A DNA stretch of 64,000 nt from Thermococcus henrietii (lineage in GTDB: Archaea; Methanobacteriota_B; Thermococci; Thermococcales; Thermococcaceae): assembly GCF_900198835.1 (NCBI RefSeq), contig NZ_LT900021.1:1736001-1800000 (forward strand), given 5' to 3'. The notes beneath the pieces were generated by a model. It did no database searches. It was not told the DNA's origin and was given only the letters and a program-made list of their open reading frames with translations. Both the position numbers and the translations under genes were made by a program. Below are positions 1 through 64,000 of this stretch, piece by piece (position 1 is the stretch's first letter; every line of letters starts with the position of its first letter).

Positions 1-48
1 GTCTGGGCCGAAGTAAAGCACAAATATATCAAAATGGGATTGATATGA
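1..48 (+). CDS. C-terminal end of an upstream gene, possibly an antitoxin
   Basis: The first 15 codons of the window stay open in frame 1 and end with a TGA that overlaps the next ATG in the ATGA pattern typical of translationally coupled archaeal genes. The tail is Lys- and Trp-containing but too short to classify. Because the coupled downstream gene is a PIN-domain protein, an antitoxin-like partner is likely, but that rests on context only. Confidence 0.4.
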   Translation, partial: VWAEVKHKYIKMGLI

Positions 49-523
49 GGGTCGTTGTTGATAGCAACATTCTGTTTTCCATATAGTATCTGGAAGGAAA
101 TCAAAGGCATTCAGGCTTCTCGAAGAGCACGAGCTTACCCTCTTCGCCCCGGAAGAGGTCATCCTTGAGTTCAGACGACACTCCACTAAACTTAAGAAGT
201 TTGCAAAGGACTTTGAATACCGAACGTTTCTGACCTTTTCACTGGTTCAGATAATCCCGCTTGAGTTTTATTCCAACAAAATCAGAGAAGCTTATCAGAT
301 AGCCTCCAAGTTTGATGAGAAAGACACACCCTTCATAGCCTTGGCCATGAAGCTTGGTATTCCCCTATGGACGGGAGATAAAAAGATTCTGAGCGCGGCA
401 ATCTCAACGGAAAGATTTTTGGCCCTCGATTCTACTGCATTAGAGTCTCTGCTGAATGGAGATACGCTGGAAAACGTACTCAACGAAATGAAAACTCGAC
501 TTGGTATTTTGAGAACACAGTAA
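45..523 (+). pseudogene. PIN-domain (VapC-like) protein, frameshifted near codon 13
   Basis: The ATG at 45 opens MRVVVDSNILFSI, the typical PIN start with the first catalytic Asp, and then hits TAG at 84. The rest of the protein continues in another frame from about 86 to 523: a middle part with an Asp/Glu-rich segment (APEEVILEF), then DEKDTPFIALA and TGDKKI, which match the later acidic residues of PIN nucleases. A two-base gain in the TA-rich stretch at 81-86 explains the shift. Repaired, the protein would be about 158 residues. It overlaps the upstream frame by ATGA, as in a toxin-antitoxin pair. It could be real decay or a sequencing error. Confidence 0.75.
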
Positions 524-554
524 AGTTCAAGAACTAAAGGTTCTCCCTTGAATC

Positions 555-3329
555 ATGCACCCACTCCTCAAGAAGGCCATCAGGGAGCGCTTTGGGAAGC
601 TCAACCGGCTCCAGCAGGACTCGTTCAGGGAGGTTAGCTCCGGGAAGAGCGTTCTAATCATCGCGCCAACCGGCTCGGGGAAGACGGAAGCGGCAGTTCT
701 GCCGGTTTTCAATGAAATCCTTGAAAACGGTCTCAAGCCGATTTCGGCCCTTTATATAGCCCCTCTCAAGGCCCTCAACAGGGATTTGCTCGAGAGGCTC
801 GAATGGTGGGGGAGGAAGCTCGGAATAACCGTCGAGGTCAGGCACGGCGATACGTCGGCCTACAGGAAGGCGAAGCAGACGAAGAATCCGCCTCAAATGC
901 TAATCATCACCCCCGAAACCCTCGGCGTGATTCTGACGGTTAAGTCCCTCCGGAAGCACCTGAGCAACGTTAAGTTCGTTATCGTTGACGAGATAGCGGA
1001 GCTTGTAGACAATAAGCGCGGTTCCCAGCTCCTCCTGAACCTTGAGAGACTCGCTGAGATTGCCGAGTTCAAGAGGATAGGCATGACCGCAACCGTCGGC
1101 AACGAGGAAGAGGTAAGGGACTGGCTTGGGGCCGAGGTGATAGTAAAGCCGAACTGGAGGAAAGCCTACCGCTTTCACGTCCTCTATCCGAAGCCGAAAG
1201 AGGAAGACGAGGAGCTTGCGGAGAAGCTGAGCGTCTCGCTGGAGATAGCGTCCCGTCTGAGGGTTCTGTGGGAAATCGTTGAGAGGCACGGGAAGGCTCT
1301 CATCTTTACCAACACCCGCCAGTTCGCCGAGGTTCTTGCGCACCGCCTCAAAGCCTGGGGAAAGCCCGTCGAGGTTCATCACGGCTCGCTCTCGAAGGAG
1401 GCGCGCGTCAGAGCCGAGAAAGCCCTCAAGGAGGGGAAAATCAAGGCCCTAATCTGCACCTCCTCGATGGAGCTCGGCATAGACATCGGCGACGTTGACG
1501 TTGTAATACAGTATATGAGTCCGAGGCAGGTGAACAGGCTGGTTCAGCGCGTCGGCAGGGCGAAGCACAGGATTGGAGAGGTCAGCGAGGGCTACGTCAT
1601 AGCGACGAACGTCGAGGACTACCTCCAGAGCCTTGTCATAGCGAAGAGAGCCTTGGAAGGGCGCTTCGAGGCGGTCGAGCCGATAGGCGGGCTTGACGTC
1701 CTGGCCCACTTCGTCGTCGGGTTGCTCATCGAACACAAACGCCTTCCGCGCGAGAGGCCCTATGAGATAGCGAAAAGGGCTTACGTCTACCGCGATTTGA
1801 GCTGGAGCGATTACCTCGACGTTCTCAGCGTTTTAGAGGACGCTCGCCTTGTCGGCTACGATGAGGAGAGCAACCTCCTCTACCTTAGACGAGGAGCGTT
1901 TCAGTACTACTACGAGAACCTCTCGACGATTCCGGACGAGGTTTCCTGGAGAGTTTTCGACGCCAAAAGCGGGCACGTCATAGGAAGACTTGACGAGAGC
2001 TTCGTGATGGATTTGGAAGAGGGCATGGAGTTCGTCATGAACGGGCGGAGCTGGATAGTGCTCAAGATAGACGACGAAAGCCGGCTCCTCAAAGTCCGCG
2101 AGAGCAGGAGTCTTGAGAGCGCGATACCGAGCTGGGAAGGTGAGATGATTCCGGTTCCCTTCGGGGTTGCATTCGACGTCGGCAGGCTGAGGAGGGAGTT
2201 GGCCTTCGACTTCAGAAAGGCATTAGGCCTTTTGGAGGGCGTTGAGTTCAGCGAAGATGAGCTTAGAAGGGCCTTTGATGAAATCAGGGACGAGCCGTTT
2301 CCAACGGATAGAGATATTATCGTCGAGAGCACGCCCAAAGCGCTGATAATCCACGCCGATTTCGGGAGCAGGGCGAACGAAGCGATAGGTAGGATAGTTC
2401 ACTCGCTCCTAATCCTCCGCTACGGCCGGGTCTTCTCCGTGAGGAGTCAGGGGCACGCGATAGTCTTCAAGACCCCGTTCCAGCTCAACCCCGACGAAGT
2501 GAAGCGCTACCTCTACCAGGAACCCGAAAGCGTCGAGTTCATAGTTTCCCGCGCTCTGAGGGATTCCCACGCCTACCGCTGGAGAATGCTGAACGTGGCC
2601 AAGCGGTTCGGTGCCTTGAGGCGGGACGCGAGGATAAGGAGAATCGAGAGGCTCTTCGAGGGGACGGTGATTGAGAGGGAAACGCTCAACGAGCTCTACC
2701 ACGACAAGGTTGACGTCAAAAAGGCGGAGCTCGTGATGGAGCTGCTCAAGGCCGGCTCTCTGAGGGTGAAGACCGTCCTGAGGAAGGAGCCGTCAACCCT
2801 GGCGAGGCTCAACATGACGGTGAGCGGGGAGTTCCTGCTGTCGAGCGTTCTCGAGAGGGACGAGCTTATCGAGCTGTTCAGGAAGAGGTTGCTCGAGCAC
2901 GAGGTCGTTCTCGTCTGCACCAACTGCGGCTGGAATTCAAAGACGAAAGTGGCGAGACTTCAAAACATCAATCTGAGGCATTGCCCGCGCTGTGGTTCAA
3001 AGATGTTAGCTGTGGCGCACCCGATTGACGCCGAGGAGTTTCTCTCGGTGCTTGAAAAAGTGAGGCACGGAAAACCCCTCGAAAGGAAGGAAGAGAGAGC
3101 TTACAGGAAGCTGCTGAAAGCGGCCGATTTGGTCGATACCTACGGCTTCGAAGCGGTGCTGGCGCTGGCAAGCTACGGAACGGGGCCGGATACCGCCGCG
3201 CGACTGCTCGCGCAGTACAAAGGAGACTCATTAATCCTCGCTCTAATGGAGAGGGAGAGACAGTTCATAAGGACGAGGCGGTTCTGGGTCGATAAGAAGA
3301 AAGGGGTCGAGGAAGAGAAATCAGAATAG
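555..3329 (+). CDS. Lhr-type (large helicase-related) SF2 helicase with C-terminal zinc finger
   Basis: A 924-residue SF2 ATPase expected to unwind nucleic acid in repair or RNA metabolism. Visible motifs are Walker A APTGSGKTEA near residue 38, a DEIAE variant of motif II near 145, GMTATVG motif III, and SSMELGIDIG and QRVGRAKH of the second RecA domain. The following NLSTIPDE segment with IGRLDESFV and NGRSW marks the Lhr core domain shared with the helicase at 27.6-30.2 kb. A four-Cys zinc motif (CTNCGW and CPRCGS, near 790-815) precedes the C-terminus. It ends 9 bp inside the convergent sugar-nucleotidyltransferase. Assignment to aLhr1 or aLhr2 is not possible here. Confidence 0.9.
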   Translation: MHPLLKKAIRERFGKLNRLQQDSFREVSSGKSVLIIAPTGSGKTEAAVLPVFNEILENGLKPISALYIAPLKALNRDLLERLEWWGRKLGITVEVRHGDTSAYRKAKQTKNPPQMLIITPETLGVILTVKSLRKHLSNVKFVIVDEIAELVDNKRGSQLLLNLERLAEIAEFKRIGMTATVGNEEEVRDWLGAEVIVKPNWRKAYRFHVLYPKPKEEDEELAEKLSVSLEIASRLRVLWEIVERHGKALIFTNTRQFAEVLAHRLKAWGKPVEVHHGSLSKEARVRAEKALKEGKIKALICTSSMELGIDIGDVDVVIQYMSPRQVNRLVQRVGRAKHRIGEVSEGYVIATNVEDYLQSLVIAKRALEGRFEAVEPIGGLDVLAHFVVGLLIEHKRLPRERPYEIAKRAYVYRDLSWSDYLDVLSVLEDARLVGYDEESNLLYLRRGAFQYYYENLSTIPDEVSWRVFDAKSGHVIGRLDESFVMDLEEGMEFVMNGRSWIVLKIDDESRLLKVRESRSLESAIPSWEGEMIPVPFGVAFDVGRLRRELAFDFRKALGLLEGVEFSEDELRRAFDEIRDEPFPTDRDIIVESTPKALIIHADFGSRANEAIGRIVHSLLILRYGRVFSVRSQGHAIVFKTPFQLNPDEVKRYLYQEPESVEFIVSRALRDSHAYRWRMLNVAKRFGALRRDARIRRIERLFEGTVIERETLNELYHDKVDVKKAELVMELLKAGSLRVKTVLRKEPSTLARLNMTVSGEFLLSSVLERDELIELFRKRLLEHEVVLVCTNCGWNSKTKVARLQNINLRHCPRCGSKMLAVAHPIDAEEFLSVLEKVRHGKPLERKEERAYRKLLKAADLVDTYGFEAVLALASYGTGPDTAARLLAQYKGDSLILALMERERQFIRTRRFWVDKKKGVEEEKSE

Positions 3330-4562
3330 CCACTGGTTCTCGATACATTCGTCGCACGGCGGCTTCTCGCCGGCTATCGCCTTGAACTTCTTGTAGATGC
3401 ACTCCGGCAGGCCGAGCGGACAGCGGTCCGGGTACTGGCCGGGCCTGACCTTCGTCGGGTCGAGCTTTATCTTGATGTAGGCCTCGTACTCCTCGACCTT
3501 CTTCCAGGGCAGGACCTTCGCCCCGTAAATCACGAGTCCGTCGTAAATCTTCGCGTAGTCGCCGATGACGGCGTTCTCCTTTACGATGACGTCCCTGCCA
3601 ACTACAACTCCCTCGCCGAGTATCGTGTCCTTCAGCTCGGCGCGCTCCTTGATTATGTCGCTCCCGATGAGGACCGAGCGCTTGATGTAAGCTCTGTCCT
3701 CTATCACGGTGTTCGGGCCGATGTAGGAGTATGCCTTAATCTTGACGCCGTGTCCTATCCTGACGCCCTCGTCAATGTAAACCGGCCCCTGAATCTCGAC
3801 GTCTTCCGGAACCTCCGCACTCTCGGCTATGTGGAAGTAGCCGTTCTCGCGGGCCATCTCATCAAGGGCAATCTGGTGGGCGTAGAACAGGTCGTCCGGA
3901 GTTCCGAGGTCGACCCAGTAGGTCCCCTTCGGCATCCTGTGGGCGTAAACCTCGCCGCGCTCGACGAACCTCGGGAGGACCTCGCGCTCGAAGTAGACCT
4001 CCTTACCCTTCGGAATCTCCTCGAGGACCTTCTTGTTCACGACGTAGATTCCGGCATCGACGAGGTTGCTCTTGGGCCTCTTGGGCTTCTCCTCGAAGTG
4101 GAGCACCTTTCCGCTCTCGTCCATCTCGAGAACTCCGAAGCGCTCCGGGTCGTAGACCTTGGTCGCCCCCACCGTTATGAGCCCGTCGTTCTCCTCATGG
4201 GCCTTTATGAGCTCGCGGTAGTCGAAGTTCGTGAAGACGTCGCCGTAAATCACAAGGAAGTCATCGCTCACGTACTCCTCAACGTTCTTGAGCGCGCCAC
4301 CGGTCTCGAGCGGCATGGGGTCGTTGACGAAGCGGATTTCCTTGGGGTAGTCCGCCATCTTCTCGTCAACGAACTCCCTTATCTCACCCCTCATGTAGTG
4401 GACGGAGAGAATAACCTCGTCTATCTCGGGGACCTTCTCGAGCGCTTCGAGGATATACTGGAGGTTGGGCTTTCCGAGGACCGGAATCATCGGCTTTGGC
4501 CTCGTTGATGAGAGGGGCCTGAGTCTCGTTCCAAAACCGCCTGCAAGAATGACAGCCTTCAT
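3321..4562 (-). CDS. NDP-sugar pyrophosphorylase (sugar-1-phosphate nucleotidyltransferase) with Cys-rich tail
   Basis: Transfers a nucleotide to a sugar-1-phosphate to supply NDP-sugars for glycan or compatible-solute synthesis. The N-terminal nucleotidyltransferase signature MKAVILAGGFGTRLRP is followed by STRPKPMIPVLGKP; the C-terminal half is a left-handed beta-helix of hexapeptide-like repeats (VYIDEGVRIGHGVKI, VLIGSDIIKE and so on). The ATG at 4562 is chosen over the GTG three codons upstream because GGTGA lies five bases before it. The last 35 residues carry four cysteines in CPLGLPEC and CDEC, an unusual addition that could bind metal or an Fe-S cluster. The exact sugar cannot be read from sequence. 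Confidence 0.88.
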   Translation of the reverse strand: MKAVILAGGFGTRLRPLSSTRPKPMIPVLGKPNLQYILEALEKVPEIDEVILSVHYMRGEIREFVDEKMADYPKEIRFVNDPMPLETGGALKNVEEYVSDDFLVIYGDVFTNFDYRELIKAHEENDGLITVGATKVYDPERFGVLEMDESGKVLHFEEKPKRPKSNLVDAGIYVVNKKVLEEIPKGKEVYFEREVLPRFVERGEVYAHRMPKGTYWVDLGTPDDLFYAHQIALDEMARENGYFHIAESAEVPEDVEIQGPVYIDEGVRIGHGVKIKAYSYIGPNTVIEDRAYIKRSVLIGSDIIKERAELKDTILGEGVVVGRDVIVKENAVIGDYAKIYDGLVIYGAKVLPWKKVEEYEAYIKIKLDPTKVRPGQYPDRCPLGLPECIYKKFKAIAGEKPPCDECIENQWLF

Positions 4563-4593
4563 GGTTCTCACCGTCTATAGATACCACGGGCCA

Positions 4594-4606
4594 GCTTATA
4601 TATTTT
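4594..4606 (-). promoter_or_regulatory. TATA box of the NDP-sugar pyrophosphorylase gene
   Basis: On the minus strand AAAATATATAAGC lies about 32-44 bases upstream of the ATG at 4562, with the GGTGA Shine-Dalgarno motif between. This fits an archaeal BRE/TATA promoter with a short leader. Confidence 0.55.
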
Positions 4607-4795
4607 ACGGCCATAAAATATATTACCGCTGGTGAAAGGTTTAACCGGCGGTGACTACTCCCGAAAAGCTGACGTTAACGTGGCAAAAGTCCCAATAACC
4701 CCTGCGAATGGAGTGGATAAGCCGGCTTAACGGTTCCTGCTTGAAGAACGCGAAACACCCAACCGGGCGAAAAGATGGGTGCACCGGGTTGTTCG

Positions 4796-5056
4796 CTAAT
4801 GCTCGTTTTTGTGAACATCAAAGCTCGGTCTAAGCACCTTCACCCTCGGCACGAGGCACTTCCCGTAGCAGACCTTCCTGAGCGGGCAGGTCTCGCAGGC
4901 CGGCCCCTGCTCAACCTCCTCGATGTAGCCGAGGCTTTTGAGGAGCTCGATTATTCCCTCGACTTCCTCGACCGTAATCCCGAGCTCCCTTGCTATGTCC
5001 TGAGGAAACCGCTTGCCCTCGTTGATGAGTCTCAGCACTTCCTCCATCTTGCCCAT
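4796..5056 (-). CDS. FeoC-like winged-helix protein with cysteine cluster
   Basis: An 86-residue protein starting at MGKMEEVLRLINEGK, two bases after the feoB stop, with a GTGAAG ribosome site inside the end of feoB. Residues 1-48 read as a small helix-turn-helix (FPQDIARELGITVEEVEGIIELLKSLGYIEE would be the recognition region). Residues 54-67 hold CETCPLRKVCYGKC, a four-Cys cluster like the Fe-S motif of FeoC. In known systems FeoC modulates FeoB or senses iron and oxygen; that role is inferred here from operon position and domain plan. Confidence 0.8.
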   Translation of the reverse strand: MGKMEEVLRLINEGKRFPQDIARELGITVEEVEGIIELLKSLGYIEEVEQGPACETCPLRKVCYGKCLVPRVKVLRPSFDVHKNEH

Positions 5057-5058
5057 CT

Positions 5059-7047
5059 TCACAACCCCAGCGCCGTTCCAACGTGCCATATCAGGATTCC
5101 GAGGAGCGAGGCGACGGTTATCATGTAGACGGTTACAGCGAGCGCCCACTTCCAGTTGCTCTCGGCTCTTATGGCCGCTATCGTGGCCACGCAAGGTATG
5201 TAGAGCGTCGTGACGACAGCTAAGACGAAGCCCTGCAGTGGGCTCATCGAGGACATCATGGCCTCCTTGAGTGCCTCCCCCGTCAGACCGCCGTAGAGAA
5301 TGCTGTACGTTGAGATTACGTTCTCCTTGGCGATTATTCCGAAGATTAGGCTCACCCCGGCCTTCCAGTCGAGCCCCATGAGGTTGAGGTAAGGCGCGAC
5401 GAAGTGGCCGAGCCTCTCGGCGTAGCTCTTTCCGGTTCCAATCGGCACTGGATAGTTGCTGAGGTACCATATCGCTATCGAGCCGACGAGGATTACCGTT
5501 CCTGCCTTCTGGACGAACTCCTTGCTCCTCTCCCACGAGTGCAGGAGAAGGCTCCTTCCGCTCGGGATTATATACTCCGGAAGCTCGATTACGAAGGGGC
5601 TCTCCTCGCCGGAAACGAACCTGCTCACGAGTTTGGCGGAGAGCAACGCCACGGCGACCGCTATGAGGTAAATTCCAACGGCGACGACCGCGTCTCCTCC
5701 GAAGAATGCCCCCACGAGGAAGCTTATGACGGCGAGCCTGGCGGAGCAGGGGATGAAGGGGTTGACGAACATCGTCACGAGCCTGTCGCGCTCCTCGTCG
5801 AGCGTCCTCGTGGCCATCACAGCGGGAACGTTGCAGCCGAGGCCGAGGATTAGGGGTATTATCGCCTTGCCCGGCAGGCCGAACTTCCGCATTATCCCCT
5901 CCATCAGCACCGCTACCCTCGCCATGTAGCCGAGGTCTTCCAGGAAGGAAAGCGCGAGGAACAGGAGGAAGACGAGCGGGAAGAAGCTCAAGACGGAGCC
6001 GACACCGCTGATGATACCGTGCACCAAGAGCCCCCTCAGGGTTTCACTCGATATATGGGGTGCAAGCCACTCACCGAACCGCGTGAACGCCTCGTCTAGG
6101 AGGCCCTGGAGCGGCATCCCAAAGGTGAAGACGAACTTGAAGACGAGGTAGAAGACGAAGGCCATCGCCAAGAAGCCGTAAACGGGGTGGACGAGGATTC
6201 TGTCGAGCTGGTCGGTGAGCGTCTCCCGGGCCTTCCCGTAGCTCATGAACTCATGGGTAAGGCCGTCTATGAACTCGTACTTCTGGCCGGCTATAATCAG
6301 GTCCATCGCCCGCCCGTAGCACTCCTCGGCCTCGCCTATGTGGGTCATTATTTCGTTGAGCTTCTCCTCGCCGAGGTACCTCAGAACGAGCTTCATGACC
6401 TCGTCGTCGCGCTGGAGGAGCTTTATCGCCAGCCAGCGGAGCGGGTAGCGGCCGGCCAGCTTGGTTCCCTCGAGGCACTTGGAAATGTGCTCGATTTCCC
6501 TCTCGACGGCCTCGTCGTAGCGCGGTAGAACGGGGTTCGTCTTTATCCTCCCGTGCGCCATCTCCCATACCTTCTCCTTGAGCTCCTCGATTCCTGCCCC
6601 TTCCTTGGCGCTGAGCGGAACAACTGGAACGCCGAGGGCCCTGGACATCTTCACGGGGTCTATCTTGATTCCCTTCTTCTCGGCCAAATCGAGCTTGTTG
6701 AGGGCGATGATTACGTTCTTCAACCCCATCTCGAAGATTTCCATCGTGAGGTAGAGGTTCCTGAGAATCGAGGTTGCGTCGACGACGTTAACAACCACAT
6801 CGGGGTTTCCGTTTAGGAGGAAGTTCCTCGCCACGAGCTCGTCAACTGAATGGGCGGTGAGGGAATAGGTTCCGGGCAAATCAACGACGAGAAAGCGCTC
6901 ACCTTTATACTCAAAAACGCCCTCCTTCTTCTCGACGGTAACGCCGGGCCAGTTGCCAACGTGCTGGCGCATACCGGTTAGGGCGTTGAATATCGTCGTC
7001 TTTCCAACGTTGGGATTGCCGGCTAGGGCGACCACCCTCATCGCCAT
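5059..7047 (-). CDS. feoB: Ferrous iron transporter FeoB
   Basis: A 662-residue membrane GTPase importing Fe2+. The N-terminal G domain has G1 GNPNVGKTT, the G2 region around GVTVEKKEG, G3 DLPGTYSL and G4 NKLD, followed by the helical GDI-like domain. From about residue 285 there are Gate and core membrane segments, including the Cys-containing GLGCNVPAVMATRTL and IPCSARLAV, and the second gate with YIPCVATIAAIR. Length and order match archaeal FeoB. It lies between feoA (10 bp upstream) and the feoC-like gene (2 bp downstream), one minus-strand operon controlled from 7296-7358. Confidence 0.97.
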   Translation of the reverse strand: MAMRVVALAGNPNVGKTTIFNALTGMRQHVGNWPGVTVEKKEGVFEYKGERFLVVDLPGTYSLTAHSVDELVARNFLLNGNPDVVVNVVDATSILRNLYLTMEIFEMGLKNVIIALNKLDLAEKKGIKIDPVKMSRALGVPVVPLSAKEGAGIEELKEKVWEMAHGRIKTNPVLPRYDEAVEREIEHISKCLEGTKLAGRYPLRWLAIKLLQRDDEVMKLVLRYLGEEKLNEIMTHIGEAEECYGRAMDLIIAGQKYEFIDGLTHEFMSYGKARETLTDQLDRILVHPVYGFLAMAFVFYLVFKFVFTFGMPLQGLLDEAFTRFGEWLAPHISSETLRGLLVHGIISGVGSVLSFFPLVFLLFLALSFLEDLGYMARVAVLMEGIMRKFGLPGKAIIPLILGLGCNVPAVMATRTLDEERDRLVTMFVNPFIPCSARLAVISFLVGAFFGGDAVVAVGIYLIAVAVALLSAKLVSRFVSGEESPFVIELPEYIIPSGRSLLLHSWERSKEFVQKAGTVILVGSIAIWYLSNYPVPIGTGKSYAERLGHFVAPYLNLMGLDWKAGVSLIFGIIAKENVISTYSILYGGLTGEALKEAMMSSMSPLQGFVLAVVTTLYIPCVATIAAIRAESNWKWALAVTVYMITVASLLGILIWHVGTALGL

Positions 7048-7056
7048 GCTATCACC

Positions 7057-7284
7057 TCAGAGTTTTCTCACCAGCACCCTTGAGGCCATACCCTTTCCAA
7101 GCGCTAACCTCGTTCCGCCGGCCTCGACTATAACCGGCCCCCTTGGGTAGTTCTCGAGGACCCTAACAATCGCCCCTGGAGCCAGCCCCATCGCGTAGAG
7201 CCTGCTCCTGAAGTTAGGCCCTCCCCGCAGGTCAACCACAACCCCTCTCTCGCCAGGAGCGAGTGACAGTAAGGGCACAATCAT
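7057..7284 (-). CDS. feoA: FeoA family protein (SH3-like)
   Basis: A 75-residue SH3-like protein (PLLSLAPGERGVVVDLRGG, then the AMGLAPGAIVRVLENYPRGPVIVEAGGTRLALG region) that assists FeoB at the membrane. The ATG at 7284 is chosen because GGTGA lies five bases upstream; the GTG and ATG further up overlap that motif. First gene of the feo operon, preceded directly by a DtxR-type palindrome. Confidence 0.92.
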   Translation of the reverse strand: MIVPLLSLAPGERGVVVDLRGGPNFRSRLYAMGLAPGAIVRVLENYPRGPVIVEAGGTRLALGKGMASRVLVRKL

Positions 7285-7295
7285 GTTCATCACCG

Positions 7296-7358
7296 TTAGG
7301 TTTTCCTAATTCCACTTGAGGTTGGCGAATCCCTTAATAAATCTTTGGTGAGCCTAAC
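7296..7358 (-). promoter_or_regulatory. feo promoter with DtxR/IdeR-type operator
   Basis: TTAGGTTTTCCTAA at 7296-7309 is a perfect palindrome of the TTAGG-N4-CCTAA type recognised by DtxR-family iron repressors. It lies 12 bases upstream of the feoA start and near the expected transcription start. The TATA element (AAGATTTATTAAGG on the minus strand) is at 7332-7345. A second half site, GGTGAGCCTAA, is at 7348-7358 on the other side of the TATA box, so a bound dimer pair would bracket the promoter. Repression by an iron-loaded DtxR homologue is the expected mode. Confidence 0.7.
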
Positions 7359-7473
7359 AAAACTCAGCGGTTCGAATCCAAATCACTGAGGTTGGAAAAC
7401 CGTCCCCAAAGGTGAGCCCCGTTGCAAAGGTATTTATAGGAGCTTCAATAGAGAAGGATGGAGGTGTATTACC

Positions 7474-7824
7474 ATGGGTGAGGAGATTAGAAAAACGTCC
7501 CTCGGGATGGATGAGAACGTGGAGGGACTGCTCGCGTATCTGCTATGGTGGTTAACTGGAATAATCCTGCTGTTGCTGGAGAAAGAGAGCTACTTCGTCC
7601 GCTTCCATGCGATGCAGTCAACTGTGATGTTCCTGTTCTTCACGGTGGCGATTAAAGTTTTCGAGTTCATACCTATCATTGGAGGACTCATTGCATACCT
7701 GCTATCACTCATTGCCATCATAGCCTGGATTGTGGGCATGGTTAAGGCTTACCAAGGCGAACTCTACAAGTTCCCGGTTTTCGGCGACCTCGCCGAGCAG
7801 TGGGTTGAGAAGGTCAACATCTAA
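7474..7824 (+). CDS. DUF4870-type small membrane protein
   Basis: A 116-residue protein with a soluble N-terminal stretch, then predicted membrane segments at about residues 20-38, 48-67 and 69-92, and a short tail (YQGELYKFPVFGDLAEQW) typical of the DUF4870/Tic20-like family. Function unknown. Start fixed by GGAGGTG nine bases upstream; TATTTATAGG near 7431-7440 is the TATA box. Confidence 0.8.
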   Translation: MGEEIRKTSLGMDENVEGLLAYLLWWLTGIILLLLEKESYFVRFHAMQSTVMFLFFTVAIKVFEFIPIIGGLIAYLLSLIAIIAWIVGMVKAYQGELYKFPVFGDLAEQWVEKVNI

Positions 7825-7861
7825 GGCTCAGGTTTTTAAGCCCCGTCCTTTACGTTTTTTC

Positions 7862-8647
7862 ATGCTCAAGGATGTTGTTAAGGAAATCCGGGAGTTCTCC
7901 ATGGCGTCTGGCGTTCACCGCAAGAAGATTCTCGTCCTCTTCTCTGGGGGAAAGGACAGCTCGCTCGTTCTCTACCTGCTCAAGAAAGCGGGCCTCGACG
8001 TTTCCGCTTTGACGTTCTTCCACCGCTGGAGCTGGCGCGAGACCCTTAACTGGGCGATGCACTTCACGAAGAACCTCGGCGTTGAACATTATCTGGTTGA
8101 CATCACGGACGGCCTTCTCCGTGAGGCTACCGGCAGGAAGGGCCCGGTCTGCATAAACTGCAAGAAGATCATGCTATGGAACGCCAAGTGGTTCGCCCTC
8201 AACAACGGCTTTGACGTCTTAGCAAAGGGCGACAACGCCAACGATAAGATAATCGGGGCCCTCCTCGACCAGTGTAAGACAGACATAAGGCTCTGCGAGA
8301 TTCCAAGGATGGGTGTTCCCTTCTTCAGGCCCCTAATCAAGTACCCGGCAGACGTCGTCGAACGGCTCGCGGAGAAAGCTGGTATAAAGCCCTACCGCAT
8401 GTACGAGCACGCGAGGAGGAGGCAGTGGCGCGAGGGCTGTCCGTTGCAGTACATAGACCGCGAGGAAATCGTCACGGAGGAGCTGATGGACCTGGCTTAC
8501 AGGGTGAACTACGAGGTCAGCAGAATCGCGAGGAGGCGGAGGGTCAGGGTAAGCGTCCGCGTGCCGAGCTTCGAGATAATGGCCTGGAACGCCGACGGAG
8601 AGACACTCGAAGAAGTTAAAAAGGTTATCGAAAAGTTCAAACGGTGA
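7862..8647 (+). CDS. PP-loop ATP-pyrophosphatase family protein
   Basis: A 261-residue adenylating enzyme of the PP-loop family; such enzymes activate a substrate, often a tRNA base, for thiolation or amidation. LFSGGKDSSLVLYLL near residue 25 is the PP-loop. CINCKK near 100 and two later cysteines (QCKTDIRLCE) resemble the Cys residues of ExsB/TtuA-type members. No Shine-Dalgarno motif precedes the ATG; the TATA-like GGTTTTTAAG at 7831-7840 lies about 25 bases upstream, so the mRNA is probably leaderless. Which substrate it modifies cannot be told. Confidence 0.8.
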   Translation: MLKDVVKEIREFSMASGVHRKKILVLFSGGKDSSLVLYLLKKAGLDVSALTFFHRWSWRETLNWAMHFTKNLGVEHYLVDITDGLLREATGRKGPVCINCKKIMLWNAKWFALNNGFDVLAKGDNANDKIIGALLDQCKTDIRLCEIPRMGVPFFRPLIKYPADVVERLAEKAGIKPYRMYEHARRRQWREGCPLQYIDREEIVTEELMDLAYRVNYEVSRIARRRRVRVSVRVPSFEIMAWNADGETLEEVKKVIEKFKR

Positions 8648-8652
8648 TGAGA

Positions 8653-9399
8653 ATGGACTCGAAGTGGCTCTGCTACCCTCACCTCTGCGCGGCGAGCGAC
8701 GTTGGGGCGAGGAAGAACAACGAGGACGGGTTCACCATCGGGAAGCTCCCCTACGGTCACTACATCGGGATAGCAGATGGTCTCGGGGGACACGCGGCGG
8801 GAGAAGTGGCTTCGGCGATTGCCCTTGAGACGGCCCGGGAGGTCGTCCTGAGCGAGTACGAGGACGGAATGGACGGGACGATGCTACGGGTTCTCCTCAG
8901 GAAGTCCCACGAGCTCGCGAACTCCGCCGTTCTGGAGGAGGCCATTGGAGAGAGGGCCGGAATGGGAACGACGCTTCTCACCGCCGTTGTCAGGGGAAGG
9001 GAGGTTTTCCTCGCCAACACCGGCGACAGCAGGGCCCAGCTGATAAGGAATGGAAAAGTGCTGGCCCAGACGCGCGACCACAACCTCTTGAGGGAGCTCC
9101 TCGACAGGGGGGAACTGACCGAAGAGGAGGCATGGGGCCATCCAGCGTCCAGCAGGCTCACCCACGTCATCGGCGCCAGTGGGAGGCGCTTCGCCGTGGA
9201 TTTCTACCGCTGGGAAGCCCGGCCCGGCGACTGGCTTCTCTTGAGCACCGACGGTCTTCACGACTACGTGAAACCTAAGAGAATCCTTGAAATTCTGAGC
9301 GAGAACAACGAACCCCGCGAGGCGGTTAAGGCACTGCTCAACGAGGCCCTCGGCGTCACCCACGACAACGTTACGATAATCCTCTACCGGTGGTTCTGA
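8653..9399 (+). CDS. PP2C-type serine/threonine protein phosphatase
   Basis: A 248-residue Mn/Mg-dependent protein phosphatase. All PP2C motifs are present in order: SDVGARKNNEDGF (residues 15-27), ADGLGGHAAGEVAS (41-54), GMGTTLLTAVV, NTGDSRAQLI, TRDHNLL, the SSRLTHVIGA region, STDGLHDYV and the closing HDNVTIILYR. The metal-binding Asp residues of the ADG, TDG and DN motifs are all there. The ATG at 8653 follows GGTGA by five bases; the preceding PP-loop gene ends only five bases upstream. The target phosphoprotein is unknown. Confidence 0.93.
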   Translation: MDSKWLCYPHLCAASDVGARKNNEDGFTIGKLPYGHYIGIADGLGGHAAGEVASAIALETAREVVLSEYEDGMDGTMLRVLLRKSHELANSAVLEEAIGERAGMGTTLLTAVVRGREVFLANTGDSRAQLIRNGKVLAQTRDHNLLRELLDRGELTEEEAWGHPASSRLTHVIGASGRRFAVDFYRWEARPGDWLLLSTDGLHDYVKPKRILEILSENNEPREAVKALLNEALGVTHDNVTIILYRWF

Positions 9400-10394
9400 T
9401 GCTCCCGCCCGGAAAGCTCCGAAACGACGTCCTGCGGGAGGTAATCTTCCAGAACCTAGGCATCGAGGACGCCAAGGTAATCCACGGGCCGAAAGAAGGC
9501 TTTGACTCGGCGGTTCTCGAGTACGACGACGAGAACTACCTCGTAATAGCCACTGACCCAACGCTCGGCGTTCCCGCTGAAACCTTCGGCTTCTTCACCT
9601 ACCATTTTGCCTCAAGCGACGTTGCCGTCTTCGGGGCGAGGCCGAGGTGGCTCGTGGTTGATTTTCTCCTCCCGCCGGGGACAACGAAGGGGTTTCTCCG
9701 AAAAGCAATGGAGGACCTCAACCGGGAGTGCGAGCGGTATAAAACGGCGGTAATCGGCGGGCACACCGGAGTTTACCCCTCGATTTCCGAGCCAACCGCA
9801 ACCACAACGGCGATGGGGCTCGTGAGGAAGGAGGAGCTCAAGCTTCCCCTCGCGAGGCCGGGAGATAGAATAATCGTTACGAACAAAGTCGCCCTTGAGT
9901 TCGCGGTTTCCTCCGCCTACTTCCAGGCTGAAGAGCTGAGGAAGGTCTTAACCCCCTGGCAAATCGCCGAACTCCGCTCGCTCTATCGGCTCGAGACTGT
10001 TCTTCCAGATGCTCTGATAGCGAAGTCCTTCGTCAGGGGAATGCACGACGCGACGGAAGGTGGTTTAACGGCGCTCCACGAGATTGCCGACAACTCTGGA
10101 GTTGGCTTCAGGATCTACGCCGAGAGACTTCAGCTTAACCCCCTCGTGAAGAGGGTTCTCGATTTCTATAAGCTGGAACCCTGGGGCGTCTCCTCAAGCG
10201 GAACGCTGATAACAATAACGCCTCCGGAGAACTCTGGTTCCCTGATTACGGAATTGAATAAGAATGGAATTAAGGCCTTCGAGCTTGGCGAGTTCACGGA
10301 GGAGAAAGAGAGGGTTCTCATAGCGGATAGCGAGGAAAGACCATTCCCGGAGTTCGAGGGCGACCCCTACGCGGAGCTCTATGGCAAACGATAA
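9399..10394 (+). CDS. AIR-synthase/HypE-like ATP-binding protein
   Basis: A 331-residue member of the PurM/HypE/SelD/ThiL fold. ATDPTLGVPAETFGFFTYHFASSDVAVFGARP is the usual metal-ATP region, split here around residues 50-80; GGHTGVYPS, ATTTAMGLV and MHDATEGGLTALHEIA are the later conserved blocks. HypE proteins dehydrate carbamoyl groups for NiFe-hydrogenase ligands, but this member lacks an obvious PRIC-type C-terminal Cys, so a different, ATP-dependent role is likely. The ATG at 9399 overlaps the PP2C stop by one base, so the two are co-translated. Confidence 0.72.
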   Translation: MLPPGKLRNDVLREVIFQNLGIEDAKVIHGPKEGFDSAVLEYDDENYLVIATDPTLGVPAETFGFFTYHFASSDVAVFGARPRWLVVDFLLPPGTTKGFLRKAMEDLNRECERYKTAVIGGHTGVYPSISEPTATTTAMGLVRKEELKLPLARPGDRIIVTNKVALEFAVSSAYFQAEELRKVLTPWQIAELRSLYRLETVLPDALIAKSFVRGMHDATEGGLTALHEIADNSGVGFRIYAERLQLNPLVKRVLDFYKLEPWGVSSSGTLITITPPENSGSLITELNKNGIKAFELGEFTEEKERVLIADSEERPFPEFEGDPYAELYGKR

Positions 10395-10419
10395 ATAGAG
10401 GGAAGGTGCAGTATCACCC

Positions 10420-10738
10420 ATGAGCTCGGAGCTTATCCGCGATGTGATTTTGAGGGTATCACGCGAACTGGGTCTTGAAGTTGACGAGATAATCCTCTTC
10501 GGCTCACGAGTCAGGGGGGGATTTTAGAGCCAACAGCGACTGGGACGTTTTGGTTGTTCTGTCAGAGCCCGTAGAACGGAAAATGGAACTCGAAGCCTAC
10601 AAACGAATGCACAGGGAGCTTCTGTTGAAGAGAATCAAGGCGGATATCCTCTTCATCTCAAGGAACGAGCTGGAGAAGGTCAAAGACGATACCGGCTTCA
10701 TCTACTACTACGCCCTCAGGGAGGGTGTGAAAATTTGA
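10420..10738 (+). pseudogene. MNT-type minimal nucleotidyltransferase, frameshifted in a G7 run
   Basis: The ATG at 10420 opens a small nucleotidyltransferase with the motif ILFGSRVRG, but a run of seven G at 10514-10520 puts the ribosome onto a TAG. With six G the frame continues as DFRANSDWDVLVVLSEP, giving the GSxxRG and DxD motifs and ending at 10738, about 105 residues in all. MNT proteins are antitoxins that act on HEPN toxins, and the next gene is a HEPN remnant. The single-base homopolymer change could be decay, a phase-variable switch or a sequencing error. Confidence 0.8.
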
Positions 10739-11108
10739 GCTTCAGAGAGTGGCTCCAGAAGGCTGAGAAAGACCTCATGCTGGCCAAGAACAGCCTTTCC
10801 CTCGAATTCTACGATTATGCAACTTTTCACCCCAGCAGTGTGCAGAGAAAGCTCTAAAAGCGTTTTTAGTATCGAGAGGAAGGCCCATCAAGCGAACCCA
10901 CGATATTGGAGAGCTCATACTCCTGTGCGCTGAAGTAGATTCGGAATTCCTAAAGCTCTTCGATGATGATGTTGATGTTCTAACCGCCTACGCCGTTGAG
11001 GCGAGGTATCCAACCCTCCACGAGCCGGATAAAGAAGAGGCAGAGAACGCGATAAAGCTCGCCGAACTCACTCTCTCATTCGTGCGCTCCAGGCTCACTT
11101 CACCCTGA
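10735..11108 (+). pseudogene. HEPN-domain toxin, frameshifted
   Basis: Starts at TTG 10735, overlapping the MNT stop in a TTGA arrangement. The first 35 codons (FREWLQKAEKDLMLAKNSL) are HEPN-like; a one-base loss in the CACCCC stretch near 10831 breaks the frame. In the restored frame QQCAEKALKAFLVSRGRPIKRTHDIGELI shows the conserved HEPN helix and the RxxxxH-like RPIKRTH active-site region. It ends 14 bp inside the convergent pelota gene. Both partners of this HEPN/MNT pair therefore carry a single-base frameshift. Confidence 0.78.
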
Positions 11109-12168
11109 ACCTCAGCAGGGCCGCGAGGCCACCAAGGGCCTTCAGCTTTTCACCGCCTTCGTGCTCAGAGCTGACGATGACAGCTTCACCCCTTGAATAC
11201 CTCACGGCGTCCATGAGTTCCTCGACCTTCTCCCTGTGCTCGCCCTTCAAAAGCTCGTCGAGGACCAAAAGCGTCTCAACGGCCCCGTAGTTCACCGCTT
11301 CCTCCACTTCCCTGAGGCCGTAGGTGGCCAACCCGGTGTTCCTCGCGATGTTCTCAAGGACCTTCTCAACGAGCTGGACTTCCTTGGCAACCCTGTTCTC
11401 ATGGTAGACCCTGTCAACGGTTCCGCGCTTGATGACCTCGTAGATGCCCGTCCTTCCGGTTACGCTGGTGTCTTCGATGACGACCTTCTTCGCCAGCTCG
11501 GGGTAGTTTTCACGCAGGAACTTGTGGAAGTCCTCCTTGACGAAGCCCGGGCCAGCTACAATCGCCTTCTCGATTTTCTCCCTCCCCATGAGCTCGGCCA
11601 TCGTCTTGGCCAAGTCGTGGAAGAACTTCTTTTCCTCGCTTTCTCTATCTGTGTTGTAGCGCTTCCCGCCGAGGTTCCGCCTTATGCTAGCGACCATCTC
11701 GACGCCGTACTCGCGGACTAGCGCTATGTCAGCCTCGCCCTCGTCTATCACCACAATCATGACCTTGGCCCTCTTCGAGGCCTCTATCGCCTCCTTAAGG
11801 CGCTCTATGTGGTGCTCCTTCCAGCGGGGCTTCTGGATTGTTACGACCGTTCCTTCTTCAATCGTTATCGTGTGGTACTTGCCGAGGGGAACATCTTCTC
11901 TGCTCGCGTAGACTATCGGCCCGGTAACGCGGACCTGGTTTGCGAACTTGTGAAAGTTTATCTTCTCAGCTTTGACGCCGAGATAGACAGGAATGACCTC
12001 GACCTTCTCGGCCCTCAGTGAGTCCGTCCTCTGGGCCTGCTTCCTAAGGGTCTTCGCGTAAACGACGTCGCCGGGGTCTATGACGTGGTAGAGGTGCCAA
12101 AGGTCGTCCAGCGTTTCGGCCTTTACCTTCACTATGCCCTCCTTGGGCTTCTCTTCGAGTATCTGCAC
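11095..12168 (-). CDS. pelA: aPelota mRNA surveillance protein
   Basis: A 357-residue eRF1-like factor that, with aABCE1, rescues ribosomes stalled on defective mRNA. The N-terminal Sm-like domain (DDLWHLYHVIDPGDVVYAKTLR), central domain (IVVIDEGEADIALVREYGVE) and C-terminal L7Ae-like domain (GAVETLLVLDELLKG) are in the usual order, and the eRF1 GGQ loop is absent as expected. The start is GTG with GGTGA four bases upstream. Length equals that of other Thermococcales Pelota proteins. Confidence 0.96.
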   Translation of the reverse strand: MQILEEKPKEGIVKVKAETLDDLWHLYHVIDPGDVVYAKTLRKQAQRTDSLRAEKVEVIPVYLGVKAEKINFHKFANQVRVTGPIVYASREDVPLGKYHTITIEEGTVVTIQKPRWKEHHIERLKEAIEASKRAKVMIVVIDEGEADIALVREYGVEMVASIRRNLGGKRYNTDRESEEKKFFHDLAKTMAELMGREKIEKAIVAGPGFVKEDFHKFLRENYPELAKKVVIEDTSVTGRTGIYEVIKRGTVDRVYHENRVAKEVQLVEKVLENIARNTGLATYGLREVEEAVNYGAVETLLVLDELLKGEHREKVEELMDAVRYSRGEAVIVSSEHEGGEKLKALGGLAALLRFRVK

Positions 12169-12208
12169 CTTCTCACCCCTAACGAACTTGGAGGGAAGGA
12201 TTTAAAGG

Positions 12209-12967
12209 TTACCAGCCCTCCTCGAAGCGGATTCCCTTCGACTCCATGAAGGCCTTCGCGCGCTCTATCTCCTCCTCGCTTTCACCGAAGAGGATTATCC
12301 CGATGTACTTCCCGAAGCCCTTCGGCGAGGAGTGGATTCTAACGTTAAAGCGCTCCAGCGTCTCGTTGAGTATCGGCGCGAGCTTGCTCTCGTCCGTTAT
12401 CTCCGCCAAAAGCTTCCTCTGGACGAACTTCTTCTTCCCGAGCCTCGGGAGGACTTCCTTCTCGAGCATCGCCTTCATCTCGCGCGGCATTCCGGGGAGG
12501 ACGAATATCTTAACACCCTCGTGCTCGATGTAGGCCCCCGGAGCGGCACCTTCGATGTTCTCCAGCGGTTCCGCGCCCTCCGGCAGGTAGGCCATCTTTC
12601 TTCTCGCCTCGTTTAACTCGGGGTCGTCTATGAGGCCCTTCTCGTAAAGCTCGCGGTAGAATGCCTTAATCCTCTCAAGGCACTCCTCGCAGAGGACGAG
12701 CTTCCTGCTGAGGGCCTCCGCAACCGCCAGCATCGTAACGTCGTCGTGGGTCGGCCCGAGACCGCCCGAAATCACGAGAACCTCGGGTTTTCTCCCGAGG
12801 ATCTCTCTGAGGACGGTCTTTATCTCCTCCACGTCATCCCCTACAGTCGTCTTCCTCCTCACCCAGTAGCCCCTCTCGGTGAGCTTCTTCGCTATGAATG
12901 CGGAGTTGCTGTCAACGGTGTTGCCAGTCAAAAGCTCGTCGCCTACCGTCAGTACCTCCGCGAACAT
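12209..12967 (-). CDS. CinA N-terminal-type molybdopterin-binding-fold protein
   Basis: A 252-residue protein built on the MoaB/MogA fold (FAEVLTVGDELLTGNTVDSN at the start, VISGGLGPTHDDVT near residue 70, KIFVLPGMPREMKAML near 150), matching the N-terminal domain of CinA. Full CinA also has a C-terminal NMN deamidase domain, absent here, so a pyrophosphatase-like role on oxidised nucleotides is the best guess. The ATG at 12967 follows GGTGGTGGGA; a TATA-like GTTATAAGCC lies about 35 bases upstream. Confidence 0.85.
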   Translation of the reverse strand: MFAEVLTVGDELLTGNTVDSNSAFIAKKLTERGYWVRRKTTVGDDVEEIKTVLREILGRKPEVLVISGGLGPTHDDVTMLAVAEALSRKLVLCEECLERIKAFYRELYEKGLIDDPELNEARRKMAYLPEGAEPLENIEGAAPGAYIEHEGVKIFVLPGMPREMKAMLEKEVLPRLGKKKFVQRKLLAEITDESKLAPILNETLERFNVRIHSSPKGFGKYIGIILFGESEEEIERAKAFMESKGIRFEEGW

Positions 12968-13060
12968 TCCCACCACCGGAGAAGTTTCAACTCCGGGGCT
13001 TATAACGCCAGCGGAATGCTTTTGCAGGAGAATGTCAAAACGACCCCTTTTCAAAGTGCT

Positions 13061-13096
13061 TTTCACCGCGGGTGAAAGCAACGCTTAAGTATTTTA
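13061..13096 (+). promoter_or_regulatory. GAPDH promoter with Thermococcales-glycolytic-motif-like operator
   Basis: TTTCAC-CGCGG-GTGAAA at 13061-13077 is a perfect palindrome that matches TATCAC-N5-GTGATA, the TGM site of the TrmB-family regulator Tgr/TrmBL1, in ten of twelve positions and in spacing. It sits directly upstream of the TATA element AAGTATTTTA at 13087-13096. In T. kodakarensis a site upstream of BRE/TATA goes with activation of gluconeogenic genes, which fits phosphorylating GAPDH. Confidence 0.7.
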
Positions 13097-13122
13097 TCGC
13101 TGTAAAACTCCCGGTGGTTGCC

Positions 13123-14130
13123 ATGGCCAGGGTTAAGGTCGGAATCAACGGCTACGGCACGATAGGAAAGCGTGTCGCTTACGCCGTCACGAAGCAGGAC
13201 GATATGAAGCTCATCGGCGTAACCAAGACCAAGCCGGACTTTGAAGCCTACCGCGCGAGGGAACTGGGAATCCCCGTCTATTCTGCCAGCGAGGAGTTCC
13301 TTCCGCGCTTTGAAAAGGCGGGCTTCGAGGTCGCCGGAACGCTGGAGGACCTTCTCAACGAGGTTGACGTAATCGTTGACGCCACCCCCGGAGGAATGGG
13401 AGCGAAGAACAAGGCCCTCTACGAGAAGGCCGGCGTTAAAGCCGTCTTCCAGGGCGGTGAGAAGGCGAACGTTGCCGAGGTTTCGTTCGTGGCCCAGGCC
13501 AACTACGAGAAGGCCCTCGGCAAGGACTACGTCCGCGTCGTCTCCTGCAACACGACGGGTCTAACCAGGACGCTGAGCGCGATTCAGGAATACATCGACT
13601 ACGTTTACGCGGTCATGATTAGAAGGGCGGCCGACCCCAACGACACGAAGCGCGGTCCCATAAACGCCATTACGCCGAGCGTTACCGTTCCTTCCCACCA
13701 CGGTCCGGACGTCCAGACGGTTATACCGATTAACATCGAGACGAGTGCCTTCGTCGTTCCGACGACACTCATGCACGTTCACAGCGTAATGGTCGAGCTG
13801 AAGAAGCCGGTCGAGGCGAAGGACGTCGTGGATATCTTCGAGAACACCACGCGCGTTCTGCTCTTCGAGAAGGAGAAGGGTTTCGACAGCACCGCCCAGC
13901 TCATAGAGTTCGCCCGCGACCTGCACCGCGAGTGGAACAACCTCTACGAGATTGCCGTCTGGAAGGAGAGCATCAGCGTGAGAAGAAACAGGCTGTTCTA
14001 CATTCAGGCCGTCCACCAGGAGAGCGACGTGGTGCCCGAGAACATCGACGCGATAAGGGCAATGTTCGAGCTGGCGGAGAAGTGGGGGAGCATAAGGAAG
14101 ACGAACGAGAGCCTGGGAATTTTGAAGTGA
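13123..14130 (+). CDS. gap: Archaeal-type glyceraldehyde-3-phosphate dehydrogenase (phosphorylating)
   Basis: A 335-residue enzyme interconverting glyceraldehyde-3-phosphate and 1,3-bisphosphoglycerate; in Thermococcales it works mainly in gluconeogenesis. [15 protein letters not shown] is the Rossmann nucleotide motif, and [10 protein letters not shown] near residue 140 holds the catalytic Cys in the archaeal context. Start ATG 13123 follows GGTGG. A diverged copy of its last 25 codons occurs at 16453-16531. A TGM-like operator lies upstream. Confidence 0.96.
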
Positions 14131-14794
<664 letters not shown>

Positions 14795-14851
14795 TATTAA
14801 GGTTGTGTGAGTTATCAGGTAATTAAAGCAAAACAATAAGAGGTATACAAT

Positions 14852-16339
14852 TCACCCAAGTTTCTTCCTCCGTTTTATCTCTTCAAGAGCCTTGTAGAAG
14901 TCCTCTTTTCTAACATGGAGTTCTTGAAAAACTCTCTTGGGTATCTGCTCCGCCTCGAAGTCAATCTTGCCCTCCTTGATGAGCCTTCTGAGCGCTATCA
15001 TTGCTGCCTCTCTCACAAGAGCTGCTAGGTCAGCACCGACGAACCCATGAGTCTTTTCGGCAATCTCATCAAGCATTTTGTCTACCAGCTTGGCGCGTAT
15101 CTCGGGGTAAAACTCGCGTTTGGATTTAAGAATTTCTTTCACTTCCTCCACGCTCTTCGCAGATTCGACGAGTTTAATTAGTTCCTTCACTTTCTTTGAA
15201 TCGAAAGTGTTCATGCTCTTAAGTTCTTTGAGAACCTTGAGAACCTCCAAAACAGTGCCTCTGTCGTATTCAGGTTCTAGTGGCATTCCCCTCGTGTGTA
15301 TTTGGAGTATCTCCTTCCTACCCCTCTTGTCCGGAGGCTTAAGCTCTATCACTTCTTCAAATTTCTCGTCTGTGAGAAGTTTCAAATTCTTTATCAATTC
15401 AAGGTTCGAGGTAGTTCCTATAACCCTAAATTGGTTGAACAGTAAGTTAACAGTTGCAACCACCATGTCTCTGTTGTCTGGGCTCAATAGGACTATGCTG
15501 TCAATGTCTTCAATAAGGACTAACTCACGGGCATCCTTAGAGAACTCTTTAACAATATCTATTGGAGATTCCTTTCTGAGAATCGAAACAAGTTCGTAAG
15601 GATTCGTTATAACAGCATTGGCTCCACTTTCATTGATAACTGCCCTGGCAAGTAAAGATTTGCCAGTCCCAGGCGGACCGTAGAGCAGGACACCCTTCGG
15701 GGGTTCGATTCCAAGCCTTTCGAAGAGCTCTGGGTGCTTGAGGGGAAGCTCGACCATCTCGCGAATCTTCTGAATCGCGTCGCTTAAGCCACCGATATCC
15801 TCATAGGTTATCCCTAAGACTGTTGTTTTGACATTTTCTTGAATTGGTTTCTCCCTGACTTCAAATTCTGTGAATTCAGCTATCTGAACTATACCAATGG
15901 GAGTTGTTGCTATGACTACAAATGTGAGTTCTTGGTCAGGAATTGTTATTTTAATGTAGTCTCCTCTGACGACGGGTCTGCCGACGAGTCTGCCGTGGAG
16001 CCACTCGACGAAGTCCCTTCCAAACCTAATCGGCTCGGTCGGGGCAACGATGACCTTTTTAGCCTCCTTAACGTCGGCCTTCCTAACCGTAACCTCGTCG
16101 CCGAGTCCGACGCCGGCGTTCTTCCTGATTGTTCCGTCCATTCTGATGATGTTGAGTCCCTCGTCCTCAGGATAAGCAGGCCAGACGACTGCGGCCGTGT
16201 TCTTGGTTCCGATAATCTCGACTATGTCGCCCGGCTGGACGTTGAGCTCGCGCATGGCGGTCCTGTCAATCCTGACGATTCCCCTACCAACGTCCCTCTG
16301 ATAAGCGGACGCAACCTTACGCTTAATTTCGTTGCTCAT
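14852..16339 (-). CDS. Degenerate single-AAA CDC48/VAT paralogue
   Basis: A 495-residue protein starting at MSNEIKRKVASAYQRDVGRG, with GGTGA five bases upstream. Residues 1-165 are a well-kept CDC48 N domain (double-psi barrel, VQPGDIVEIIG). The single AAA module has Walker A GPPGTGKSLLARAV, but Walker B reads LVLIEDIDSI, the segment between Walker B and sensor 1 is shortened, and the GRFDREI arginine-finger motif is replaced by DEKFEEVIELKPP. The D2 ring of normal CDC48 (about 800 residues) is missing; the protein ends after HVRKEDFYKALEEI. It may still bind nucleotide or act as an adaptor, but ring-type ATPase activity is doubtful. The middle is more AT-rich than its ends. Confidence 0.85.
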   Translation of the reverse strand: MSNEIKRKVASAYQRDVGRGIVRIDRTAMRELNVQPGDIVEIIGTKNTAAVVWPAYPEDEGLNIIRMDGTIRKNAGVGLGDEVTVRKADVKEAKKVIVAPTEPIRFGRDFVEWLHGRLVGRPVVRGDYIKITIPDQELTFVVIATTPIGIVQIAEFTEFEVREKPIQENVKTTVLGITYEDIGGLSDAIQKIREMVELPLKHPELFERLGIEPPKGVLLYGPPGTGKSLLARAVINESGANAVITNPYELVSILRKESPIDIVKEFSKDARELVLIEDIDSIVLLSPDNRDMVVATVNLLFNQFRVIGTTSNLELIKNLKLLTDEKFEEVIELKPPDKRGRKEILQIHTRGMPLEPEYDRGTVLEVLKVLKELKSMNTFDSKKVKELIKLVESAKSVEEVKEILKSKREFYPEIRAKLVDKMLDEIAEKTHGFVGADLAALVREAAMIALRRLIKEGKIDFEAEQIPKRVFQELHVRKEDFYKALEEIKRRKKLG

Positions 16340-16406
16340 TTTGCTCACCATAATTGAATAACCCTCAAAACTCTAAAATGTTTTGTAACCAACACGGGAA
16401 TTAGAT

Positions 16407-16445
16407 ACTTAACCTCCTCCGCGCTCAGCCTGACAAGCAAATTCT
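16407..16445 (-). pseudogene. Remnant of a DUF167 (UPF0235) gene 3' end
   Basis: Read on the minus strand this stretch encodes KNLLVRLSAEEVK, which matches the end of the intact DUF167 protein at 17968-18267 (KDLLVRVSAEEVKKRL). It is a decayed duplicate, lying back to back with the GAPDH remnant that follows. Confidence 0.7.
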
Positions 16446-16452
16446 TAAACAC

Positions 16453-16531
16453 GATTGAGGCAATATTTGAGCTCGCCGATAAGTGAGAGAGCATAAGGAA
16501 AACGAACAGGAGTTTGGGGATTTTGAAGTGA
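16453..16531 (+). pseudogene. Remnant of the GAPDH gene 3' end
   Basis: About 74 bases align at roughly 80% identity without gaps to the last codons of the gap gene, including the stop (14057-14130). The remnant has an in-frame TGA where the intact gene has a Trp codon. Together with the DUF167 remnant just before it, it marks an old duplication boundary. Confidence 0.8.
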
Positions 16532-16574
16532 TTCGAGCTTATTGAAGGGGCTTTTTCTCTTTTTTCTGTGATTC

Positions 16575-17942
16575 TCAGCGGATGGTATTTTCAAAGTCCT
16601 CCAAGTCCCAGACGAGCCAGCCCCCTTCTCTCATCTCCCCTTTTCCTTCGGCCCGCTTTGCCACGAGGCCATAAAACGATTCCCAGTCATCAAGCCCTAC
16701 AAGCTCTGCCTTTCTTTTCAAATCTTTCAAAATTCCTCTCGTTTCCCGCTCACTTAGCTCCTTCCACTTGACCTCAACGAAGAGCGCCCGCTTCTCCCGC
16801 TCGTTTAAAGCGACGAGGTCAATCTCCTCCCCCTTCCGCCACCATCTGCCGATTTTCGTAAACATGAAAGGTAGCTTCCTGGCTTTGTTCAGCTCGACGA
16901 GAAACTCTTTGGCGAGTTCCTCAAACCGCACGGAGTAGGCCCTCTGGAGGTTCTCAAAAACACTTTCGAAATCGGCCAGACCGAGCTCTATGGCGGTTCT
17001 GTTCGGATAAACCAGCGAGAACCACGTGAGCAGAAACGGGTCGTTTATCCGGTAGATGCCCCTCTTTTCCTTTCCTACCACTGGAACCTCTCTCCTCACG
17101 AAGCCCAGCCGGATTAGGGTTTCGAGGTAGGGGTATATCCTCCGCCCCTCGATGCCGAGGCTGTTTGCTATCTCTGTCGGCCGGTGTTTCCCACCCGCTA
17201 TTGTCGCGAGAATCGAAAAGTAAACCTTAAGCTCCCTCAACTCTCCTGCGAGGACTATGTAAGGCTCGTCATAGAAATAGCCGAGGGGGGAGAGAAACTC
17301 CTCTTCCACAAGCTCTTCAATGCTCCGTTTCCTCGATGCTATGGCGAGGTAAGCAGGAACGCCCCCAAGGAGGAGGTAGGCCCTGAGTCCGTAATCCCAA
17401 TCACCGAAGAACTCAATGGAGTGCCTGAAATTCAACGGTTTCAGCATGAAGCCCGCGGTTCTTCTGCCGTAGAGGGGCGAAGAATAGCTTAAAACCTCAT
17501 CTCGCATCATTCCGAGGAGCGAGCCGGAGAGAACAAGCATTACTGGTCTCCGCGAGAGCTCATGGTCCCACGCCCTCTGAAGGGCACTCAGGATTTCTCT
17601 GTCGGATTTAACCGCGTACGTAAATTCATCAAGGATTACCGCCGTTCGTTCGTTTATCTTGGAGGCGAGGTACTTGAAGAGCGGGAACCAGTCCGAGAAG
17701 CTGAGGAACAGTTCATCCCCGAAAAACTCCGCGAGTTCCTTCCTGAGGGCCTCTATCTGCCCCTCTTTAGTGCCCTCAGTAAACGTATGGAAAAATACCT
17801 TCTTCCCCTTTGCAAACTCACTCAGAAGCCTTGTTTTCCCAACTCTCCTTCTGCCGTACACCACGACAAAGGACGGCGTGTTTTCCCATTCCCTCTCCAG
17901 CAGGTCCAGTTCGTCTTTCCTGTCAATGAATTTACCAATCAT
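16575..17942 (-). CDS. Stand-alone archaeal AAA ATPase (PF01637/DUF234 type)
   Basis: A 455-residue protein: ATPase domain with Walker A YGRRRVGKTRLL (residues 29-40), Walker B AVILDEFTYA and sensor-like VLVLSGS; a winged helix (RPTEIANSLGIEGRRIYPYLETLIRLGFV); and a C-terminal nuclease-like DUF234 domain with EIDLVALN and LFVEVKWKE, a PD-(D/E)xK-like pattern. Family roles are unclear; links to mobile elements or toxin-like systems are suggested. No Shine-Dalgarno motif; the start codon lies inside a palindromic operator and the TATA box is about 25 bases upstream, so the mRNA is probably leaderless. Confidence 0.9.
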   Translation of the reverse strand: MIGKFIDRKDELDLLEREWENTPSFVVVYGRRRVGKTRLLSEFAKGKKVFFHTFTEGTKEGQIEALRKELAEFFGDELFLSFSDWFPLFKYLASKINERTAVILDEFTYAVKSDREILSALQRAWDHELSRRPVMLVLSGSLLGMMRDEVLSYSSPLYGRRTAGFMLKPLNFRHSIEFFGDWDYGLRAYLLLGGVPAYLAIASRKRSIEELVEEEFLSPLGYFYDEPYIVLAGELRELKVYFSILATIAGGKHRPTEIANSLGIEGRRIYPYLETLIRLGFVRREVPVVGKEKRGIYRINDPFLLTWFSLVYPNRTAIELGLADFESVFENLQRAYSVRFEELAKEFLVELNKARKLPFMFTKIGRWWRKGEEIDLVALNEREKRALFVEVKWKELSERETRGILKDLKRKAELVGLDDWESFYGLVAKRAEGKGEMREGGWLVWDLEDFENTIR

Positions 17943-17966
17943 GATTAGTACTAATCATGATTAGTA
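17933..17966 (-). promoter_or_regulatory. Tandem palindromic operator over the ATPase start codon
   Basis: TACTAATCATGATTAGTA (17949-17966) is a perfect 18-bp palindrome. A second copy with one mismatch, TACCAATCATGATTAGTA, occupies 17933-17950 with a 16-bp period and contains the ATG. The TATA-like CTTAAATACT overlaps the distal copy. This arrangement predicts tight repression, possibly by the gene's own product. Confidence 0.65.
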
Positions 17967-17967
17967 T

Positions 17968-18267
17968 TTAAGACTTCTGGTTAAATCCCAGCCTCTTCTT
18001 TACCTCCTCAGCACTCACCCTGACCAGCAAGTCCTTCTCCCTGCTCGTCTCCCCGCGAACCAGCTCGACTTCAGCCCCAAGGACCTTTGAGAGGAACTTA
18101 ACCAGCTCCTTGTTTGCCTTCCCTCCAACGGGCGGCGCCTTCACCCTGACCTTCAATCTCCCACGCCACTCGTCGATTCCCTCAATCTCGTTTTTCTTTG
18201 CCTTCGGCTGGACGTAAACGAGAAGGAGCGTCCCGTCTTTAGTCTCCTTCAAGAACTCCGCGCTCAT
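17968..18267 (-). CDS. DUF167/UPF0235 family protein
   Basis: A 99-residue protein of the YggU family (LLVYVQPKAKKNEIEGI, then LKVRVKAPPVGGKANKELVKFLSKVLG, the signature block). Function unknown across bacteria and archaea. Start ATG 18267 follows GAGGTG and overlaps the upstream DUF402 stop by ATGA. A decayed partial copy lies at 16407-16445. Confidence 0.92.
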   Translation of the reverse strand: MSAEFLKETKDGTLLLVYVQPKAKKNEIEGIDEWRGRLKVRVKAPPVGGKANKELVKFLSKVLGAEVELVRGETSREKDLLVRVSAEEVKKRLGFNQKS

Positions 18268-18767
18268 CTTAACACCTCCCCGTACTTCCACACGATTTCG
18301 GGTGGAAACTCACCGCGCTCGGCCTTTTTGAGTATCTCCCTCGCGACGGAGTAAGCGAAATCGAAAGTCTCTCTGTCAATCAGCCCGTAGTTGAGGGCCA
18401 TCTCAAGTTCGTCCTCGTCGAGGAGGAACGCTCCCCCGTCCGGGAAGATGAATATGTCAAGGAAGAGGTCGAGCATCTCTAAGGTGTTCCCATTGCGCTT
18501 TGTGTAGGCGAGAACATCAACGTAGAGCCCCTTGAAGTTGCCCCGCCCATCATAGACCTTTAAGAGGTCGTAGTTCTTTCCGATGAAGGCAAAGTAGAGC
18601 ATGGTGTAGCCGTTTTTAATGACTTCCACGCCGTTCACCCTCAGCGGGGCGAGCATTCCCTCGAACTTGGCTTTGGCGACGATTACGTCTCCTAAATCGG
18701 CTACAACCTCATCGTCCCGTTCGAGAACCCTGTTTGGAATCCGCCGGTAGATTAGGTGGATTTTCAT
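18264..18767 (-). CDS. DUF402 family protein
   Basis: A 167-residue protein with a DUF402 barrel (YFAFIGKNYDLLKVYDGRGNFKGLYVDV, then the acidic block DLFLDIFIFPDGGAFLLDEDELE). Relatives bind RNA or hydrolyse nucleotides at a metal site formed by such Asp residues. Translationally coupled to DUF167. Start ATG 18767 follows GGTGGGAG; the GTG three codons upstream lies inside that motif. Confidence 0.82.
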   Translation of the reverse strand: MKIHLIYRRIPNRVLERDDEVVADLGDVIVAKAKFEGMLAPLRVNGVEVIKNGYTMLYFAFIGKNYDLLKVYDGRGNFKGLYVDVLAYTKRNGNTLEMLDLFLDIFIFPDGGAFLLDEDELEMALNYGLIDRETFDFAYSVAREILKKAERGEFPPEIVWKYGEVLR

Positions 18768-18801
18768 GTCTCCCACCAGAAAGAGTGTAAGAAACGGGGA
18801 C

Positions 18802-20514
18802 TCACTCCCCGAAAATCAGTTCCCTGAGCTTTGACGGTAGCTCCTCGATGCTCACCCTTACCTGTTCCCTCGTGTCGCGGTCGCGAATCGTCACCGTGTT
18901 GTCCTCGGGCGTCTGGTTGTCAATGGTCACGCAGTAAGGCGTTCCAATCTCGTCGTAGCGGAGGTAGCGCTTTCCAATTGTGTCCTTCTCGTCGTAGACG
19001 ACTATGAATCCCGCCTTCTGGAGCTTCCTGAAGACGTTGTATGCAATGCCCTTAAGCGGTTCCTTGGCGACGAGCGGGAGGACAGCAACTTCAATCGGCG
19101 CCATGTCCTTCTTGAGCTTTAGATAAGTCCTGTCCTCCTCGATGACGAGGCTGTTCTCAAGAAGCAGGTAGAAGGGGCGGTCTATTCCGAAACTCGGCTC
19201 GAGGACGTGTGGGACTATTTTCTCGCCGGTAATCTTTTCCTCGACTTCCCTTATTATGAAGTCGTCCCTCTCCAGCTCGTAGCCCTCTATCGTGATTTTG
19301 CCCTCTTTCTCAAGGAGCTCAACCAGCTCGCGCTTTTTCTCCTCGTTCCAGCCCTTGATGAGCTCGTTTATCCTCTTGGCGTCTTTCCTCAGCTTTGGAC
19401 CAACACGCTTGAGGTTGAGGGAAACCTCCAGCTTTCTCACGATTTTCGGCTCGTCGTAGTGGATGAGCACCGTAAGGTCGGCCCCGCTCTCGCGCATGTG
19501 CCGGCTCAGGTCGTAGTCTCCCCTGTTCGCTATTCCAACGCATTCCACCCAGCCGAAGCGCTCGCTGTGGATTTCCGCGTCCCAGGTGTCGCGCGAGTAG
19601 TGGGCGCGCTCCTCGGGGAGCTGCTGGCGGAAGCGTATCTTGTCCTCGGGAATGCCGATGTCGAGGAGGGTTCTCTTGACCATGACCATGTAGTAGGCGA
19701 AGAAGGTGTTCATCACGTAGCCCCGCTTTACAGCCTCCTCGGCGGTGAGCTCAATCTCGCCAAGGCCCTTGAGCTGGTGCTCTATCGGGTAGAGCCTCAA
19801 AACCTCGTCCTTGACCTCGTCGAAGTGCGGGTGTTCGGTTTCCTTCGGGTTGAAGAATATCTCGGCCTCTGCCTGCGTGAACTCCCTGAGCCTTAACATC
19901 CCCTGCCTTGGTGAAATCTCGTTTCTATAGGCCTTCCCAATCTGGAAGACGCCGAAGGGGAGCTTGTTCCTTGCGAAGGCGTTCAACCTCTTGAAGTTCA
20001 CGAATATGCCCTGGGCCGTCTCGGGCCTCAGGTAGCCTTTCTGGTCGCCGTAGGGGCCGATTTTCGTCTCGAACATGAGGTTGAAGTACCACACATCGGA
20101 CAGCTCGCCGCCGCACTCCGGACAGCGAATATCGTGCTCCCTGATGAGCTTTGTGAGTTCTTCAGCAGATAATCCCTCGACGTCGGTTCCAAGGGCTTCC
20201 TCGACGAGGTGGTCGGCCCTGAAGCGGGCACCGCACTTCTTACACTCGACGAGCGGGTCGACGAACTTCTCAACGTGTCCGCTCGCTATGAAGACCTTCT
20301 CGGGCGTTATGTCAGGAGTTTCAAGCTCGAAAAAGCCCTCCCTCTGGAAGGCCTCCCTTATCTTCCGCTCTATCTTCCTCTTTATCGTCGCGCCGAGCGG
20401 GCCGTAGTCGTAGAATCCGCGTGAACCTCCGTAGATTTCAAAGCTGCCCCACGCGAAGCCTCGCCTCCTCATCAAATCCTGAAGAATCTCGTACTTGTCG
20501 GGCTTCTCTCCCAT
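18802..20514 (-). CDS. glyS: Glycyl-tRNA synthetase (class IIa, alpha2 type)
   Basis: A 570-residue enzyme charging tRNA-Gly. Motif 1 region FYDYGPLGATIKRKIERKIRE, two CxxC zinc-like pairs (CKKCGARF near 90, CPECGGEL near 135), motif 2 RNEISPRQGMLRLREFTQ, motif 3 near SFGIDRPFYLLLE and the C-terminal anticodon-binding domain are all present. Start ATG follows GGTGA by six bases. Confidence 0.97.
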   Translation of the reverse strand: MGEKPDKYEILQDLMRRRGFAWGSFEIYGGSRGFYDYGPLGATIKRKIERKIREAFQREGFFELETPDITPEKVFIASGHVEKFVDPLVECKKCGARFRADHLVEEALGTDVEGLSAEELTKLIREHDIRCPECGGELSDVWYFNLMFETKIGPYGDQKGYLRPETAQGIFVNFKRLNAFARNKLPFGVFQIGKAYRNEISPRQGMLRLREFTQAEAEIFFNPKETEHPHFDEVKDEVLRLYPIEHQLKGLGEIELTAEEAVKRGYVMNTFFAYYMVMVKRTLLDIGIPEDKIRFRQQLPEERAHYSRDTWDAEIHSERFGWVECVGIANRGDYDLSRHMRESGADLTVLIHYDEPKIVRKLEVSLNLKRVGPKLRKDAKRINELIKGWNEEKKRELVELLEKEGKITIEGYELERDDFIIREVEEKITGEKIVPHVLEPSFGIDRPFYLLLENSLVIEEDRTYLKLKKDMAPIEVAVLPLVAKEPLKGIAYNVFRKLQKAGFIVVYDEKDTIGKRYLRYDEIGTPYCVTIDNQTPEDNTVTIRDRDTREQVRVSIEELPSKLRELIFGE

Positions 20515-20663
20515 GCTCTATCACCTGAGAGTTGAGCGGGCGAATTTCATAAAAATGTTTTGGGGCCCAATTTGGAACTCTGACGAAGCCCAAAAACGGA
20601 AAGAGTTATAAACCGTTCCCGTCGTTTAGGCTATGAGCTTTGATTGTTTGGAGGTGCGTGAAA

Positions 20664-20894
20664 ATGGCGGAAAGACCACTCGATGTTATTCACAGGTCCC
20701 TTGATAAGGACGTCCTCGTGCTCCTCAAGAGGGGTGGCGAGTTCAGGGGAAGGCTCATCGGTTACGACATCCACCTGAACGTCGTCCTCGCCGACGCCTC
20801 GCTCATGCAGGACGGCGAGGAGGTTAAGAAGTACGGTAAAATTGTCATCAGGGGAGACAATGTCCTGGCCATCTCCCCGGTCGAGATAGAGTGA
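20664..20894 (+). CDS. Archaeal Sm-like RNA-binding protein (SmAP)
   Basis: A 76-residue Lsm protein with Sm1 (DKDVLVLLKRGGEFRGRLIGYDIHLNVVLADA) split around residues 13-45 and Sm2 (IVIRGDNVLAISP) motifs. It forms heptameric rings that bind U-rich RNA. GAGGTG precedes the start; AGTTATAAACC near 20604-20614 is the TATA box. Co-transcribed with rpl37e 18 bp downstream, the standard archaeal pairing. Confidence 0.95.
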   Translation: MAERPLDVIHRSLDKDVLVLLKRGGEFRGRLIGYDIHLNVVLADASLMQDGEEVKKYGKIVIRGDNVLAISPVEIE

Positions 20895-20912
20895 GCTTAG
20901 TGGGGTGATACC

Positions 20913-21104
20913 ATGGGAGCCGGAACCGCGCCGAAGGGCAAGCGCAATAGGACCCCTACCCACATCAGGTGCAGGCGCTGTGGTAGGAGGGCCTTCAACG
21001 TCAAGAAGGGCTACTGCGCCGCCTGTGGCTTCGGCAGGAGCAGGAGAATGAGGAAGTACAGCTGGAGCCACAAGTGGAAGAAGAAGAGGAACCTCTCCTA
21101 CTGA
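20913..21104 (+). CDS. rpl37e: Ribosomal protein L37e
   Basis: A 63-residue large-subunit protein with a four-Cys zinc finger (CRRCGRRAF at residues 20-28 and CAACGFGRS near 35-43) and a basic tail. Second gene of the SmAP operon. Confidence 0.97.
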
Positions 21105-21208
21105 ACCCTTTTCTTTTGTTTCCCCGTGTTCTATTCTGTTCATTCGTTCACGAGACCGCAACCCTTATTAACTAAAACGCTCCTTTGTTCGTTTAGAGGG
21201 GCGTCTTA

Positions 21209-22609
21209 ATGATACTCCGTAACGAGACCCAGCGCAGGATATGGCAGCTCGCGTGGCCCGCTATTATCGCCAACATCTCCCAGACCCTTCTCAACTTAGT
21301 GGACACGCTCATGGTCGGCCACGTGAGCGCCCTGGCAATAGCCGCGGTGGGTCTCGGTGGGCAGGTAAGCTGGTTCATGTTCCCAATAATGATGTCGGTC
21401 TCCGTCGGAACCCTCGCCCTCGTTGCTAGGGCCGTGGGTGCAAAGGAGTTCAAACGGGCGGAGCTCGTTCTCGAACAGAGCCTCTACCTGGCTTTTCTCC
21501 TCGGAATTCCCGTCCTGCTTTTCGGCTGGTTCTTCGGCGACGACGTGCTGAGGATTATGGGCGCAAAGGGAGAGCTTTTGAGCCTCGCCTACGCCTACCT
21601 CAAGGTCGTTTTCCTTTTCTATCCCGTCCGCTTCGTGGTCTTTACGATAAACTCGGCCCTCAGGGGAGCCGGCGATACAAAGACTCCGATGAAGGTAGGA
21701 ATCCTTATGAACGTCATGAACGCGCTCTTTGACTACCTTCTAATCTACGGGAAGCTCGGCTTTCCGAGGCTCGGAGCCGTTGGAGCGGCGTGGGCATCTG
21801 GAATAGGCATAAGCTCGGCGCTCGTTGTTCTCCTTGTTCTTCTGTTCTCGAACAGGCTCATCCTTAAGTTTGAGCCGAGCTGGCGCTTCAAATGGGACAT
21901 CGTGGAGAGAATCGTCCGCATAGGCACACCGACGCTCGTTGAGAGGAGCCTCTTCAGCTTCTACAACTTCCTCTACATGAGCATAGTCACCCGCTTCGGC
22001 GACGTGGCTTTAGCGGCACACCAGATAGGCCTCAGGATTGAGAGCATCGCCTACATGCCGGCCTTCGGCTTCAACGTCGCAACATCGGCCCTGGTCGGCC
22101 AGAACCTTGGCGCCGGAAAGCCGGAGGAGGCCGAGAGGACGGTTTATGAAGCTATGAAGATGGCAGGCCTCTTCATGGGCGTCATGGGCGCGGTGCTAAT
22201 CCTCTTCCCGCGCTACCTCGTCATGCCCTTCCTCAACCCGAACGACCCGAACTACGCCGAGGTCCTCCACCTCGCGAGCATCTACCTCATAATCGTTGGC
22301 GTGAGCGAGGTTCCCCTCGCGTGGGTCTTCGTTCTCAGCGGAGCTCTAAGGGGAGCCGGAGATACGAAGAGCCCGATGTACGTAACCGCGATAAGCAAGC
22401 TCCTGTTTCGGATTATTCCGGCATACCTTCTCGGCTTTGGGTTTTCAATTCCGAGCTTTCACGTTCTCGGCTTCACGTTCCCGGGCTTTACCTTCGAGGG
22501 TCTCGGCGTCATAGCGGCGTGGATTGCGATGAGCCTCGAGACCTTCACGAGCGCCGGAATGTACTGGTGGATTTTCAAGAAGGGCAAGTGGAAGCACGTG
22601 AAGGTGTGA
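21209..22609 (+). CDS. MATE-family multidrug/Na+ efflux protein
   Basis: A 466-residue transporter with about twelve membrane segments in two related halves. Each half carries the family motif: ALRGAGDTKTPM near residue 150 and ALRGAGDTKSPM near 375. Likely Na+ or H+ antiport of organic cations. GAGGGGCG lies six bases before the start. Confidence 0.93.
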   Translation: MILRNETQRRIWQLAWPAIIANISQTLLNLVDTLMVGHVSALAIAAVGLGGQVSWFMFPIMMSVSVGTLALVARAVGAKEFKRAELVLEQSLYLAFLLGIPVLLFGWFFGDDVLRIMGAKGELLSLAYAYLKVVFLFYPVRFVVFTINSALRGAGDTKTPMKVGILMNVMNALFDYLLIYGKLGFPRLGAVGAAWASGIGISSALVVLLVLLFSNRLILKFEPSWRFKWDIVERIVRIGTPTLVERSLFSFYNFLYMSIVTRFGDVALAAHQIGLRIESIAYMPAFGFNVATSALVGQNLGAGKPEEAERTVYEAMKMAGLFMGVMGAVLILFPRYLVMPFLNPNDPNYAEVLHLASIYLIIVGVSEVPLAWVFVLSGALRGAGDTKSPMYVTAISKLLFRIIPAYLLGFGFSIPSFHVLGFTFPGFTFEGLGVIAAWIAMSLETFTSAGMYWWIFKKGKWKHVKV

Positions 22610-22656
22610 CGGGAATGTTTATATCCCCGTAATGAGTTTCTGTAAACGGTGGTTGT

Positions 22657-22878
22657 ATGGCGGTCATAAGCGTCCGCGTTCCCGACGAGCTTAAGGAGAA
22701 GATGAAGAAGTACGACATCAACTGGAGCGAGGAGATACGGCGGTTCATAGAACTCAAGGTAAGGGAAATTGACAGGGAAAAACTGCTGGACGAGATAGAT
22801 TCGTTCCTTGAGAACGTGCCCGAATTGCCCAAGGGAAAAGCGACAAAGCTCGTGAGGGATGACCGTGATAGTAATTGA
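22657..22878 (+). CDS. vapB: Ribbon-helix-helix VapB-type antitoxin
   Basis: A 73-residue protein whose first 40 residues (AVISVRVPDELKEKMKKYDI) are a ribbon-helix-helix DNA-binding unit. Overlaps the PIN toxin gene by 20 bp. GGTGG precedes the start and TGTTTATATCC at about 22616-22626 is the TATA box. Confidence 0.9.
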   Translation: MAVISVRVPDELKEKMKKYDINWSEEIRRFIELKVREIDREKLLDEIDSFLENVPELPKGKATKLVRDDRDSN

Positions 22879-23269
22879 CACCTCGGCCCTCGTCAAGTAC
22901 CTCCTCAAAGAGGAGGGCTGGAGGAAGGTTTCCGCTTTCCTGAGGAAGAATCGAGAAATCACCTCTCTGGAGCTTGCCTTAATTGAAGGGGCAAACGCCG
23001 TCTGGAAGCGCTACCGCCTGTACAGGGACATAAACTTTGAAACCGCCCAGAGGTTGCTGGACTACCTTCACGCGACGAGGGAGATTCTCATTTATGAGAA
23101 TCCCATTGAATACCTTCCTGAGGGCGAGAAAGTTGCTCTTGAAAACGGCATACCCATCTACGACGCCCTCTACATCGCCCAAGCCCTCAAGTACGGAAAG
23201 CTTGCGACGCCCGATGAGAAACAGGGAAAAATAGCGGAAAAGCTCGGCGTTGAGGTGGTTTACCTTTAA
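22859..23269 (+). CDS. vapC: VapC toxin (PIN-domain ribonuclease)
   Basis: A 136-residue PIN nuclease with acids in VIVIDTSALVKYLL, SLELALIEGANAVWKR, IYDALYIAQA and ATPDEKQGKIA. Second VapBC pair in the window; unlike the first, the antitoxin is of the RHH class. Ends 4 bp into the convergent iron-transporter gene. Confidence 0.93.
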   Translation: MTVIVIDTSALVKYLLKEEGWRKVSAFLRKNREITSLELALIEGANAVWKRYRLYRDINFETAQRLLDYLHATREILIYENPIEYLPEGEKVALENGIPIYDALYIAQALKYGKLATPDEKQGKIAEKLGVEVVYL

Positions 23270-24363
23270 AGCGCCGAGACGTGGAAGATTGCCTCCATGG
23301 CCCTTCCGAAGAGGTAGCTCAGGAACGCCGCGCCGAGGCCAGTAGTTACCATCTCCGCGACCTTCTTCTTGACCGATATTCCCGAGAGGAGCGAAATCAG
23401 CGTCGCCACTATCGCGAGAGCCGAACCCGCGAAGAGCACCGAGAAGGCGAGCGCCGTGAGTGAGTTCGAGGCCAGGAAGTAGGGAGTAACCGGGAAGACG
23501 ACGCCGAGAAGGTACGATAAGCCCGTGTACAACGCGGCGCGAACCTCGTTCTCCTCGGCCTCGGGAAGGAGGAGCTTTTTAACGGCATCGGGGTTGTCCT
23601 TGAGCTTCTCCGCTATCTCCTTCGCCATGTCCTTGGGCATTCCACCCTCTACCAGCTTTTCCCTGAGTTCTTCGGCCGTTTTCTCGGGTGAGACCTCGAA
23701 GAGGACCTCGGTCCTCGAGCGGATTGATTCCTTGACCTGCCTCTGCGAGCGGACCGAGACGAAGGTGCCTATCGCCATCGAGAGCGCGCCGGCAACTCCG
23801 ACGATGAGACCGCTTATCCCGACGAGCTGGGGGTTGTTCGGGTAAACCGCCGAGAGGCCCGTAACCGCTCCGAGTATCTCGACGAGGCCGTCGTTCATTC
23901 CGAGGACGAGGTCCCTGATGTTCTCCACGTGGAAGGCCTTCTCCTCCTCGCGGAAGAACTTCTCGTGCTCTATCTCGTCGAGGATTACCCTCCTCAGGGT
24001 TTCGCGCTCCTCATCGCTCATCTCGCGGGCGTATTCGTTGAGGAAGCGGAAGTACTTCTCTATCGCGCTGTTCTCGCCCATCTCAAGGAGAGACGCCACC
24101 GAACCCGGCCCAAGGAACTTCCGAAGGAGCTTAACGCTCCATACAGTCAGGCGGTTCACCCTCGGCCTCGGCGGTTTCTCGTTCCTCCTCTCGAGGAAGG
24201 ACTTCCAGAACTCGGCGTGCCAGCGCTCAAGCTCGGCCAGACGCTTGAACTCCGCCATTATATTCTCGTCCTTTTCCCACTCGGCGAGCCTCTCGTACAG
24301 CTCCGCGTCTGCCCACTCGTCGAGGTAGAAGCGCCTTGCGAGCTTAATCGCCTCTGAGGACAT
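23266..24363 (-). CDS. Ferritin-like domain fused to VIT1/CCC1-type transporter
   Basis: A 365-residue protein. Residues 1-140 are a rubrerythrin-like four-helix bundle with carboxylate/His pairs ([32 protein letters not shown]). Residues 155-365 are a VIT1/CCC1 membrane domain ([21 protein letters not shown], then [23 protein letters not shown] and C-terminal helices). The fusion couples Fe2+/Mn2+ binding or oxidation to membrane transport. The ATG at 24363 follows GAGGTGGTG; the longer upstream frame lies inside trm1. Confidence 0.88.
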
Positions 24364-25474
24364 CGAGCACCACCTCGAAGGGGGCATCGGTTTTTACCGC
24401 GGTTGGCGAGAAGTGCGTCCTGCTCGCCCTGTATCCGAGTTTCTCAAGCCTCTCGATTACCTCGCTCACCTTCCTCACTTCCAGGCCGTTCCTCCGCGCG
24501 AGGGCGTGGGTGTCGTAGTGGAACGGAACGTCGAGTTCGCTCGCGAGTAGCTCCACAAAGGACCTCGTTTTCTTATGAGCCGGTTTAAAGGTCTCAAGCT
24601 CTTTTGAAAGCCTTTCCATGAACTCCGAATCCTTCAGCGGGCCGAGCCACATCGGGCCGAAGGCCTTAGGCTTCTCCGGGAGGAAAGCTTTCTCGTAGGT
24701 GGACCTTCCGTCCTCATCTTGCCAGAGGTAGCCGAGCTGGGCGAGGCTCTTCTCGGCCTTCTTCGCCCCGCTCTTAAACCGGAGGAACGCCCTGAAGTAG
24801 TGGTCGCGGTAGTAAGCCAGGAGAACTTCAACTCCAAGGTCGTACTTTGCAGAGTATCTAACCACGGTTCCGATGAGGATTCTCAAACCGGCCTCGTGGC
24901 ACAGCTCTCCCCGTATCGGCCTCGCGAGGTAGTTCTTCACGCAGGCCCTCGCGTAGGCCCCGCAGAGAACTCCGGTATCCGTTGCCGTAACGGCCAGAAC
25001 GCCTTTCCTCTTCACGCTCCTTAGAGCGGTGTCGAGGAACTCCATCGGCGAGCCGAAGGGGTCCAAATCAACCAGGTCGAAGTAGCGGAAGTTCTCCGCC
25101 ATCAGCCTGTTGGCGTCGCCCTTGTTTATGACTATTAGCTTCTCGCCCCAGAGGTAGGAGCGGTCGCCCTCTTCGTAGAGTTCCCCCTCGAAGTTGAGGG
25201 CGACGTTCCGCTTCATCAGGCTGTAGGCTTCGTCGCTTATGTCGTTGAGCCAGACCTCCTCCGCTGGACTTTCGAGGGCGTAGCGGATTCCCCTTATTCC
25301 AGTCGCCGAGAGCGCGTCAAGAACCCTCTTGGGTTCAAGAGCACGGGCGACGAGGACGCTTATATCCCTGTTGAGCGCCATCACGGGGTTGTAGAAGACC
25401 GGTGCGTCGTAAATTCGTTCGGCCTTCGGTACGAGGAACCTCGCGGAACCTTCACTGACCTCAATCAGCTCCAT
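24344..25474 (-). CDS. trm1: tRNA (guanine-26,N2,N2)-dimethyltransferase
   Basis: A 376-residue SAM enzyme modifying G26 of t[18 protein letters not shown] (near 50) is the SAM motif, [16 protein letters not shown] near 135 is the family DPFG catalytic motif, and the basic C-terminal domain is present. Start follows GGTGGGAAA. Overlaps the downstream transporter start by 20 bp. Confidence 0.96.
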
Positions 25475-25515
25475 TTTCCCACCCGTAAAGAAAAGGGTTG
25501 AGGGGCTTTAAAGGT

Positions 25516-25782
25516 TTAGAGAATCTCGACGATGTCTCCAAGGGCCTGCCCCGGAAGACCGGGCTTGAAGACGGCCTTGACCTCACCGCGGTTGCCGTGG
25601 GTCTTGATGACCCTGCCGAACATCTTCCTACCGGTCGGGGTCCTCCAGACGACCTTCCTGCCGATGAGCTGGGCCGCGCTTCCCCTGTCGTCGATTCCGA
25701 TGGGCTTGAGAATCATTCTGTGGTTGTCCTGGTGCTCGTGAGAACCCGCGTAGGAGAGGACGACAGCCTTCACCCTCGCCAT
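25516..25782 (-). CDS. rpl35ae: Ribosomal protein L35Ae
   Basis: An 88-residue beta-barrel ribosomal protein ([20 protein letters not shown], then [19 protein letters not shown] and [12 protein letters not shown]). ATG 25782 is preceded by GGTGAGGGCG. Confidence 0.96.
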
Positions 25783-25817
25783 CGCCCTCACCCGGCCTTG
25801 ATTTAGGGGCTGGATTT

Positions 25818-26483
25818 TTAAGTTTTATCGCCCAGGAACTCGCTTAGGCCATCGTCTATCTCGAGAACCTCTCGGATGGATTTTATCTTCACGAAGTTCA
25901 CCCGGTCAAAGAGGAGCGGAACGTCGCTCTTGTAAGGTGAGGCCTTCTGAACGAGGAGCGTGTTCTCGTCGAGGACGTAGGTGAAGCGCGACGGGCTGTC
26001 GTCAACCCACACGAAGGGCTCATCCGGGTAGAGCTCCCTCAGCGTCTGGAACTTCTTGAGCATGTCCTTCGTCCCCTTGAAAGTTATGACCTCGTCGAAC
26101 TCGTCGTACCAGTTGGTCTTCTTCATGAAGATGACCTTTCCGCCCGGATAAGTGTGCTCGCCCGAGAAGCTTATTACCTTCCGTCCCCGCTTTCTGAGCT
26201 CCCTCACAACCTCACGGGCGAAGGGGAAGTCCTTGATGTACTTGGGCATGAGCTTGTAGTACTCGTGGATTGTCCCCTGAGCCACGAGCTCGTGTATGAC
26301 GCCGAGGTGGCCGTAGGTGAGCTTGCCCTTGATAAAGAGGAACAGCGCCTTGTAATACTCGTCGTAGAGGTCGCTCTCAATCACCGCAGGAATCGTCTTC
26401 TCGATGGCTATCCTCAACGCCTTCTCCACCGCGCCGGTGCTGTCAACGAGCGTTCCGTCGAAGTCGAAGAGGTAAACCGTCAC
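25818..26483 (-). CDS. HAD-superfamily hydrolase
   Basis: A 221-residue haloacid-dehalogenase-type phosphatase. Motif [13 protein letters not shown] at the start, motif II in VISFSGE, a Lys in IFMKKTN and motif [14 protein letters not shown]. The substrate is not evident. The GTG at 26483 is chosen because AGGTG lies six bases upstream; the longer GTG start lies in that motif. Confidence 0.85.
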
Positions 26484-26573
26484 GCTTAACACCTGTTCGG
26501 GGTTTCGCCCCGGAGTTTATATTCCTTCCGAAACCGTTTTATCCTGCCCGGCCAACTTCACCCGGTGGTGGTC

Positions 26574-27620
26574 ATGAGAATCGAAAGGCTCAGGGAATAC
26601 ATAGCCGAAAAGGAACTGGACGGCGTAATAATAACCCATAAGCCGAACCTCTACTACTTCACGGGCTCTGCCCCCGTTCTCGGCGGCTACCTGCTCGTAA
26701 CGGCTGACGAGGCGCTCTTCCTCGTTCCCCAGCTTGAGTATGAGGAAGCCAAAGAAACCTCGCGCGTTCCCGTTGAGGCCTTCAAGCGCGGGCCAGAGCT
26801 CTTCGAGAGGCTCAAGTCCTTCAAGCTGAGGAAGCTCGGAATCGAGGGAAGAACTGCCTACTCAACCGTCCAGAGCTACCGCGAGAAGCTCGGAGCTGAA
26901 GAGTTCGTGACCGTTGATGACGTCATAAAGGAGCTGAGAATGGTTAAAACGAAGGAAGAACTTGAGGTCATCCAGGCTGCGTGCGAGATAGCGGACCAGG
27001 CGATGCTCGTTGCCATAGAGGAGATAAGCGAGGGCAAGCGCGAGAGGGAAATAGCCGCCAAGATGGAGTACGTCATGAAGATGAACGGCGCTGAGAAGCC
27101 GGCCTTTGATACGATAATCGCGAGTGGCTGGCGCTCGGCCCTTCCCCACGGTGTCGCGAGCGACAAGAGAATCGAGCGGGGTGAGTTCGTCGTTATAGAC
27201 GAGGGCGCCCTCTACAGGCACTACAACTCCGACACGACGAGGACCATCGTGGTCGGCAGTCCCAACGAGAAGCAGAAGGACATCTATCAGGCGGTTCTCG
27301 AGGCCCAGATGAAGGGCGTTGAGATGGCGAGGCCGGGAATAACCGCGAAGGAGCTCGACACAATCGTTAGGGACGTCATCAGGGAGTACGGCTACGGCGA
27401 CTACTTCATCCACTCCACCGGCCACGGCGTCGGCCTTGAGATACACGAGTGGCCCGGCGTGAACCAGAGCGACGAGACCGTCCTCAAGCCCGGTATGGTC
27501 GTCACCGTCGAGCCGGGCATCTACATTCCCAAGTTCGGTGGGGTAAGGATAGAGGACACGATAGTCATAACCGAAAACGGGGCCAAGAGGCTGACGAGGA
27601 CGGAGAGGGAGCTAATCTAA
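26574..27620 (+). CDS. pepQ: Xaa-Pro dipeptidase (prolidase)
   Basis: A 348-residue M24 metallopeptidase cleaving X-Pro dipeptides, the same length as the well-studied Pyrococcus furiosus enzyme. Metal ligands are visible in FVVIDEGALYRHYNSDTTRT (two Asp), IHSTGHGVGLEIHEWPG (His), VTVEPGIYI (Glu) and GVRIEDTIV (Glu). ATG 26574 follows GGTGGTG. Confidence 0.96.
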   Translation: MRIERLREYIAEKELDGVIITHKPNLYYFTGSAPVLGGYLLVTADEALFLVPQLEYEEAKETSRVPVEAFKRGPELFERLKSFKLRKLGIEGRTAYSTVQSYREKLGAEEFVTVDDVIKELRMVKTKEELEVIQAACEIADQAMLVAIEEISEGKREREIAAKMEYVMKMNGAEKPAFDTIIASGWRSALPHGVASDKRIERGEFVVIDEGALYRHYNSDTTRTIVVGSPNEKQKDIYQAVLEAQMKGVEMARPGITAKELDTIVRDVIREYGYGDYFIHSTGHGVGLEIHEWPGVNQSDETVLKPGMVVTVEPGIYIPKFGGVRIEDTIVITENGAKRLTRTERELI

Positions 27621-30211
27621 GCCTCCCCTATCATCGCCATTATCTTTCTGTGCAGGGCCTTAATCAGCTCTCTTCTATCTTCCATCAGAACCACGTCGCT
27701 CGAGCCAATAGCTTCCAGATTGAAGGCGAAGGGACTCGGAACGGCGTTCCTCTGGAAGACCACCCTTATCTTCCCCTCGCGAACCCAGCTCAGGAACAGT
27801 TCCGCGTTTTCCACGTCCATCTTGTCCTCCATAATCTCGCGGTAGACCTCCTTCAGGAGCGGGAAGTCGGGATAGTTCTCCTTGAGCACCTTGAGTAGCG
27901 AGACCGCCATGACCTGCTGCCTGCCGAGCCTCTTGCTCCTCCCGACGTAGCGCCTCAAAATAAGAAGCCCGCGGTTGGCGACGTGCCTGAAGCGCCTCTT
28001 CAAAAGCTCTGTGTTGTCCAGGGCCCGCTTTAACGTTTCCCTCAGGTCATCAACCTCGAAAAGCTCCATCACTTCCTCCTCGCTCAGCTCGACCTCCGGC
28101 GGAAGGAGCAAAGCGAAGCCGTTGTCGTTTATCGCTATCCCGACGTTGCAGTTCTTTTTCTTGCTCACGAGGTAGGCGAAGGCCCTGCTTAAAGCGTCGT
28201 TGGCGCGCCTTCCTATGAGTGTGTGGAAGAAGTAGCGGTTCCTCCGGTTTCCCGGAACGAATTCCACCAGAAGGGTCTCGTCGTCGGGAACCACCGAATA
28301 CCTAGCCTGCTCGCGGAAGTAAGCGATTATGGCGCGCGAGGCCTTCTCGTCTATCCCGTACTTCCTCATGAGCCTTTTAACGGCGTCCTTCCTGCTGAGG
28401 AGGCCCTTAACTTCCCTCCTAAACCGCTGAATATCCACCGCCAAATCGAAGCTTAAAGGCAACATCTCTGAGAACCAAGCGGGAATGGTCGGCTTGGCGC
28501 CCTCGCGCGGGACGACGTAGAGCTTGTTTCCTCTGCTCTTGACGAACTCGTAGGTCCTTCCCGCCAGAACGAAGATGTCGCCGGGCATCAGCCTCTCGGC
28601 GAACTCCTCCTCAACGGTTCCGATTAGCTTTTTGTCCATTGTGTAAACCCTGATTTTGGCCTCATCGGGAATCGTGCCGACGTTCATGTAGTAAATCGCC
28701 CTCGTCATCTTTCCGCGCTTTCCGAACTTCCCGTCCTCCAGCCATATCTTGGCGTAGACCTTCCGCTCCTCCAGTCCGGCGTATTCTCCGGCCAAATACT
28801 TCAAAACGCTCATGAAGTCCTCGAAGGGCAAATCCCTGAATGGATAAGCTCTTTTGACAACGCGGTAAGCTTCGTCAACCTCCCATACTCTGTTCAGGGC
28901 CATTCCGAGGAGGTGCTGGACGAGGACGTCGAGCGGGTTCCTTGGAATTCTGACGCGGTCGAGTCGTCTGTTCCTCGCGTTGTGCGCCAAAACGGTAACC
29001 TCGACCAGGTCATCTCTATCGAGGGCTAAGATGACGCCTTTGCTGACCTCGTGTAGCCTGTGGCCCGCTCGCCCAATTCTCTGCAGGGCCCTGTTCACGC
29101 TCTTCGGCGAGCCGATTAGGACAACTAAATCAATCGTTCCAATGTCTATCCCGAGCTCCAAGGATGTACTCGACACAACACAGCGAAGTTCGCCCCTCTT
29201 CAGCTTCTCCTCAACGTCCAGCCTAACCTCACGCGACAGGCTTGAGTGGTGCGCCTCTATGAGCCCCTCGAACTCGGGATAGCGCTTCTTGAGGTTGAAG
29301 GCGACCCTCTCGGCACCGCTCCTCGTATTGGTGAAAATTAGCGTCGTCCTGTGCTCCCTGATAAGCTCGGCCAGTCTTCTGTAGAGCGCCTCGCTCAGCG
29401 CTCCCGCCGGGGTGTAGATTAGGTCCTCGACGACGCTCTCGACCTTTATTTCGGTCTGCTTGGCGAAGCTTACGTCAACGATAAGGCCCGGCCTCGGCTC
29501 CCCGTCGTCATCGAAGCCGAAGACGAACTTCGCTATCTCTTCGAGCGGGTGTATCGTCGCGCTGAGACCGATTCTCACGAACCTCTCCTCGGCCATCTCC
29601 TGGAGTCTCTCAACGCTCAAAGCCAAGTGGGAACCGCGTTTGTTTTCAGCCAAGGCGTGAACCTCGTCTATGATGAGGTATTTAACCGTCTTCAGCCTCT
29701 CGCGGAACTTGGGGGCGTTTAGAGCTATCGCAAGGCTTTCCGGGGTGGTTATTAGAATGTGGGGCGGTTTCTTCACCATCTTGCTTTTCTCGTAGCTCGA
29801 CGTGTCGCTCGTCCTTATGCCGACGCGGATTTCGGGTAAATCGTAGCCGAGCTCCTTAGCCACTTCCTTGATTTCGGCCAAGGGCCCCTCCAGGTTGCGC
29901 TTTATATCGTTGTTCAAAGCCCTCAGCGGTGAGACGTAGAGGACGTAGATTTTATCCTCAAGCTTTCCCTCCTTTCCGAGGAGAATCAACTCGTTTATGG
30001 CCGAGAGGAAAGCGGAGAGCGTTTTTCCAGAGCCAGTCGGCGAGGAGATGAGCACGTTCTCGCCTTTGTGAATCTCAATGACCGCGTAGCGCTGTGGGGG
30101 CGTGAAACTCCCGAACTTTCGCCTGAACCACTCCCTAACCGGCTCGCTGAGGATTGAGAATATCTCCTCGTCAGAGTATTCCTTTCTCGCCCACCTTATA
30201 CGCCTCGCCAT
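27617..30211 (-). CDS. Lhr-type (large helicase-related) SF2 helicase
   Basis: An 864-residue helicase, the second Lhr-core enzyme in the window. Motif I SSPTGSGKTLSAFL near 55, DEVHALAENKRG motif II, GLSATIHP motif III, SSTSLELGIDIG and QRIGRAGHRLHE in RecA2, then the NVGTIPDEAKIRVY Lhr-core segment and GDIFVLAGRTYEFV. It lacks the zinc finger of the 555-3329 protein. Start ATG follows GGTGGCCG. Roles proposed for archaeal Lhr proteins are RNA handling and replication-fork repair. Confidence 0.93.
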   Translation of the reverse strand: MARRIRWARKEYSDEEIFSILSEPVREWFRRKFGSFTPPQRYAVIEIHKGENVLISSPTGSGKTLSAFLSAINELILLGKEGKLEDKIYVLYVSPLRALNNDIKRNLEGPLAEIKEVAKELGYDLPEIRVGIRTSDTSSYEKSKMVKKPPHILITTPESLAIALNAPKFRERLKTVKYLIIDEVHALAENKRGSHLALSVERLQEMAEERFVRIGLSATIHPLEEIAKFVFGFDDDGEPRPGLIVDVSFAKQTEIKVESVVEDLIYTPAGALSEALYRRLAELIREHRTTLIFTNTRSGAERVAFNLKKRYPEFEGLIEAHHSSLSREVRLDVEEKLKRGELRCVVSSTSLELGIDIGTIDLVVLIGSPKSVNRALQRIGRAGHRLHEVSKGVILALDRDDLVEVTVLAHNARNRRLDRVRIPRNPLDVLVQHLLGMALNRVWEVDEAYRVVKRAYPFRDLPFEDFMSVLKYLAGEYAGLEERKVYAKIWLEDGKFGKRGKMTRAIYYMNVGTIPDEAKIRVYTMDKKLIGTVEEEFAERLMPGDIFVLAGRTYEFVKSRGNKLYVVPREGAKPTIPAWFSEMLPLSFDLAVDIQRFRREVKGLLSRKDAVKRLMRKYGIDEKASRAIIAYFREQARYSVVPDDETLLVEFVPGNRRNRYFFHTLIGRRANDALSRAFAYLVSKKKNCNVGIAINDNGFALLLPPEVELSEEEVMELFEVDDLRETLKRALDNTELLKRRFRHVANRGLLILRRYVGRSKRLGRQQVMAVSLLKVLKENYPDFPLLKEVYREIMEDKMDVENAELFLSWVREGKIRVVFQRNAVPSPFAFNLEAIGSSDVVLMEDRRELIKALHRKIMAMIGEA

Positions 30212-30230
30212 CGGCCACCCGTTGGACTTT

Positions 30231-30272
30231 CGGTTTTTAAACTATTCGGTTGGTTAAGCAAACTTTTTAAGT
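30231..30272. promoter_or_regulatory. Divergent promoter pair for the Lhr helicase and the 96-residue protein
   Basis: The minus-strand TATA element TAGTTTAAAAACCG (30231-30244) serves the helicase; the plus-strand element ACTTTTTAA (30262-30270) serves the gene starting at 30302. No operator-like palindrome is obvious between them. Confidence 0.5.
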
Positions 30273-30301
30273 GGGCTTAGCGAACTAAACCCGGTGGGAG
30301 A

Positions 30302-30592
30302 ATGGAGGTCGAGGAGAAGCTCAGGAAGGTTCTCGACGAGTTCAACCGCCTCCACGGTAGTGAGGCCAGCGCGAGGATTCTAAAGCTCGAGGGAGACGAG
30401 GTAATCATAGAGTTTGAGGGTTCCTTCTGCGCCACCTGCGGGCTGTACGACTACTTCGACGACATCAAGTGGGAGGCGATGGATTTTGGCCTTGAGCTTG
30501 AGCCGGTCGAGGTCCTCGAGGCCGAGGAAGACTATTTCGAGCACGGTCGCTACGTAGTGAGGTACCGGCTCCCACCCAAAAGGCTTAAGTAG
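30302..30592 (+). CDS. Small conserved protein with CxxC, possibly NifU-like fold
   Basis: A 96-residue protein. Residues 25-55 (ARILKLEGDEVIIEFEGSF followed by CATC) recall the beta-hairpin and CxxC region of NifU C-terminal Fe-S scaffold domains, though the downstream helix is acidic (DYFDDIKWEAMDFG). The resemblance is by eye only. Start ATG 30302 follows GGTGGGAGA. It stands alone between the Lhr helicase and EF-2. Confidence 0.7.
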   Translation: MEVEEKLRKVLDEFNRLHGSEASARILKLEGDEVIIEFEGSFCATCGLYDYFDDIKWEAMDFGLELEPVEVLEAEEDYFEHGRYVVRYRLPPKRLK

Positions 30593-30690
30593 TTTGACCG
30601 CCCAGAGTCCGGCTTCATTCTCGACCGGGAAAAGCTTTATAACCGGGCCTTTTAAGTTAAGCCGACAAGCTCATCCAAAGGTGGTGCGTT

Positions 30691-32889
30691 ATGGGAAGAA
30701 GGGAAGAGATGATTGCGAAGATTAAGGAACTCATGACCCAGCCTGAGAGAATCAGGAACATGGGTATCGCCGCTCACATTGACCACGGTAAGACCACGCT
30801 GAGCGATAACCTGCTCGCCGGTGCCGGAATGATAAGCGAGGAGCTCGCCGGAAAGCAGCTCGTCCTCGATTTCGACGAGCAGGAGCAGGCGAGAGGTATT
30901 ACAATCAACGCGGCCAACGTTTCGATGGTCCACAACTACGAGGGCCAGGACTACCTCATCAACCTCATCGACACCCCGGGTCACGTTGACTTCGGTGGTG
31001 ACGTTACCAGGGCCATGCGTGCCATAGACGGTGCCATCATCGTCGTTGACGCCGTTGAGGGTGTCATGCCCCAGACCGAGACCGTTCTCAGGCAGGCCCT
31101 TCGCGAGTACGTCAAGCCGGTTCTCTTCATCAACAAGGTTGACCGTCTCATCAAGGAGCTCAAGCTCGGCCCGAATGAGATACTCAACCGCTTCGCCAAG
31201 ATAATCACCGACGTTAACAGGCTCATCAAGCGCTACGCCCCCGAGGAGTTCAAGAGCGAGTGGATGGTCAAGGTTGAAGATGGAAGCGTCGCCTTCGGAA
31301 GCGCTTACTACAACTGGGCCCTCAGCGTTCCGTACATGAAGAAGACCGGCGTTTCCTTCAAGGACATCGTCGAGCTCACCAACGCCGGTGACCTCAAGAC
31401 CCTCAGGCAGAAGGCCCCGCTCCACGTCGTCGTCCTCGATATGGTCGTCAGGCACCTTCCGAACCCGCTCGAGGCCCAGAAGTACAGGATTCCGCACCTC
31501 TGGCAGGGCGACATAAACAGTGAGGTCGGCCAGGCCATGCTCAAGTGTGACCCGAAGGGCAAGATGGTCATGGTCGTCACCAAGATAATCATCGACAAGC
31601 ACGCCGGTGAGGTTGCTACCGGCCGTGTCTGGAGCGGTACCGTCAAGAGCGGTAAGGAAGTTTACCTCATCAACAGCAAGAGGAAGGCCAGAATTCAGCA
31701 GGTTGGTATCTACATGGGTCCCGAGAGGATTAACATGGAGGCCGTTCCGGCTGGAAACATCGTCGCCGTTACCGGTCTGAGGGACGCCATGGCCGGTGAG
31801 ACCGTCGCCGAGGAGCCGATTGAGCCGTTCGAGGCCCTCCACTACGTCAGCGAGCCGGTCGTTACCGTTGCCATCGAGGCTAAGAACGTCAAGGACCTCC
31901 CGAGGCTCATCGAGGCCCTCCGCCAGCTCGCCAAGGAGGACCCGACCCTTCACGTCAAGATTGACGAGGAGACCGGCCAGCACCTCCTCAGTGGTATGGG
32001 TGAGCTCCACCTCGAGGTCAAGCTCGTCAAGCTCAAGGAAGACTGGAAGATTGACGTCGACGTTTCCCCGCCGATAGTCGTCTACCGCGAGAGCGTCACC
32101 AAGCAGAGCCCAATCGTCGAAGGAAAGTCCCCGAACAAGCACAACAGGTTCTACATCACCGTCGAGCCGATGCCCGACGAGATTTACGAGGCAATAAGGG
32201 AGGGCATAATCCCCGAGGGCAGGCCCAAGAACCCGAAGGAGGTCGCCAAGAAGTTGGCGGAGCTCGGCATGGACTACGAGATGGCCAAGGGCATCGTCGA
32301 CGTCTACAACGGCAACATGTTCTTCGACAACACCAAGGGTATCCAGTACCTCAACGAGGTCATGGACCTCCTGGTTGACGGATTCCACATGGCGATGGAC
32401 GAGGGACCGCTCGCCAAGGAGCCGGTCATGAAGGTCATCGTCAGGCTCCACGATGCCAAGATACACGAGGACAACGTCCACCGCGGTCCGGCCCAGATTT
32501 ACCCGGCCATCAGGACTGCCATCCACTGCGCCATGATGAAAGCCAACCCCGTCCTCTACGAGCCGTACCAGAAGGTCATCATCAACGTTCCCTACGAGTA
32601 CATGGGTGCCGTCAGCAGGGAAATCAACCAGAGGCGCGGCCAGCTCATTGACATGCGCCAGGAGGGCGAGGTCATGATTATCATCGCCGAGGCCCCAGTC
32701 GCCGAGATGTTCGGATTCGCCGGCGCGATTCGTGGAGCGACCAGCGGAAGGGCCCTCTGGAGCACCGAGCACGCGGGCTTCAAGCGCGTCCCGAGCGAAC
32801 TTGCAGTCAACATCATCAGGCAGATACGCCAGAGGAAGGGCCTCGACCCGAACCCGCCAACCGAGAAGGACGTCTGCCCGCAGCAGTAA
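30691..32889 (+). CDS. fusA: Translation elongation factor aEF-2
   Basis: A 732-residue translocation GTPase. [15 protein letters not shown] (G1), RGITI (switch I), [12 protein letters not shown] (G3) and NKVDRL (G4) are clear. Domain IV holds [20 protein letters not shown], in which the diphthamide His lies. GGTGGTG precedes the start. Codon use is strongly biased, as expected for high expression. Confidence 0.99.
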
Positions 32890-33028
32890 AGCCGTCCCGC
32901 TTCCCATTTCTTCACCTTTCTTGAATTTTGATGTTGGTTCGCATTTCGGTCCGTTCTCCAGCCCAATCCCTTCGCTCCGAGAATAGAAGGCCCAATTTTG
33001 ACAGATACGCGTTCAAGGGCGATTAGTT

Positions 33029-33040
33029 AACTTTTTAAAC
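33029..33040 (+). promoter_or_regulatory. TATA box upstream of a structured intergenic segment
   Basis: AACTTTTTAAAC lies about 25-30 bases before 33062, where a GC-rich foldable stretch begins. It would start a transcript upstream of the separate EF-1alpha promoter at 33121. Confidence 0.45.
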
Positions 33041-33061
33041 TCGCCCCTCAAGTTAGGGTCA

Positions 33062-33115
33062 GAACTCATGAGGTCCCCCCGTAAACGGCGGGTTCCCCGC
33101 CCGAGGGGACCGAGG
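33062..33115 (+). ncRNA. Candidate structured RNA or leader between EF-2 and EF-1alpha
   Basis: GGTCCCC (33072-33078) pairs with GGGGACC (33105-33111), and inside it GGCGGG-TTC-CCCGCC (33087-33101) forms a second perfect stem. The segment is much more GC-rich than the rest of this 290-bp intergenic region and has its own TATA element upstream. It lacks box C/D or ACA motifs and is no complete tRNA. It may be a small RNA or part of a long EF-1alpha leader. Confidence 0.4.
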
Positions 33116-33121
33116 TTCGAA

Positions 33122-33134
33122 AGATTTAAAAAGC
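33122..33134 (+). promoter_or_regulatory. EF-1alpha promoter TATA box
   Basis: AGATTTAAAAAGC about 46-58 bases before the ATG at 33180, with GGAGGTG at 33167-33173 as the ribosome site. A strong promoter is expected for this gene. Confidence 0.6.
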
Positions 33135-33179
33135 CATCCTACTCAGCCCGAGTAGACCAAAAACTGGAGGTGTTTGAAA

Positions 33180-34466
33180 ATGGCTAAGGAGAAGCCGCAC
33201 GTTAACATCGTCTTTATAGGCCACGTCGACCACGGAAAGAGCACCACCATCGGTAGGCTGCTCTTTGACACCGCCAACATACCGGAGAACATCATCAAGA
33301 AGTTCGAGGAGATGGGTGAGAAGGGTAAGTCCTTCAAGTTCGCTTGGGTCATGGACAGGCTCAAGGAGGAGCGCGAGAGGGGTATCACCATCGACGTCGC
33401 CCACACCAAGTTCGAGACCCCGCACAGGTACATCACCATCATCGACGCTCCGGGCCACAGGGACTTCGTTAAGAACATGATTACCGGTGCCAGCCAGGCT
33501 GACGCCGCCGTTCTCATCGTCGCCGCCACCGACGGTGTCATGCCCCAGACCAAGGAGCACGCCTTCCTTGCCAGGACCCTCGGTATCGGCCACATCATAG
33601 TCGCCATCAACAAGATGGACATGGTCAACTACGACCAGAAGGCCTTCGAGAAGGTCAAGGCCCAGGTCGAGAAGCTCCTCAAGATGCTCGGCTACAAGGA
33701 CTTCCCGGTCATCCCGATTAGCGCCTGGGAGGGCGACAACGTCGTCAAGAAGAGCGACAAGATGCCCTGGTACAACGGCCCGACCCTCATCGAGGCCCTC
33801 GACCAGATACCCGAGCCGCCGAAGCCGACCGACAAGCCGCTCCGCATTCCGATTCAGGACGTCTACTCCATCAAGGGTGTCGGTACCGTCCCGGTCGGCC
33901 GTGTCGAGACCGGTATCCTCCGCGTTGGCGACGTCGTCATCTTCGAGCCGGCCAGCACCATCTTCCACAAGCCCATCCAGGGTGAGGTTAAGTCCATTGA
34001 GATGCACCACGAGCCCATGCAGGAAGCTTACCCGGGTGACAACATCGGATTCAACGTCCGTGGCGTTGGTAAGAACGACATAAAGCGCGGTGACGTTGCC
34101 GGACACACCAACAACCCGCCGACCGTCGTCAGGCCGAAGGACACCTTCAAGGCCCAGATAATCGTCCTCAACCACCCGACCGCCATCACCGTCGGATACA
34201 CTCCGGTCCTCCACGCCCACACCACCCAGGTCGCCGTCAGGTTCGAGCAGCTCCTCGCCAAGCTCGACCCGAGGACCGGTAACGTCCTCGAGGAGAACCC
34301 GCAGTTCATCAAGACCGGTGACTCCGCCATCGTCATCCTCAGGCCGACCAAGGCCATGGTCATCGAACCGGTCAAGGAGATACCGCAGCTCGGCAGGTTC
34401 GCCATCCGTGACATGGGCCAGACCGTCGCTGCTGGTATGGTTATCTCCATCCAGAAGGCCGAGTGA
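33180..34466 (+). CDS. tuf: Translation elongation factor aEF-1alpha
   Basis: A 428-residue GTPase delivering aminoacyl-t[20 protein letters not shown] (G1), RGITIDVAH (switch I), [12 protein letters not shown] (G3), NKMDMV (G4), then two beta-barrel domains. ATG 33180 is chosen over the codon two triplets upstream because of the GGAGGTG spacing. Followed by rps10 46 bp downstream, the common archaeal order. Confidence 0.99.
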
Positions 34467-34512
34467 TTTCTTCGGCCTTTCCTTTACTTCCTAAACTTTA
34501 GGAGGGACGGAA

Positions 34513-34821
34513 ATGCAGAAGGCGAGGATTAAGCTTGCGAGCACCAACATTAAGGCCCTCAACGAAGTCACCGACCAGATTAGACAGATTGCCGAGAGGA
34601 CCGGCGTTAGGATGAGCGGCCCAATCCCGCTCCCGACCAAGAGGATAAGGATTACCACCAGGAAGAGCCCGGACGGAGAGGGCTCGGCAACCTTCGACCG
34701 CTGGGAGCTTCGCGTTCACAAGAGGCTCGTTGACATTGAGGCCGACGAGAGGGCCATGCGCCAGATTATGCGCATCCGCGTTCCCGAGGATGTCACCATC
34801 GAGATTGAGCTCATCTCCTGA
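34513..34821 (+). CDS. rps10: Ribosomal protein S10
   Basis: A 102-residue uS10 ([20 protein letters not shown], then [20 protein letters not shown] and [15 protein letters not shown]). Preceded by AGGAGGG; last gene of the tuf-rps10 unit and directly upstream of tRNA-Ser. Confidence 0.98.
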
Positions 34822-34833
34822 TTTCCTTTATGC

Positions 34834-34920
34834 GCCGGGGTAGCCTAGCCTGGGAAGGCGCGGGCCTGGAGAGTCCGTGGGCGCATGCCCGCCAGGGTTC
34901 AAATCCCTGCCCCGGCGCCA
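34834..34920 (+). tRNA. tRNA-Ser(GGA)
   Basis: Acceptor GCCGGGG pairs with CCCCGGC, anticodon stem CGGGC/GTCCG encloses the loop CTGGAGA with anticodon GGA. The long variable arm of serine tRNAs and an encoded CCA end (34918-34920) are present. Its 3' half is the integration site of the element that follows; that half came from the element, while the 5' half is the original chromosomal part. Confidence 0.97.
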
Positions 34921-34928
34921 AACTCCTT
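34887..34928 (+). repeat. attL core, 42 bp, inside tRNA-Ser(GGA)
   Basis: These 42 bases are identical to 41190-41231. The similarity extends 22 bases further upstream, to 34865, with one three-base difference (CAT here, TTA in the right copy). They cover the T arm, acceptor 3' strand and CCA of the tRNA plus eight bases beyond. Confidence 0.92.
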
Positions 34929-35226
34929 CTATCGAATGTGAATGGCGCCGAAATGTTATTTGCGATTCTATGGGGCCCACATTTCCCACGTCCTCTCCAG
35001 CCCCGCCCCTTCCCAGGCTAAGGCTCCTCCTGCTCTGTACAGAACTCTGTACAGATTGAGCGGATGGTTCGGCAACGTAGAGGATGATGGCCTCTTTTCC
35101 TCCAAGAACCGTCCGTTCCATGCTTACCTCTTTCCCTATCAAATCGGCCCACTCTTTAGGCATCCTCAAAATAGGATACACATTCCCCTTCCCATCCTTC
35201 AACTTCCCGATTCTCCGTCCCTTCAT
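34887..35226 (-). CDS. IntN: N-terminal part of partitioned SSV-type integrase
   Basis: Starts at ATG 35226, four bases after GGTGA, and reads MKGRRIGKLKDGKGNVYPI with a possible small DNA-binding domain (MPKEWADLIGKEV), then a linker, then the att-encoded GVWRRGRDLNPGG. In the integrated state the frame runs on through the tRNA and is not a functional integrase. The linker contains two CTCTGTACAG copies 12 bp apart (35033-35042 and 35045-35054), coding for the repeated SVQS. The catalytic domain is intC at 40315-41231. Confidence 0.85.
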
Positions 35227-35684
35227 AACATCACCTTTCATACTCTGAACTTCAACATCCTTAACATTTTCTGGGAAGGGTTTATTTCTTTAGTTAGACA
35301 ACATAGGAGACAGGAACTTTTGTCATACCTGATTTTTGATTGGAGAATTTGGCTGAAAATTCTTAAAATCCCGAAATTAGAATTGTCCCAATTTCCTATT
35401 AAGCCTTAGACAATCTTTATTTTGTTTTTATCTCTTCTTAGAATCCATAAAATCAAGAATGGGGCCCTATACTGCATTTTCGTTCATATCTGTTAGACAA
35501 AGGTTCCCACGGATGTTGGCATTTTGGTTACCCAATAGTGCACTATCACCATATCAGGTTCAACTTTAAAATCACACATTTTTATTATCCCATCACTCTT
35601 GGCTTTATTTTCCTTTTCGTCTGTGATTCCTTTGGTTTTAGCATTCCATACTCACAGTTTAATTTAAAAAGAAAAAATACTAGT
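35227..35684. other. AT-rich non-coding stretch with three TTAGACAA repeats
   Basis: No convincing gene. Direct copies of TTAGACAA are at 35294-35301, 35406-35413 and 35493-35500, all in the same orientation. They could be iterons or integrase arm sites. The stretch also contains the intN upstream region and the 3' flank of the S-subunit gene. Confidence 0.5.
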
Positions 35685-36518
35685 TTATTTCACCTTAAGG
35701 GTAGATTGTATGTTTGCTATGTCGTTTTCCTTTTCTTTAATTAGTTTTTGTATCGTGTAATCTTTTATAATAACCCCACATACCTCTTTCGCAATTTCTT
35801 GTCTCAAACTGGCACTCTCGGGAACTGGCACAGGTAAATGTTTAAGTTGCTCCCATTTTACTCTGTGCCTACCTGTTACTCCCTTCATTAGCCCTTTTAC
35901 GTATGATCTGACAAAGTTACTCCGTAGATATATCCATAGATACCATGAGGTAACCATCTTAGAATCAATTTGTAAATTAACATCGGGATACTCATTCTCA
36001 ATAAGTTCAATTAATTGTTTGTCTTCTATTATTTTCTTTTTTGGCCTTAGCACCATGAACTCTTTGGTCACATAATGATCATTGAGATCTTCGGGTATAA
36101 TAGCTACTGCACCGTTAACGATGTCTATTCTGGATAACACAACATCCCATGCTGAAACTTTGAGCAGAGTTGGATATTTTGTTGTTATTGGACTCATCCG
36201 TGATTTTTTGTGGAGCTTTTCACTTCTCCTAATAGCTTTTCCTTCAAATGTTATTGAGAGTAAAGGTATCCCCTCTTTCCCCTGAATCGTGCTAGTCTTA
36301 ACGACATTATTCACATTCCTAATGACATGTCCTAGAGGTAGTATTTCAAAGCCTAATTCTTCCCAATCCTTTTTGAGGTCATCTAATTGTTTTTTTCTGA
36401 TAACTAACTCCGCATGTTTTACATCAATCCTACCCAATTCACGTAGCGTATCCCACTCAATCAAAAAAATTAATGGGGAATCAGAGAGCAATTGGAATTC
36501 TAGAGCATCCTCTTTCAT
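35685..36518 (-). CDS. Type I-like restriction specificity (S) subunit
   Basis: A 277-residue protein with one clear target-recognition domain whose end VTGRHRVKWEQLKHLPVPVP is the conserved HsdS pattern, followed by a helical spacer (LRQEIAKEVCGVIIKDYTIQKLIKEKENDI). Classical HsdS has two such domains in about 400 residues; this single-domain form would need to dimerise or recognise a half site. Start ATG 36518 overlaps the methyltransferase stop by ATGA, so the two are coupled. It should direct the adjacent nuclease-methyltransferase. Confidence 0.85.
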   Translation of the reverse strand: MKEDALEFQLLSDSPLIFLIEWDTLRELGRIDVKHAELVIRKKQLDDLKKDWEELGFEILPLGHVIRNVNNVVKTSTIQGKEGIPLLSITFEGKAIRRSEKLHKKSRMSPITTKYPTLLKVSAWDVVLSRIDIVNGAVAIIPEDLNDHYVTKEFMVLRPKKKIIEDKQLIELIENEYPDVNLQIDSKMVTSWYLWIYLRSNFVRSYVKGLMKGVTGRHRVKWEQLKHLPVPVPESASLRQEIAKEVCGVIIKDYTIQKLIKEKENDIANIQSTLKVK

Positions 36519-38215
36519 TTTGAATCCCCCCAAAATCCAATGTCTTTCACGAATTTTCTCCACTCTTGGACAATTATAGGAAGGTCGTTCTTTGAGATTC
36601 TTTTTCCAGATGTGTCAAATCCAACAAATTCAGCCTCAGCCATGAATACCTTTTTCGTTTCTGGTATCTCTGGACTAGGTTTCTGTATTATCAAAATATT
36701 AGTTTTTGAATTGGCTCCATAAGGCTTGAAGGCGTCCCTAGGTAGGCTTATAATTCCTCTAACGTAGGCATTATTGTTTAGGAATTCAATGAATCTCTCA
36801 TTGTTTTCTAATGCATCCTCTGACATTATTGTTACCATTAATCCTCCCGGCTTAAGAAACTCTAGCCCTCTCTCAACAAACAAGACTTGGGATAATTGTC
36901 TAGGTAGTCCCTTTCCTGTTTCGAATTGGTCCAAGATTTTCCTGTCCTCTTCATACAGACCCAGTGGGGGATTTGTTAGTATAATATCAAACATTTCCTT
37001 CTCTAATCCATAAGACTTTAGTTCCTTCCAGGGGGCTAAAGCATTTGCTATTTTTATATTACTATGTGAATCATCACTGAGAATCATTGAAGAAATAGCA
37101 GCTTGGGCTACTTCTGGTGAAACTTCAATTCCGTAAATTTGATAATGGGCGACTTCAAATAGCCTCTCTCTAAGTGCTATTGAATTTAGGCCATACTTCT
37201 TGATCATCTTTTCCCTCACATAAAATAACGAGTACAATAAGAAACCTCCAGTACCACAAGCGGGATCTAGTATTTTATGGTCCTCTCCAGGATCCGCAAT
37301 CTCTACCATGGCCTTAGTAATTTCTCTAGGCGTAAAATACTGACCGAGATCTCCACGCATATTAGAATCCAGAAAATGCTGGTATGCTTCTCCTTTTATG
37401 TCTAGATCAGTATCCCTAAGGGAATATTTGCCAAGTAGTTTTGCTATTTTGAAAAGGGTCAGATCATTTGATACTTCCAAATCTTCCGGGAAAATACTTG
37501 GTTCCCGTTTTCTAGCACGTGAGTATAACTTTCTTATTCTGTCCGCAACATCCGTTATGCTCTCTGCATACCCAGCTTGGAATGAATAATACTCTTCTCT
37601 TCCAGTAGTTTTCTCATCATAAACTTTTGCATATATTAACCGTGAAGCTACCTTAAAAGCTTCATGTAGTGCTTTCTTTTCGACATTTCTAATTATATCA
37701 TGGACATGCTTCATTAACTTCTTAAATTCATCTGAATCTCTGATTGGAACTAGAGGCATTCCAATACCATTCCCATATTTCAGTTTTTTCCCGTACTTGT
37801 GGGCCAATGGGATATCAGATATTGGTTCTTCAACATGAGTGTCTTTGGTGTATTGGATGTACACAACTTCAAAGTCATCCCCATTAGTCCATTTTGCATA
37901 TTTTGCGCCTAAAGATACCGCATATGAAATAGCTTGCTTTAGTCCCTTTTTCTTATCAGGTGATTTAGTCTCTATCACTATTAGGGGAACCTTCTTAGAG
38001 GTGGACTTGTAAACCACTATATCAGCCTCTTTAATCGAAGAGCCCATTTGAACTGGAACAAAAGCTTCTATCTGGGTAGGATCATATCCGTACTCATTTA
38101 CCAACGTTTTTATTTCCTTTATCATTACGGTTTTTTCTTTTTTTATTCCTTTCTTTGATGCTAGAGAATCAACTTTTTTAATCAGCTTGTCTAATGTACT
38201 CCCCCTAACAACCAT
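36515..38215 (-). CDS. Restriction nuclease-N6-adenine methyltransferase fusion
   Basis: A 566-residue protein. Residues 40-120 resemble the HsdR N-terminal nuclease domain with a PD-(D/E)xK pattern: D65 in EADIVVY, E82 and K84 in IVIETKSPD, Q94 in the QxxxY-like LKQAISYA. Residues 270-500 are a gamma N6-adenine methyltransferase: SAM motif DPACGTGG (317-324) and catalytic NPPL (415-418). There is no SF2 translocase, so it is not a full type I enzyme; with a separate S subunit it resembles BcgI-like type IIB/IIG systems. Start follows GGTGGGAACTC. Confidence 0.88.
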   Translation of the reverse strand: MVVRGSTLDKLIKKVDSLASKKGIKKEKTVMIKEIKTLVNEYGYDPTQIEAFVPVQMGSSIKEADIVVYKSTSKKVPLIVIETKSPDKKKGLKQAISYAVSLGAKYAKWTNGDDFEVVYIQYTKDTHVEEPISDIPLAHKYGKKLKYGNGIGMPLVPIRDSDEFKKLMKHVHDIIRNVEKKALHEAFKVASRLIYAKVYDEKTTGREEYYSFQAGYAESITDVADRIRKLYSRARKREPSIFPEDLEVSNDLTLFKIAKLLGKYSLRDTDLDIKGEAYQHFLDSNMRGDLGQYFTPREITKAMVEIADPGEDHKILDPACGTGGFLLYSLFYVREKMIKKYGLNSIALRERLFEVAHYQIYGIEVSPEVAQAAISSMILSDDSHSNIKIANALAPWKELKSYGLEKEMFDIILTNPPLGLYEEDRKILDQFETGKGLPRQLSQVLFVERGLEFLKPGGLMVTIMSEDALENNERFIEFLNNNAYVRGIISLPRDAFKPYGANSKTNILIIQKPSPEIPETKKVFMAEAEFVGFDTSGKRISKNDLPIIVQEWRKFVKDIGFWGDSK

Positions 38216-38528
38216 GAGTTCCCACCTTAATTAACATCCAGCTTCACATTTTAATGCTTTTCTCTCGGATTATATGGTTAGTGACTTCTTAATACCCTCT
38301 TCTCTATATTCTGCTAGTTATCGCTAACTAAGAACATTTTATCTTAGTAGTCGTCTAATTTACACCGTGTTTTTGAACACCACATCCTTCTTTTCCCCCT
38401 TTTATACTTTTATACTATCCTTTACTTATACCCTCGTCCCTCCTTAAGAAGGGATTAACCCATGCTGACTTTGTTACTGTCATCACCGTCAAAAAATTGG
38501 GAAAAACTGGAGGGCCTGATGACAACCC
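38216..38528. promoter_or_regulatory. Non-coding gap holding the R-M promoter and a palindrome
   Basis: No gene seen. TAGTTA-TCGC-TAACTA at 38315-38330 is a perfect inverted repeat about 100 bases upstream of the nuclease-methyltransferase start. Several AT-rich TATA-like boxes lie between. The plus strand is pyrimidine-rich here, continuing the strand bias seen at 39990-40200. Confidence 0.45.
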
Positions 38529-39683
38529 TCACATTGCACTTTCCACTTCGGGTTCTGTTGTCTCGATGCCGTCCCACATTTCAAAGGGCTGAAATCCAAG
38601 TACGTTCTGGTCTCTGTCCACCACCAATACTCCTTTGCTATCAATTTCGAGTGTTTTAATTCTCCTTCCTTCGTCGCTATACACAACATACAAAATCTCC
38701 TGGATGATTTGTTTCATGAATCGTTTGTTTTCTGGCGTGTAATAAAGTGGCTTGTTCACAAAGACTCTCAATATTTCGATACCATATTTCTTTTCAAATT
38801 CATCTAACTTTACTTCCAGCATGTCCACCTGCTCTCCCGCATGAAGCCATACGTAAACTTTTCTGAATCCGGATAAATGTTTCAAGGCCTCAACATGCAT
38901 CTGATATTGTATTTCCGCCTCTCTCTTTCCACATAGGATTTCCCATCCTGTTTTTATCAAATTTCTACTAAGCTTTCTTCTCTTTCTGCCTGGTATTCTT
39001 CCACTCTTTACTCGGGAAAGGATTATATCGAGCCCCTCATCGCTAACAGTTGCTGGTAATTTTCTTGCTTGCTCCTCCACGTCGTATTGGCCAGAATAGT
39101 GTTCCCAGAAATTTTTGAGTTCAATTACAATTAGTGTTCTACTGCTCCAATCTATTACAAGAACATCTGCTATTTTATCGGCATCTGATTTTCTGCCCCT
39201 CCTCTCTTTCTCATCTGTTCCTGGCCTCGTTCGTATTTTGTAAATAGGAAGTACAATGATGTCTTTGCCTCTCTCTATATGTTCCTCTAACATTTCTTCC
39301 AGACTCTCATATACCAAGTCTTCTAAGAACCGTCCTTTCCAAAACGCGGTTTTGTTCTTGGGAAGCTCTCGATTTTCAATACGTTTTCTTAAGGCTTCAT
39401 AGAACTCTTCCTTTATCTCAGAATACATGTCTAAAATATCGCTTATGTAATGGTACATAGTTTTCGTGTCTTTTATCTCCACTTCCATTTCTTTATCTCT
39501 CTGGAACTCTTCAATCATTTCCTCGGGTAACATTCCCTCTCTTAACATCTCCAGCATTGCATGAACTAACACTTCCCAATGTTTGAACATCTTGTGTCTA
39601 TATCTTTTCTTAACACATTCTTCAAGTTCTTCTCTACTCCCTTCTCTAATCCTACTCTCCACTAACCCTCCACTTCTAACCAT
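38529..39683 (-). CDS. Unassigned PD-(D/E)xK nuclease-like protein
   Basis: A 384-residue protein I do not recognise. Residues 20-105 are charged helices. Residues 115-200 carry a convincing nuclease core: a helix with Glu (FLEDLVYESLEEML), D173 in KIADVLVID and E188/K190 in LIVIELKNF, the D-ExK pattern of PD-(D/E)xK enzymes. The C-terminal half is mixed alpha/beta with KVYVWLHAGEQ. No transmembrane segment, zinc site or ATPase motif. It lies just upstream of the R-M pair on the same strand but has its own Shine-Dalgarno motif (GAGGTGG), so it could be a second restriction enzyme, a defence effector or an element-maintenance nuclease. Confidence 0.8.
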   Translation of the reverse strand: MVRSGGLVESRIREGSREELEECVKKRYRHKMFKHWEVLVHAMLEMLREGMLPEEMIEEFQRDKEMEVEIKDTKTMYHYISDILDMYSEIKEEFYEALRKRIENRELPKNKTAFWKGRFLEDLVYESLEEMLEEHIERGKDIIVLPIYKIRTRPGTDEKERRGRKSDADKIADVLVIDWSSRTLIVIELKNFWEHYSGQYDVEEQARKLPATVSDEGLDIILSRVKSGRIPGRKRRKLSRNLIKTGWEILCGKREAEIQYQMHVEALKHLSGFRKVYVWLHAGEQVDMLEVKLDEFEKKYGIEILRVFVNKPLYYTPENKRFMKQIIQEILYVVYSDEGRRIKTLEIDSKGVLVVDRDQNVLGFQPFEMWDGIETTEPEVESAM

Positions 39684-40314
39684 ACTACCACCTCAGGAAG
39701 GAGTTTTCAAGAAAAGGGGCCGCTGTATCCAGACTTCACTACCACAGTATTTTGAATCTTCTTGAATCTTATTTAATTAATAAGTTCCATTAATATCATC
39801 CCTGTCCGCTGGGCTTCATCCTTCTCATAAGGGAAAAGTGAAAGTGAGTGTGTATAGAGATGGTAGTGTAAGTAGAGTGTAGTATGTGTGAGTGTATGAG
39901 TCATAAGAAAGTTAAAGATTCATAGTGCCCCATATATAATAGGGAAGAAATAAAGCAAATTAGTTAATTTTCGTTTTTTGTTACCTTTAAATGCTTTATG
40001 GTTCTAATCACCCTATTCGTTACTTATATCCTCCTTTCTATACCTTACCGTCTTATTTAGTTCTTATACTCGTACTCACTCTCATTCCATCAATCCTTCT
40101 TACCTTGTTACTTATACTCCCTTTAACCCCTACTTCACCTTACTTACTATCCTCTCATTCTATCTCTTTCTACTTACTCTCTTCCTCTCTTATCTACCAT
40201 TCATTAAACACCTACATGGATATACGTTCCAAAATTTCAAATATAGGAAGGGGACAGTGAAACCATTCGAGAAATGGTCGAATGAAAACTTGAAAGAAAG
40301 TGAGAATTTGGAAT
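39684..40314. other. Non-coding stretch with strong strand asymmetry, possible replication origin
   Basis: About 39830-39910 the plus strand is almost pure G, A and T (repeated GTGTA and GAGTG words); about 39990-40200 it becomes almost pure C, T and A (ACTTAC, CTCTTC words). The switch falls near 39960 beside an AT-rich patch. An 89-codon open frame at 39991-40260 is a by-product of the pyrimidine bias. Such composition inversions often mark plasmid origins; no iterons were identified here. Confidence 0.45.
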
Positions 40315-41231
40315 TCAAAAAACAACCTTCTTCCCCATGATTTCTGGGAGGGTGGGATTCAAAGATTGTTCAAGGTACTTGTATGAACGAGCGTATTCCC
40401 TTTTGGCCTGGTTGAATAAGTCGAGATAGTGAAGACTCATTATCGAACCCGTCGAATGGCCGACCATGTACTTAACCACACTCTCCGGAACTCGGGCCTC
40501 GAACATCTTGTTGATGAACCATTTTCTGGCGTACTTGAGACGAACGCCCTTCCTTTTGGATAGGTAGGAGCGTAGAGTTACGTAGGTAGTGTTGGGAAAT
40601 GGTTTGAGGAGTGAGGCAACGTAGGGAGGCATGAAGGCAACGAAGGAGTTTTTAGTTCTGCGAGTCCATGATAGTTGGTAGTATGAGATGGTGGTTCTGT
40701 TTACCTTTTCCGTCTTTAGACGGTTCTCATCGAATTCCGTTACTATCTTCAATGCTTCCTTTATCCTTATCCCTCCAAAAACCACCAACAACGCAACCAA
40801 TAACGCATCTTCCCTCTTGCTTACCGCTCTAAGCCAGCTCTGAATCTCATCGTCCGTCGGGAAGTACAAATCCGGCTTTGCATCGTGAGTCTTAAGGAGT
40901 CTCTTCAACTTTATGGCCGTCTCCTCCGACATCCAGTCGTTTTCAAGGTAGAAGTTTATCAGGTTCCTTATCGCCAAACTCAAATGATGCTTTCCGACCT
41001 TCGTGTTGTCCATCAACCTTCTCAAATCCTCGATTCCCCAAATCTCGGTGTCTCCAAAATATCTATCAAGGGAAGAGATATACTTCCTTCTTGTCTCCTC
41101 TGTTACTCTATTCTCAAGCCATTTTGCGAATTCTCTTCTGATAGGGCTGTATATCAAAATTGGAGCCCCTGGAGAGTCCGTGGGCGTTAGCCCGCCAGGG
41201 TTCAAATCCCTGCCCCGGCGCCAAACTCCTT
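40315..41231 (-). CDS. IntC: catalytic part of partitioned SSV-type tyrosine integrase
   Basis: The catalytic domain is complete: Arg in VVFGGIRIKEALKI, the KYARKWF box (HxxR-like), then YMVGHSTGSIMSLHYLDL with the nucleophilic Tyr. The N-terminal core-binding part starts FAKWLENRVTEETRRKYISSL. Its frame enters from the right att core, encoding the same GVWRRGRDLNPGG as intN. Alone it lacks the natural start and N-terminal domain. Integrases of this kind are inactivated by their own integration. Confidence 0.9.
41168..41223 (+). pseudogene. 3'-half remnant of tRNA-Ser(GGA)
   Basis: Matches the intact tRNA from the anticodon loop through CCA with one three-base difference in the variable loop (TTA for CAT). 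The 5' half is absent. It is the displaced 3' half of the chromosomal tRNA left at the far end of the integrated element. Confidence 0.9.
41190..41231 (+). repeat. attR core, 42 bp
   Basis: Identical to 34887-34928; right boundary of the integrated element. The two flanks diverge immediately after the shared CTCCTT. Confidence 0.92.
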
Positions 41232-41376
41232 TTGTCATCTCCCCTCATTGGGGCTGTTCTCGTGTGGTGATTTACTGAGCAAATACCAAACACAGAAAAG
41301 TACGTTTTCGGATTCAACATTCTCAATGGAGTGGAGTTAATAAGTGTGAAGATAAAAGAACAGAGACCAAGTGGAC

Positions 41377-42585
41377 TCAGTAGCGCCTTCTCCTCTGTCT
41401 CGGCCTCTTCTTGCCCCACCTGTGCCTATACTCGTTCTCAAGCTCGTCGCGCCGAACCATTTCCCTGTACTCCTTCGGAAGTTCTTCGCTCAGCTCCGAC
41501 TTCCTGACGTCAACTCCGGCCTGCCTCGCTATGTACCTGAGTCTCCTGAGCTCACCGGGCGCGATGAAGGTTATGGCCTTCCCCTTCTTCCCCATTCTAC
41601 CTGTTCTTCCAATCCTGTGAATGTACTGCTCTGCGTTCATGGGGATTGAGTAGTTGACAACGTGGCTTATCTCAGGGACATCAATTCCCCTCGCGGCAAC
41701 GTCCGTCGCCACGAGAATCTCGGTCTTCCCGCGCTTGAACCTTCCGAAGGTCCTCTCTCTTGAGGGCTGGCTCATGTCCCCGTTGAGGGCCTCGGCCTTA
41801 AAACCGTCCCTCCTGAGCCTCTCCGCGAGCTCCCGCGTCTCGACCTTTGTCTGGCAGAAGATTATGCCGTAGAAGTCCTCGCTCAGGATTTTCTTGAGGA
41901 TTCCGTAGCGCCTCGCCGGGACGGCCTCTATGAACTCCTGCTCAACCTCTCCTGGAACCAGCTCGTCCCTGCTCACGATGACAACTTCGGGGTTCTTCAT
42001 GTACTTCTTGGCGAGCAACAGAACGTCCATCGGCATCGTCGCCGAGAACATCATCACGCGCTTTTCCCTGGGAGTGGCCCGGAAGATTGCTTCAATGTCC
42101 TCCTGAAATCCCATGTCAAGCATTCTGTCGGCCTCGTCGAGGACGAAGAAGCGGAGCGAGTCGAGCCTGAGCGTCCCGCGCCTTATGTGATCGAGCACCC
42201 TGCCGGGCGTTCCGACGACGATTTGAGCCCTCTCAAGGGCCCTTATCTGGGGTCCTATTGGCTGGCCTCCGTAGATGGCGTAAATGTCTATCTTCCGCTT
42301 CCCGCGTAGCGAGCGGAGTTCCTCGCTTACCTGTATTGCCAGCTCTCTCGTCGGCGTTAGAATGAGTGCCTGAACTTCCTTTCTGCTCTCATCAACAAGG
42401 TCGAGGATTGGGAGGCCAAAGGCCGCGGTTTTACCGCTTCCGGTCTTTGATTGACCAACGACGTCGCTCTTTCCGTCGAGAATGAGCGGTATAACTTCCC
42501 TCTGAACGTCTGTGGGTTCTGAGAAACCCTTTCTCTCAACGGCCTCAACGGAGGCCTTCGATAAGCCAAGCTCCTTAAAACTCAT
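41377..42585 (-). CDS. DEAD-box RNA helicase
   Basis: A 402-residue DEAD-box protein. Q motif near GFSEPTDVQREVIP, motif I SKTGSGKTAA, Ia PTRELAIQ, Ib GTPGRVLDH, II VLDEADRMLD, III SATMP, and in RecA2 ATDVAARGIDVP and HRIGRTGRMG. A basic tail (RHRWGKKRPRQRRRRY) should aid RNA binding. Start preceded by AAGGAGA. Likely involved in RNA unwinding at translation or cold adaptation. Confidence 0.95.
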   Translation of the reverse strand: MSFKELGLSKASVEAVERKGFSEPTDVQREVIPLILDGKSDVVGQSKTGSGKTAAFGLPILDLVDESRKEVQALILTPTRELAIQVSEELRSLRGKRKIDIYAIYGGQPIGPQIRALERAQIVVGTPGRVLDHIRRGTLRLDSLRFFVLDEADRMLDMGFQEDIEAIFRATPREKRVMMFSATMPMDVLLLAKKYMKNPEVVIVSRDELVPGEVEQEFIEAVPARRYGILKKILSEDFYGIIFCQTKVETRELAERLRRDGFKAEALNGDMSQPSRERTFGRFKRGKTEILVATDVAARGIDVPEISHVVNYSIPMNAEQYIHRIGRTGRMGKKGKAITFIAPGELRRLRYIARQAGVDVRKSELSEELPKEYREMVRRDELENEYRHRWGKKRPRQRRRRY

Positions 42586-42656
42586 TTTTCAAGTCTCCTT
42601 AACGCTGAAGTCTCAAACGCGCTCCTTCTCAGAACGCGCCGAGGAGAAACGCGTTT

Positions 42657-42734
42657 TGGCGGGCCGGGGGGGATTCGAACCCCCGACCTGCGGATTAAGA
42701 GTCCGCCGCTCTAACCAGGCTAAGCTACCGGCCC
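42657..42734 (-). tRNA. tRNA-Lys(CTT)
   Basis: Acceptor GGGCCGG/CCGGCCC, the expected T arm GTTCGAATC, and an anticodon loop CTCTTAA giving anticodon CTT. CCA is encoded at 42657-42659. No intron. Confidence 0.96.
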
Positions 42735-42815
42735 ACGACCCGAAACCATAGAGGGGAAGTGTATTTATAAATTTTTCGGTTCGCAACCGTTATTAGTCCC
42801 AAAAACAAAGAGAAC

Positions 42816-43586
42816 ATGGGGGCGGAGTGGTTGGCTGGGGAATTTCAAACGGTTAAGCTTCTTGCCGAGATTGTTGCCTTCGCCACCCTTACCTCCGCCG
42901 TTGTGGTAGCCTACTCGCTCCGCGACATTCTAGCAAGCTACGTGGATAGGAAAACTCTGAGGGGAGTTTTTCTAGGAATATTTATCTTCTGGCTCGGCTA
43001 CCTTGAGAACGTTTTTAACGACCTGTACAAGACGGAGCTCACGAAGGTTCTTGACGACGTTCTCGTTGCCGTTGGTATGACAATCATCGTCGTGACGGCG
43101 TTTCAAATGAAGAAACAAATCAGAGCGGTAAGACCAAAAGTCGTGACCAAAGGACCGAGTTTTCTAAAACCTGGAGCGTACATAACAGGTCTTGTGGTGC
43201 CATCGAAGATACTACCTCTCCTCCAGGGAAAACAGCTTCTTGCAATCACGAGACACCCAAAACCGTACGAAGAGCATGGTATCCCTTATATCTGGATTAG
43301 CAACGTTCCCGCTGAAAACACCGTAAGGCCGACGGAACTTGCCCCCCTCCTTCACAGGGTGCTCTCAAACGCAGATGAGAACACGTTCATAATCGTGGAC
43401 GGGCTTGAGTACTTAATCCTGAACAACGGCTTTGAGCCAGTTATGAAGTTCCTCATGAACCTGAAGGACAACCTTCTCACGAGGAATGCAGGAATGGTCG
43501 TGATAGTTGACCCGAAGACCCTCGATGACAGACAGATGAACATGCTGATGAGGGAGTTCGAGAGGTTGCCCCTCCAGAAACCGTAA
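42816..43586 (+). CDS. DUF835 membrane protein
   Basis: A 256-residue protein. Membrane helices at about residues 15-35 and 45-65, and one near 85-96; residues 110-256 are a cytosolic DUF835 domain (IPYIWISNVP, FIIVDGLEYLILNNGFE, GMVVIVDPKTLD). DUF835 is archaeal and thought to resemble signalling or ATPase-like folds without catalytic motifs. No clear Shine-Dalgarno motif; a TATA-like TATTTATAAA is just upstream, so the mRNA is probably short-leadered. Confidence 0.85.
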   Translation: MGAEWLAGEFQTVKLLAEIVAFATLTSAVVVAYSLRDILASYVDRKTLRGVFLGIFIFWLGYLENVFNDLYKTELTKVLDDVLVAVGMTIIVVTAFQMKKQIRAVRPKVVTKGPSFLKPGAYITGLVVPSKILPLLQGKQLLAITRHPKPYEEHGIPYIWISNVPAENTVRPTELAPLLHRVLSNADENTFIIVDGLEYLILNNGFEPVMKFLMNLKDNLLTRNAGMVVIVDPKTLDDRQMNMLMREFERLPLQKP

Positions 43587-43623
43587 AATTTATAAAGGCC
43601 CCAACGCCCTTATATCTGGCAAC

Positions 43624-43711
43624 GCGGGGGTTGCCGAGCCTGGTCAAAGGCGCGGGATTGAGGGTCCCGTCCCGTAGGGGTTCCGGGGTTCAAATCCCCG
43701 CCCCCGCACCA
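43624..43711 (+). tRNA. tRNA-Leu(GAG)
   Basis: Acceptor GCGGGGG/CCCCCGC, anticodon stem CGGGA/TCCCG with loop TTGAGGG (anticodon GAG), long variable arm, encoded CCA at 43709-43711. One base after CCA the hairpin-rich repeat begins. Confidence 0.96.
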
Positions 43712-44199
43712 CAACAGCCCTTGCTTGCGCAAGCGCTGGCGGAAGGTTAAGTGCCTTTTTTAAGAGTGCAAGTTTTGAAGGGGTTTCTGTCAAATTTGCT
43801 TCATTTCCAAGAGTTTCACTCTGAGAAGGCGCCCGAAGGGCGCCGATGGTAAGTTGAAACTATCTCAAGGAGTTTTGGTGTAGTGTTAAACCCCCGCTGG
43901 TTGCTCTTTTGTTAGTGCACGACTGACCTCTTGCTCTTTGGTAAGAAGGGCGCTTATTTCGCCAGCCTTTCTTAAAGGCTGTGGGCAAAGTTTCATCAAA
44001 GTGAAGCATGCTTTTTTAAAGGGTTCATTTTCGGGTGGGTTTGCTCTTAAATTTGCCATTCTTGAACGTGTTTCCTTCATTAGCGCCCTTTGGGCGCGTT
44101 TCGAGTTTAAACACCTTTTCCAAGAGCCCTTGTTAAAGCAAACCCAAAAACCAATGAGTTACTTTAAGAGGCATGCACTCTATCTTTACCCCCTGTGAG
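43712..44199 (+). repeat. Repeat unit A
   Basis: Contains GCGCTGGCGGAAG (43733-43745), hairpin GGCGCCC-GAA-GGGCGCC (43828-43844), GTTAGTGCACGACTGAC (43911-43927), hairpin CAGCCTTT-CTT-AAAGGCTG (43963-43981), GTTTCATCAAAGT (43990-44002) and a further hairpin GCGCCC-TTT-GGGCGC (44083-44097). Confidence 0.8.
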
Positions 44200-44640
44200 G
44201 GTTTAACCATTTTGGTCAAGCTTTCCCAAAGCTTGCTCGTGAGTGTTTCGCTCTTTGAAGGCGCCCTCGGGCGTCGATGATAAGTTGAAACTGTTTGAAA
44301 AAGGTTTGTTTGGGGGATTAACCCCATTCCACATTTGCAGTAGTTAATTAGTGCATGACTGACTTTTTGCCCGTTGGTAAGAATGGCGTTCTTTTCGCCG
44401 GCCTTTTTCAAAGGCTGTGTAAAAGTTTCATCAAAGTTTGTGATTCTTTTTGTAGGGGCTCCGTTGGGAATGTTTGCGCTTTTAACGGCTTTTTGGAATG
44501 CGAATTCCTAAATTTTAGAAGCTTTCTCGCTTGGGTTTGCTTTTTTTCTCGCGCTCCGGAGGAGCGCTTCTCAGAGAAACCCCTTCCAGAGGGTTCCTTG
44601 AAGAGAATTCTTTGAGAGCACTGGCACTTGAGAGTGCAAA
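44200..44640 (+). repeat. Repeat unit B
   Basis: Same orientation as A. Hairpin CAAGCTTT-CCC-AAAGCTTG (44217-44235), GC hairpin (44260-44275), TTAGTGCATGACTGAC (44348-44363), hairpin GCCTTT-TTC-AAAGGC (44401-44415), GTTTCATCAAAGT (44425-44437) and GCGCTCC-GGA-GGAGCGC (44551-44567). It lacks the GCGCTGGCGG start. Confidence 0.8.
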
Positions 44641-44699
44641 CTTCTTAGAATTGCATTCTTAGAAGAGAATCACCGACCTTGGTCAAACTCTGCGGGACT

Positions 44700-45000
44700 T
44701 TCATCCCTCGCGTCGAGCAGAGCTCGACGTCGCACAGGCGAACAAGCTTTAAGAAAGCTTGACCAAAGAGTGTCCTCCTTACTCATAGGCAAAAAGTCAG
44801 TCGTGCACTGTTCGAATGCAAGTTTAGAAGGGGTTTAATATCAAACAGGGTTTTTCAAGCAGTTCCAACTTTGTTATTGGCGTCCGAGGGACGCCGTTTA
44901 AAGAATGGAACACTCACCAAAAAGCAAGTGAATGAGAAACCCACTTGGAAATGAATACTTCAAAAAAGGCACTTACTCTTCCGCCAGCGCTTGCGAAGGA
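44700..45000 (-). repeat. Repeat unit D (partial)
   Basis: Reverse orientation. Starts at CTTCCGCCAGCGC (44988-45000 on the plus strand), with GC hairpin GGCGTCC-GAG-GGACGCC (44879-44895), the GTGCACGACTGAC block (44796-44811) and hairpin CAAGCTTT-N3-AAAGCTTG (44743-44761). It ends near a central hairpin CGTCGAGC-AGA-GCTCGACG (44711-44729). Confidence 0.75.
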
Positions 45001-45554
45001 AGCTTTTGGAAAAAGCTTCACCAAAAGCTCGTAGCTCTCGCTCAAAGGCTCAAATAGAGCGGATTTTACTGGAAAAATCGAGCTTTACAAGAGAGAACCA
45101 GCCAAAACAGCCCTTTCAAAGGGTTTATTTTCCTTTGACGCCCTTCGGGCGTCGATTTTAAATGTAAACCCATACAAAGGGAGTAATTTGAAAAGTTCTC
45201 ACACTCAAAACAATCAATTAGAGGGGAAATCACTCGAAATATCGCTTTCCAAAAGGAGCTACGAACTTTGATGAAACTTTGCAACAGCCTTTGGAAAAGG
45301 CTGGCAAAAAGAGCGCCTTTCTCACCAACGAGCAAAAAGTCAGCAGTGCACTAACCAAACGGCAAATTCATAGGGGTTTAGCTTCAAGCCTCTCTCTCCA
45401 ATAGTTTCAACTTCATATCGGCGCCCGAAGGGCGCCTTCAAAGAGAGAAACACTCACCAAAACATACAAGTGAACGGAAAACCTCTTCTAAAACCTACAA
45501 TTTTTAGAGAAGCACCTAACCTTCCGCCAGCGCTTTCGTCAGAAAGGGCTGTTA
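45001..45554 (-). repeat. Repeat unit C
   Basis: Reverse orientation, beside tRNA-Met. TTCCGCCAGCGC (45522-45533), GC hairpin (45420-45436), the TTAGTGCA block (45339-45354), hairpin CAGCCTTT-TCC-AAAGGCTG (45285-45303 on the minus strand), GTTTCATCAAAGT (45265-45277) and GACGCCC-TTC-GGGCGTC (45137-45153). Confidence 0.8.
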
Positions 45555-45663
45555 TGGTGCCGGGGCGGGGCTTTGAACCCCGGACCTCTCGGTTTCTCAG
45601 GCTCCCCCGAAGGGGGAGCGGCCCTATGAGCCGAGCGCTCTGACCAGGCTAAGCTACCCCGGC
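45555..45663 (-). tRNA. tRNA-Met(CAT), elongator, with 31-nt intron
   Basis: Acceptor GCCGGGG/CCCCGGC, anticodon stem CTCGG/CCGAG with loop CTCATAA once the intron is removed. The intron occupies 45594-45624, between positions 37 and 38, and has its own hairpin (CTCCCCC/GGGGGAG) suited to a bulge-helix-bulge splice site. Encoded CCA at 45555-45557. Pyrococcus and Thermococcus elongator tRNA-Met genes carry an intron at this site. Confidence 0.93.
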
Positions 45664-45715
45664 ACTGCCCGAGCGCTCGACCTATACCTTCCGGCGGGCG
45701 TTTTTAAATCTTTCG

Positions 45716-46330
45716 CTAATAGTAGTCGTACGCGTAGGCCCACGTAAGCTTCCTCTTTATGACCTTGCCGTAGTAGTAGCCTATGAGGATTCCGGCGAGA
45801 AGTCCGCCGAGGTGGGCGTAGGCGTTAACCCCAGGCAGAAAGCTGTTGATTAGGAACAGCACGAAGGCGTTCATAAGGGCCATCTGCATGTTTCCGCCGA
45901 CGACACCTGTGATGGTTATCAGCGCCCCCGCGATACCGAAGAGCGCCCCGCTCGCGCCTGCACTGACGACGTTGGGGGGCATGAGGAACAGCGTCAGTAG
46001 GTTTCCAGCCAAGCCAGAGACTATGTAAATCATGGCGACCCGCTTGGGCCCGAGTATTCTTTCGAGCTGGCTCCCCATGACGAGGAGGAAGTACATGTTG
46101 AAGAAGATGTGAATTATGTTCACGTGGACGAACATCGCCGTGAAGGGTTGCCACCAGGCCCCGAGGTGCAGAACCGCGTAGTTCCACTGGCCGAGGGTCG
46201 CTAAGACGTTCCCGCTGATGCTTATCGGGTTCCTGCTCAGGATTGCCTCGACGGCGTAGACGGCGACGTTTATGAGGAAGAGCGTGAAGGTTGCCTTTCC
46301 GTAGCGGTTGAAGTAGCGCTCAAGGCTCAT
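45716..46330 (-). CDS. Rhomboid-family intramembrane serine protease
   Basis: A 204-residue protein with about six membrane helices. The catalytic dyad is S127 in AGASGALFGIAGA and H173 in NAYAHLGGLLAG; the HxxxN motif (H74, N78) that shapes the oxyanion hole is in HIFFNMY. It cleaves membrane-embedded substrates, which are unknown. Its start overlaps the FBPase gene by 11 bp, so it is third in the DUF63-FBPase-rhomboid operon. Confidence 0.94.
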   Translation of the reverse strand: MSLERYFNRYGKATFTLFLINVAVYAVEAILSRNPISISGNVLATLGQWNYAVLHLGAWWQPFTAMFVHVNIIHIFFNMYFLLVMGSQLERILGPKRVAMIYIVSGLAGNLLTLFLMPPNVVSAGASGALFGIAGALITITGVVGGNMQMALMNAFVLFLINSFLPGVNAYAHLGGLLAGILIGYYYGKVIKRKLTWAYAYDYY

Positions 46331-47090
46331 TCTCCAGCTCCTCCAGGATTATTTTAAGGATTCTCTCGTTCGCGACGGCGATAACGTTGGTGTTAACCTC
46401 AGCCTTCAGCTCGAACTCAAGAGGCTTTCCCTTCTCGTCGGTCACCAGTCCACCGGCTTCCCTCACGAGCATAACCCCGGCCGCTATGTCCGTCGGCCTC
46501 ACGTAGTTCCTTATGTCGAAGACCCCGTCGAGCGAGCCCTTGGCGGTGTAGGCCATCTCTACTGCTATCGCTCCGAGAACACGGACCCGCTTAACTCTTC
46601 TCACGAGTCCGAGGCATCTTCCGCGCGTGTAGAAGCTTATCGCCTCCTTCCCCGGCTCTGGCTCGTTGACGTGAATCCGCCTTCCGTTGAGGTAAGCCCC
46701 CTCACCAGGAATCGCTTCGTAGAAGGCCTTCGGGAAGAACTCGTAGATTGCCCCGTAAATGGGTTCCCTTCCCCTGAAGACGGCGAAGCTGAAGGCGAAT
46801 ATCGGGATTCCCATCGAGAAGTTGTAGGAGCCGTCGAGGGGGTCAACGACAACTGTATAGTCGCTTCCGACGTCTATCTCCCCGACCTCCTCGCTCACTA
46901 TGTTGACGCCGAGCGGTTTGAGGTGCCTTATAATCAGGTCTTCCGCGACCTTGTCAACGTATTTCGTCACGTCACCGCTCACGTTCGTTCCAACGTTTTC
47001 CCCGGCCTTCTTCGTGCCGAAGAGGGGCATTATCGTTTTCTCCAAATCCTTCGCCATGTTGAGGGCAATCTCGTTCCAAGCGAACTCCAT
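46320..47090 (-). CDS. Fructose-1,6-bisphosphatase/inositol-1-monophosphatase
   Basis: A 256-residue dual-specificity archaeal phosphatase (FBPase class IV type). Metal-site motifs are IVSEEVGEID (Glu), VVVDPLDGSYNFSMG (DPLDG) and RPTDIAAGVMLVREAGG. It produces fructose-6-phosphate or myo-inositol, the precursor of di-myo-inositol phosphate in hyperthermophiles. The ATG at 47090 follows GGTGGTGAAT. Confidence 0.92.
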   Translation of the reverse strand: MEFAWNEIALNMAKDLEKTIMPLFGTKKAGENVGTNVSGDVTKYVDKVAEDLIIRHLKPLGVNIVSEEVGEIDVGSDYTVVVDPLDGSYNFSMGIPIFAFSFAVFRGREPIYGAIYEFFPKAFYEAIPGEGAYLNGRRIHVNEPEPGKEAISFYTRGRCLGLVRRVKRVRVLGAIAVEMAYTAKGSLDGVFDIRNYVRPTDIAAGVMLVREAGGLVTDEKGKPLEFELKAEVNTNVIAVANERILKIILEELENEP

Positions 47091-47100
47091 ATTCACCACC

Positions 47101-47910
47101 TCAGCTTAACAGGGCTATGAGCAGATTCCTCGTTCCCGGGCCGAATCCGAGGATGAAGACCGTCAGCTTGACGAAGTTTATAAGCTCGGGGTCTTCCTCG
47201 GTCATCAGCCTGTCGAGAACGTAAACCACGAGCGTGATTATAACGAGCTTCTCGAGGTACATAACGGCGGGCGTTCCAAACAGGTTCATCAGCGTCCTCG
47301 CGAGAACGTGCTGTTCCCAGAAGCCGAAGAACTGGATTCCAACGAATGTCGTTGTCGCGTCATAGAAGTGGGTGTAGAAGAGTATCCTGTTGTTCCTAAC
47401 GAGCTCGAACTTCCTTGAGAGGAGCCAGATGAAGGATTCCGCAACGAGGAGGCTTGGGATGAAGTACTTGAAGTAGTCCCACCTGACCGAAAACTTCTCC
47501 CAGTTGATGACCGCTATGAAGAGCAGTCCCCCAACGAGGACCCACCCGAAGTCGCGGTAGATTGGGTAGAGCCTGTCGTCCGGTCCGAGATGCCTCCAGA
47601 CGGCGAATAGGGACGCTATCGCGAAGCCCGCTATGACGAAGTAACCGCCAGGGCTGACGGTCAGGTAGGTTCTTGGGAGAGCACCGAGGTCAGTTATGCT
47701 CCTCATCAGCGGGCCGAGGAGTATGTAGGGCATCAGGGCGACGAAGAACCGCTCGTCTACCTTTATCCCCATCTTTTTGAGCATCTTATACAGGAGCAGA
47801 ACGGCGACGCCGAGGATTATGGCGTAAACGAGGGTGTTCACGACGTTGTAACCCTGATTGTACTTTATAGGTTCAACGAAATAGCGGTAAAAAAACTCCC
47901 CAAAGCTCAT
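47101..47910 (-). CDS. DUF63 integral membrane protein
   Basis: A 269-residue archaeal membrane protein with about seven or eight hydrophobic segments; MPYILLGPLMRSITDLGALPRTYLT, TVSPGGYFVI and FYTHFYDATTTFVGIQFFG are the conserved blocks, given here as short pieces. Function unknown. ATG 47910 follows GGTGGTCGA; its TATA element (GCTTTAAGGC) lies inside the left copy of the 37-bp repeat. Confidence 0.88.
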   Translation of the reverse strand: MSFGEFFYRYFVEPIKYNQGYNVVNTLVYAIILGVAVLLLYKMLKKMGIKVDERFFVALMPYILLGPLMRSITDLGALPRTYLTVSPGGYFVIAGFAIASLFAVWRHLGPDDRLYPIYRDFGWVLVGGLLFIAVINWEKFSVRWDYFKYFIPSLLVAESFIWLLSRKFELVRNNRILFYTHFYDATTTFVGIQFFGFWEQHVLARTLMNLFGTPAVMYLEKLVIITLVVYVLDRLMTEEDPELINFVKLTVFILGFGPGTRNLLIALLS

Positions 47911-47917
47911 TCGACCA

Positions 47918-47954
47918 CCATAGACGGTTGTTCCGATAGCCTTAAAGCTTTTCC
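47918..47954 (+). repeat. Left copy of a 37-bp perfect direct repeat
   Basis: Identical to 49320-49356 at a period of 1402 bp. It carries the DUF63 promoter element and the last codons plus stop of the ATPase gene. Confidence 0.93.
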
Positions 47955-49195
47955 GTGAGGAAGCACCAGAGCGGAACGAAGCGGATTCCATCTTTCTCGT
48001 CTCTGTAGTCCCACGTTATCACCGTTAGGCTCTCCACGCCCAGTTTTCTGCCGGCGGACTTCAGGGCCTCGACTTCCCTCGACCTTACGTCTCCAGCGTC
48101 CAGCGCGTACGTGACCTGAATCAACTCGACGGGCTGGCCTCTCTTAGCTACCACGAAGTCAACCTCCCTGTGGTTCTTGTAGTGATAAACCTCCGCTTCC
48201 CGTCTCTTCAGTTCGAGGAACACCGCGAGCTCCATGAGCCTACTTGTGTCGGGTGTGAACGAGAAAAGCCGCGTAAAGCCGGCGTCAACCGGGTATACCT
48301 TTGGAATCGAAAGCTCCGAGGTTTTTAGGGAATAGCTGAACTTCTTCACCAGAAAGACGCTCATTGAATCCTCAAGGTAGCCGAGGTACTCGTAGAGGAC
48401 TCCCTTGCTGACCTTTATCCCCTGGGACTTGAGGGCATTGTAGAAGGCGTGAACGCTGAACTCCTTGGCGAAGGAACGCATCAGCGAGCGGAGGAGGAGC
48501 TTCATCACGTGGAGGTTTCTAACGCCGTAGCGCTCCACGACGTCCTTGTAGAGAACCATGTCAAGATACTCTTCGAGGAGCTTCTCCCTAATCATCTCGT
48601 TATCCTCAAGGACGACCCTTGGAAAGCCCCCCCACTCGAGGTACTCTCTGAGGAGGGCCTTAAGCTCAGCTTCCCGCTTTGAACTCAGGGGTCGTCTCAC
48701 ACGGTATTCCCTCGCCCTCAGGAACTCCCGAAACGAGAAGGGGAGTATAGTGTATGTCAGCGTTCTTCCCCTCAGCCTTGAGGCTATCTCCATGGAGAGG
48801 AGCTTTGAGGAGGAGCCGGTTACGAAAACTGAATACCCCTCGTCGTGGAGATACCTGACCATTCGCTCCCAGCCCTTGACAGCCTGAACCTCGTCGAGAA
48901 AGACGTAAGCCGGCTCGCCAAAGGCCTCACGATGGAGTTTAAGGACGTCCATGATGTCCCTTGACTCAAATCCCTCGAAGATGGGATGCTCGAAGTCTAT
49001 GTAGAGAACGTCCTCGCGCGGGAGTTCTTTAATGAGCTGGTAGAAGTAGAAGGTTTTTCCGCTCCGCCGCGGCCCGATTAGGGTTATGATTTGCCCGCTC
49101 TTTAGGGGAACTCTCAATTCACGCTCAACGGCTTCTGGGAGCTTTTTCTCTTGGAAGTCCGCCAGGTACTGGAGGGTTAAATCTTTGTCAATCAT
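47942..49195 (-). CDS. Stand-alone AAA ATPase (AAA_14/DUF4143)
   Basis: A 417-residue protein: Walker A LIGPRRSGKTFYF (near 38-50), Walker B AYVFLDEVQAV, sensor-like FVTGSSSKLL, then a winged helix (SKGVLYEYLGYLEDSMSVFLVKK) and a C-terminal DUF4143 domain with REVDFVVAKRG, a PD-(D/E)xK-like pattern. Found patchily in archaea and bacteria; function unknown. The last four codons come from the 37-bp direct repeat. No Shine-Dalgarno motif; the TATA region is about 25 bases upstream, so the mRNA is probably leaderless. Confidence 0.92.
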   Translation of the reverse strand: MIDKDLTLQYLADFQEKKLPEAVERELRVPLKSGQIITLIGPRRSGKTFYFYQLIKELPREDVLYIDFEHPIFEGFESRDIMDVLKLHREAFGEPAYVFLDEVQAVKGWERMVRYLHDEGYSVFVTGSSSKLLSMEIASRLRGRTLTYTILPFSFREFLRAREYRVRRPLSSKREAELKALLREYLEWGGFPRVVLEDNEMIREKLLEEYLDMVLYKDVVERYGVRNLHVMKLLLRSLMRSFAKEFSVHAFYNALKSQGIKVSKGVLYEYLGYLEDSMSVFLVKKFSYSLKTSELSIPKVYPVDAGFTRLFSFTPDTSRLMELAVFLELKRREAEVYHYKNHREVDFVVAKRGQPVELIQVTYALDAGDVRSREVEALKSAGRKLGVESLTVITWDYRDEKDGIRFVPLWCFLTEKL

Positions 49196-49209
49196 AGTCT
49201 TTTATGAGA

Positions 49210-49232
49210 GGAAATATTATTTAAATATTTCC
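49210..49232 (-). promoter_or_regulatory. Palindromic operator over the TATA box of the DUF4143 ATPase
   Basis: GGAAATATT-ATTTA-AATATTTCC is a perfect 9-bp inverted repeat with a 5-bp spacer. It covers the probable TATA element and ends 15 bases before the start codon. Confidence 0.6.
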
Positions 49233-49319
49233 TTATGTGGAAGACCAAAATTGAACTCTTGAGCAAGCCACGCTGGGTCTCCAAAGGGACTCAAGAAGTC
49301 TCTGGACTTTTTAAGGTCG

Positions 49320-49356
49320 CCATAGACGGTTGTTCCGATAGCCTTAAAGCTTTTCC
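49320..49356 (+). repeat. Right copy of the 37-bp perfect direct repeat
   Basis: Identical to 47918-47954. Together they flank the ATPase module. It lies in the leader of the G1P dehydrogenase gene, whose TATA-like CTTTTTAAGG is at about 49307-49316. Confidence 0.93.
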
Positions 49357-49380
49357 TTCCGAGAGGTTAGGGGTGGGAGA

Positions 49381-50433
49381 ATGAAGGGACTTCACCTGAT
49401 GCAGCTTCCCCGCGAGGTTCTGCTGGGCGAGGACCTTAAAGGGGAAGTTGTGAACGTTGCGAGACGGCTGGGCCTCGGCGAGAAGGCCCTCATACTCTAC
49501 GGGCCGAGAACGAAGGAGATAGCTGGTAAGGACGTTGAGGAGAGCCTTAAATCCGAGTACGAAGTCGTTCCACTCACCGTCAGAAAGGGCGCGACGATGG
49601 AGGAAGTTGAGAGGACGATAGACCTGATAAAGGACGAGAGCGTCGACTGGGTCATAGCGGTTGGCGGGGGGAGCATAATAGACGTCGCCAAGCTCGCCTC
49701 GTTCAAAACGGGCGTTCCCTTCATCAGCTTCCCGACTACGGCCTCCCACGACGGCATAGCGAGCGCCAACGCCTCGATAAGGGATTTGGGCGCCAAAACT
49801 TCAGTCAAGGCCGTCCCGCCGATAGCGGTCATAGCGGACGTCAAGGTTATCAAAACTGCACCATACCGCTACCTCGCGGCGGGAGTTGGCGATACGATAA
49901 GCAACCTGACGGCCGTAAGGGACTGGCAGTTAGCGCACAGGATTCGTGGCGAATACTACAGCGAGTACGCGGCCTCGCTCAGTCTAATGAGCGCGAAGAT
50001 GGTCATGAGGAACGCCGACATAATACGGCTCGGCAACGAGGAGAGCGTTAGGAAAGTTATAAAGGCCCTAATTTCCACGGGCGTCGCCATGAGCATAGCC
50101 GGCTCTTCAAGACCCGCGAGCGGTGCGGAGCACCTCTTCAGCCACGCCCTTGACATGCTCCTCGACAAACCGGCTCTGCATGGTGAGCAGACGGGACTCG
50201 GGACGATTATAATGGCCTACCTTCACGGCATGAAGTGGGAGCGCGTTAGGGAAACCTTAAAGAGGGTCGGCGCACCAACTACAGCATACGAGCTCGGAAT
50301 CGAGCCGGAAATTATAATTGAGGCCCTAACTATCGCCCACACAATAAGGCCCGAGCGCTACACAATCCTTGGAAAGGACGGCCTCACCCGCGAAGCGGCC
50401 GAGAAAGCCGCTAAAATCACCGGAGTTATCTGA
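49381..50433 (+). CDS. egsA: sn-Glycerol-1-phosphate dehydrogenase
   Basis: A 350-residue Zn-dependent enzyme reducing dihydroxyacetone phosphate to sn-glycerol-1-phosphate, the backbone of archaeal lipids. NAD(P) binding near AVGGGSIIDVAKLASF, a conserved SFPTTASHDGIASANAS segment, and metal-ligand His residues in EHLFSHALDML and PALHGEQTG. Start follows GGGGTGGGA. Confidence 0.97.
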   Translation: MKGLHLMQLPREVLLGEDLKGEVVNVARRLGLGEKALILYGPRTKEIAGKDVEESLKSEYEVVPLTVRKGATMEEVERTIDLIKDESVDWVIAVGGGSIIDVAKLASFKTGVPFISFPTTASHDGIASANASIRDLGAKTSVKAVPPIAVIADVKVIKTAPYRYLAAGVGDTISNLTAVRDWQLAHRIRGEYYSEYAASLSLMSAKMVMRNADIIRLGNEESVRKVIKALISTGVAMSIAGSSRPASGAEHLFSHALDMLLDKPALHGEQTGLGTIIMAYLHGMKWERVRETLKRVGAPTTAYELGIEPEIIIEALTIAHTIRPERYTILGKDGLTREAAEKAAKITGVI

Positions 50434-50467
50434 CTATCATCTCTCACAACCTTAGGAGGTGTTTGGA

Positions 50468-50902
50468 ATGGCCATAATCACGTTAGTCGGTGAAAAGCTT
50501 GCGAAACCGGGTGTTGAGTTCATATTCTACGGACCGGCCGAGCCGTGCAAAACCTGCAAGCTGGCTGGAGTCTGCGTTGGAAACCTTGAACCGGGCAGGA
50601 GGTACAAGATTCTGCGCGTGAGGAGCATGCCGTCGCACTCCTGTCCACTGCACGAGGGCAAAGTTCGCGTCGTTGAGGTCGTCGAGCCGAGCGTCGAGGT
50701 GGCGATAGAGCCGAGATTAGCCATAGTCGGCTCGATAATCCAGCTGAAGTTCGAGGAGTGCAGTGACCCCAAGAAGAGGGACCTCTTCAAGCCGGAGGGC
50801 CTCTTTGAAGGCGACCACGTGAAAATCATTGAGATAACGGGAGAAATCGAGTGCGACGGAAAGACCTACAAGATTGCCAAGGTAATGCGCAAGAAGGAGT
50901 GA
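50468..50902 (+). CDS. UPF0179 family protein
   Basis: A 144-residue archaeal protein of unknown function. Four cysteines early ([10 protein letters not shown] near 28-37, and SCPLHEG near 60) plus one each in EECSDPKK and IECDGKT suggest a metal or Fe-S site. Preceded by AGGAGGTG, about 34 bp after egsA, so likely co-transcribed. Confidence 0.88.
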
Positions 50903-51895
50903 TTACTTCCCTGCGAATGCTATCGTCTCCGCTTTTTCGGTTTTTATTCTGTAGACCCTCATTCTCCCGGCAAGGAAAAGCCTTATCGCCTCAAGCGTCT
51001 TCTCCTTCTTCAGGAGCTCGTTTCTGGCATCTTCGACGCTCGTCTCCCTAAAGCGCACCCTAAAGCCCGGCCTCAGCTGGGCGAGCCGGTGCAGATAAGC
51101 GCTCGCAACGACGCCAATCCTCGCGTAACCGCCGGTGGTTTGAGCGTCGCGCATCATCACGATTGGCTTTCCGTTGGCCGGAACCTGAACCGTCCCGGGG
51201 ACGAGCGGGCCAGTGACTATCCCCGCTCCCCTCTCGGAGTGCTCTATCGCTTTTCCGTCGAGGCGGTAGCCCATCCTGTCCGATTCCGGCGTTACGGTGT
51301 AGGCCTCGCTCAGGAACGTTTCAATTCCCTTCTCTGTGAAATGGTCCAAATCCGGGCCGAGAACGACACCGATGGTTATCTCCTCCGCCGAGTAGTCCGG
51401 TCTCAGCTCCTCAGGAAGTCTGCGCCCTTCTCTGCCAGTCAGTATCGCGTAGCCGAGAGTAAGTTTATCGCCGGCTTTTAAAGGCCGCCCTAAACCCGCT
51501 TTGGCGTAGGTCGAACAACTGCCCAAGAGCTTTTCGCACTTTATCACCCCGGCGAGGGCGATGTAGCCGTAGAGACTGCTCTTCAGCGTCCCGACCTCGA
51601 GGACGTCTCCCCTCTTCGCCCAGTGGCTCGTCCAGGGTTCGATGGGAACGCCGTTGAGTCTCACCTCAACGTCGCCGGCAACGGCGAAAACGGCAGAGGA
51701 ATTGAACCTCAGCGTTGGTCCCCTCAGGAGGAACTCCAAAAGCGGGGCATTGCCGGGGTTTCCAACGAGGTAGTTGGCTATTCTCGCGGAATAGTCGTCC
51801 ATGTATCCGGAAACAGGGGTGCCGAGCTTTCTGTAGCCCCTTCTGCCGGAGTCCTGAACCGTCAGCAACGAGGGAACGCGGAGGAGTTCAATCAT
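50903..51895 (-). CDS. pxpC: 5-oxoprolinase subunit C (PxpC/KipA-like)
   Basis: A 330-residue carboxyltransferase-like subunit (LLTVQDSGRRGYRKLGTPVSG at the start, given in part; MRDAQTTGGYARIGVVAS near 260). With PxpA and PxpB it opens 5-oxoproline to glutamate using ATP, removing a heat-formed damage product of glutamine. ATG 51895 overlaps the end of pxpB. Confidence 0.93.
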   Translation of the reverse strand: MIELLRVPSLLTVQDSGRRGYRKLGTPVSGYMDDYSARIANYLVGNPGNAPLLEFLLRGPTLRFNSSAVFAVAGDVEVRLNGVPIEPWTSHWAKRGDVLEVGTLKSSLYGYIALAGVIKCEKLLGSCSTYAKAGLGRPLKAGDKLTLGYAILTGREGRRLPEELRPDYSAEEITIGVVLGPDLDHFTEKGIETFLSEAYTVTPESDRMGYRLDGKAIEHSERGAGIVTGPLVPGTVQVPANGKPIVMMRDAQTTGGYARIGVVASAYLHRLAQLRPGFRVRFRETSVEDARNELLKKEKTLEAIRLFLAGRMRVYRIKTEKAETIAFAGK

Positions 51896-52574
51896 TTTCG
51901 TGCCCCCATTCGGCTTTGTATAGCTCCTCGAACTCCTCCTCGCCAATCGGCGCAAACTTTACCCTGTCGCCGGGCCTCAGGAGCGTTGGCGGTTCCTTCG
52001 ATGGGTTGAAGAGCCTCAGCGGTGTTCTGCCGATGAGCCTCCAGCCCCCGGGGCTTTCGAGGGGATAGATGCCTGTCTGCTTCCCCGCTATCCCAACGGA
52101 GCCTGCTGGCACCTTCAGTCTGGGCTTCTCAAGGCGCGGCGTCTCTATGCGCTCGTCCATTCCACCCAGGTAGGCAAAGCCGGGCAGGAAGCCGAGGAAG
52201 TAGACGCGGTAAACCGGTTTTGAGTGGATTTCGATGACCTCTTCAGGGGTTAGGCCATTGTATTCCGCTACGAACTCCAAATCCGGGCCGTGCTCACCGC
52301 CGTAAAGAACTGGAATCTCAACGAGCCTCCCCTCGAACTTCTCGGCCGAGAACTCAAGCCCCTGGATTGCCCGCTTGACCCCTTCGAAGTCGATGAGCCC
52401 GGGGTCGTAGATTACCGCGAGGGAAGAGTAGGCCGGAACGACTTCAATTAGCCACTCGAAGTTGGCTTTTTCTATCGCCCCAGCGAGGGCGTGAACGCGG
52501 TCGTTTGTCTCTTCGTCGATGACCTCTCCGAAGGAGACGAGTAACGCCGAGTCGCCGAGGGGTTTGAAGTTCAT
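51888..52574 (-). CDS. pxpB: 5-oxoprolinase subunit B (PxpB/KipI-like)
   Basis: A 228-residue cyclophilin-like subunit (FKPLGDSALLVSFGE, then YRVYFLGFLPGFAYLGGMD and PAGSVGIAGKQTGIYPLESPGGW, the family signatures in parts). Start follows AGGTGAGACC; middle gene of pxpABC. Confidence 0.94.
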   Translation of the reverse strand: MNFKPLGDSALLVSFGEVIDEETNDRVHALAGAIEKANFEWLIEVVPAYSSLAVIYDPGLIDFEGVKRAIQGLEFSAEKFEGRLVEIPVLYGGEHGPDLEFVAEYNGLTPEEVIEIHSKPVYRVYFLGFLPGFAYLGGMDERIETPRLEKPRLKVPAGSVGIAGKQTGIYPLESPGGWRLIGRTPLRLFNPSKEPPTLLRPGDRVKFAPIGEEEFEELYKAEWGHEND

Positions 52575-52578
52575 GGTC

Positions 52579-53346
52579 TCACCTGATGAACTCTTTCATA
52601 GGCACTACCTTAACTCCTTCCCGCTCAAGGACCTCCCGGATGTGCTTCGCTATCTCAACGGCCTTCGGGTTGTCGCCGTGAACGCAGATTGTATCGGCTT
52701 TAAGCTCAATCCACTCGCCGTTGATTGCTCTAACCCCACCGTCCTTGACCATCGAGATAACGCGCTCCGCTATCTCCTCCTTGTCGTGGATTACAGCGTT
52801 AGGCTTCGAGCGCGGGACGAGCGTTCCGTCGGGGTTGTAGGCCCTGTCGGCGAAGACCTCGTGGGCAACCTTGACGCCCATCTCCTCCGCTATTTCTGCT
52901 GGTTTCGAGCCTGAGAGCGTTACGAATATCAGGTTCTTGTCAAAATCAGCTATTCCCTCTATCAGGGCCCTCGCAAGCTCCTCCTCTTTAACGAGGGCGT
53001 TGTAAAGTGCCCCGTGCGGCTTGACGTGCTGGAGTTCGAGGCCTTCAGCCATCGTGAACGCGTAGAGCGCTCCAATCTGGTAGAGGATGTAGTTCCTCGC
53101 CTCCTCGGGTGTGAGCTTCATGTACCTCCTTCCGAAACCCATCAAATCGGGGTAGCCAGGATGAGCCCCAACTGCAACCCCTTTCTCCTTCGCGAGCCTG
53201 ACTGTCTTTCTCATAACCAGCGGGTCGCCGGCGTGCCAGCCCGTAGCGACGTTGGCGCTCGTGATGTAGTTCATGACCTCCTCGTCGAGGCCCAGCTTGT
53301 ATCTGCCAAAGCTCTCCCCGAGGTCGGAGTTCAAATCCACCCTCAT
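52579..53346 (-). CDS. pxpA: 5-oxoprolinase subunit A (LamB/YcsF family)
   Basis: A 255-residue protein opening with [16 protein letters not shown], followed by [26 protein letters not shown] and VKPHGALYN, the LamB/YcsF signatures. First gene of the pxpABC operon; ATG 53346 follows GGTGGGAGC. Confidence 0.95.
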
Positions 53347-53404
53347 GCTCCCACCGGCCTCATTTCGACGGAAATCTAAAAAAGGCTTTCCCGGAGCTTG
53401 AACC

Positions 53405-53890
53405 ATGCAGGTAATAGACACCGCCATCTTCATCCAGGGGATGGACGTCGAGGGCTTCACGACGCCAAAGGTCGTTGAAGAGGTCAAGGATCCCGAGTCG
53501 AGGCTCTTCCTCGAGGGACTGATAAGCGCGGGGAAGGTTAAGGTTCTCGTCCCTTCAAAGGGGAGCGTTGAGGCCGTTAAGGAAGCGGCTAGGAAAACGG
53601 GTGAGCTCAACGAGCTCAGCGAGGCTGACGTTGAGGTTCTCGCCCTGGCGTACGAGCTTAAGGCTGTCCTTCTCACCGACGACTACAACCTCCAGAACAT
53701 AGCTAGAACCCTCGGGATTCCCTTCAAGACCCTAAAGCGCGGAATTAAGCGCGTGATACGCTGGAACTACGTCTGCATCGGCTGCGGGAAGCACTTTTCA
53801 GAGATGCCCCCTGAAGGAGTCTGCCCTGACTGTGGCAGTCCCGTTAAGCTCATACCGAGGAAAAAGAGGAGGCGTCAGAGGCGCAGGTAG
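53405..53890 (+). CDS. nob1: Nob1-type rRNA maturation endonuclease
   Basis: A 161-residue PIN endonuclease plus zinc ribbon that cleaves pre-16S rRNA at its 3' end. PIN acids in [22 protein letters not shown] and [12 protein letters not shown]; zinc ribbon CIGCGKHF with CPDCGSPV; basic tail. No Shine-Dalgarno motif; TATA-like TCTAAAAAAGG lies about 25 bases upstream, so probably leaderless. It overlaps the convergent Fap7-like gene by 16 bp. Confidence 0.95.
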
Positions 53891-54408
53891 GGAATCACCT
53901 CGTCGTAGACCTCGCTCCAGTCCACAACGCCGACTCTTTTCCTGACACCTTTTTCAATCAGCCCTAAAATCTCGTTCACAACCTCTTCCGGCGTCTTTCC
54001 GGTCGTGTCAACCTCTACGACGTTCTCGTTCTCCTCAAGGGCCTCGACAAGAATGACATCAACTAACTCGGCCTCGACGTTTTCTCCAATTTTCTCCTTC
54101 GAATAGCCCCTCTCCTTCAGCCTTTCACCGATTAGCTTCGGATGTGCCCTAAGCACAACCACGAGGTCTGCGTTGAGGAAGTGGCTCAGATGTCCGTCAA
54201 CGACGACGTTCCTCCCCTTGAAGTCCCGCTCGAAGTTGTAAGCAAGCTCGTCAACCTCGACCTCGAGCTCGTCCCCCTTCATCTCACCGATGCCCTTTTC
54301 CATCGCATAGTCCCTTAAACTGACGTACTCGTAGCCGAGCCTTTCCGCCAAAAGCTTCGAAATCGTCGTCTTCCCGGCCCCCGGCGTTCCGGTTACCGCT
54401 ATTATCAT
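53875..54408 (-). CDS. Fap7/AK6-like adenylate kinase
   Basis: A 177-residue P-loop NMP kinase: [14 protein letters not shown] at residues 7-20, VVDGHLSH in the NMP-binding region, [18 protein letters not shown] as the lid, given in parts. Eukaryotic Fap7 and archaeal homologues help small-subunit assembly. It faces nob1, another small-subunit maturation factor, tail to tail. Confidence 0.9.
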
Positions 54409-54465
54409 GCCACCACCGTACCGGGTTCACATTAAGCTTTTAAAAACCCAGCCCGAGTTTCGAGC

Positions 54466-55545
54466 ATGTACGAGTTCACCGAGGACTTCAAGCTAAGGAG
54501 AATCACCAAGTACGAGCTGGACGGCATTGATGAGCGGGACGATTTAGTCGTCATTCCGCCATCGAGCAGGGCCGGCCCGTGCGGGAGCCACTGCCTCTTC
54601 TGCTACCTCCGGCAGAATCCGCCCGAGATGATTTACCGCGTTTCCTTCCACGACACCCTGAACGACCCGGAGCTTGAGAAGAGGATTGCCTACGTGAGCG
54701 AGCACTATCCCGAGCTATGGATTCGAGTTACCGACACTGCCGGAAACGTCGGGCTCGACGAGAAAAGGATTGAGAGCCTTCAAAAGGCCGGCCTCGATGA
54801 GATGCAGATTTCCGTCCACACGACGAAGAAGGAAAAGAGGATTGCCCTCATGAGGAGCCCGCTCGCCGGTAAACTGATAGACCTCCTTCCCCTCGTGGCA
54901 GAGACTTTCAGGGTAATAGCAGACATAATCCTGACGCCCGGCTACAACGTCGACGACATCGGGGAGATAATCCGGGATCTGGCCTCGACGGGCGTTGCCG
55001 AGGTCAGGCTTTTCCCCGTTGGGGTGACGAGATACAACCGGGACGTTAGGCCCCTAACGAGGGACGAGCTAATCTTCGTCAAGGAAACGGCTCTCGATGT
55101 CGGAAATGAGACCGGAATAAATGTCGTAATTCCGCCAATCTTCAAGGCTTTACTCGGGGAGTTCCGGCTCGACCTTGGCCCCTTTGAACTTGAGCCAGAG
55201 ATGCCGACCTACATACTGACGGGCGAGCTGGCCTATCCTGAGCTGAGGCGAATCTTCCCGAGGATTCCGGTTGTGGCGGTTAAAAACGAGTTCTTCGGTG
55301 GGAACATAGGAACGGCGGGCCTGCTCACGGGCAGGGACGTTCTCAAGACCGTTGAAAAGCTTCCGGAGGTCGACCTCGGCCTGCTTCTTCTGCCGGAGCT
55401 GATGTTCTACGGCGACAGAACACTGGACGGCTTCACGCGGGAGGAGCTCGTTTCGAGAATCCTCGTGGAGAAGGGCTACATCGTCGAGAGCGCCCTCGAG
55501 CCGGTTGAGATACCGCGCGTTCTTGAGAAGGTTGGGGCTATTTAG
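54466..55545 (+). CDS. Radical SAM protein with DUF512 domain
   Basis: A 359-residue protein. [12 protein letters not shown] near residue 40 is the Fe-S cluster motif (CxxxCxxC), followed by a TIM-barrel with [11 protein letters not shown] and [10 protein letters not shown], and the C-terminal DUF512 region ([30 protein letters not shown]). The substrate is unknown. CTTTTAAAAA about 25 bases upstream and no Shine-Dalgarno motif point to a leaderless mRNA. Confidence 0.88.
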
Positions 55546-55690
55546 CGCCCCGGACCGGCTCGGCGCTCATAGGGTATATCATCGCCTCTGCTCATCCCGT
55601 CTTGGATTCCTCACGGCCGGCCCGGGACGGCGTCAGGGCCAGTCCTCGTCATCACAGCGTTCGGTGCAATTCGCTGTCATCATCCGCGCT
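55546..55690 (-). ncRNA. GC-rich structured segment; candidate C/D-box and hairpin RNA
   Basis: An intergenic stretch far richer in GC than other gaps. On the minus strand CCCGGGCCGGC (55616-55626) pairs over 11 bp, one G-U, with GCCGGTCCGGG (55549-55559), enclosing 56 bases. Next to it, 55633-55684 reads box C ATGATGA (55677-55683), internal C' GTGATGA (55649-55655) and box D CTGA (55633-55636) with a 12-base guide-sized spacer, the size of an archaeal C/D sRNA. Box D' would be the variant CTGT overlapping C', so the call is tentative. Confidence 0.4.
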
Positions 55691-56086
55691 TCAACCTTGA
55701 AGGTAGTAGGATATAAGCTTTCTCAGCTCGATGTTCCTGTTCGGGGGGAGCCTCAAGAAGCGTCTCAGCCCGTTGTTCTCCGCTATCAGGCCGGAGAGCT
55801 CGATTGCGAGGATTTTATTATCCTCACTCAGGCCGTAGGCTTTGTAACGGAGCGGAGCGTACTCCTTTTCGAGCTCCCAGACCTTCTTTTCAAGCTCCTC
55901 GGCCTTTCTCTCGAGCTCTTCAAGCTCCCCCTTCGACTCCCTGAACTCTCCTGTAAGGGCGAGTTCAATAATCCTCTCTGGAGGGACGCCGTAGCGCTCC
56001 GCAAGCTTCTCAATCTCGGCCGAGAGCTCGCCGAGCTCGACCTCAACCTTTCCGAAGCCCCTATCTGGTTTGATTGTGAGCTTCAT
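55691..56086 (-). CDS. Coiled-coil protein of unknown function
   Basis: A 131-residue protein with an N-terminal basic strand region (KLTIKPDRGFGKVEVE), a possible short helix-turn-helix (LAERYGVPPERIIELAL) and a long coiled coil (residues 52-80). Start ATG 56086 overlaps the upstream gene by ATGA. No family recognised. The pair may form a heteromeric coiled coil. Confidence 0.7.
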   Translation of the reverse strand: MKLTIKPDRGFGKVEVELGELSAEIEKLAERYGVPPERIIELALTGEFRESKGELEELERKAEELEKKVWELEKEYAPLRYKAYGLSEDNKILAIELSGLIAENNGLRRFLRLPPNRNIELRKLISYYLQG

Positions 56087-56427
56087 ATTCGTTCACGCTC
56101 CGTGAACGAGTCGTTCACAGTTTGTGAACTTCTCTTCTCATCCAACTTTTTCCTGAGTTCCTCGTTCTCCTTTCTCAGCTTATCTCGCTCGGCTATCATG
56201 AGTTCCTTGTCATTCAAGGCCTTCTCGTAGAACTCCCTCAGCTCGCCGAGCTGGTTCTCCATTTCCCGGAGCTTCTCCTCGAGCTTCCCAATTTTCTCCC
56301 GAAGGAACTCCTCCCGCTCGGCCTTGAGGGTTTCCTCGACTTTAGGAAGGTTCTCCTCGATTAGGGCCCTAACGTCCCTTCCCTTCAGGGACTTGAACTT
56401 CTCGCGGGGCAGGATAATCTCAACCAT
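56083..56427 (-). CDS. Coiled-coil protein of unknown function
   Basis: A 114-residue protein, nearly all charged coiled coil from residue 25 to 100. Start follows GGTGAGAG. The 3' end carries two tandem GTTCAC-N5-GTGAAC palindromes. Coupled by ATGA to the 131-residue gene downstream and preceded by a 52-codon gene. Confidence 0.7.
   Translation of the reverse strand: MVEIILPREKFKSLKGRDVRALIEENLPKVEETLKAEREEFLREKIGKLEEKLREMENQLGELREFYEKALNDKELMIAERDKLRKENEELRKKLDEKRSSQTVNDSFTERERI
56091..56129. promoter_or_regulatory. Tandem GTTCAC-N5-GTGAAC palindromes
   Basis: Copies at 56091-56107 (spacer GCTCC) and 56113-56129 (spacer AGTTT), a 22-bp period, about two helical turns. The CAC-N5-GTG core has the spacing of TrmB-family sites. 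They lie inside the 3' end of one gene and just before the start of the next, so they could control the downstream coiled-coil gene. Confidence 0.45.
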
Positions 56428-56458
56428 TCTCTCACCGCGTCAAAATTGTTAATGCCTC

Positions 56459-56617
56459 TTACTCTTTCCTCAGTTTCCTAATCAGCTCCACGCTGGTCAT
56501 GCCCTCGGGCAGTTTTCCCTCGAGTATGCCCAGCATTCTCTTGGCGGAGCCCTTCTTTGCCCTCTTCTTGGCCCGCACTTCCATCAAAACGGAGAGGGTC
56601 TTCATGTCAACGAGCAT
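56459..56617 (-). CDS. 52-residue basic protein of unknown function
   Basis: ATG 56617 is preceded by GGTGGGACA and the frame runs MLVDMKTLSVLMEVRAKKRA onward to a TAA at 56459. It is rich in Lys and Arg and ends in a likely amphipathic helix (SVELIRKLRKE). It lies 31 bp upstream of the coiled-coil pair and 21 bp downstream of the glycosylase gene on the same strand, so it belongs to one transcript. Confidence 0.65.
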   Translation of the reverse strand: MLVDMKTLSVLMEVRAKKRAKKGSAKRMLGILEGKLPEGMTSVELIRKLRKE

Positions 56618-56638
56618 TGTCCCACCGCCTTATTTTCC

Positions 56639-57454
56639 TCAAATCCGTATTTTAACCTTCCTCTCCATCTCGGTCTTCCTGTCGTAGCAGAGAATGTAAA
56701 AGGCCAGAAGACCCTTCCACTTTCCATAGGGTTCAATGATTTCCCTAACGTCCCTCTCCTTAACCTCTTTCGGCCTTTTGCCAAAAATCTTCGCGATTCC
56801 CCGCCTCAGCCCGAGGTCTCCCGCGGGATAGACGTTCTTCCTCAGACCGTAGGCCAAGAACAGCTCGGCACTCCACTTCCCTATCCCGCGAAACCTCGTG
56901 AGGTACTTGATGGCCTCATCAACATCCCGGTCCCAGAGTTCGAGGTTCAGCTCGCCCTTCAAGTAGGACTCCGTGAGGGACTTTATATAGCCGGCGCGGT
57001 AGCCGAGTCTGGCTTCCTTTAGCTCCTCCTCGCTCAGCCTGGCAATCCGCTCGGCGGTCGGAAAGGCGTAGAGCTCTCCAACGGGTTCTCCGGCGAGTTT
57101 GACGAGGTTTCTAATCGTCCGCTGGGCAAACTCGTAGTTAACCTGCTGTTGAGCTATCACCTCGACAAGGGCCTGATATGGGCTCGGTGATGCGGGAATC
57201 GTTAGGCCGTAGAACTCCTCGATGAGGAACGCGAAGGGCGAATCGCCTATCTCGGCGTAGAATGAATCCAAATCTGTGTCGAGGCCGAGAACGAAAGTTA
57301 GCTTTTCCCTCGCTTCCTTCCTCTCGCTCCTTCCCCAGTCCTCAGGGAAGCGGAAGTCACCGTCGTAGGCGACCACTCCAATCTTTCCGTTACTCAGCCT
57401 CAGGGCCTGGTAGAACGTGCCGTCCCTGAAGGTCCAGGTGCCGTTGCGTATCAT
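56639..57454 (-). CDS. HhH-GPD DNA glycosylase (AlkA/OGG-like)
   Basis: A 271-residue base-excision repair enzyme. The helix-hairpin-helix is LTRFRGIGKWSAELFLAYGL and the catalytic Asp is in VYPAGDLGLRRG; VIAQQQVNYEFAQRTI is the preceding conserved helix. ATG 57454 overlaps the upstream stop by ATGA. Whether it removes alkylated or oxidised purines cannot be said; the N-terminal TBP-like part favours the AlkA/OGG1 group. Confidence 0.9.
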   Translation of the reverse strand: MIRNGTWTFRDGTFYQALRLSNGKIGVVAYDGDFRFPEDWGRSERKEAREKLTFVLGLDTDLDSFYAEIGDSPFAFLIEEFYGLTIPASPSPYQALVEVIAQQQVNYEFAQRTIRNLVKLAGEPVGELYAFPTAERIARLSEEELKEARLGYRAGYIKSLTESYLKGELNLELWDRDVDEAIKYLTRFRGIGKWSAELFLAYGLRKNVYPAGDLGLRRGIAKIFGKRPKEVKERDVREIIEPYGKWKGLLAFYILCYDRKTEMERKVKIRI

Positions 57455-57759
57455 TTCCTTTGCGGTTTTTTCAACGCTAACCATCGGTCGAGCTTTACGG
57501 GGTTGCGCCTTATATCCCTTAGGGTCAAGATCCAGAGTCTCTTCCCGTCGGATGAGCGCCTTATCTCGATTTCCCCGTTCTCTTCGAGGAAGAGCATTAC
57601 CTCTTTAACCTTCTCCGGCTTCAGGTTGAGCTTTCTCACCTCGTCCCAGAACGGCTCTCTATGGGAGTACCTGGAGAGTTTCATCACGAGTTCTCTGGCG
57701 AGCTTTCTCTTTTCGTCACCCTTCGCAAGGCGATAGCGCCTGTAAGTTTCTGCCAGCAT
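57451..57759 (-). CDS. Conserved small basic protein, coupled to the glycosylase
   Basis: A 102-residue protein with an N-terminal helical part and a central winged-helix-like region (NLKPEKVKEVMLFLEENGEIEIRR). No family recognised. It overlaps the glycosylase start by ATGA, suggesting a repair-linked or nucleic-acid-binding role. Confidence 0.7.
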   Translation of the reverse strand: MLAETYRRYRLAKGDEKRKLARELVMKLSRYSHREPFWDEVRKLNLKPEKVKEVMLFLEENGEIEIRRSSDGKRLWILTLRDIRRNPVKLDRWLALKKPQRK

Positions 57760-57848
57760 GTTCCCCGTTGGAGATTTGGTCTATAAATGGCTTTCCTAAC
57801 TCTAACCCGCAGGCAAAAGTTTTAAACGTTTAAGTGGTATCACCTTTG

Positions 57849-59189
57849 ATGAGAGCCATGAGACGTGCCCTGCTCGTAGTCCTGTTCGTTTCAATGTTGC
57901 TTCTCCCCGGCGTTTCCGCCGACAAGAAAGTTGTCTACGTGGGTAAGGTAGAGGGCACGATAACTCAGTACACCGCCGACCAGTTCGCGAGCTACATAAA
58001 GACTGCAGAAGGACATCACGCGGAGGCGCTGATTGTCGAGCTCAACACACCCGGCGGCCAGGGAGACGCGATGATGCGCATCGTTTCCCTGATTCAGAAC
58101 TCGACGGTCCCCGTGATAATCTACGTTTATCCAAGGGGGGCAATAGCGGCCTCCGCTGGAACTTACATCGCGATGAGCGCTCACCTTATAGCCATGGCCC
58201 CCGGAACGAGCATAGGGGCCTGCGAGCCAATACTCGGCTACGCCGCAAACGGAAGTATAATCCGAGCTCCTGCAAAGATTAGGAACTTCTACACCGCTTA
58301 CATGCGTTCTCTGGCAGAGGAGAGCGGCAGAAACGTTACGGCCGCCGAGAAGTTCGTTATGGAGGACCTAAGCCTAACGCCCGAGGAGGCTCTGAAGGCC
58401 CACGTGATTGAGGTGATTGCGGACGACGTTCCCGACCTCCTTCGGAAGGCCAACGGGATGAGGACAAAGGTTCCCGTGGCTGGAAAAGGCTACGTCACGT
58501 TAAACTTTACGAACGTCGAGATAAGGGAGCTTAACCCCTCAATAAGCTACCGCATAGTCACGTTCCTCGCCAACCCTGCCGTTTCTTATCTCCTCTTTGT
58601 CGTTGGAATGCTCGGCCTCGTCTTCGGCTTCCTGACTCCCGGCTGGCACGTTCCGGAGACGCTCGGTGCAATCCTGCTCGTTCTCGGCATCATTGGAATG
58701 GGCTACTTCGGCTACAACGAGGCAGGTCTCGTGCTGGTAATCCTCGGCATGATTTTCTTCATCGCGGAGGCGCTGACACCGACGTTCGGACTCTTCACGA
58801 TTGCTGGTCTCGTTAGCTTCATCCTTGGGGGCCTAATACTCTTCGGCAAAGGTGGAGGAGGTGTCTACCTCGTGAGCGCTTCAACCTTCGAGACCCTTAG
58901 GATTGCAATCATAGTCACGGGCGTCTTGCTGGCGCTGTTCTTCCTCTTCGGAATGGCCGCAGTTGTCAGAGCTCACCGCAGAAAGCCCGAAACCGGAAGG
59001 GAAGAGCTCGTAGGAGAAATCGGAAAGGTCGTTGAGGACCTCAACCCCGAGGGAGTCATAAAGGTTCGTGGGGAGCTCTGGAAGGCCGTCTCAAAGGACG
59101 GTTCGACGATTAAGGTCGGGGAAAGGGTTAGGGTCCTTAAGGTGAAGGGGCTGACTCTCATAGTTGAGAAGGTTAGGGGTGGTGAATGA
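57849..59189 (+). CDS. NfeD/ClpP-class membrane serine protease (1510-N type)
   Basis: A 446-residue protein: signal peptide (residues 1-26), a ClpP-like protease domain with the catalytic Ser in [12 protein letters not shown] and Lys in [10 protein letters not shown], four or five membrane helices (240-375) and a C-terminal OB-fold NfeD domain. In Pyrococcus horikoshii the homologous 1510-N protease cleaves the C-terminus of its stomatin partner, encoded next door here. TTTTAAA at about 57819-57825 lies 25 bases upstream, so the mRNA is probably leaderless. Confidence 0.93.
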
Positions 59190-59998
59190 TGGCGATTGGA
59201 ACCATCGTTTTGGGAATAGTTTTGCTTTTTGTTTTGATTATACTGGCGAGCGCAATAAAAATCGTCAAAGAGTACGAGAGGGCCGTTATCTTCCGTCTCG
59301 GTAGGGTCGTCGGTGCCAGGGGCCCTGGGCTGTTCTTCATCATACCGATTTTCGAAAAGGCCGTTATAGTTGACCTCCGTACGAGGGTTCTCGACGTTCC
59401 TGTCCAGGAGACCATAACCAAGGACAACGTCCCGGTCAGGGTAAACGCGGTCGTTTACTTCAGGGTTATTGACCCGATTAAGGCCGTCACCCAGGTCAGC
59501 AACTACATAATGGCAACCAGTCAGATTGCCCAGACCACCCTGAGGAGTGTCATCGGACAGGCTCACCTCGACGAACTGCTCAGTGAGAGAGAAAAGCTCA
59601 ACCTCCAGCTCCAGAAGATTATAGACGAGGCCACAGACCCGTGGGGCATCAAGGTGACCACGGTGGAGATAAAGGACGTCGAGCTTCCGAGCGGAATGCA
59701 GAAGGCTATGGCGAGACAGGCCGAGGCAGAGAGGGAGAGGAGGGCGAGGATTCTACTCGCTGAGGCCGAAAGGCAGGCGGCCGAGAAGCTCCGCGAGGCT
59801 GCGGAGATTATCAGCGAACACCCAATGGCACTCCAGCTCAGGACGCTCCAGACGATAAGCGACGTCGCGGGAGACAAGAGCAACGTCATAGTCCTGCCGC
59901 TTCCGATGGAGATGCTGAAGCTGTTTCAAGCCGTCGGGGATGCAGCGAGGACGTACACGGCTAAGGTAAAGGAAGAGAAGGAAGAGACCGCCGAATGA
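59189..59998 (+). CDS. Stomatin-like SPFH-domain protein
   Basis: A 269-residue membrane-anchored protein: one N-terminal transmembrane helix (residues 5-25), SPFH domain ([20 protein letters not shown] at its start), coiled coil rich in Ala and Arg (170-215) and a hydrophobic C-terminal stretch that is the expected protease target. Its ATG touches the NfeD stop; the two form the stomatin-protease operon. Confidence 0.95.
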
Positions 59999-60097
59999 AC
60001 ATTTCTGGCGATTACTTCTTTTTATTTCCACCGCAAAAGCTAAAAGCACTTTTCCTTAAGCGATAATCGCAGTGCACCATAGGCCTTAAATTAGAGC

Positions 60098-60910
60098 ATG
60101 CCTGTCATGATTTTACCGGAGGTGTCGGCTTTGGAAGGGCGTTCAATAGTTTTTGCATCCGGAAAGGGTGGAACGGGTAAAACGACAACGGTCGCCAACT
60201 TAGGTGTGGCTTTAGCCCAGTTCGGCAAGGAAGTGATTCTCCTCGACGCTGACCTGACCATGGCAAACCTCAGCCTCGTCCTCGGAATGGAGGACATACC
60301 AATCACGCTCCACGACGTCCTCGCGAGGGAGGCCGACCTTAAGGATGCCATCTACGAGGGGCCAGCGGGAGTCAAGGTTATACCCGGTGGATTGAGCCTG
60401 GAAAAGGTCAAGAAGGCAAAGCCGGAGAGACTCAGGGAACTCATGAGGGAAATCGGCCAGATGGCTGACTTCGTACTCATTGACGCGCCAGCGGGACTTG
60501 AGATGACCTCTGTTACCGCTCTCCTCATCGGTAAGGAGCTCATCATAGTTACCAACCCGGAAATCTCCGCTATAACTGACTCGCTCAAGACCAAGCTAAT
60601 CGCCGAGAAGCTTGGAACCCTCCCGCTCGGCGTCGTTCTCAACAGGGTCACCAACGAAAAGACCGAACTCAGCAAGGAGGAAATAGAGGCCATCCTCGAG
60701 GTTCCTGTTCTTGCTATGATTCCTGAGGACCCCGAAGTGAAGAGGGCCAGTGCCTACGGTGTCCCACTCGTCATCAAGAACCCAACCAGTCCAGCGGCCA
60801 TCGCCATCAAACAGCTCGCGGCCAAACTCGCCGGAATCAAGTGGCAGCCGCCCGAGCCGGAGAGCCCGATTAAGAGGGTCTTCAAAGCCATATTTGGAGG
60901 GAAGAAGTGA
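60098..60910 (+). CDS. minD: MinD/ParA-family ATPase
   Basis: A 270-residue deviant-Walker ATPase with SGKGGTGKTT (residues 21-30), LLDADLTMANLSLVLGM, DFVLIDAPAGLE and a C-terminal basic amphipathic helix (PIKRVFKAIFGGKK) like the membrane-targeting sequence of MinD. Archaeal MinD proteins position machinery such as archaella and chemosensory arrays rather than the division site. Overlaps the next membrane gene by one base. Confidence 0.92.
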   Translation: MPVMILPEVSALEGRSIVFASGKGGTGKTTTVANLGVALAQFGKEVILLDADLTMANLSLVLGMEDIPITLHDVLAREADLKDAIYEGPAGVKVIPGGLSLEKVKKAKPERLRELMREIGQMADFVLIDAPAGLEMTSVTALLIGKELIIVTNPEISAITDSLKTKLIAEKLGTLPLGVVLNRVTNEKTELSKEEIEAILEVPVLAMIPEDPEVKRASAYGVPLVIKNPTSPAAIAIKQLAAKLAGIKWQPPEPESPIKRVFKAIFGGKK

Positions 60911-61158
60911 TGGCTGAGGTTATCCTTTACGGACTCGTTATAATCCTCCTGATACTCGTCATAATACTTGCAATGCTCTACATGTCCGCCAAGAGCAACC
61001 CATACTACGTCGTCTACGATGAAGAGACCAAGACTGCCCTCAAGAGGCGTGTCATGAGCCTTAAGGAGGAGCTCGAGGGCGAGCTGGAGCAGTTCGACGT
61101 TGACGACTGGGAGAGGACCCTCGAGGAGTCAATAGACGAGGAAGTCAGGAACCTCTGA
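60910..61158 (+). CDS. Small single-pass membrane protein, coupled to MinD
   Basis: An 82-residue protein with one N-terminal membrane helix (YGLVIILLILVIILAMLY) and an acidic coiled tail (KEELEGELEQFDVDDWERTL). Its ATG shares a base with the minD stop. A membrane receptor or partner for MinD is a natural guess, by position only. Confidence 0.8.
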   Translation: MAEVILYGLVIILLILVIILAMLYMSAKSNPYYVVYDEETKTALKRRVMSLKEELEGELEQFDVDDWERTLEESIDEEVRNL

Positions 61159-61245
61159 CCTTCTCTCACCCATTGTTATTAAACTTTTTTTGAGCGTTAA
61201 ATTTTAAAACCTCCATTATACTTCCTATTCTGGAGGTGGGGGGCG

Positions 61246-61494
61246 ATGAGAACCAAGTTAGGATACGAAGACAAACTCGTGGAGATAAACGGGGGCGAGG
61301 TTCTAGTCTTTGCCGGAAAGCTCTACACCGCCCCCCTGGAGGAAGTTGTCAAGTACTACCTCTCAGGCTCGGGGGTTCTACCCTCCGCCATCAGGGACGT
61401 GAGCCATGACGTTATCCGGCTCCTTTTAAGAACCGGCGAGCTCGAGACGATAATACACTCCAAGGTTCAGTACGGTGAGAGCCTCTCGGACTAA
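61246..61494 (+). CDS. Conserved hypothetical protein, 82 residues
   Basis: A small soluble protein (KLGYEDKLVEINGGEVLVFA, then LEEVVKYYLSGSGVLPSAI). No family recognised. Strong GGAGGTGGGGGG ribosome site, and a TATA-like ATTTTAAAAC near 61200-61209. It stands alone between minD and deoA. Confidence 0.72.
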   Translation: MRTKLGYEDKLVEINGGEVLVFAGKLYTAPLEEVVKYYLSGSGVLPSAIRDVSHDVIRLLLRTGELETIIHSKVQYGESLSD

Positions 61495-61607
61495 TTCTAC
61501 AAGTCCCTGGCTATTGAAATTTTCACATCGTTTTCTTTTGGCGCGCTCTTCTCGAAAACATTTAAGTAAGCTTTGACAGAGAAGATAAATTCACAGGGGG
61601 TGAAAGA

Positions 61608-63119
61608 ATGAGGGCAAAGGTCAGGATTCTCGACTTCTACAGCGGCCGGTACTCGGTTCTCATAAACGAGGAGGACGCCAAGGAGGCCAAGCTCCACCCG
61701 GATGACCTCGTGAAGCTCGAAGCCGGGAAGAAGACGGTCTACGGAAGCGTCGTCATAAGCAACCTCGTGGAGAGGGGAGAAGTTGGAGTTAGCAGGGACG
61801 TCCTTGAGCTCCACAGCTTTTCCGAAGGGGAAACCGTTGCAGTTATCCCCGCTGGAACCCCGGAGAGCGTCCGCTACATAAAGAAGAAGATGAACGGCGA
61901 GAAGCTCAGGAAGGTCGAGATTGAGGCCATAATCAGGGACATCGTCGACAGGAAGCTCAGAGACATTGAGATAAGCGCGTTCGTGACCTCACTTGAGATA
62001 AACGGCCTCGACATGGACGAGATTGCGGCTCTAACCATAGCGATGGCCGAAACCGGTGACATGCTCGACATCGACAGGAAGCCGATAATGGACGTCCACA
62101 GCATCGGTGGCGTTCCTGGTAACAAGACCAACATACTCGTCGTTCCGATTGTGGCCGCCGCCGGTTTAACAATCCCGAAGACCAGCTCAAGGGCCATAAC
62201 CAGCGCCGCAGGAACGGCCGACGTCGTTGAGGTCTTCGCCGACGTCAGCTTCTCCCTCGACGAAATCAAGAGGATAGTCGAGAAGGTCGGTGCGTGCCTC
62301 GTCTGGGGAGGGGCTTTGAACCTCGCCCCCGCCGACGACATCACAATCAAGGCCGAGCGCGCGCTCAGCATCGACCCGACCGGGCTTATGCTCGCGAGCA
62401 TAATGTCCAAGAAGTACGCCATGGGAAGCCAGTACGTTCTCATTGATATACCAACCGGAAAGGGCGTCAAGGTCGAGACCGTCGAGCAGGCAAGGACCCT
62501 CGCGAGGGACTTCATAGAGCTCGGCAAGAGGCTCGGTCAGTACGTTGAGGTGGCCATAACCTACGGTGGCCAGCCGATAGGACACACAGTCGGCCCGGCG
62601 CTCGAGGCTAGGGAAGCCCTGATGACGCTCATGACCGGAAAGGGCCCGGGAAGCCTAATCGAGAAGGCCACCGGACTGGCTGGAATCCTGCTCGAGATGG
62701 GTGGAGTTGCCCCGCAGGGACTGGGCAAGAAGATGGCCAGGGAAATCCTCGAGAGCGGAAAGGCCTGGGAGAAAATGAAGGAAATCATCGAGGCCCAGGG
62801 AGGGGACCCCAACATCAAGCCCGAGGAGATTCCGATAGGCGACAAGACCTACACATTCACCGCCCCGACTAGCGGCTACGTCACCGCGATAGACAACAGG
62901 GCGATAACTGCCATCGCGAGGGCCGCCGGAGCTCCTGAGGACAAGGGAGCCGGCTTGGAGCTCTACGTCAAGGTCGGCGAAAAGGTCAAGGAAGGCGACC
63001 CGCTCTTCACGATTCACGCCGAGCACGAGGCGAGGCTCGACCAGGCGATAGTCCTCGCAAGGAGGGCCGAGCCGATAAGAATAGAGGGAATGGTCCTCCA
63101 GCGAATCGGAAACATCTGA
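61608..63119 (+). CDS. deoA: AMP phosphorylase
   Basis: A 503-residue archaeal NMP phosphorylase. The thymidine-phosphorylase-like core shows [19 protein letters not shown] and [20 protein letters not shown], preceded by an extra N-terminal domain of about 90 residues that bacterial enzymes lack. It releases the base from AMP to give ribose-1,5-bisphosphate, which feeds type III RubisCO through R15P isomerase. GGGGGGTGAAAGA lies before the ATG. Confidence 0.95.
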
Positions 63120-63124
63120 ACCTT

Positions 63125-63637
63125 TCATTCTTTCAGCTTTTCCAGCTCTTTTCTGAACTCCTCCCGACTCATGCAGGGCTGGTTCCTCTTCAGCCTGACC
63201 GCGGCAATCTTGTAATTACCCTTTCCGACGAACCTGCAGACTTTGTCCGGCTCGTCCACGAGTCTCGCGACCGCGTAGGTGATTCCGTCCCTTTCAACGT
63301 AGTCTATAACCGTGTCTTGGAAGCCGGTGAAGATTACGACGCACTTCCTGCTCGGGTTGAAGGGCTTCAAATCCTCGTCTATGGGTGGCAGTCTCTTTAC
63401 CACGCACTCGCTCGGAAAATCGTGCGCTTTAACGCGCCTTATCAGTTCGGGCATCTCGCCGGTTTCCTCGAAGCGCTCGAGCTCCTCCCTCGAAATCTCG
63501 ACGGGCTTCGGCGAGTAGCAGAGGAACTCCTCGTCGTGGAACATCATGTAGGTTCCGTCCTTCAGGAACATGAAGGCTATCCTCTCCCTCGGAAGGTCGA
63601 AGACGTAGCCTGACTTGCTCTTCTTGACCTCGTACAT
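63125..63637 (-). CDS. Conserved protein of unknown function, 170 residues
   Basis: Mixed alpha/beta protein (YVFDLPRERIAFMFLKDGTY, FLCYSPKPVEISREELE, then a second part CVVIFTGFQDTVIDYVERDG). Four scattered Cys, no catalytic motif seen. ATG 63637 is preceded by GGTGAGGAAA. Not recognised; it ends just past the convergent deoA. Confidence 0.75.
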   Translation of the reverse strand: MYEVKKSKSGYVFDLPRERIAFMFLKDGTYMMFHDEEFLCYSPKPVEISREELERFEETGEMPELIRRVKAHDFPSECVVKRLPPIDEDLKPFNPSRKCVVIFTGFQDTVIDYVERDGITYAVARLVDEPDKVCRFVGKGNYKIAAVRLKRNQPCMSREEFRKELEKLKE

Positions 63638-63685
63638 TTTCCTCACCGGACCAACTCCACAGGTGTCATTTATAACCCTTACTGG

Positions 63686-64000
63686 TCATTTCTGTTTAAT
63701 CTTTTCCACCACATGGACGTCTTCGATTCTGGTCACCGGGTACTGGCCGTTCTCGTCCTTCTCGACGGCCTTCACCATGTCCCATATCGTGAGCAGCGCG
63801 ACCGTTACGCCGGTTAAGGCCTCCATCTCGACGCCGGTCTTGTAGTACGCCCTGACCTCACAGGTGGCCTCTATGTAGTCCTCGCCGAACTCGAAGGAGA
63901 TGTCAACACCGGTCAGCGGTATCGGGTGGCAGAGGGGAATCAACTCGGGCGTCTTCTTGACAGCGAGAATCCCCGCAATCTGGGCCGCCGCTATCACGTT
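63686..64000 (-). CDS. moaC: Cyclic pyranopterin monophosphate synthase MoaC, 5' end beyond the window
   Basis: The last 104 or so residues of MoaC ([18 protein letters not shown], then [22 protein letters not shown]). MoaC with MoaA makes cyclic pyranopterin for molybdenum or tungsten cofactor, which tungsten-dependent Thermococcales need. The frame is open to the window edge, so the start lies outside. Confidence 0.95.

Follow-up and report, generated by a model that had tools for sequence, protein, structure and literature searches.

A mosaic CDC48-derived protein with an eroded AAA core at a variable chromosomal site in Thermococcus henrietii

Gene X, at 14852-16339 on the minus strand of the window (the whole 64,000-nucleotide stretch analysed here, C1:1736001-1800000 in a complete genome of 2.16 Mb), encodes an intact CDC48 N-D1 protein of 495 amino acids with zero internal stops, and is a mosaic of the genome's two complete CDC48 genes. 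The first-pass annotation of this DNA had recognised a CDC48 paralogue with one eroded AAA ring; the two-parent mosaic, newly recognised here, is an addition to that reading, as are the variable chromosomal site and a probable lateral arrival. We put at about even the chance that X is a laterally mobile CDC48 paralogue acting through its N domain, as a decoy, a brake or an adaptor.

The reading frame of X runs from an ATG at 16339 (MSNE...), immediately preceded by GGTGAG, to a stop codon at 14852-14854 (minus strand); an alternative ATG at 16351 would make the protein four codons longer. Pfam recovers CDC48_N (3.7e-34) and CDC48_2 (3e-13), both of which exceed the cut-off, as well as AAA (1.6e-14) and AAA_lid_3 (1.6e-16). 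The reading frame stops after the D1 lid, and the absence of D2 reported at first pass holds for protein and DNA alike: no second AAA domain was found by Pfam, and no D2 remnant was found when the DNA of the locus was compared with CDC48-A and CDC48-B. Overall identity to the genome's own CDC48-A is 66%, far from chance. Archaeal CDC48/VAT (TIGR01243) and the N-D1 half of p97 are the best sequence and fold matches of X, which shares with them the N domain, linker, Walker A, lid and domain order. Unlike them, however, X has no D2 and a degenerate core: it scores 479 bits with the TIGR01243 profile, whose curated cut-off is 802.65, has one ring in place of two (D1 and D2), and lacks the catalytic motifs (Walker B DE, sensor-1 N, arginine fingers and pore loop). 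It is therefore better described as a CDC48-derived pseudo-AAA protein than as CDC48 proper.

The mosaic was mapped by codon-by-codon alignment of X with the two full-length CDC48 genes of the same genome, both of which encode two AAA domains: A, near C1 1952344, and B, near C1 1644065. The N domain (codons 7-127; 15959-16321, minus strand, as are all segments of X below) matches resident CDC48-A at 349 of 363 nucleotides (96%), compared with 340/363 for the A gene of the next best species, and its protein is 98% identical to CDC48-A. The linker (codons 128-178; 15806-15958) is old, AT-rich and A-type by tree, with saturated silent sites. Codons 179-227, up to the Walker A motif GPPGTGK (15659-15805), are B-type; over codons 181-222 the nucleotides agree with the genome's own CDC48-B at 117/126 (93%) and with the B gene of genome G024 at 121/126, and the amino acids are identical. 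There follows the eroded catalytic core (codons 228-332; 15344-15658), with 30% amino acid identity to A or B, and then a B-type stretch comprising the end of the core, an insert and the lid (codons 333-446; 15002-15343), in which silent sites are at or near saturation in codons 333-356 and 421-446. A short patch of 20 codons (447-466; 14942-15001) is closest to CDC48-A (54/60 nucleotides). Trees place the linker within the A clade (support 1.0) and codons 333-446 within the B clade (1.0), and group the N tract with the A genes of G000 (the genome carrying X), G024 and G043 (0.84), and codons 179-222 with the B genes of G000, G024 and G062 (0.95).

Divergence at third codon positions stands at 12/121 for the N tract, 34/51 for the linker and 75/104 for the core. 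Because the N tract and the core differ so strongly in this respect (Fisher p about 1e-22), a single origin, by one old fusion with later exchange absent, is ruled out. The linker (GC3 0.28) and the core (0.40) fall below the A gene (0.82), the B gene (0.74) and the N tract (0.72). Between the N tract and resident CDC48-A, 12 codons differ synonymously and 2 non-synonymously (dS 0.15, dN 0.007, dN/dS about 0.05), and these differences could partly reflect variation in the donor CDC48-A rather than selection on X. The mosaic suggests that gene conversion may match one domain to the host while the adjacent domain diverges freely. In G000 the DNA around Walker A is identical between CDC48-A (L039) and CDC48-B (L040) at 45/45 positions, with N domains at 55% and core proteins at 94% identity (110/117); likeness in the D1 core and Walker A beside such distant N domains suggests exchange between the full-length copies too. 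Several draft genomes have short frames in the CDC48-A/CDC48-B region.

Erosion in X is confined to particular segments. Of the columns that 40 archaeal CDC48s conserve at 90% or more, X retains 30/30 in the N domain, 35/35 in codons 179-227, 23/79 in the core, 13/14 in codons 333-356 and 18/18 in the lid, with 5/15 in the tail toward the missing D2; outside the core and tail a single conserved column is lost. The sound N domain and Walker A described at first pass are borne out by these counts, GPPGTGK being retained despite the core losses. The Walker B sequence was also read correctly: IEDIDS corresponds to D277E/E278D relative to the 40 archaeal CDC48s. The shortened core without arginine fingers reflects a change of RFDR to KFEE (R326K/R329E) and in-frame losses of 3, 4 and 6 residues. 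Sensor 1 carries N311S, and the pore-loop motif KFYGES has become ILRKES. AlphaFold2, run on X with 41 sequences, predicts strands beta1-beta5 in AAA order at a mean pLDDT of 87.5 (72-87 for most blocks of the core, falling to 58 over residues 321-330), in a full-chain model that leans on CDC48 relatives, the D1 half alone reaching a pLDDT of 48.6 in an alignment-free prediction. The top Foldseek matches of the model are p97 N-D1 crystal structures, with whole-chain TM-scores of about 0.46-0.51.

X is known from one genome. Searches across 94 Thermococcaceae genomes, with the full-length protein, its N domain and its core as queries, found no orthologue of the core in the 93 others, nor was one found in 115 genomes of the phylum; in both sets the core has only equal weak matches, of about 30-35%, to ordinary CDC48s. 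N-domain loci number at most two per genome among the 94 Thermococcaceae, except for three in G000 and in G042. The reduced form whose conservation had been proposed as a check was thus not found in the other genomes searched as far as the core is concerned, although G042 does carry a different, AAA-free N-domain fusion. A scan of viral contigs did not find relatives, and phage records gave generic FtsH/AAA matches only. Those plasmid matches that were listed are CDC48-type proteins (36-41% identity); one further record, outside the listing, matches at 60-80%.

This restriction to a single genome is what would be expected if X were a dying relic, its ATPase core decayed and its intact appearance maintained by gene conversion from CDC48-A and CDC48-B, which would repeatedly overwrite parts of it. 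The diverged parts of X are AT-rich and the A and B tracts recent, as such a history would predict, and 4.5% of runs in a neutral simulation of the core end stop-free. However, silent sites at or near saturation show that codons 333-356 and 421-446 were not converted recently, and yet they keep 25 of 26 conserved columns; all indels in X are in-frame, and its 495 codons are free of stops. Nor does X show the usual signs of a pseudogene (stops, frameshifts or a uniform loss of constraint). Segment-wise comparison gives a dN of 0.07 in the lid (421-446, where silent sites are saturated) against 0.82 in the core. First- and second-position differences from CDC48-B amount to 9/100 in codons 333-356 and 421-446 combined, compared with 100/208 in the core (p about 1.6e-12), and the low figure implies that these segments were constrained while the core changed. 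Uniform neutral decay would fail to yield constrained segments beside an altered core, and decay of the whole gene is unlikely because the lid stayed constrained at 18/18 while the core kept 23/79. Asymmetry among codon positions within the core was set aside as proof of selection, since third positions there are already saturated. The suggestion that X is a product of decay held open is thus disfavoured by lid columns kept at saturated silent sites and a core that is in-frame and stop-free; that of a young decaying copy is favoured by the absence of orthologues in 93 other species and contradicted by the age of X at silent sites. We consider the relic explanation unlikely.

A Walker B of ED alone is no proof that X is inactive, because solved structures of the AAA family BCS1 read LLEDVD at that position; the joint loss of motifs is the stronger argument for lost activity. 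It is conceivable that X is still active as a non-canonical AAA ATPase and acts as a single-ring remodeller of new specificity; ED would then serve as in BCS1, and the arginine finger would be replaced by Lys326 or other residues. Walker A and the lid are intact, and the AAA beta-alpha order is predicted to be whole. But BCS1 retains RPGR, which X lacks, and the N domain of X is of the CDC48 type, not the BCS1 type; the sensor-1 Asn, both arginine fingers, the pore-loop motif and 56 of the 79 conserved core columns are gone, and this reading appears distinctly improbable. Less probable again, and indeed rather remote, is the idea that the core was never CDC48 but is a segment that recombination brought in from another AAA family. 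Its borders are sharp, its GC is lower, and it is equidistant from every CDC48 (about 30-35%); however, when the core is compared on its own with solved structures, a CDC48/VCP protein matches best, albeit weakly (E 0.016), and Pfam and NCBIfam gave no closer family.

The reading that we prefer is of X as an N-domain-dependent decoy or adaptor. X was assembled from Thermococcus CDC48-A pieces (N domain, linker) and CDC48-B pieces (D1 shell), and recent exchange or gene conversion left the N domain near-identical to that of resident CDC48-A, a match that selection may have favoured. The D1 ring retains Walker A and the lid, and its AAA fold is predicted to persist, but it has lost the residues for trans-hydrolysis and substrate threading, and with them, presumably, its turnover. 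X may then share cofactors or substrates with CDC48-A, binding them perhaps as an N-D1 ring loaded with ATP or as a subunit within CDC48 rings, and may hold or divert these partners without unfolding them. Since the partner-binding part is kept and the motor lost, X is probably a decoy or adaptor. The pseudo-ATPase idea of the first-pass annotation is compatible with all of the findings and gains support from the near-identical N domain and the AAA-free fusion in G042, though not from ED by itself. Degenerate CDC48-family rings have precedent in Pex1/Pex6, whose D1 rings have degenerate Walker motifs and arginine fingers (PMC5070193); unlike X, a copy known from one genome, these belong to eukaryotic family types and have a second ring. 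The partners of archaeal CDC48 are poorly known, and X, which retains the partner-binding half alone and almost identical to that of its host, would be a natural bait and ready-made trap for finding them, as well as a case in which the upkeep of a dead AAA ring in an archaeon could be tested.

The surroundings of X suggest how it may travel. It lies about 95 bases, from its stop, from an adjoining AbrB-type (VapB-like) antitoxin gene (14526-14756, minus strand), which pairs with a VapC-like PIN toxin gene (14131-14541, minus strand); the same pair occupies the same site in G032, together with other genes. Between X and a gene for an ATPase_2/DUF234 protein (16575-17942, minus strand; PADLOC candidate PDC-S27) stand two duplicated remnants, of the 3' end of a DUF167 gene (16408-16446) and then of the 3' end of a GAPDH gene (16459-16539). 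The GAPDH and DUF167 genes of G043 and G062 terminate within a few bases of each other, and in G024 and G065 the DUF234 ATPase alone, without X, separates them. The GAPDH-DUF167 gap (14131-18291 in the window) is thus a variable cargo site in Thermococcus, spanning 4 bases to about 4 kb and holding toxin-antitoxin and ATPase genes. The order in G000 reads as two tandem haplotypes, GAPDH-VapBC-X-DUF167 and GAPDH-ATPase-DUF167. Because the flanking-gene duplications and the empty sites in relatives fit such an event, the simplest reading suggests that X and VapBC arrived by recombination of transferred DNA, X perhaps travelling as cargo beside its toxin-antitoxin pair. Elsewhere in the window, 36518-41244 is a region of low GC with a DNA methylase/HsdR-N fusion (GC3 0.33), an uncharacterised gene and an archaeal phage-type integrase, and is probably an integrated element with a restriction-modification gene.

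The third N-domain gene of G042 (L172:7248-8024, 258 aa) resembles X in being a CDC48-A-derived extra copy near a toxin-like gene, the adjoining PIN-domain gene at L172:8095-8622. Unlike X, it joins a CDC48-A-type N domain (GC3 0.64) to an AT-rich C-terminus with AAA wholly absent, and its C-terminal module recurs, attached to varied N-terminal parts, in 41 of 94 Thermococcaceae genomes. The N domain of the fusion agrees with its own A gene at 417/480 positions and is about equally near the A genes of several species, and so represents an event independent of X. It is tempting to generalise that Thermococcus repeatedly makes mobile decoys or adaptors from the CDC48-A N domain, with a dead ring or a modular C-terminal domain, that these are swapped at variable toxin-antitoxin-flanked sites and matched to the host by gene conversion, and that they possibly serve as weapons or shields in conflicts with mobile elements; such a scheme is speculative, and we would lean against it. 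The G042 C-terminal module is carried by a multi-copy modular Thermococcaceae family (L185-L222) with no assigned function, and a gene beside VapBC at the X site of G032 (L144:10940-12022) carries the EPELEEFRQFLAEISGKK segment of this family.
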